Shown here piece by piece: positions 1 to 25,007 of a stretch of 25,007 nt of DNA. Source of the stretch: a virus; IMG/VR virus record IMGVR_UViG_3300023108_000141, positions 1 through 25,007 of that record; one strand, given 5' to 3'. The position numbers were made by a program, and so were the translations under genes. The notes below the pieces were generated by a model. It saw only the letters and a program-made list of their open reading frames with translations. It did no database searches and had not been told where the DNA came from. The number at the start of each line of letters is the position of its first letter. The stretch's first letter is position 1.

Positions 1-1
1 A

Positions 2-1324
2 CCTGTTGGTCTCGTTACTGATTCTACATTATCAAGTCCTATTCACGAATTTGAATTAACAGTCTTAGAAACTTATTCCGATAAATTTGCTTCCTGGCAG
101 TTTGGAAACTTAGACTTTATTGACTCTATTTCAGATCTTCAGGATGGTACAAAAACAACGTTCCCATTATTCTATAATGGGGAACTTATTAGCTTTGAAG
201 CGGATCCTAGCATCAGGATTGACCTGCAAAATTGTTTATTGATATTCATAAATGGAGTTCTTCAAGAACCAGGAGTTAATTATACTTTTGGTGGAGGAAC
301 ATCGTTCGTATTTACTACTGCACCAAAACCAGAAGACAATATTTCAATTTATTTCTACAAAGGAAGTTCTTCTGATTCTTCTGTTGGTAGTGTTTCTGAA
401 ACTATAAAGAAGGGTGATACTCTTCAAGTAGTAAAATTCAATGATGCTCCAGATATTCTATCTCAAAACAAGAGAACTGCTACAGATCTGTCATTCTCGG
501 ATAAAGTTGAAACAGAAACGTACTCTGGTCCTGGAGTAACTGAAACTTATAGACCATTAAGTTGGACAAAACAAAAAGTCGATAAGAACATCAACGGTGA
601 GTTTGTTTCTAAAGCGAGAGATTCCATTGAGTCACTAATTTTCCCAACAGCAAATATTATTGATGATGTATCTACATCTGATACTGAAATATTTGTTGAT
701 AGTGTTGAATTATTTAAATATGAAGATCCTGATTTAAGTTCTTTTGATGCGTTAATAGTTGGTGGAATATCAACTGCTTCAATATCTACAATAACTGGAA
801 ATGATTCAATTGAACTTGTAAAGAACTTCACAACTATCCAAGGAGATTCTGGATCTGTTGTAGGAATTGCATCTACATCTTCACCAAATCTTGCTATAGA
901 ATTTACATTAGATTCTTTAGTTGGAACTGATCTTCAGGTTGGTTATCCAATTTATATCTTCAATACTTCGGTTGGATCTGGAGTTACATCAATTGACACC
1001 TCTGGTAGTCAAATTGTTGGTATTGGCACCACTTATATTGACAATATCTACTATGTTCAAGATTTAAATACCTCTACTGGTATTATAACTTGCCGTATTC
1101 ATTCTGGTTCAAATGTTATTGGAATAAACACCACAGGAACTGAAGATTATCCAGTTGGCAGATATTCTTGGGGTAGGTTGTCCAATGCTTCTTTAGAAAG
1201 ATCTTCCAATCCAATTTCAATAGGTGTAACTGGAAGGGTTGTATCAGGACTTTCAACATATCCAATTCTTCAAAGAAGAAATGTGGGAATAAGATCTACT
1301 GGCGCTTTACCCAAACTGTTATAA
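2..1324 (+). CDS. Virion structural protein in the gp7 position, C-terminal 440 residues (5' end outside window)
   Basis: The frame is open from the first bases of the window, so this is the 3' part of a longer gene. A TTG at 239 is inside the open frame and is not a credible start. The visible part begins with a beta-rich module with the motif FINGVLQEPG followed by YTFGGGT and FYKGSS, a module I associate with large structural proteins of marine T4-like phages. It continues with TETYRPLSW and a region of short beta strands rich in Ser, Thr and Ile, and ends with YPILQRRNVGIRSTGALPK. It lies directly before gp8, the place occupied by baseplate wedge gp7 in T4. The role as a baseplate or tail-periphery component is inferred from position and composition. 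I see no catalytic motif. Its stop codon shares bases with the late promoter of the next gene. Confidence 0.75.
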   Translation, partial: PVGLVTDSTLSSPIHEFELTVLETYSDKFASWQFGNLDFIDSISDLQDGTKTTFPLFYNGELISFEADPSIRIDLQNCLLIFINGVLQEPGVNYTFGGGTSFVFTTAPKPEDNISIYFYKGSSSDSSVGSVSETIKKGDTLQVVKFNDAPDILSQNKRTATDLSFSDKVETETYSGPGVTETYRPLSWTKQKVDKNINGEFVSKARDSIESLIFPTANIIDDVSTSDTEIFVDSVELFKYEDPDLSSFDALIVGGISTASISTITGNDSIELVKNFTTIQGDSGSVVGIASTSSPNLAIEFTLDSLVGTDLQVGYPIYIFNTSVGSGVTSIDTSGSQIVGIGTTYIDNIYYVQDLNTSTGIITCRIHSGSNVIGINTTGTEDYPVGRYSWGRLSNASLERSSNPISIGVTGRVVSGLSTYPILQRRNVGIRSTGALPKLL

Positions 1325-1327
1325 ATA
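1320..1327 (+). promoter_or_regulatory. T4-type late promoter TATAAATA before gp8
   Basis: This is an exact match to the T4 late promoter -10 consensus TATAAATA, the element recognised by the phage sigma factor gp55. It starts 27 bases before the gp8 start codon and includes the TAA stop of the upstream gene. The motif is seen directly; its activity is inferred. Confidence 0.7.
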
Positions 1328-1346
1328 TCTAAAAAACTATGTTAAT

Positions 1347-2885
1347 ATGGCTGCTGTCGTAACAGATCAATTTAGAATACTGAATGCGAGTAACTTTATA
1401 GATTCTGTATTAGATGATAATAATTCATACTATGTTTTCTTAGGTCTACCAAATTCAACCGCCGTTGGATTTGGTAGAACTTCCGATTGGAGTACTGCCA
1501 CCAGCGGACCTCCAAGTCCAACCGACAACTCTCAGTATCTAACACATTATAGAGATACTGGAGTTTTTGGAAAAAGAATTACTAGTACAAATGTTAGAAG
1601 AGTAATAAGAAAAGTTCAGTGGACAACAAACACTGCCTATGACATGTATAGGCATGATTATAGTTCTTCTAATACAACTCCAAATTCAGCAACTAGTAGA
1701 TTATATGATTCAAATTATTATGTAATTAATAGTGATTTCAGAGTTTATATTTGTATTGATAATGGTTCTTCTGGTTCCAATTTAAAAGGTGGTAGATCAA
1801 AATTTGAACCAACATCAACAGATTTGCAACCATTTTCGGCAGGATCTGACGGATATACATGGAAGTATCTATTCTCCATTTCTCCAAGTGATGTAATCAA
1901 GTTTGATTCTACAGAATATATTGTTTTGCCTAATGACTGGTCAACGTCTTCAGATTCTCAAATTCAATCAGTTAGAGAAGCAGGAGACTCTGAGGCAAAC
2001 AATAATCAAATTAAAAAAGTTTATATTAAAAGTGCAGGTTTAGGTTATACGGCATCTACGTATGATATTTTAGGTGATGGCACTGGAGGTAGAGTTGCGA
2101 TAACAGTAGATGCTAATGGGGCAATTACTTCTACAAATGTTACAACTGGAGGAAAAGGTTATACATTTGGTATTGTTGACCTAGAAAGAACTGGAACTAT
2201 ATCAAGTGCTGCAAATTTAATTCCAATTATTCCTCCATCAAGAGGACATGGATATGATCTCTATACCGAATTAGGTGCCGATAGAGTTTTGGTTTATGCA
2301 AGGTTTGATGATTCTACTAAGGATTTTCCAGTAGATACAAAATTTGCTCAGGTTGGAATAGTTAAAAATCCAAAGGAGTATACTTCTTCAGGATTTGCCT
2401 CTACCAATTTTACTGGTTCAACTTATTCGTCTTTAAGTGCATTAAAACTGGATTCTTCATATACAGGAACACCAACAGTAGGAGAAAAAGTTACTCAGAC
2501 TCAATCATCTACAGAGATTGCGAAGGGTTGGGTTGCTTCATATGATAGTGATACAAAAGTATTAAAATATTTTAAAGATAGATCATTATTCTTAACTGAT
2601 GGTGTTAATCAAGAAGATAGGACAACCATTGGAGTAGATTCAAAAGTTATTGAGTTTAATAATACAGACAGCATTGTGTTTACTACTGCTACTCAAACAT
2701 CAGTAGCATCTGGATTTACTGGAAGTTCTGTAAATGGAACTAGTCTAGGAGTCAATTTCACAGGTGGACTTGCAGATCCAGAGATAAATAAAAAGACAGG
2801 GGATATTATCTACATTGATAATAGACCTGAAGTTGAAAGAAATCTTAGGCAAAAAGAAGACGTTAAAATCATTCTGGAATTCTAA
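1347..2885 (+). CDS. 8: Baseplate wedge protein gp8
   Basis: This is the gp8-type wedge subunit, a structural part of the six baseplate wedges of a contractile tail. Typical family segments are visible: an N-terminal ITDQ-like start (VVTDQFRILNASNF), NSYYVFLGLP near residue 27, YDMYRHDYS near 98, FRVYICIDNG at 131-140, and GYTWKYLFSISPSDVIKF at 169-186 followed by VLPNDW. The C-terminus GDIIYIDNRPEVERN also fits gp8. The length is 512 residues against 334 in T4. Part of the excess is an insert at about 223-275 with two GxGYT repeats like those in gp14. The ATG at 1347 lacks an obvious Shine-Dalgarno sequence. An ATG at 1339 is out of frame and soon stops. The gene is followed after 5 bases by the giant structural gene. 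Confidence 0.88.
   Translation: MAAVVTDQFRILNASNFIDSVLDDNNSYYVFLGLPNSTAVGFGRTSDWSTATSGPPSPTDNSQYLTHYRDTGVFGKRITSTNVRRVIRKVQWTTNTAYDMYRHDYSSSNTTPNSATSRLYDSNYYVINSDFRVYICIDNGSSGSNLKGGRSKFEPTSTDLQPFSAGSDGYTWKYLFSISPSDVIKFDSTEYIVLPNDWSTSSDSQIQSVREAGDSEANNNQIKKVYIKSAGLGYTASTYDILGDGTGGRVAITVDANGAITSTNVTTGGKGYTFGIVDLERTGTISSAANLIPIIPPSRGHGYDLYTELGADRVLVYARFDDSTKDFPVDTKFAQVGIVKNPKEYTSSGFASTNFTGSTYSSLSALKLDSSYTGTPTVGEKVTQTQSSTEIAKGWVASYDSDTKVLKYFKDRSLFLTDGVNQEDRTTIGVDSKVIEFNNTDSIVFTTATQTSVASGFTGSSVNGTSLGVNFTGGLADPEINKKTGDIIYIDNRPEVERNLRQKEDVKIILEF
2013..2171 (+). repeat. Two GxGYT beta repeats inserted in gp8
   Basis: Residues 223-275 of gp8 contain KSAGLGYTASTYDI and, about 38 residues later, TTGGKGYTFGIVDL. 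They resemble the longer repeat run in gp14 and are not expected in the short T4 gp8. Confidence 0.55.
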
Positions 2886-2890
2886 AAAAG

Positions 2891-5800
2891 ATGGCACAAA
2901 AAACAGACTTAAATATCAACCCATATTATGATGATTTTGATTCGGGTAAAAACTTTTATAAAGTCTTATTTAAGCCAGGATTTCCAGTTCAGGCACGAGA
3001 ATTAACTACACTTCAATCGATATTACAAAATCAGATTGAAAATTTTGGAAGTTATACATTTAAAGAAGGAACGGTAGTAATACCCGGAAACATTGTCTAT
3101 GATGGTCAATTTTATGCAGTTAAGTTAAATTCAACTGAGTTTGGTGTTGACATATCATTATATCTCAGAAGTCTTATAGGTAAGAAAATTACAGGACAAA
3201 CCTCTGGGACTACTGCGACAGTTCAATTTGTCGCTTTTCCAGATGGTGGAGATATTCAAGATCCAACAATTTATGTGAAGTATGTAGATTCTAATGATAA
3301 TTTTGTCTTTGATCAGTTTGTAGATGGAGAATCATTGTCTGCAGATGAAAATGTAGTTTATGGAAACACAACTATCACTGCTGGAACTCCATTTGCGTCT
3401 CTTATCAGTTTAAACGCAACTTCTATCGGTTCAGCAGCATCAATTGGAGAAGGAATATATTTTATTAGAGGATATTTTGCGAAAGTTTCAAAGCAAACAA
3501 TATTACTTGACAAGTATACAAACACACCATCTTACAGAGTTGGTTTAACAATTAGCGAATTGCTTGTCAACGCTAAAGACGATGGATCTTTATATGACAA
3601 TGCTAGAGGATTTACAAATTATGCCGCACCAGGTGCAGATAGATTACAAATTAATTTAACATTATCTAAGAAGTTACTCACAGACACCAATGATACGGAC
3701 TTTGTAGAACTTCTTAGAGTAGAAGATGGTAAAATAAAGAAAATTGAAAATAAGACTCAACTCAACAGACTTGGTGATTACATCGCAGAAAGAACATATG
3801 AGGAGTCTGGGCATTATGCATTAGACAATTTTAAAGTATCTTTACACAATTCACTCAATGACAAGTTGGGAAATGATGGACTGTTTTTTAACAATCAATC
3901 TACAGATCAACTTAATATACCTTCCGATGATCTCATGTGTGTAAAAGTTTCTCCTGGAGAAGCTTATGTTGGTGGTTATAATGTGGAAAAAGTATCAAAT
4001 ACAATTATTGATGTAGAAAAACCAAGAGATACTGCAACAGTATCTACTGCAAATATTCCCTTTGAAATGGGAAATCTTCTCAGAGTCAATAATGTAACTG
4101 GGGCACCAAAACAAAAAGAATCTATCGATCTTTATAATAGACACACTAATGGTGGTGGAACTAAAATAGGAGATGCCAGAGTTTATACGTTTAATCTAAC
4201 AGGATCTGCATATCAAGATGGATCTACCAATTGGGATTTATATTTGTATGATGTTCAAACATATACGGAGTTGACATTAAACACTCCAGTAGGACCTTTA
4301 AATCTTATAACATCATCATATATTAAAGGAAAGAGTAGTGGTGCAAGTGGATATGCAGTTTCATCAGGATCTGGTAGCGCAGTAAGTATTAGACAAACTT
4401 CAGGAACTTTCTCCGTAGGCGAGCAGTTGATTATCAATGGTGTTGATGCTTCTGCCACTGTAGCGTCAGTAATTGTATATGGAACTAGAGATATTAAATC
4501 TGTTTCTCAAACTGGTGTCTCCGATTTTCCAGATTTTTCTGCAAATACTGTACTAGATTCTATTGATCTTCCTAATGGAATTGTTGGTGGAACAATCAGT
4601 GGAGGAAATACACTTGTAAGTCCAGGAAAGGTATTTACCGGAGTCAAAGTTGGAGATGTCATTAGATATCAGACTTCTTCTGGCGATGAAACATTCAATA
4701 GAGTTACTGCAGTCAGTACGTCATCACTTACCATTGGAATTGGAACCACTGTTTCTGGTATATCTAAAGGGGAAGTTACTAACGGAACATACTCTCAAAT
4801 AAAACTTGGTGTTCCAGCGCTGAGAAATCAGGATAAGGGATATCTTTACGCAGAACTTCCAGATTCCAATATTGAATCGGTAAATCTTTCTGGTTCATCA
4901 CTAAAAATATCTGAGCAAATTACTGGTGAAACGACTGACGGCAGTGGTGTCTTAACATTTGACTTATCTTCGGGTGGAATTACTTCTGGAATCACAAGTG
5001 CATTCTTTGATCCATTTGATGAGGAAAGGTATTCTGTTCATTACACTGGTGGTGGAATTGGAACAGTAACTTCTGATGCGTTCTCTATTAGTGGGAATGT
5101 CGTCACCATTAATGGATTAGATACTAGTGAGACTAGTGTTGTAGTAAATGCTTCTCTTACAAAGAATGGTATTCAAAGTAAAATAAAAGAATACACAAGA
5201 AGTTCAACACTTGATGTCATCTATTCAAGAGATCAACAGTCTGGTGTTGGCGTCAATACTTCTATTAACGATGGTCTTACTTATAATACAAACTATGGAC
5301 TGAGAGTTCAAGATGAAGAAATTTCTTTAAACTATCCAGACGTAGTAAAAGTTCTTGCCATTCACGAATCATTAGACGAAAACGCATCAACATTGGATCA
5401 AATTCAGTTCTTTGATGCTTCTGTAGTGAGTAATGCCATCATTGGTGAAAACATTACCAGTTCTACAAGTAACACTATAGCAAGAGTAGTTGCGAAACCA
5501 ACGTCTCTTTCTTTATCTGTCGTATATTTAAATCAAGATAGATTTATTGCTGGAGAAAGTGTCACGTTAGAAGAATCTAACAATACAGCTTCACTTCAAT
5601 CTGTAACTAAAGGTTCTTATAAGGATGTTACTTCATCCTTCACGTTAGACAAAGGTCAAAAGGATCAATATTACGACTATTCCAGACTTGTCAGAAGTTC
5701 AAATACACCAATTCCTTCCAGAAGATTGAAAGTTGTATTTGATCATTACACGGTTCCCGCCTCAGATAGTGGTGATGTTTATACCGTTCTCAGTTATGAT

Positions 5801-8800
5801 GATGAAAGATTTACTGAGGATATTCCTTCTATCGGAGCTAGAAAAGTAAGAGCTTCTGATACACTTGATTTTAGACCAAGAGTATCACAGTTCACTGCTA
5901 CTGACAAATCACCATTTGACTTTGACTCAAGAAGTTTTGGAACTTTACCAAAACTTATTTTAAAACCAAAAGAAAGTTCGTTAGTTGGTTATAATTATTA
6001 TCTGCCAAGAATTGATAAAATATATCTAGATACATTCGGAAACTTTATTGTACAAAAAGGAATTTCCGAGATTAATCCAAAAATTCCAACAAATAAAAAT
6101 CCTGATGGATTGATGGATTTGGGAACAATATCTCTTCCAGCATATCTGTATGATCCAAGTGATGCTGATATTTCTCTGGTAGATAATAGAAGATATACCA
6201 TGAGAGATATTGGAAAACTTGAAGATAGAATTGAAAATCTGGAGAGAGTTACTTCACTTTCTCTCTTAGAAGTAAACACACAAACTCTTCAAGTTCAGGA
6301 TGCACAAGGAAATAATAGATTTAAGACTGGATTCTTTGTAGATGATTTTAAGAATAATTCTCTAATCAATCTAGATGTTTCTTCAATAGAAGTAGACACT
6401 GATGCTCAAGAACTTACAACTATAATTAGTGACAATTCTCTTAAGAGTCAGATAGCACCTTCAACCGATACTACCGATGAAAATTTAGATCTGTCTACAA
6501 ACTTTGATCTATTAGATTCAAACGTTCAAAAGACAGGAAATGCAATTACATTAAAATATAATAGTGTTGGTTGGATTGAACAACCACTGGCAACTAAAGT
6601 AGAAAATGTAAATCCATTCCATGTAGTTTCTTATAATGGATTTGTTAAACTTTCTCCTACTAATGATAGTTGGGTTAGAACTGTCAGACTTGCAGACTCC
6701 AATTCTTCAGTCACAAGGAGAGTTCCAGATCCAAATCGTAGAGGAACAACAGGAACGTTTGTAACTTCTAGAGATGTTGTAGTTTCTTCTGGCAAAGATG
6801 CATACATGCGTTCCAGAAATACACAATTCTCAGCAAACAATCTGAAACCACTTACAAAATTCTATCAATTCTTTGATGGAAACGGTAGTGTTGACTTTGT
6901 TCCAAAATTACTTGAAATATCTAATGATTCAACACTCGTAAATTATGGTTCTGTTGGTTCTTTTGAAGTTGGGGAAACTGTAATTGGATATAGTGATGGC
7001 GAATCTGTAATAACATTTAGATTGTGTTCTGGAAATCATAAAGAAGGAACTTTTAATTCACCATCAAAGATTTTTAACATAAATCCTTACATAAAATCAG
7101 AAAATCTTTCTGCCGTATACAGCCAATCTTCAAAAGTTCTTAATATTGACACATTTGCTCTTTCGGAAGAAGCGCAAGGAAAGTATTCTGGGTATATTAA
7201 AACAGGAACAAAATTAGTAGGACAAACAAGTGGTGCCGTTGCATATGTTAAGGATCTTCGTTTGATCAGTGATAATTATGGCGATCTTTTGGGATCTTTC
7301 TTCCTGAGAGACCCATACACTGTCCCAGCACCTGCTGTCAGAATATCTACAGGAACTAAAACATATAAACTGACAAACAGTCCTACAAACGCCGCTCCTC
7401 TCCCAGGAAGCAAATTACAGTCAACCGCAGAGGCATCATACAGATCTGAGGGTAGATTTGAAGTTCGTCAGCGTCAAACTACTAGAGTCACTGCTAATTT
7501 CTATGATCCTCTAGCACAATCATTTAGTGTTGGTGGAACAATTGATGCTCCAGATTTAAATGGGCAAAATGACGATGCCAACGGTGCTTTCTTGACCGCA
7601 GTAGATCTTTTCTTTGCTAACAAACCATCTGGAAATGATCCAGTAAGAATTGAAATAAGAACTGTTGAATTGGGAACTCCAACAAGAACAATTATTGGAA
7701 ATCCTACAACACTCAGACCTACTGATATTACAACTTCAACAAATGGCGAAACCGCAACAACTGTAACCTTTGATTATCCAATTTATCTGGCTCCTGGACA
7801 AGAGTATGCAATTGTTGCTGTAGCAGAAACAACTGATGAATATGAATTGTGGATTGCTGAGATGGGCGAAAAAACAATCAATACACAATCCCTACCCAAC
7901 GCAGAATCGATTATTTATTCAAAACAGTTTGCTCTCGGAAGTTTGTTCAAGTCCCAAAATGGATCTATTTGGACTGCCAACCAGTATCAAGATCTTAAAT
8001 TTAAACTCTATAAGGCAAACTTTACATCAACAACTGGAACAGCATTCTTCTATAATCCAACATTAAATGAAAGTAATGGATACGTTGAGAATTTATCAAA
8101 CAATCCTATTACAACATTACCAAAGACAGTAACCCTTGGAATATCCACAATTCCCGAGGGTGATGGAAATATCGGTATTTTAACAGTTGGTAGAAAAGTT
8201 TCTGGAACTAATGGATTTGGATATGGTCATATTGTTGGGCAAGGAAGTTCTGTCGCCAATGTTACTATTACTGATGGTGGAGAAAATTATGTAAGTGCCT
8301 CTGATTTGGCAACTACAAATATTGTTGGTAGTGGTTCCGGTCTTAGAGTCAGTATTACTGCAACTAATGGTGTTGTCACTGGAATCGCTGCGACAACGAA
8401 TACTGGAAATGGATATCAAGTCGGTGATGTTGTTGGAATTACAACCACATTAGGAAGAGATGCACAGTTTACTATCCAGTCAATTACTGGATTAGATACT
8501 TTATATTTGAGTAATGTTCAGGGCGAAAAAGGTGCATCCAAGACTTTCCAAGTTGGTGCTGCATTGAGCTACTATAACGACTCTGGAACTATTGTTTCTC
8601 TTGCAAGCACAACAATTACTGACAGAACTTCTGAAGGATCCGGTCTGAATTCTGGAAATTATTTAAAAGTAGATCATTTTGATCATGGAATGTACTATTC
8701 CACAAATAAGGTCATTATTTCGGATATCGAATCAAACGTCCCACCAACAACTTTAGATTCTGCTTTATCGATTGACGAGTCAGCAACAATTAGTGTTGCA

Positions 8801-9994
8801 AGCACTTCAAACTTTGACACTTTTGAGGGACAAACCGTTTCTGGTTCATATCTTGGATATGCAAAAATTGGCGATGAGATAATTTCTTACAGTGAAGTTG
8901 GTAGTGGAACTCTTACAATAAGTGCTAGAGCAGTAGAGGGTAAAGTTCAACCCCACGAAGTTGGAAGTTCGGTTACAAAGTATGAGTTAAATGGCGTTTC
9001 TCTAAGAAGAATTAATGGAATCACTCATGATGTAAGTTCACTTGGAAATGAACTAGATGAATATCACGTTGCAGTTGACATGTCAACCAATGGTAATGAT
9101 AGATCTAATGATGGTGATACTTCTGGAGCACCACAATTATCATTCACATCAGAGGCATCGATTGGTGGAAATAACTGTAAGGCAACTGAAAATATTCAGT
9201 TTAATGAAATTGTTCCGAATTATGATATTTTGACACCTGGTTCTTCCACAACAGTCACAGCGTCTGTAAGAACAACTACGGGAAGAAGTGTTGATGGATC
9301 GGAAACACCTTTCGTTGATAATGGTTTTGAAAATGTAGAGTTGAATGAGATAAACAAACTGAGTTCTGTAAGAATGGTTGCTTCTAATATTAATGAGACT
9401 ACAAGTTTAACTACATTACCAAGAAACAAATCATTCACAACTGGCATAACCTTAGGTACAACAGATTCTAACTTGTCACCAATCATCTATACTGATACTG
9501 CAATGACAGAATTTAGATTGAACAGATTGAATCAACCTATCTCCGATTATTCTGAGGATAATAGAGTCAACTCATTGCTGTTTGATCCACATGCGGCAGT
9601 TTATGTATCTAATACCGTCAATCTGACTCAGGCAGCATCTTCACTCAAAGTAATTCTTGCTGCTTACAGACATGAATCTGCAGACTTTAGAGTTCTTTAT
9701 AATTTGATTAGAGCAGATTCTAGTGAAGTAACGCAAGAGTTTGAACTATTCCCTGGTTATGATAATTTGACTATTAACGCTGACGGAACTATCACTCCTA
9801 CCGATGATTCCAACAATAGTGGAAGATCAGATACATTTGTTCCAGCAAGTTTGGAAAATCAGTATCTTGAGTATGAATTTACAGCAGACAATTTAGATCT
9901 GTTTACTGGATATACAATCAAAATTGTAATGTCTGGTACTGATCAGGCACATGCTCCCAGAATAAAGGATCTTAGAACAATTGCGTTGAGATGA
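2891..9994 (+). CDS. Giant 2367-residue virion protein with DUF4815 domain
   Basis: This very large structural protein fills 7.1 kb, where T4 carries gp9-gp12. The N-terminus matches DUF4815: PYYDDFD at 11-17, then VLFKPGFPVQARELTTLQSI at 26-45 and LQNQIENFG. Further segments that I associate with the same family occur much later: a GQKDQYYDYSRLVRSS stretch after F917 and DFRPRVS at 993-999. The family region therefore seems stretched over about 1000 residues by inserted modules. Such modules include KITGQTSGTTA (99-109), YIKGKSSGASG (477-487) and KLVGQTSGAVA (about 1441-1451). A DPLAQSFSVGG motif and LTAVDLFFANK follow near 1536-1580, and GxxY repeats lie near 1790-1855. The C-terminal 200 residues form another beta domain. 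No transmembrane segment or enzyme motif is seen. A baseplate-attached fibre or adhesin role is inferred. The start is preceded by AAAAAAG, a weak ribosome site. Confidence 0.85.
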   Translation: MAQKTDLNINPYYDDFDSGKNFYKVLFKPGFPVQARELTTLQSILQNQIENFGSYTFKEGTVVIPGNIVYDGQFYAVKLNSTEFGVDISLYLRSLIGKKITGQTSGTTATVQFVAFPDGGDIQDPTIYVKYVDSNDNFVFDQFVDGESLSADENVVYGNTTITAGTPFASLISLNATSIGSAASIGEGIYFIRGYFAKVSKQTILLDKYTNTPSYRVGLTISELLVNAKDDGSLYDNARGFTNYAAPGADRLQINLTLSKKLLTDTNDTDFVELLRVEDGKIKKIENKTQLNRLGDYIAERTYEESGHYALDNFKVSLHNSLNDKLGNDGLFFNNQSTDQLNIPSDDLMCVKVSPGEAYVGGYNVEKVSNTIIDVEKPRDTATVSTANIPFEMGNLLRVNNVTGAPKQKESIDLYNRHTNGGGTKIGDARVYTFNLTGSAYQDGSTNWDLYLYDVQTYTELTLNTPVGPLNLITSSYIKGKSSGASGYAVSSGSGSAVSIRQTSGTFSVGEQLIINGVDASATVASVIVYGTRDIKSVSQTGVSDFPDFSANTVLDSIDLPNGIVGGTISGGNTLVSPGKVFTGVKVGDVIRYQTSSGDETFNRVTAVSTSSLTIGIGTTVSGISKGEVTNGTYSQIKLGVPALRNQDKGYLYAELPDSNIESVNLSGSSLKISEQITGETTDGSGVLTFDLSSGGITSGITSAFFDPFDEERYSVHYTGGGIGTVTSDAFSISGNVVTINGLDTSETSVVVNASLTKNGIQSKIKEYTRSSTLDVIYSRDQQSGVGVNTSINDGLTYNTNYGLRVQDEEISLNYPDVVKVLAIHESLDENASTLDQIQFFDASVVSNAIIGENITSSTSNTIARVVAKPTSLSLSVVYLNQDRFIAGESVTLEESNNTASLQSVTKGSYKDVTSSFTLDKGQKDQYYDYSRLVRSSNTPIPSRRLKVVFDHYTVPASDSGDVYTVLSYDDERFTEDIPSIGARKVRASDTLDFRPRVSQFTATDKSPFDFDSRSFGTLPKLILKPKESSLVGYNYYLPRIDKIYLDTFGNFIVQKGISEINPKIPTNKNPDGLMDLGTISLPAYLYDPSDADISLVDNRRYTMRDIGKLEDRIENLERVTSLSLLEVNTQTLQVQDAQGNNRFKTGFFVDDFKNNSLINLDVSSIEVDTDAQELTTIISDNSLKSQIAPSTDTTDENLDLSTNFDLLDSNVQKTGNAITLKYNSVGWIEQPLATKVENVNPFHVVSYNGFVKLSPTNDSWVRTVRLADSNSSVTRRVPDPNRRGTTGTFVTSRDVVVSSGKDAYMRSRNTQFSANNLKPLTKFYQFFDGNGSVDFVPKLLEISNDSTLVNYGSVGSFEVGETVIGYSDGESVITFRLCSGNHKEGTFNSPSKIFNINPYIKSENLSAVYSQSSKVLNIDTFALSEEAQGKYSGYIKTGTKLVGQTSGAVAYVKDLRLISDNYGDLLGSFFLRDPYTVPAPAVRISTGTKTYKLTNSPTNAAPLPGSKLQSTAEASYRSEGRFEVRQRQTTRVTANFYDPLAQSFSVGGTIDAPDLNGQNDDANGAFLTAVDLFFANKPSGNDPVRIEIRTVELGTPTRTIIGNPTTLRPTDITTSTNGETATTVTFDYPIYLAPGQEYAIVAVAETTDEYELWIAEMGEKTINTQSLPNAESIIYSKQFALGSLFKSQNGSIWTANQYQDLKFKLYKANFTSTTGTAFFYNPTLNESNGYVENLSNNPITTLPKTVTLGISTIPEGDGNIGILTVGRKVSGTNGFGYGHIVGQGSSVANVTITDGGENYVSASDLATTNIVGSGSGLRVSITATNGVVTGIAATTNTGNGYQVGDVVGITTTLGRDAQFTIQSITGLDTLYLSNVQGEKGASKTFQVGAALSYYNDSGTIVSLASTTITDRTSEGSGLNSGNYLKVDHFDHGMYYSTNKVIISDIESNVPPTTLDSALSIDESATISVASTSNFDTFEGQTVSGSYLGYAKIGDEIISYSEVGSGTLTISARAVEGKVQPHEVGSSVTKYELNGVSLRRINGITHDVSSLGNELDEYHVAVDMSTNGNDRSNDGDTSGAPQLSFTSEASIGGNNCKATENIQFNEIVPNYDILTPGSSTTVTASVRTTTGRSVDGSETPFVDNGFENVELNEINKLSSVRMVASNINETTSLTTLPRNKSFTTGITLGTTDSNLSPIIYTDTAMTEFRLNRLNQPISDYSEDNRVNSLLFDPHAAVYVSNTVNLTQAASSLKVILAAYRHESADFRVLYNLIRADSSEVTQEFELFPGYDNLTINADGTITPTDDSNNSGRSDTFVPASLENQYLEYEFTADNLDLFTGYTIKIVMSGTDQAHAPRIKDLRTIALR
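8260..8450 (+). repeat. GxxY beta repeats in the giant structural protein
   Basis: The encoded segment contains VTITDGGENYVSASDL and, about 45 residues later, TTNTGNGYQVGDVVGI. Spacing and pattern resemble the GxGY repeats in gp8 and gp14 of the same window. Confidence 0.5.
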
Positions 9995-10188
9995 TAAGAG
10001 TAGAAGGACATAAAAATCTTTACAGAGATGAAAAAAGTGGTGCCATAGTAAATTGTGACACCACTTCATATAATCAATACGTCAATTCTCTCAATCACAA
10101 AGAAATGCAGAGGCAAGAATTGGATAAGATGAAAGAAGATATTGACGAAATAAAAACACTACTAAAAGAGATCCTAAATAGCAAATAA
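9991..10188 (+). CDS. Small conserved-looking protein with C-terminal coiled coil (65 aa)
   Basis: The ATG overlaps the stop of the giant gene by 4 bases (ATGA), which implies translational coupling. The N-terminal half reads GHKNLYRDEKSGAIVN followed by YNQYVNSLN. The C-terminal half, about residues 36-65, is a charged amphipathic helix with heptad-like Leu/Ile/Met spacing (MKEDIDEIKTLLKEIL) that suggests a coiled coil. I do not recognise a defined family function. Coupling to the giant structural gene suggests a helper, chaperone or small virion role, but this is inference. A CTAAATAG sequence lies within its 3' end and a TATAAATA promoter follows its stop. Confidence 0.7.
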   Translation: MIRVEGHKNLYRDEKSGAIVNCDTTSYNQYVNSLNHKEMQRQELDKMKEDIDEIKTLLKEILNSK

Positions 10189-10207
10189 TTTCACGGCATT
10201 TGGTTGA

Positions 10208-10215
10208 TATAAATA
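10208..10215 (+). promoter_or_regulatory. T4-type late promoter TATAAATA before the fibre gene pair
   Basis: An exact late consensus lies in the only intergenic gap of this region, 36 bases upstream of the ATG at 10244. It probably drives the fibre pair and the neck genes behind them, which follow without any further promoter-sized gap. Confidence 0.72.
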
Positions 10216-10243
10216 TCTATAGAAACACATGCTCATCTGAATA

Positions 10244-10582
10244 ATGGCGGTATTTGTATCAAATATAGTAATTGAGCAGGGGTTTGATTTTGATACTACT
10301 TTTCAGTTAGAAGATACTACAACAAATACTCTTCTAAATCTGACCGGATACAGCATGGATGCCCAACTCAGAAAAACATATAGTAGTTCTTCATCTGTAT
10401 CTTTTGCGTCAACAATTACATCAGTTACTGGCGGTTCAGTTCAAATATCGTTAACATCTTCAGAAACTGCAGATTTGAAACCAGGTAGATACGTTTATGA
10501 TGTAAAATTAACTACTAGTGGTGGTACAGTCACCAAAGCTGTTGAGGGTGCTGCACTCGTCAGAGCAGGAGTAACTAGATAA
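10244..10582 (+). CDS. Small beta-sandwich virion protein, BppU N-terminal-like (112 aa)
   Basis: The protein has the pattern of the small immunoglobulin-like/BppU N-terminal domains found in phage baseplate and fibre proteins: VIEQGFDFDTTFQL near the start, LTGYSMDAQLRKTY at about 44-57, then SVQISLTSSETADLKPGRYV and YDVKLTTSGG, ending in VRAGVTR. These domains usually act as attachment adaptors for receptor-binding proteins; in this phage the role is inferred. The stop overlaps the start of the next fibre-like gene by 1 base (TAATG), so the two are likely coupled. The pair occupies the place of gp12/wac in T4, just before gp13. It is a stand-alone domain of full expected length, with no sign of truncation. 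Confidence 0.68.
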   Translation: MAVFVSNIVIEQGFDFDTTFQLEDTTTNTLLNLTGYSMDAQLRKTYSSSSSVSFASTITSVTGGSVQISLTSSETADLKPGRYVYDVKLTTSGGTVTKAVEGAALVRAGVTR

Positions 10583-11841
10583 TGCCTACTATAAAAGCAA
10601 GAGTTGGTTCTCAAAATGTAGTTCGTGTATTATCTAATGCGTCTTCTCCGGCAACAAGACTTATAAACCTCGATGATGTCAATAAGACATATAGAGGAAT
10701 AGATGGAATGATTCTTGTTTGGGATCTCCCGACAGAATCTTTTATAATGACAAGTCGCATTGATTCGTCATTAACTACAATTGAAGGAATTGCATATTTT
10801 ACAAACACTGAAGATTCCACATCTACCACAACTGGAGCTTTAATTGTTAGTGGTGGAGTAGGCATTGCCAAAAATCTCAATGTTGGTGGAAATTTAGAAA
10901 TAACTGGAATATCAACATTTTCTTCAGATGTTGATATTAATGCTGCTGTCAATATTCTAAATGATTTAGTTGTAAGTGGTACTGCACAAGTATCTGGTGT
11001 AACAAGTTTCACTGATACAACACAAAATACATTAGGCAACGTTAATACTGGATCGGTACAATTTGATGGTGGTATTGGTGTTGAGAAAAATTTAACCGTT
11101 GGTGGTGGGATTTATGTTGGTGAAAAATCTGAATTTGTAGGAGTTGCAACATTTGGATCCACTATTGATGGTAATGGTGGAGCAGATATTTCTGGTGGAG
11201 AAACTACACTTTCTTCGGCAACAATTAGTGATTTACCTGACAATCGTGTTGTTGTTTCTGGTCCTGGTGGATCTATAGATTATGATGATAATTTAACTTG
11301 GAATGGATCCAATCTTTCAGTTAGTGGTTCTGCTAATGTAGATAATATAAGATTTAATGGAAATGAAATTGATACTTCATCTGGCGGATTAACTCTAGAT
11401 TCTGCATCTGGAACTATCACTGTTGATGATAATCTTACCATTGTTGGCGATCTTACTGTCAACGGAAATGAGACAATCATAAGCACTCAAATTCTTGAGG
11501 TTGAAGATATTAACATTGGAATTGCTTCTGTAGTACCAAAGTTAAATGATTCACAACTTGATGGTGCTGGAATTACAATTCATGGATTGGATGGTGATAA
11601 AACATTATCTTGGGACAATTCTAATTCTAGATTAGCATTCAATACTGATGTTTATGCGCCAAATTATTATGCAGGAACTTATGATGGTCCAAATGGAGTT
11701 GCATATTTTGATGATAATGGAAAACTAGTTGGAGCAGCTAGTACAGAAAGTTTATTATCGACAAGTTACTACATATTAACAATAGAACAATCAAGTGGAG
11801 TCCCAAAATGGACTTCAACAATTGATGGAGGAGAATACTAA
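10582..11841 (+). CDS. Fibre-like virion protein with repeated GGxGIxKNLxVGG beta modules (419 aa)
   Basis: The protein has a distinct N-terminal domain of about 80 residues (MPTIKARVGSQNVVRVLSNA, then a DGMILVWD segment). After it comes a run of short beta strands with two clear repeats, GGVGIAKNLNVGG at 91-103 and GGIGVEKNLTVGG at 163-175, and later VDDNLTIVGDLTVNGNETII. The C-terminus has GVAYFDDNGKLVGA and GVPKWTSTIDGGEY. This repeat style is common in marine T4-like phage fibre and tail-decoration proteins. It sits where T4 encodes the whisker protein wac, next to gp13, but I see no fibritin coiled coil, so it is at most a positional counterpart. TAATG overlaps tie it to both neighbours. 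Host recognition or a neck-fibre role is inferred. Confidence 0.75.
   Translation: MPTIKARVGSQNVVRVLSNASSPATRLINLDDVNKTYRGIDGMILVWDLPTESFIMTSRIDSSLTTIEGIAYFTNTEDSTSTTTGALIVSGGVGIAKNLNVGGNLEITGISTFSSDVDINAAVNILNDLVVSGTAQVSGVTSFTDTTQNTLGNVNTGSVQFDGGIGVEKNLTVGGGIYVGEKSEFVGVATFGSTIDGNGGADISGGETTLSSATISDLPDNRVVVSGPGGSIDYDDNLTWNGSNLSVSGSANVDNIRFNGNEIDTSSGGLTLDSASGTITVDDNLTIVGDLTVNGNETIISTQILEVEDINIGIASVVPKLNDSQLDGAGITIHGLDGDKTLSWDNSNSRLAFNTDVYAPNYYAGTYDGPNGVAYFDDNGKLVGAASTESLLSTSYYILTIEQSSGVPKWTSTIDGGEY
10834..11166 (+). repeat. Two-copy fibre repeat with a 72-residue period
   Basis: TGALIVSGGVGIAKNLNVGG (residues 85-104) and TGSVQFDGGIGVEKNLTVGG (157-176) align without gaps, and each is followed by a strand-rich tail ending in STF or ATF. 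This shows an internal duplication in the fibre-like protein. Confidence 0.7.
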
Positions 11842-12677
11842 TGGCAAAACCAAGCACAAGGCAAGGACTGATAGATTACTGTCTTAGAAAATTAGGTGCT
11901 CCTGTATTGGAAATTAATGTTGATGATGAACAAATTGATGACTTAGTTGATGATGCGATACAATACTTTAATGAACGTCATTATGATGGTGTTGAGAAAA
12001 TGTATCTGAAATATAAGATAACTAGCGATGATGTTGCTAGAGGTAGAGCACAAGGAACTGATGGTGTTGGTATTGTAACGACTACGGGAACTTCCACAGG
12101 AATTGCTGCCACTACATTCAATTTTTACGAAACTTCTAATTTTATACAAGTTCCAGATTCTGTAATAGGAATTGAAAGAATATTTAAATTTGACACCAGT
12201 TCAATTTCTGGTGGAATGTTTAGTATCAAATATCAGTTATTCTTAAATGATCTATATTACTTTAATTCTGTAGAACTTCTCCAATATTCCATGGTCAAGT
12301 CTTATCTGGAAGATATTGACTTTTTACTTACAACAGACAAGCAAGTTAGATTTAACAAAAGACAAGATAGATTATATTTGGATATTGACTGGGGATCTCA
12401 GACAGCAAATGAATTTATAGTAATCGAATGTTATAGAGCACTTGATCCAGCATCGTTTACCCAAATATATAATGATAGTTTCTTGAAAAAATATTTAACT
12501 TCCCTCATTAAAAGACAATGGGGTCAAAACCTTATCAAATTTAATGGAGTTAAGTTGCCTGGAGGAATTGAATTGAACGGAAGGCAACTTTATGAAGATG
12601 CAGAAAGAGAACTTGAAGATATTAAACAAAGAATGACGATGGAATATGAACTTCCACCACTAGACTTTATTGGATAA
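11841..12677 (+). CDS. 13: Neck protein gp13 (head completion)
   Basis: gp13 joins gp14 to form the neck that closes the DNA-filled head and provides the site for tail docking. The N-terminus is characteristic: RQGLIDYCLRKLGAPVLEIN at 8-27, then DDEQIDDLVDDAIQYFNERH, a helix-rich segment. Later come VPDSVIGIERIFKF at about 107-120 and LFLNDLYYFN, and a C-terminal helical part with KKYLTSLIKRQWGQNLIKF and LPGGIELNGRQLYEDAEREL. The length is 278 residues against 309 in T4. It starts within the stop of the fibre gene (TAATG) and is followed after 2 bases by gp14, so the neck proteins are co-expressed. No abnormality was seen apart from a short Gly/Thr-rich loop around residues 72-92. Confidence 0.93.
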   Translation: MAKPSTRQGLIDYCLRKLGAPVLEINVDDEQIDDLVDDAIQYFNERHYDGVEKMYLKYKITSDDVARGRAQGTDGVGIVTTTGTSTGIAATTFNFYETSNFIQVPDSVIGIERIFKFDTSSISGGMFSIKYQLFLNDLYYFNSVELLQYSMVKSYLEDIDFLLTTDKQVRFNKRQDRLYLDIDWGSQTANEFIVIECYRALDPASFTQIYNDSFLKKYLTSLIKRQWGQNLIKFNGVKLPGGIELNGRQLYEDAERELEDIKQRMTMEYELPPLDFIG

Positions 12678-12679
12678 TT

Positions 12680-14107
12680 ATGACACTCAATCCATTTTTC
12701 TTACAAGGATCTCCTAGAGAGCAATTCCTAATACAAGATTTGATAAATGAACAACTGAAAATTTATGGGATTGATGTTTATTATCTTCCCAGAAAATTTT
12801 TGAAAACTGATGATATTTTGGGAGAGATTCAATCTTCTAGATTTGATGACAACTTTGTCATTGAGGCATATCTGGACAATTATGAGGGATATGCTCCTGG
12901 ATCTGATATAATGACGAAATTTGGATTAAGATTAAAAAATGAAATAAATTTGATAATTTCTCAAGAAAGATTTGAAGACTTTATAACTCCATATTTGGAA
13001 GGAATAAAACTTGGAATTGAAGAGGGTAATATCACCGATCAAACAATGACAATCACCTCCAGACCAAGAGAGGGTGATTTAATATATTTTCCTTTAGGGG
13101 AAAGACTATTCGAAATTAAAAGAGTTGAGGCAGAAAAACCTTTTTATCAATTAGGAAAAACATATGTATATGAACTGCAGTGCGAACTTTATGAATATGA
13201 AAATGAAGATATTGATGTATCTGTAGAAGAAATCGATAATACAGTTCAAGATGAAGGTTACATTACAACTTTAACACTGGAACCTGTTGGTGCTGACGCA
13301 AGTGCAACGGCAACTATTGGTGGTGCTGGTATGGTTGGACTAATTAGTCTAACTAATGATGGATATAACTATACTTCAACACCAGTTGTAACTATATCTG
13401 ATCCAACAAGTGGAACTACGGCAACTGCTGTTGCTATAACAACATCTATTGGCGGTATAAAATCCGTAAAGGAAATTAGAATAACAAATGCTGGATCTGG
13501 ATATACCTCATCAGATCCTCCGACAGTCACTATAACTGGAGGAAGTGGAACAGGAGCAGCTGCTACAGCGATAATTGTTGATAACGGTGTACAAACACTA
13601 TCAATTTCTACTGCTGGTACTGGATACTTCTATGCTCCCATCGTCACCATTTCTGGTCCTGCAGTTGGAACAACAGCAACGGCAGAGGCAATTGTAAATC
13701 CATCAACGGGTGGTGTTTCTCAACTCCAAATAACAAATACTGGAGCAGGATACACATCCGCACCAACAGTATCAATAGCAGGAGTATCAACCACAGGAAT
13801 AGGAACATATCAACTCAGAGAAACTATAACAGGTTCACTTTCTGGAACAACAGCAGAAATTAGAAATATAGTAATCAGAACAGATATTGATTTGAATGAT
13901 CCACCGATAGAATTGTATGTTGCTGTAAATGACGGACAGTTCTCTGCTGGAGAAGTAATAACTGGTTCAGATTCTTCTGCTTCCTATATACTTAAATCAT
14001 ATGATAATGATAGTTATGAAGAATCTTTTGACAATAACGAAGAAATTGAAACAGAAGCAGACAATATATTAGATTTCACTGAATCAAATCCATTTGGAGA
14101 ATATTAA
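12680..14107 (+). CDS. 14: Neck protein gp14 with a large repeat insertion
   Basis: gp14 is the second neck protein and works with gp13 at the portal vertex. Residues 1 to about 190 carry the family core: NPFFLQGSPREQFLIQDLIN, then VYYLPRKFLKTDDILGEI at 33-50, a YLDNYEGYAPGSDIMTKFG stretch and RPREGDLIYFPLGERLFEI at 128-146. The length is 475 residues against 256 in T4. The excess is a block at about 205-440 with four GxGYTSxPTVTISG-type repeats and an ETITGSLSGTTA module, before an acidic tail ending in LDFTESNPFGEY. The insert is probably an exposed beta domain on the neck, an inference from its repetitive Gly/Thr/Ser composition. The stop overlaps gp15 by 1 base. Confidence 0.92.
   Translation: MTLNPFFLQGSPREQFLIQDLINEQLKIYGIDVYYLPRKFLKTDDILGEIQSSRFDDNFVIEAYLDNYEGYAPGSDIMTKFGLRLKNEINLIISQERFEDFITPYLEGIKLGIEEGNITDQTMTITSRPREGDLIYFPLGERLFEIKRVEAEKPFYQLGKTYVYELQCELYEYENEDIDVSVEEIDNTVQDEGYITTLTLEPVGADASATATIGGAGMVGLISLTNDGYNYTSTPVVTISDPTSGTTATAVAITTSIGGIKSVKEIRITNAGSGYTSSDPPTVTITGGSGTGAAATAIIVDNGVQTLSISTAGTGYFYAPIVTISGPAVGTTATAEAIVNPSTGGVSQLQITNTGAGYTSAPTVSIAGVSTTGIGTYQLRETITGSLSGTTAEIRNIVIRTDIDLNDPPIELYVAVNDGQFSAGEVITGSDSSASYILKSYDNDSYEESFDNNEEIETEADNILDFTESNPFGEY
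13361..13798 (+). repeat. Four tandem repeats of about 42 residues within gp14
   Basis: Repeat starts lie at residues 228, 272, 313 and 355: GYNYTSTPVVTISDP, GSGYTSSDPPTVTITG, GTGYFYAPIVTISGP and GAGYTSAPTVSIAG. The first three are followed by GTxATA-like strands and then a linking strand such as EIRITN or QLQITN. The regular period and conserved Gly/Tyr/Pro positions show expansion by internal duplication. Confidence 0.85.
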
Positions 14108-14907
14108 TGTTAGGGACTTATTTTTATCACGAAATTATAAGAAAAACGATTGTTAGTTTCGGAACTCTTTTTAATAATATTTACATTAAACATGAGGATA
14201 AAAACAATAACGTAGTAGATGAAACAAAAGTTGGACTTTCATATGGTCCAATGCAGAAGTTTTTGGCAAAGTTGGAGCAACAGGCAGATTTAAAAAAACC
14301 TATTGCAATCACTTTACCAAGAATGTCTTTTGAAATGGTTTCTTTACAATATGATCCAACAAGAAAAACTAGTGTAACTCAAACCTTTAGAGCATCAGAT
14401 GATGCTGGCAATATAAAGAAAGTTTATATGCCAGTTCCTTATAATATTGGTTTTGAATTAAGTATCTACTCAAAATTAAGTGATGATGCTTTACAAATTG
14501 TCGAACAAATACTACCATTTTTCCAACCATCATTTAATTTGACTTTGGATTTGGTAGATTCAATTGGTGAGAAAAAAGATATACCAATTGTTCTTGACAG
14601 TATTGATATGCAGGATGATTATGAGGGAGACTTTACCGTAAGAAGAGCACTTATCTATACTTTGAGATTTACTGTAAAGTCATATCTGTTTGGTCCTATT
14701 GCAGATTCTACGGAAGGTCTCATTCGTAAGGTTCAAGTTGATATGTATGCTGATACCAATACTCAGACTGCTAAGAGAGAGGTCAGATATACAGTAACAC
14801 CAGATCCTATTAATGCTGATCCTGATGATGACTTTGGGTTTAGCGAAGTTTGGGAAGATTTTACAGATTCTAAGACTTATAGTCCAACTCAACAAACTGA
14901 TATTTAA
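14107..14907 (+). CDS. 15: Tail sheath stabiliser and completion protein gp15
   Basis: gp15 caps the top of the tail tube and sheath and forms the connector to the neck. The N-terminus MLGTYFYHEIIRKTIVSFGT and the segment FNNIYIKHED are typical, as are LSYGPMQKFLAKLEQQADLK at about 44-63, ITLPRMSFEM and PYNIGFELSIYSKLSDDALQ. The length of 266 residues is close to the 272 of T4, unlike the enlarged gp8, gp14 and gp18. The acidic C-terminal tail ends in PTQQTDI. It is translationally coupled to gp14 by a TAATG overlap, and gp16 follows after 5 bases. No unusual feature was seen. Confidence 0.93.
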   Translation: MLGTYFYHEIIRKTIVSFGTLFNNIYIKHEDKNNNVVDETKVGLSYGPMQKFLAKLEQQADLKKPIAITLPRMSFEMVSLQYDPTRKTSVTQTFRASDDAGNIKKVYMPVPYNIGFELSIYSKLSDDALQIVEQILPFFQPSFNLTLDLVDSIGEKKDIPIVLDSIDMQDDYEGDFTVRRALIYTLRFTVKSYLFGPIADSTEGLIRKVQVDMYADTNTQTAKREVRYTVTPDPINADPDDDFGFSEVWEDFTDSKTYSPTQQTDI

Positions 14908-14912
14908 AAATT

Positions 14913-15338
14913 ATGTCTGATAATTATGATTCAATCGATGAAGCTTTAAATGTTGAGAGTAAGATCGTAAAGACAGAAAAAGTTTCGTCAGAAATTCAAA
15001 ATGTAAAACCCAAAGGTCCTGATATTGAAAAGGACTATGAATACACTCGTGCCAATCTCTACTCCTTAATTGAAAAAGGACAGGAGGCAATCAATGGAAT
15101 TATGGAACTTGCTGGCGAAGGTGGAAGTCCAAGGGCATATGAAGTGGCAGGTCAATTAATCAAAAGTGTTGCCGATACTACAGACAAACTTATTGACTTA
15201 CAGAAAAAACTTAAAGATGTTGAGGATGAATCTGTAAAAACGACTAACAATAATGTTACCAATAATGCTGTATTTGTTGGATCAACCACCGAGTTACAAA
15301 AACTACTCAAACAAGGTTTTCTAAATAATAAAGAGTAA
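14913..15338 (+). CDS. 16: Small terminase subunit gp16
   Basis: This is the DNA-recognition and regulatory subunit of the packaging motor, which acts with gp17 at the portal. The protein has a central helical pair (DYEYTRANLYSLIEKGQEAI, then a GIMELAGEGGSPRAYEVAGQ stretch) and a second long helix (IKSVADTTDKLIDLQKKLKD at about 87-106). This matches the two-helix coiled-coil oligomerisation core of T4-type gp16. An Asn/Thr/Val-rich linker leads to a C-terminal helix with ELQKLLKQGF. The length is 141 residues against 164 in T4. Unlike T4, where gene 17 follows directly, two additional genes separate it here from gp17. The ATG follows the gp15 stop after 5 bases, with no strong Shine-Dalgarno sequence. 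Confidence 0.88.
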   Translation: MSDNYDSIDEALNVESKIVKTEKVSSEIQNVKPKGPDIEKDYEYTRANLYSLIEKGQEAINGIMELAGEGGSPRAYEVAGQLIKSVADTTDKLIDLQKKLKDVEDESVKTTNNNVTNNAVFVGSTTELQKLLKQGFLNNKE

Positions 15339-15350
15339 ACTTGTTTCCTA

Positions 15351-16751
15351 ATGGGTTGGTCAGAAAAATATAAAAAATCAATTGATTGTGACAACCCAAA
15401 AGGTTTTAGTCAACGTGCCCATTGTCAGGGTAAGAAGAAAAAAATGTCAGAAGAAAAAAAAGATCACGAATACTCAATGGCACGGTCTGAGTTGAAAACT
15501 GTGACTAATGCCGCAAAGCGTCTTCAAAAGAAGATGGGTAAGAAAGGTGAGGGCAATCTGCAAGCTTGGGTACAATCCAAAATCACAAAAGCAGCAGATT
15601 ACATTGATACTGCCGCAGATTATGTAACTAATGAAGAAACCGTAAGTGAAGAGGGACTCCGAGATTGGTTCGGAAAGTCCAAATCAAAAGATGGTAAAAA
15701 AGGTTGGGTTAATGTTGTAACAGGTGGAACCTGTGCAAGTGACGAACCTGGAGAAGGAACTCCTAAGTGTGTCTCTTCTGCAAAAAGAGCAAGTATGAGT
15801 AAGGCAGAGAGACTTTCTGCTCAAAGAAGAAAGAAGAAAGCGGATCCTGGTCAACAACAAAAGTCTGGTGCCGCAAAACCAACATATGTTTCTACAGACC
15901 CTAAGAAGAAAATGAAAAAAGAAGAAGTAGAAGTAACAGAAGCAAAGGATAAACCAGGTAAGGGTAGTGGTAAGAAAGATGCTTGTTACCATAAGGTTAA
16001 GTCTCGTTATTCTGTATGGCCAAGTGCATATGCATCAGGAGCACTTGTAAAGTGTCGTAAGGTTGGTGCTTCTAACTGGGGTAATAAGTCAGAGTCTTAT
16101 GACTTCTCAAATTGGAGAGATGATTTCAAAGCAATTGAAATTGAAACGGTAAATCTTATTGAACCCGATCCAATTCAAGGTGGACAACCAATAGAAGAAG
16201 GTCAGAAGTGTTGGAAAGGATATGAGAAGAAGGGAACCAAAAAAATGTTTGGTAAAACCTACAATAACTGCGTGAAAAAAGAAGAATTTGAAAAAGAAAT
16301 TCCTTCTGGTGATATTAAAAAGTTGACTAAAAAAGCAGTTAAAAGAATTGATACTAATGTCAGTGGTCATGTTGACAAGAAAGATAAATCTATGGGAGAT
16401 TATGGTGAGTTTGTGCCAACACCAGATGGTAAAGGAAAATTAGTTACTTCCATAAAGAAAGAAGAGTTTTCAGATTGGAGAGAAGAACTTGGAGAGGATT
16501 GGCAGAAGGTCAACAAGGGTGATAAAACTGATGGTATGAGTCAAAAAGCAGTTAATGCTTATCGTCGTGAAAATCCTGGTTCTAAGTTAAAGACTGCTGT
16601 AACTGGTGATCCAAAACCAGGTAGCAAGGATGCCAAACGCAGAAAGTCCTTCTGCTCCCGCTCTAAGGGGCAGCAAGACATGCATAACATTGATTGCTCA
16701 AAAGACCCCGATAAAGCAATTTGTAAAGCCCGTCGTCGCTGGAAGTGCTGA
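15351..16751 (+). CDS. Modular lysine- and cysteine-rich protein between the terminase genes (466 aa), function unknown
   Basis: This protein looks like beads on a string. Separate small modules each carry cysteines: residues 1-30 (C13, C25, MGWSEKYKKSIDCDNPKGF), 102-141 (C128, C140, KKGWVNVVTGGTCAS), 208-238 (C212, C235, ACYHKVKSRYSVWPSAYASG), 282-311 (C287, C307, CWKGYEKKGTKKMFGK) and the C-terminus (C435, C449, C458, C466, with HNIDC and KARRRWKC). Highly charged Lys/Glu linkers connect them. Two related linkers, YDFSNWRDDF and EEFSDWREEL, occur between modules. I recognise such modules from marine phage proteins, but not a defined biochemical function. The strongly basic modules could bind DNA, and the cysteine sets could bind zinc or form disulphides. 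Its position between gp16 and gp17 suggests a link to packaging or an internal virion protein; this is inference. The last module has higher GC content than the rest. Confidence 0.8.
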   Translation: MGWSEKYKKSIDCDNPKGFSQRAHCQGKKKKMSEEKKDHEYSMARSELKTVTNAAKRLQKKMGKKGEGNLQAWVQSKITKAADYIDTAADYVTNEETVSEEGLRDWFGKSKSKDGKKGWVNVVTGGTCASDEPGEGTPKCVSSAKRASMSKAERLSAQRRKKKADPGQQQKSGAAKPTYVSTDPKKKMKKEEVEVTEAKDKPGKGSGKKDACYHKVKSRYSVWPSAYASGALVKCRKVGASNWGNKSESYDFSNWRDDFKAIEIETVNLIEPDPIQGGQPIEEGQKCWKGYEKKGTKKMFGKTYNNCVKKEEFEKEIPSGDIKKLTKKAVKRIDTNVSGHVDKKDKSMGDYGEFVPTPDGKGKLVTSIKKEEFSDWREELGEDWQKVNKGDKTDGMSQKAVNAYRRENPGSKLKTAVTGDPKPGSKDAKRRKSFCSRSKGQQDMHNIDCSKDPDKAICKARRRWKC

Positions 16752-16754
16752 TCC

Positions 16755-17036
16755 ATGTATATAATAAAAATTTTAGGAGAATCTACTAATATAAATGCTG
16801 GATCTGGTTCATCAGTTCCAGACTCCAATAGCATTGGAGCACGATATGTCATGGTTCAACATGACCATGCTAGTGGTAATGCACATTTGGTTGAAACTAG
16901 AACTGGTGCAGGAGTTACCATTGGAAGTTTTTACATTCCTCCACATAACCCAATAATTGTCAAGAAAGAAAGAGAAGAGTTAGTGTTTTGCAGTAGCTCT
17001 GATGTATATGCAACTTCTGTAGTTTATCAAGGATGA
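16755..17036 (+). CDS. Small beta-rich protein, similar to the protein at 23920 (93 aa)
   Basis: The ATG follows the previous stop after 3 bases. The protein seems to be a small beta barrel or sandwich: alternating strands such as ARYVMVQHDH, AHLVETRTGAGVTIGSFYIP, NPIIVKKEREELVF and YATSVVYQG. It aligns over its last 60 or so residues with the 88-residue protein at 23920, sharing VE, a GxGV turn, GSF, Pro, a VF near the end and a final Gly. A role as a small virion or decoration-type protein is possible, but I cannot assign a function. Its place directly before gp17 and the cognate copy next to gp21 suggest that both serve the head or packaging apparatus. Confidence 0.7.
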   Translation: MYIIKILGESTNINAGSGSSVPDSNSIGARYVMVQHDHASGNAHLVETRTGAGVTIGSFYIPPHNPIIVKKEREELVFCSSSDVYATSVVYQG

Positions 17037-17049
17037 TTTAATTTTTGTT

Positions 17050-18696
17050 ATGAGTGAAGTATATCTTGGTAATCCCAATCTAAAAAAAGCGAATACGCAA
17101 ATTGAGTTTACAGAGGAGCAAATCCTCGAATTCTTGAAGTGTAAAGAAGACCCAGTTTATTTTGCTAGAAACTATATCAAGATTGTGTCTCTTGATGAAG
17201 GTCTTGTACCTTTCGATATGTACCCGTTTCAGGAAAAACTAATTCAGAATTTCCATGATAATAGGTTTAATATCTGTAAGATGCCACGTCAGACTGGTAA
17301 GTCTACTACTTGTGTATCATATCTTCTGCACTACGCTGTTTTTAACGATAATGTTAACATCGCCATCCTAGCAAACAAGGCATCAACTGCTAGAGATCTT
17401 CTTGGTAGGTTACAACTTGCCTACGAAAACTTGCCAAAGTGGATGCAACAAGGTATTATATCATGGAACAAAGGTAGTTTAGAACTCGAAAATGGCTCCA
17501 AGATTTCGTCTAACTCTACTTCTTCATCTGCTGTCCGAGGCGGATCCTATAATGTCATCTTTCTTGACGAGTTCGCGTTCATCCCGAATCACATTGCTGA
17601 TGACTTCTTTGCCTCTGTTTATCCTACTATTTCTTCTGGACAGAGCACAAAGGTAATTATTGTTTCTACCCCTCGTGGTATGAATCACTTCTACCGCATG
17701 TGGCATGATGCGGAGAGGGGTAAGAACGAGTATGTTCCTACTGATGTTCATTGGTCTGAAGTTCCCGGTAGAGATGATGCTTGGAAAGAGCAGACTATTG
17801 CCAACACTTCCGAACAGCAGTTTAAGGTTGAGTTTGAGTGTGAATTCCTAGGATCCGTTAATACACTCATCAATCCAGCAAAACTTAAAAATCTTGTATA
17901 TGAAAGTCCACTAAAAAGAAATGCTGGGCTTGATATTTACGAAAATCCAAAACCAGAACATAATTATTTGATAACAGTAGACGTTGCCCGTGGATTGGGT
18001 AATGACTACTCGGCGTTTATTATTTTTGATATCACAGAGTTCCCTTATAGAGTAGTAGCAAAGTATAGAAATAACGAAATCAAACCAATGTTATTTCCCA
18101 GTGTTATTCATGATGTGGCAAAGGGATATAATGATGCATGGTTATTGATCGAAGTCAATGACATTGGAGATCAGGTAGCAAATATTCTTCACTTTGACTT
18201 AGAATATGAAAACGTTCTCATGTGTGCGATGAGAGGACGTGCTGGTCAAATTGTAGGATCTGGTTTTAGTGGTAAGAAATCTCAACTTGGGGTGAGAATG
18301 ACTGCTGCCGTCAAAAAACTTGGATGTTCTAACTTAAAGACTTTATTAGAAGATGATAAGTTGTTGACTGTTGATTATGAGATTATATCAGAACTCACAA
18401 CATTTTCACAGAAGCATAATTCTTTTGAAGCAGAAGAAGGTTGTAATGATGACTTAGCAATGTGTCTTGTTATTTTCTCATGGTTAGTGGCACAAGACTA
18501 TTTCAAAGAGATGACGGACAATGATGTTCGTAAGAGAATTTATGAAGAACAGAAAAATCAAATCGAACAAGACATGGCACCATTTGGATTTATTTTAAAC
18601 GGTATTGATGATGAAACTGAGTTTGTAGATAATAATGGAGATAGATGGTATACAGATGAATATGGAGACATGTCTTATATGTGGGATTATAAGTGA
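17050..18696 (+). CDS. 17: Large terminase subunit gp17 (packaging ATPase and nuclease)
   Basis: gp17 is the motor that pumps DNA through the portal and cuts the concatemer. The ATPase domain shows Walker A RQTGKST at 80-86, Walker B VIFLDEF at 169-175 with D173 and E174, and motif III VSTPRG at 205-210. The RNase H-like nuclease domain begins near residue 300. Its likely metal ligands are D311 (ITVDVARGLGNDY), E368 (LLIEVND) and D467/D468 (CNDDLA), matching the three acidic residues of T4 gp17. The length of 548 residues is normal, though T4 has 610. No intein or intron interrupts it. The start at 17050 follows a 13-base gap without a clear Shine-Dalgarno sequence. Base composition is visibly richer in GC in the ATPase half than in the nuclease half. 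Confidence 0.97.
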   Translation: MSEVYLGNPNLKKANTQIEFTEEQILEFLKCKEDPVYFARNYIKIVSLDEGLVPFDMYPFQEKLIQNFHDNRFNICKMPRQTGKSTTCVSYLLHYAVFNDNVNIAILANKASTARDLLGRLQLAYENLPKWMQQGIISWNKGSLELENGSKISSNSTSSSAVRGGSYNVIFLDEFAFIPNHIADDFFASVYPTISSGQSTKVIIVSTPRGMNHFYRMWHDAERGKNEYVPTDVHWSEVPGRDDAWKEQTIANTSEQQFKVEFECEFLGSVNTLINPAKLKNLVYESPLKRNAGLDIYENPKPEHNYLITVDVARGLGNDYSAFIIFDITEFPYRVVAKYRNNEIKPMLFPSVIHDVAKGYNDAWLLIEVNDIGDQVANILHFDLEYENVLMCAMRGRAGQIVGSGFSGKKSQLGVRMTAAVKKLGCSNLKTLLEDDKLLTVDYEIISELTTFSQKHNSFEAEEGCNDDLAMCLVIFSWLVAQDYFKEMTDNDVRKRIYEEQKNQIEQDMAPFGFILNGIDDETEFVDNNGDRWYTDEYGDMSYMWDYK

Positions 18697-18917
18697 TGGA
18701 TTTTGACGATCAAATAGAACTAGAACACTTACTGTTCTTTGATCGCAAATGTAGAGTGTGTGGGGAAGTTAAAAGTTTATTAGATGATTACTATTTGACA
18801 AGAAGGGACAGAGGAACCTTACCATCTGCATATTCATATGAATGTAAAGAGTGTACAATAAAAAGAATAAAATCTAAAAAGAAAAAGGAAGTGTTGTGGG
18901 AATATCCCGATTGGTAG
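18696..18917 (+). CDS. Four-cysteine mini-protein (zinc-ribbon-like, 73 aa)
   Basis: The start was set at the ATG that overlaps the gp17 TGA by one base (TGATG). A GTG 3 bases earlier would add one residue. The protein carries two CxxC pairs, KCRVCG (C19, C22) and ECKECT (C50, C53), separated by a 27-residue loop. A Lys/Arg-rich stretch follows (IKRIKSKKKKEV) and the end is WEYPDW. The arrangement fits a small zinc-binding domain resembling the zinc-binding part of HNH-type phage proteins, but no HNH catalytic motif is present. The basic tail could contact nucleic acid. Coupling to gp17 suggests a packaging or regulatory role; this is inference. I do not recognise a specific named family. Confidence 0.75.
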   Translation: MDFDDQIELEHLLFFDRKCRVCGEVKSLLDDYYLTRRDRGTLPSAYSYECKECTIKRIKSKKKKEVLWEYPDW

Positions 18918-18957
18918 ATATTCACGCATGGTTTCCCCGCTGAAAATAACCCTTTTC

Positions 18958-18964
18958 CTAAATA
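18958..18964 (+). promoter_or_regulatory. Probable late promoter variant CTAAATA before gp18
   Basis: The 82-base gap before gp18 has no exact TATAAATA. It has CTAAATA in the same position relative to the gene, 42 bases before the ATG. The same variant precedes gp20. A short CTAAA/TTTAG inverted repeat overlaps it. Confidence 0.45.
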
Positions 18965-18999
18965 TTTTTAGATAAATTTGGATTGCGAGGAAAAACAAG

Positions 19000-21429
19000 A
19001 TGCCATTAAATTTAGCATCTCCTGGTATTGTAGTAAGGGAAGTAGACCTTACGGTAGGAAGAGTTGATCCAACTTCTGCGAGTATTGGAGCTATTGCGGC
19101 ACCTTTTGCTCAAGGTCCAGTAGATCTTCCTACATTAGTTGAGAACGAACAAGACTTACTGAACGTATTCGGTAAACCATATTCTCAGGATAAGCACTAC
19201 GAGCACTGGTTAACGGCATCGTCGTTCCTGGCATATGGTGGTTCTCTGAGAGTTGTAAGAGCTGATAACAGTAATCTTTACAACGCAGCATCTTATGTTG
19301 GTGCTGCTTCTAGTACAAAAATTAAAAGTGTTGAGCACTACGAACAGCTTGGATATGACGAGAACACCATCAGCGGTGTTGTAGTTGCCGCAAAAAACCC
19401 AGGATCCTGGGCAAACGGTCTGAGAGTTGGAATTATTGATGCCAAGGCAGACCAAATTCTTGGAATCAGTACTGAAGCAGTATCCAATAGAACTTTTAGT
19501 GCTAATGCATCTCCAACTGACGGAGATATTGTCGGAACTGCATTATCAATTACCGGAATTACTACTACTGGTATTCTTCTTGGAGACACTGTAGAAGAAA
19601 TTACTGGTATTATTGGTTCTGGTGTTACTGTTACTGGTATCACTACAACTGGTGTTGTAACTTTAAGTGCGGCAACTTTAAACGAAAATCCACTTACAAA
19701 CGTATCATTTAGTTTTGGATCTTATACCACCACTGTGTCACAAGCTGCTTTGGCAGTTGGTTATGGTGTTACTCAAACAATTTCTGCTACTCTTCCAGGA
19801 GCAGGAACAACAACCGTTCTTGATGGATACTTAAAAGGAGTTATTACAGAAGTTGGAAGTGGTCAAGTAAGTGTAAAAGTTGTTAGTCACGTTTCTGCTG
19901 CTGGAACAGAAACTGAAGTAGATTATCAACCATCTGGTGTTTATTCCTTCTCTGGAAGTGGAAATGTTGCCATTCATACCAATGGAGAAACAACCTCCTA
20001 TGGATCAACAGCAGTCTCTTCGCAAGTAGATTGGTTTGATCAACAAAATCTTTCACTGACTTCTACTTCAACGGTTAAGTGGAATACTGTTGCTGATCGT
20101 CCAGGTACTTCCGAGTATGCTGCCGCAAGAGGATCTAGATTTGATGAAGTTCACGTTGTAGTTATTGATGGTCAAGGAAAGGTTACTGGAAATGCAGGAA
20201 CAATCCTTGAGAAGCATCTCAGTCTTTCTAAGGCAAAAGACGCAGAGTTCTCGGTAGGATCACCTTCTTATTGGAGAGGTTATCTCAAGAGCAATTCAGA
20301 ATATCTCTTTGGTGGAGCACAACCAGCAGGCATTGTAACCACTGGATATAGCGCAGACTTTACTCTTGAAACTGATGTAAATTGGGATCAAGATGCTGAA
20401 GGTATTACATTTGCTGCAAAAGGTAATTTGAATGCCGAGTTGACGACTGGAACCAACTACGATTTAGGAACAAACGTTGAAAACGCAGGAGCACTTAGTG
20501 CTTCTCTGAGTGGTCTTGTTGGTGGATATGATTTGTTTGAGAATACTGAGAACTATGAGGTAGATTTCCTTCTGATGGGATCTGCAGCATATGGTAAGTC
20601 AGATGCCCAGGCACTCGCAAACAAACTGATCGCAGTTGCTGAAGCAAGAAAAGATTCACTCGCATTCATCTCACCATACAGAGGTGCTGCAATTACTGAT
20701 AGTACTGATGACACTGCTGCTCAAATCAACTCAGATTCTGATATCACTGATAACGTTCTGAGTTTCTATGCACCTGTCACATCTTCATCTTATGGTGTCT
20801 TTGATAGTGGTTATAAGTACATGTATGATAGATTCGCAAACACATTCCGCTATGTTCCTCTGAACGGAGACATCGCTGGACTTTGTGCTCGCAATGACAT
20901 CAACAACTTCCCATGGTTCTCACCAGCAGGAACTGCAAGAGGATCAATCCTTAATGCTGTAAAACTTGCTTATAATCCTTCTAAGACTCAAAGAGATAAA
21001 CTTTACTCCGCAAGAGTAAATCCAGTCATCTTCTCACCTGGTGCTGGTATTGTTCTCTTTGGTGATAAAACTGGACTTGCTAAAGCATCGGCATTTGACA
21101 GAATTAACGTTCGTCGTTTGTTCGTATACCTTGAAGATGCAATCTCTGCTGCTGCCAAGGATCAACTCTTTGAATTCAACGATGAGATTACAAGAACCAA
21201 CTTTGTAAATATCGTTGAACCATTCCTCCGTGATGTTCAGGCTAAGAGAGGAATTTCAGATTATGTTGTTATTTGTGATGAAACAAATAACACTGCTGCC
21301 GTCATCGACAACAATGAGTTTGTCGCAGACATCTTCATCAAACCTGCAAGGTCGATTAACTTCATCGGTCTTACATTTGTTGCCACCAGAACTGGTGTTG
21401 CTTTTGAAGAAGTAATTGGTAACGTTTAA
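19000..21429 (+). CDS. 18: Tail sheath protein gp18
   Basis: gp18 is the contractile sheath subunit that surrounds the tail tube. The N-terminus MPLNLASPGIVVREVDLTVG and the following segment with ASIGAIAAPFAQGPVDLPTL are typical of the family. The conserved C-terminal domain is clear at about 690-806: ASAFDRINVRRLFVYLEDAI, TNFVNIVEPFLRDVQAKRGI and SINFIGLTFVATRTGVAFEE. The length is 809 residues against 659 in T4. The extra length seems to be in the middle part, where repeated ITGITTTG strands occur at 184-218 and are followed by further Ser/Thr/Gly-rich strands up to about 345. Such a middle domain would lie on the sheath exterior (inference). The start has a good ribosome site, GCGAGGAAAAACAAG, directly before the ATG. 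gp19 follows after 23 bases. Confidence 0.96.
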   Translation: MPLNLASPGIVVREVDLTVGRVDPTSASIGAIAAPFAQGPVDLPTLVENEQDLLNVFGKPYSQDKHYEHWLTASSFLAYGGSLRVVRADNSNLYNAASYVGAASSTKIKSVEHYEQLGYDENTISGVVVAAKNPGSWANGLRVGIIDAKADQILGISTEAVSNRTFSANASPTDGDIVGTALSITGITTTGILLGDTVEEITGIIGSGVTVTGITTTGVVTLSAATLNENPLTNVSFSFGSYTTTVSQAALAVGYGVTQTISATLPGAGTTTVLDGYLKGVITEVGSGQVSVKVVSHVSAAGTETEVDYQPSGVYSFSGSGNVAIHTNGETTSYGSTAVSSQVDWFDQQNLSLTSTSTVKWNTVADRPGTSEYAAARGSRFDEVHVVVIDGQGKVTGNAGTILEKHLSLSKAKDAEFSVGSPSYWRGYLKSNSEYLFGGAQPAGIVTTGYSADFTLETDVNWDQDAEGITFAAKGNLNAELTTGTNYDLGTNVENAGALSASLSGLVGGYDLFENTENYEVDFLLMGSAAYGKSDAQALANKLIAVAEARKDSLAFISPYRGAAITDSTDDTAAQINSDSDITDNVLSFYAPVTSSSYGVFDSGYKYMYDRFANTFRYVPLNGDIAGLCARNDINNFPWFSPAGTARGSILNAVKLAYNPSKTQRDKLYSARVNPVIFSPGAGIVLFGDKTGLAKASAFDRINVRRLFVYLEDAISAAAKDQLFEFNDEITRTNFVNIVEPFLRDVQAKRGISDYVVICDETNNTAAVIDNNEFVADIFIKPARSINFIGLTFVATRTGVAFEEVIGNV
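19552..19653 (+). repeat. Duplicated TGITTTG strand motif within gp18
   Basis: TGITTTGILLGDTVEEITG starts at residue 185, and a second TGITTTGVVTLSAATLNENP starts at residue 212, a 27-residue period. It lies in the part of the sheath protein that is enlarged relative to T4. Confidence 0.6.
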
Positions 21430-21452
21430 TTAAATTAGAGGTTTAACGAACT

Positions 21453-22046
21453 ATGGCAACCCGTCAACAACAAAATAACATTCCACTCAGAAAAATCACT
21501 GATTTTAAGAGTAAGTTAACTGGTGGTGGTGCAAGACCCAATCTCTTTGAAGTTGAGTTAGCATTCCCAGGTGCCGTTGGTGTCGATAATGACACTCTCC
21601 AAAAGGCAAGATTCCTTGTCAAGGCAGCGGCACTGCCTGCATCAACAGTCGCTCCAATTGATGTTCCATTTAGAGGTCGTATTCTTAAGATCGCTGGAGA
21701 CAGAACATTCGAAACTTGGACAATCACTGTCATCAACGATGTTGATTTCTCCATTCGCTCAGCATTTGAGAAGTGGATGAACACAATCAATAAGGTAAAT
21801 GATGGCACTGGACTGACTGATCCAGAAGCATACCAGGCAGATGCATATGTCTATCAACTTGCTCGTGACGGTGGTATTCTCAGATCTTACCACTTCTATG
21901 ATGTATTCCCAACCAATATTTCAACAATTGACCTGAGTTACGAAACTACTGATACTCTTGAGGAGTTTACGGTAGAACTTCAGGTTCAGTGGTGGGAAGC
22001 ATCAAAGGGAACTTCTCCTAATGCTGGTGGCGAAGACATTAACTAA
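21453..22046 (+). CDS. 19: Tail tube protein gp19
   Basis: gp19 forms the stacked hexameric rings of the inner tail tube through which DNA is delivered. Family features are visible: RPNLFEVELAFP near residue 28, then ARFLVKAAALPASTVAPIDV, PFRGRILKIAGDRTFETWTI at about 70-89, FSIRSAFEKWMNTIN, and a C-terminus with YHFYDVFPTNISTIDLSYET and EFTVELQVQWWE. The length is 197 residues against 163 in T4, consistent with the longer forms of marine T4-like phages. An AGAGG ribosome site lies 11 bases before the ATG. There is no promoter motif between gp18 and gp19, so both are probably transcribed together, while a CTAAATA motif at its stop codon starts the next unit. Confidence 0.95.
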   Translation: MATRQQQNNIPLRKITDFKSKLTGGGARPNLFEVELAFPGAVGVDNDTLQKARFLVKAAALPASTVAPIDVPFRGRILKIAGDRTFETWTITVINDVDFSIRSAFEKWMNTINKVNDGTGLTDPEAYQADAYVYQLARDGGILRSYHFYDVFPTNISTIDLSYETTDTLEEFTVELQVQWWEASKGTSPNAGGEDIN

Positions 22047-22049
22047 ATA
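22043..22049 (+). promoter_or_regulatory. Probable late promoter variant CTAAATA before gp20
   Basis: The motif contains the TAA stop of gp19 and lies 35 bases before the gp20 start. It is the same variant as before gp18 and differs from TATAAATA in the first bases only. Confidence 0.5.
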
Positions 22050-22077
22050 GTAGAATAACAGTCTAGTCAAGATTATA

Positions 22078-23724
22078 ATGGCAAAACTTTTTGGTTTTTC
22101 AATTGAGGATAAAGATAAAAAATCCGCTTCTATAGTGTCCCCCGTTCCTCAGTCAAATGAGGACGGGGTTGATCATTATATTTCTAGTGGATTTTATGGT
22201 CAATATGTAGATATTGAAGGTGTATATAGAACTGAGTTTGATCTAATCAAAAGATATCGTGAGATGGCACTTCATCCGGAATGTGATGGTGCCATCGAAG
22301 ATGTTGTTAATGAAGCAATTGTCAGTGATCTTTATGATTCTCCGATTGAAATTGAACTATCTAATTTGAATGCAACTGATAAACTCAAAAAAGTAATCAG
22401 AGAAGAATTTAAAAGAATTAAAGAAATACTTGATTTTGATAGAAAGTCGCATGAAATTTTTAGAAATTGGTATGTTGATGGAAGACTTTTTTATCTGAAG
22501 GTAATTGACACCAAAAAACCACAAGAAGGAATCAAAGAACTTAGATATATTGATCCATTAAAGATCAAATACATTAGACAAGAAAAGAAAAAACCAGAAG
22601 AACAAAGACTTGTAAATCTCAGACTTCAATCTGCCGATAGAGTAGCAAATCCAGAGATTGATGAGTATTATCTCTATACTCCAACTCCAAGTTATCCTTC
22701 TACTTCTGGCGGACAACAAAAGAATTCTGTAAAGATTGCAAAGGATTCTATCACATATGTAACTTCAGGTCTTGTTGATAGAAATAAAGGATCAGTTCTT
22801 TCATATCTTCATAAAGCAATCAAAGCACTCAATCAACTTAGAATGATTGAGGATTCTCTTGTTATTTACAGATTATCACGAGCACCAGAACGTCGTATTT
22901 TCTATATTGATGTTGGCAATCTTCCAAAAGTAAAGGCAGAACAATATCTTCGTGATGTTATGATGCGCTATCGTAACAAGTTGGTTTATGATGCCAACAC
23001 CGGAGAAGTTCGCGATGATAAAAAGCATATGAGTATGCTTGAAGATTTTTGGCTTCCAAGAAGAGAAGGTGGTAGAGGAACTGAAATCTCCACACTTCCT
23101 GGCGGTCAAAATCTTGGAGAACTTGCAGATATTGAGTATTTCCAAAAGAAACTTTACAGAGCACTTGGAGTTCCCGAGTCAAGAATCGCTGCCGATGGTG
23201 GTTTCAATCTTGGTCGTTCTTCCGAAATTCTGAGAGACGAACTCAAGTTTGCCAAGTTTGTTGGACGTTTGAGAAAGAGATTTGCTCAGATGTTTAATGA
23301 CATGTTGAAAACGCAATTGATTCTCAAGAACATTGTGTCTCCAGAAGATTGGGAAATGATTTCCGATCATATTCAATATGATTTCTTATATGATAATCAG
23401 TTTGCAGAATTAAAAGAAACCGAAATGCTCAATGAGCGTCTTGGTGTTCTGGCAACTATTGAACCTTATATTGGTAAGTATTATTCTACTGAATGGGTTC
23501 GTAAGAAAGTTCTTCGTCAGACTGATTCAGAAATGATTGAGATGGATGAGCAGATTGAACAGGAAATTAAAGATGGTATTATTCCTGATCCCAATTCTAT
23601 AGATCCAATAACAGGAGAACCATTACCACAAGAAGGTGAAATGGGAATGATGGGTGATGTTCCAATGGAACCAGAAATAAATGGTGGAATCACTGCTGCT
23701 GATGGCAAATCTGCCGAGATATAA
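22078..23724 (+). CDS. 20: Portal vertex protein gp20
   Basis: gp20 forms the twelve-subunit portal at one capsid vertex. It starts head assembly, anchors the terminase and later the neck. Typical parts are GVYRTEFDLIKRYREMALHP near residue 49, CDGAIEDVVNEAIVSD, then RAPERRIFYIDVGNLPK at about 268-284. The strongly conserved centre reads EDFWLPRREGGRGTEISTLP from about 321, followed by GGQNLGELADIEYFQKKLYR and RSSEILRDELKFAKFVGRLR. The length of 548 residues is close to the 524 of T4. The C-terminal tail is Met/Pro/Glu-rich and flexible. The gene is widely used as a marker for marine cyanomyoviruses, so its sequence could place this phage. The ATG at 22078 has no strong ribosome site. Confidence 0.97.
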   Translation: MAKLFGFSIEDKDKKSASIVSPVPQSNEDGVDHYISSGFYGQYVDIEGVYRTEFDLIKRYREMALHPECDGAIEDVVNEAIVSDLYDSPIEIELSNLNATDKLKKVIREEFKRIKEILDFDRKSHEIFRNWYVDGRLFYLKVIDTKKPQEGIKELRYIDPLKIKYIRQEKKKPEEQRLVNLRLQSADRVANPEIDEYYLYTPTPSYPSTSGGQQKNSVKIAKDSITYVTSGLVDRNKGSVLSYLHKAIKALNQLRMIEDSLVIYRLSRAPERRIFYIDVGNLPKVKAEQYLRDVMMRYRNKLVYDANTGEVRDDKKHMSMLEDFWLPRREGGRGTEISTLPGGQNLGELADIEYFQKKLYRALGVPESRIAADGGFNLGRSSEILRDELKFAKFVGRLRKRFAQMFNDMLKTQLILKNIVSPEDWEMISDHIQYDFLYDNQFAELKETEMLNERLGVLATIEPYIGKYYSTEWVRKKVLRQTDSEMIEMDEQIEQEIKDGIIPDPNSIDPITGEPLPQEGEMGMMGDVPMEPEINGGITAADGKSAEI

Positions 23725-23727
23725 ATA
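23720..23727 (+). promoter_or_regulatory. T4-type late promoter TATAAATA before gp67
   Basis: An exact consensus that includes the gp20 TAA stop, 33 bases before the start of the gp67-like gene. It probably serves the gp67 - small protein - gp21 unit. Confidence 0.7.
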
Positions 23728-23752
23728 AAAAATATAGTTATAATCACTTTTC

Positions 23753-23920
23753 ATGGAAGAAATTGTAAATTTGATAGGATCGGATGCTTCCGCTTCGGAT
23801 ATTAGCGACAAGATCAAAGATGCTCTTTATGCAAAATCTGCACAAAGAATTGATGCTGTTCGTCCAACTGTTGGCGCATCCTTATTCGGTGACGATCAAT
23901 CATCAGAGGAACAAGAATAA
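23753..23920 (+). CDS. 67: Prohead core protein gp67-like (55 aa)
   Basis: This short frame runs from the ATG in TTTTCATGGAAG to TAA and encodes 55 residues: MEEIVNLIGSDASASDISDK, then an IKDALYAKSAQRID helix, VRPTVGASLFG and an acidic end DDQSSEEQE. Length class, the MEE(I/L) start, an amphipathic helical middle part and an acidic tail agree with T4 gp67 (80 residues), the small internal core protein that is cut by gp21 during head maturation. Position between gp20 and gp21 is the same as in T4. It fills the gap behind an exact late promoter, and its stop overlaps the start of the next gene by one base (TAATG), which supports that it is translated. Confidence 0.78.
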   Translation: MEEIVNLIGSDASASDISDKIKDALYAKSAQRIDAVRPTVGASLFGDDQSSEEQE

Positions 23921-24186
23921 TGGCAAGAACATTATTGAAAGGTGCTGAAATAGCACTACCAACAACAACGGGTGCTGCCACTAGTTTTAGTCAGGCAACA
24001 GTTGTACGTTTGGTTAATACAGGATCTGTTGCTGTTGTTGAAGTAGTAGAGTCGCAAAGTGGTACTGGCGTTGGTTCTTTCACGATGCCAGCAAATACCG
24101 TTGAGTATTTGGAAAAAACACCAACACATTGCGTTTTTGCTAGTGCCGCAACAGTCAAAGGAGCACAAGTAGGATTTACTGGATAA
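23920..24186 (+). CDS. Small beta-rich protein between gp67 and gp21 (88 aa)
   Basis: This gene sits where T4 has gp68, but the protein does not look like the helical core protein gp68. It is strand-rich: TVVRLVNTGSVAVVEVVESQ, GTGVGSFTMPANTVEYLEKT, THCVFASAATVKGAQVGFTG. The C-terminal two thirds align with the protein at 16755 next to the large terminase gene. The start overlaps the gp67-like stop by 1 base and gp21 follows after 4 bases, so expression with the head core genes is expected. A small capsid-associated or decoration role is possible; I cannot assign one from sequence alone. Confidence 0.72.
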   Translation: MARTLLKGAEIALPTTTGAATSFSQATVVRLVNTGSVAVVEVVESQSGTGVGSFTMPANTVEYLEKTPTHCVFASAATVKGAQVGFTG

Positions 24187-24190
24187 ACAA

Positions 24191-24841
24191 ATGAAACTTA
24201 TCACAGAAGAAATTTCAAACGTACAGATTATCACCGAAGGAAAAGGTGCTAATAAGAAACTGTACATTGAGGGAGTTTTCCTTCAGGGAGACATCAAAAA
24301 CCGCAATGGTAGAATGTATCCTATGGAAACTCTTTCCCGTGAAGTTGGAAGATATAACGAAACTTTCGTTAAGAAAGGACGTGCTCTTGGTGAACTTGGT
24401 CACCCCGATGGTCCTACCGTAAACCTTGATCGTGTTTCTCATAAGATTACTTCACTTGTTCAAGAAGGAAGTAATTTTAGAGGAAAGGCACAAATCCTTA
24501 ATACTCCAATGGGTAAGATTGCATCTTCTCTTCTTGATGAAGGTGTGATGCTCGGCGTTTCTTCTCGTGGTGTTGGTTCATTGAGAACCACAAATGAGGG
24601 TCATAAAGTTGTCGGTGAAGACTTCATGTTGGCAACTGCTGCCGACATCGTTGCCGATCCTTCTGCACCTGATGCTTTTGTTCAGGGAATTATGGAAGGA
24701 AAAGAGTGGGTTTGGGAAGGAGGAATTCTTCGTGAACAACTCGCAGAAAGAACTCAGAAGAGAATTAACACTCTTGTTGACCAAAGAAGACTTGAAGAGC
24801 ATAAGTTGAACCTTTTCAACGATTTTCTCTCAAATCTTTAA
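24191..24841 (+). CDS. 21: Prohead core protein and maturation protease gp21
   Basis: gp21 is the serine protease of the prohead core that degrades the scaffold and trims head proteins. The protein shows GVFLQGDIKNRNGRMYP at 28-44 and the conserved histidine in ELGHPDGP (H71). The likely nucleophile lies in LGVSSRGVGS, S124 or S125, where the family has a Ser in a comparable SxRG context. The length of 216 residues agrees well with T4 (212). The C-terminal region contains a helical segment with EQLAERTQKRINTLVDQRRL. The neighbours, gp67 upstream and gp22 downstream, are its substrates in T4. The start follows the previous gene after 4 bases. Confidence 0.95.
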   Translation: MKLITEEISNVQIITEGKGANKKLYIEGVFLQGDIKNRNGRMYPMETLSREVGRYNETFVKKGRALGELGHPDGPTVNLDRVSHKITSLVQEGSNFRGKAQILNTPMGKIASSLLDEGVMLGVSSRGVGSLRTTNEGHKVVGEDFMLATAADIVADPSAPDAFVQGIMEGKEWVWEGGILREQLAERTQKRINTLVDQRRLEEHKLNLFNDFLSNL

Positions 24842-24843
24842 TT

Positions 24844-24855
24844 TATAAATAAATA
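24844..24855 (+). promoter_or_regulatory. T4-type late promoter, tandem TATAAATA/AATAAATA before gp22
   Basis: TATAAATA begins 2 bases after the gp21 stop and is directly overlapped by a second ATAAATA shifted by 4 bases. The ATG of gp22 lies 41 bases downstream of the first motif. A strong signal here fits the high demand for scaffold and the major capsid protein that normally follows. Confidence 0.68.
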
Positions 24856-24884
24856 TAGATTAATACAAAAATATCTAATCAAAA

Positions 24885-25007
24885 ATGTCCGTTGGTAGCA
24901 ATTTACAAGAAATGGAAAACGTAGTAACCAAAGGTGCTGCTAAAGCTGAACCAATGCAGAAACTGTCTGGAGCAACTCCTGGACAGCCTGCTGTGGAAGA
25001 TCTTGGC
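24885..25007 (+). CDS. 22: Prohead core scaffold protein gp22, N-terminal 41 residues (3' end outside window)
   Basis: The frame starts at an ATG after the tandem late promoter and stays open to the window end. The 41 residues start MSVGSNLQEMENVVTKGAAK and continue AEPMQKLSGATPGQPAVEDL. Position directly behind gp21 and the Ala/Glu/Pro-rich sequence fit the N-terminus of the scaffold gp22 of marine T4-like phages, the main internal core protein that is removed by gp21. With only the N-terminal portion visible the assignment rests mainly on gene order. Confidence 0.75.
   Translation, partial: MSVGSNLQEMENVVTKGAAKAEPMQKLSGATPGQPAVEDLG

Follow-up and report, generated by a model that had tools for sequence, protein, structure and literature searches.

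A shuffled modular protein of marine T4-like cyanophages is a predicted internal-head polyprotein

A modular gene between two terminase genes

The window analysed here is a 25,007-nucleotide stretch of viral DNA (IMG/VR record IMGVR_UViG_3300023108_000141, positions 1 to 25,007) from a T4-like cyanophage. An open reading frame at 15351-16751 (+) encodes a protein of 466 amino acids. Upstream are gp13/14/15-type neck and tail proteins and a terminase small subunit (gp16; 14913-15338; PHROG 445, 6.5e-57), and downstream are a 93-aa protein (16755-17036) and the terminase large subunit (gp17; 17050-18696; PHROG 2, 3e-73), followed by sheath, tube, portal and a gp21-type prohead protease (24191-24841 (+); PHROG 207, head maturation protease, 8e-81). 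The 93-aa protein and a second small protein just upstream of the protease gene (23920-24186) share PHROG 19805, which is of unknown function. In T4, genes 16 and 17 overlap, so nothing lies between them. The closest isolate by DNA is Synechococcus phage S-SKS1 (79% identity over 77% of 14000-24841), and IMG/VR contigs carry an identical protein.

An earlier note, made from the sequence alone, described five cysteine-containing modules joined by charged linkers, two of which share an FSxWR motif. That observation is confirmed and is more than chance, given the number of relatives and the constant Cys counts of the modules described below. The 12 cysteines lie at residues 13, 25, 128, 140, 212, 235, 287, 307, 435, 449, 458 and 466, as the note had placed them, and FSNWRDDF (aa 252-259; 16104-16127 (+)) and FSDWREEL (aa 373-380; 16467-16490 (+)) are the only motifs of this kind in the main ORFs of the window. 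However, there are seven modules rather than five, because two cysteine-free modules were missed, and one of the proposed domain cuts, at residue 420, falls inside a Pfam domain.

Module m1 (aa 3-31; 15357-15443 (+)) reads WSEKYKKSIDC..NPKGFSQRAHCQG and has one Cys pair, with exactly two Cys in 19 of 19 copies. Module m1b (aa 37-92; 15459-15626 (+); DHEYSMARSEL..TAADYV) is one of the two that were missed; it is free of cysteine and helical in the structure model. Module m2 (aa 103-183; 15657-15899 (+); LRDWF..GWVNV..C..PKC; PHROG 3477/12753) has one Cys pair and a basic tail, and module m3 (aa 209-247; 15975-16091 (+)), KDACYHKVKSRYSVWPSAYASGALVKCRK, has one Cys pair. Module m4 (aa 287-310; 16209-16280 (+)), CWKGYEKKGTKKMFGKTYNNCVKK, is a predicted beta-hairpin (291-309 in the model) with one Cys pair. 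Module m6 (aa 322-356; 16314-16418 (+)), the other missed module, is cysteine-free; it has a D-x-D-x-D-G-type loop in relatives (RIDTDVDGDVD) that is degenerate here. Module m5 (aa 383-466; 16497-16748 (+)) contains DUF6321 (PF19846; aa 391-464, 2.8e-11, 44.3 bits against a gathering cut-off of 28.5) and is helical; C435 and C466 are conserved, whereas C449 and C458 occur in a subset of the family.

The protein belongs to a widespread family without explanation. In total, 408 phage records match, mostly from Synechococcus and Prochlorococcus phages, and 498 IMG/VR stretches encode relatives. DUF6321 is the only curated domain, and the PHROGs involved (727, 3477, 12753 and others) have no assigned function. 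Thirteen recurrent modules, scored across 36 non-redundant members, occur in 30 different architectures. Modules m1, m2, m2b, m3, m4, m4b and m5b have exactly two Cys in every copy scanned; m5a has four, m0 and m7 have three, m1b and m6 have none and m8 usually has none. Of 465 Cys, 434 lie in modules.

No NCBIfam family was hit, a sequence search of the PDB returned nothing meaningful (ferritin at E 0.76) and a scan of bacterial and archaeal genomes with the whole protein found no relative. A weak Pfam hit of a P-TIM68 homologue to a cobra-type toxin family (E 0.04, below the cut-off) is taken as a coincidence of Cys spacing. DUF6321 modelled alone is a small helical domain (pLDDT 75) with no PDB match; the significant BFVD matches are named DUF6321 relatives, an S-SCSM1 virion protein or unnamed entries. 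A scan of seven genomes for an FSxWR-type DNA pattern led, besides proteins already seen, to one more module-bearing gene, in S-SCSM1. A 663-aa cysteine-free protein of P-SSM2 (PSSM2_125; 6234-8225 of the P-SSM2 stretch L004), between gp16 and gp17, has FSxWR-like peptides at both ends (LNNWREEF..., YSWRDEL...) and a DIIKPEPIKG linker like that of the window family.

Placement of phi-x-E sites at module boundaries

Nearly every module in the family is preceded by phi-x-E, in which phi is L, I, V or M; this is a prohead-protease site of the T4 gp21 type. Examples, with a slash at the predicted cut, are VKE/EGLRDWF, VSE/GTLHKWF, VTE/AKDKPGKGSGKKDACY, IIE/GKDK, IDE/GQKCWKGY, MDE/AKKCWPGY, LDE/GAAW and LGE/DWQK. 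The window protein has six phi-x-E, of which five lie at module edges, one lies in the FSNWR linker and none lies inside a module. Those at module edges are MSE/E (aa 32-34; 15444-15452 (+)), VSE/E (aa 98-100; 15642-15650 (+)), VTE/A (aa 195-197; 15933-15941 (+)), IEE/G (aa 281-283; 16191-16199 (+)) and LGE/D (aa 380-382; 16488-16496 (+)), with predicted cuts after residues 34, 100, 197, 283 and 382. The sixth, LIE/P (aa 269-271; 16155-16163 (+)), is doubtful because of the proline that follows the cut.

Across the family, phi-x-E occurs at 0.27 per 100 aa inside modules and at 3.95 per 100 aa in linkers. Of 168 unique linkers, 140 contain a site, compared with 75.5±5.7 when each linker is shuffled; in the last 20 residues the figures are 126 of 161 and 53.9±5.5. 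Linkers are rich in Glu, so part of the enrichment is owing to composition (113 of 197 sites are expected after shuffling), and family members share ancestry, so the shuffle tests overstate independence. The stronger argument is recurrence across unrelated module types: 150 of 180 unique boundaries have a site within 25 aa, and most of the 13 module types carry it at a near-fixed distance from their start. The residue after phi-x-E (P1') is A or G in 30% of cases, compared with 10.6% after other Glu; in 94 control ORFs the figures are 14.8% and 13.0%.

T4 gp21 cuts after L/I-x-E, and the first ten residues of T4 IPIII target it to the prohead core, with residues 4 and 7 important for targeting and residues 8 and 10 for cleavage (PMC9026906). 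The T4 sequences show MKTYQEFIAE/A for IPII and IPIII and LTE/A for gp23; by eye, the corresponding positions of cyanophage gp23 read LTE/T (S-SM1) and LSE/A (S-SKS1). Val occupies P3 at 49 of 138 boundary sites in the family, although T4 gp21 prefers L or I; tolerance of V or M by the cyanophage enzyme is assumed.

Targeting-like peptides, one-module forms and virion data

A gene immediately downstream of the family gene begins MKSFQQFLSES, MKNFKQFLSES or similar, as T4-like capsid-targeting peptides do, in 41 of 53 loci with enough sequence, although the downstream gene of the window itself lacks a clear targeting N terminus. This neighbour (about 102 aa; for example, 5456-5761 of phage stretch L019) appears by eye to carry an m8-like strand–helix domain, a module that also occurs inside the modular proteins. 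Similar peptides occur within the chains: KSFEQFIGE (S-T4) and KSFGQFME/DWQ (stretch L068) just before DUF6321, KNFTSFMEA just before module m0 (P-TIM68) and KTFAQFID in a linker (stretch L048). The pattern gives 5 hits compared with 0.11 expected from shuffling and none in 41.8 kaa of control ORFs; one of the five lies inside module m8 and is discounted. The window protein has FSxWR linkers only. The position before DUF6321 is taken by FSDWREELGE/DWQ, where relatives have KSFGQFM or KSFEQFI, and FSNWRDDF recurs across the family, so we propose FSxWR as an alternative docking peptide. It has tryptophan where the T4 peptide has Phe and its equivalence rests on shared position, which leaves it undecided whether the window protein carries a capsid-targeting peptide.

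Of 75 distinct DUF6321 loci, 53 are stand-alone genes of about 70-110 aa. Two of these begin MRAYEFINE/DWNKVNK and MVPFKTFISE/DWSKVNK (stretches L156 and L157), that is, targeting peptide, site and module. Podoviruses carry DUF6321 as a free gene with no phi-x-E before it, next to scaffold and capsid genes (P-SCSP1k gene 16 and HTVC119P gp28). These phages lack a T4-type protease, a point that was not tested here. Genes on other phage contigs start MKINEIISE, MKISELLTE, MRAKEFVSE and MKVSEILEN (L141:649, L146:2598, L151:2685 and L156:1298), so the targeting-plus-site N terminus may be a general tag of packaged proteins.

Virion mass spectrometry of related phages, which the note had named as a place to look for the protein, lists homologues. 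S-CREM2 ORF136 (with the targeting N terminus MQTFSMFFSE), ORF137 (m8 and DUF6321) and ORF160 (m2b, m4 and m3) were detected in purified virions with 8, 4 and 7 unique peptides, respectively (PMC10665884, Table 3); the coverage of ORF137 is only 4.1%. We matched the ORF coordinates of that paper to GenBank coordinates. In S-SCSM1, the orthologue SSCSM1_29 and SSCSM1_92, which carries m6 and FSNWR, are labelled virion protein in GenBank, and the paper reports 45 virion proteins by mass spectrometry (PMC9602691); individual detection rests on the label in the record. Location within the virion is not shown by these data, which leaves presence inside the mature head an unsettled point. Virion-detected cytidylyltransferase/NMNAT-like enzymes of S-CREM2 (ORF154; 15609-16469 of stretch L130) and S-SCSM1 (ORF91; 820-2049 of stretch L131) also start with T4-like targeting peptides (MKNFSSFLTE/A and MKSFLQFLKE/A), a likely reason why they are found in virions. 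S-CREM2 ORF155 (L130:16492-17013), a virion-detected hypothetical protein, has the related motif ARYSWREELSE/K near its N terminus.

A predicted prohead-core polyprotein and its alternatives

The interpretation offered in the earlier note is partly supported. A shuffled set of independent mini-domains is supported by the architectures, an internal virion protein by the homologues in virion lists, and basic DNA-binding character by composition only. Two conditions had been named in advance as fatal to this view, a single continuous known fold and a described function for the family, and neither was found: AlphaFold2 gives no single fold for the whole chain (pLDDT 41), which was not searched for fold matches, and no family hit or paper found here assigns a function. 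General zinc sites are not supported. Most Cys-bearing modules have exactly two Cys rather than four conserved ligands, and C449 and C458, which are present or absent together, are lacking from much of the family; His ligands were not examined.

We consider it most likely, with moderate confidence, that the gene encodes an internal-head polyprotein, in which basic mini-domains, most with one Cys pair, are joined by acidic linkers that carry capsid-targeting-like peptides (FSxWRxxL, or KSFxQF in relatives) and a gp21-type site immediately before most modules. In this view, the linker peptides would dock the protein into the prohead core, gp21 (encoded at 24191-24841) would cut after the phi-x-E sites during maturation, and the freed basic mini-proteins would stay in the head with the DNA and may enter the host with it, as many T4 internal proteins and Alt do, to protect the DNA or to act on the host. 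Our sequence analysis demonstrates the shuffling of modules, the placement of sites at module edges, the targeting-like peptides and the stand-alone one-module forms, and the presence of homologues in purified virions is taken from published work, whereas cleavage, injection and final function are inferred. No cleavage product has been seen directly, and this study included neither peptide-level virion data nor an assay of gp21. In a further reading, which we regard as about as likely as not, T4-like cyanophages assemble an interchangeable cargo from cassettes of targeting peptide, protease site and mini-protein that are shuffled between genomes, loaded into the prohead in fixed ratio, released by the maturation protease and injected as a set of host-acting or DNA-protecting mini-proteins.

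ALTERNATIVES. Fossil start codons do not explain the hydrophobic P3. If modules were recent gene fusions, phi-x-E could be only the remnant ATG or GTG start of former genes, and some sites do read MSE, MNE or MTE, as real gene starts do. However, GTG accounts for 4 of 46 Val codons at P3 compared with 57 of 713 in the background, and Ile and Leu, mostly not start codons, make up about half of the sites, so this is the least likely alternative. An uncut DNA-condensing or internal head protein, in which phi-x-E and acidic linkers are only flexible hinges, remains possible but is unlikely. The detection of homologues in virions and the basic composition fit without cleavage, and AlphaFold2 gives the linkers very low confidence. 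On the other hand, hinges need neither a hydrophobic residue at P3 nor A or G at P1', yet both are enriched, the sites sit at a near-fixed distance from each module and stand-alone units have the site right after a targeting N terminus.

A terminase accessory factor, one of the roles suggested in the note, is not supported and we regard it as very unlikely. The gene lies between the terminase genes in the window, S-T4, S-SRM01 and S-SM1, but linkage to gp16 and gp17 is not conserved: the family sits between gp15 and gp16 in P-SSM2, has no terminase annotated nearby in S-PRM1 and is split over three loci in P-TIM68, and DUF6321 follows the capsid gene in podovirus P-SCSP1k. Moreover, the gp16–gp17 interval is a known hot spot for variable genes (PMC3037559). 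A tail, neck or outer-capsid structural protein is equally improbable. Neighbouring genes encode neck and tail proteins and some records call homologues 'structural protein'; however, the protein is basic, no tail or decoration family was hit, and the targeting peptides and the one-module forms beside scaffold and capsid genes point inside the head.

Among described systems, the T4 internal head proteins IPI, IPII, IPIII and Alt share a targeting peptide with aromatic residues three apart, a phi-x-E site directly before the functional part, basic cargo and packaging in the prohead core (PMC9026906). T4 internal proteins hold one cargo with one N-terminal targeting peptide, whereas here up to eight unrelated modules share a chain with a site before nearly each; no DUF6321 occurs in T4. 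Polyvalent proteins of phages and conjugative elements (Iyer et al. 2017, PMC5512222) also combine many unrelated domains in shuffled architectures, with predicted virion packaging and injection, but contain larger, mostly enzymatic domains and often an embedded peptidase. Here the modules are roughly 25-85 aa in length without known enzymatic domains, only DUF6321 was found by Pfam, and the proposed protease acts in trans. In the giant phages phiKZ and SPN3US, the head-maturation protease trims head and ejected proteins after a short motif ending in Glu (PMC5694885); cleavage there removes propeptides, and we found no description of a chain of separate cargo modules. The DUF6321 and PHROG 727, 3477 and 12753 entries describe sequence only, without a function or a modular cleavage logic. 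Literature searches for a cyanophage internal-protein or prohead-protease polyprotein, which did not cover subscription papers, found no description of it.

If this reading is true, it supplies about a dozen mini-proteins as candidates to test for anti-defence or host-takeover activity, and gives a sequence rule (targeting peptide plus phi-x-E) for spotting injected proteins in T4-like phage genomes. It would suggest why an NMN adenylyltransferase-like enzyme, which carries the same N-terminal targeting peptide, turns up in cyanophage virions, and it would account for a large, unannotated protein family of some of the commonest marine viruses.
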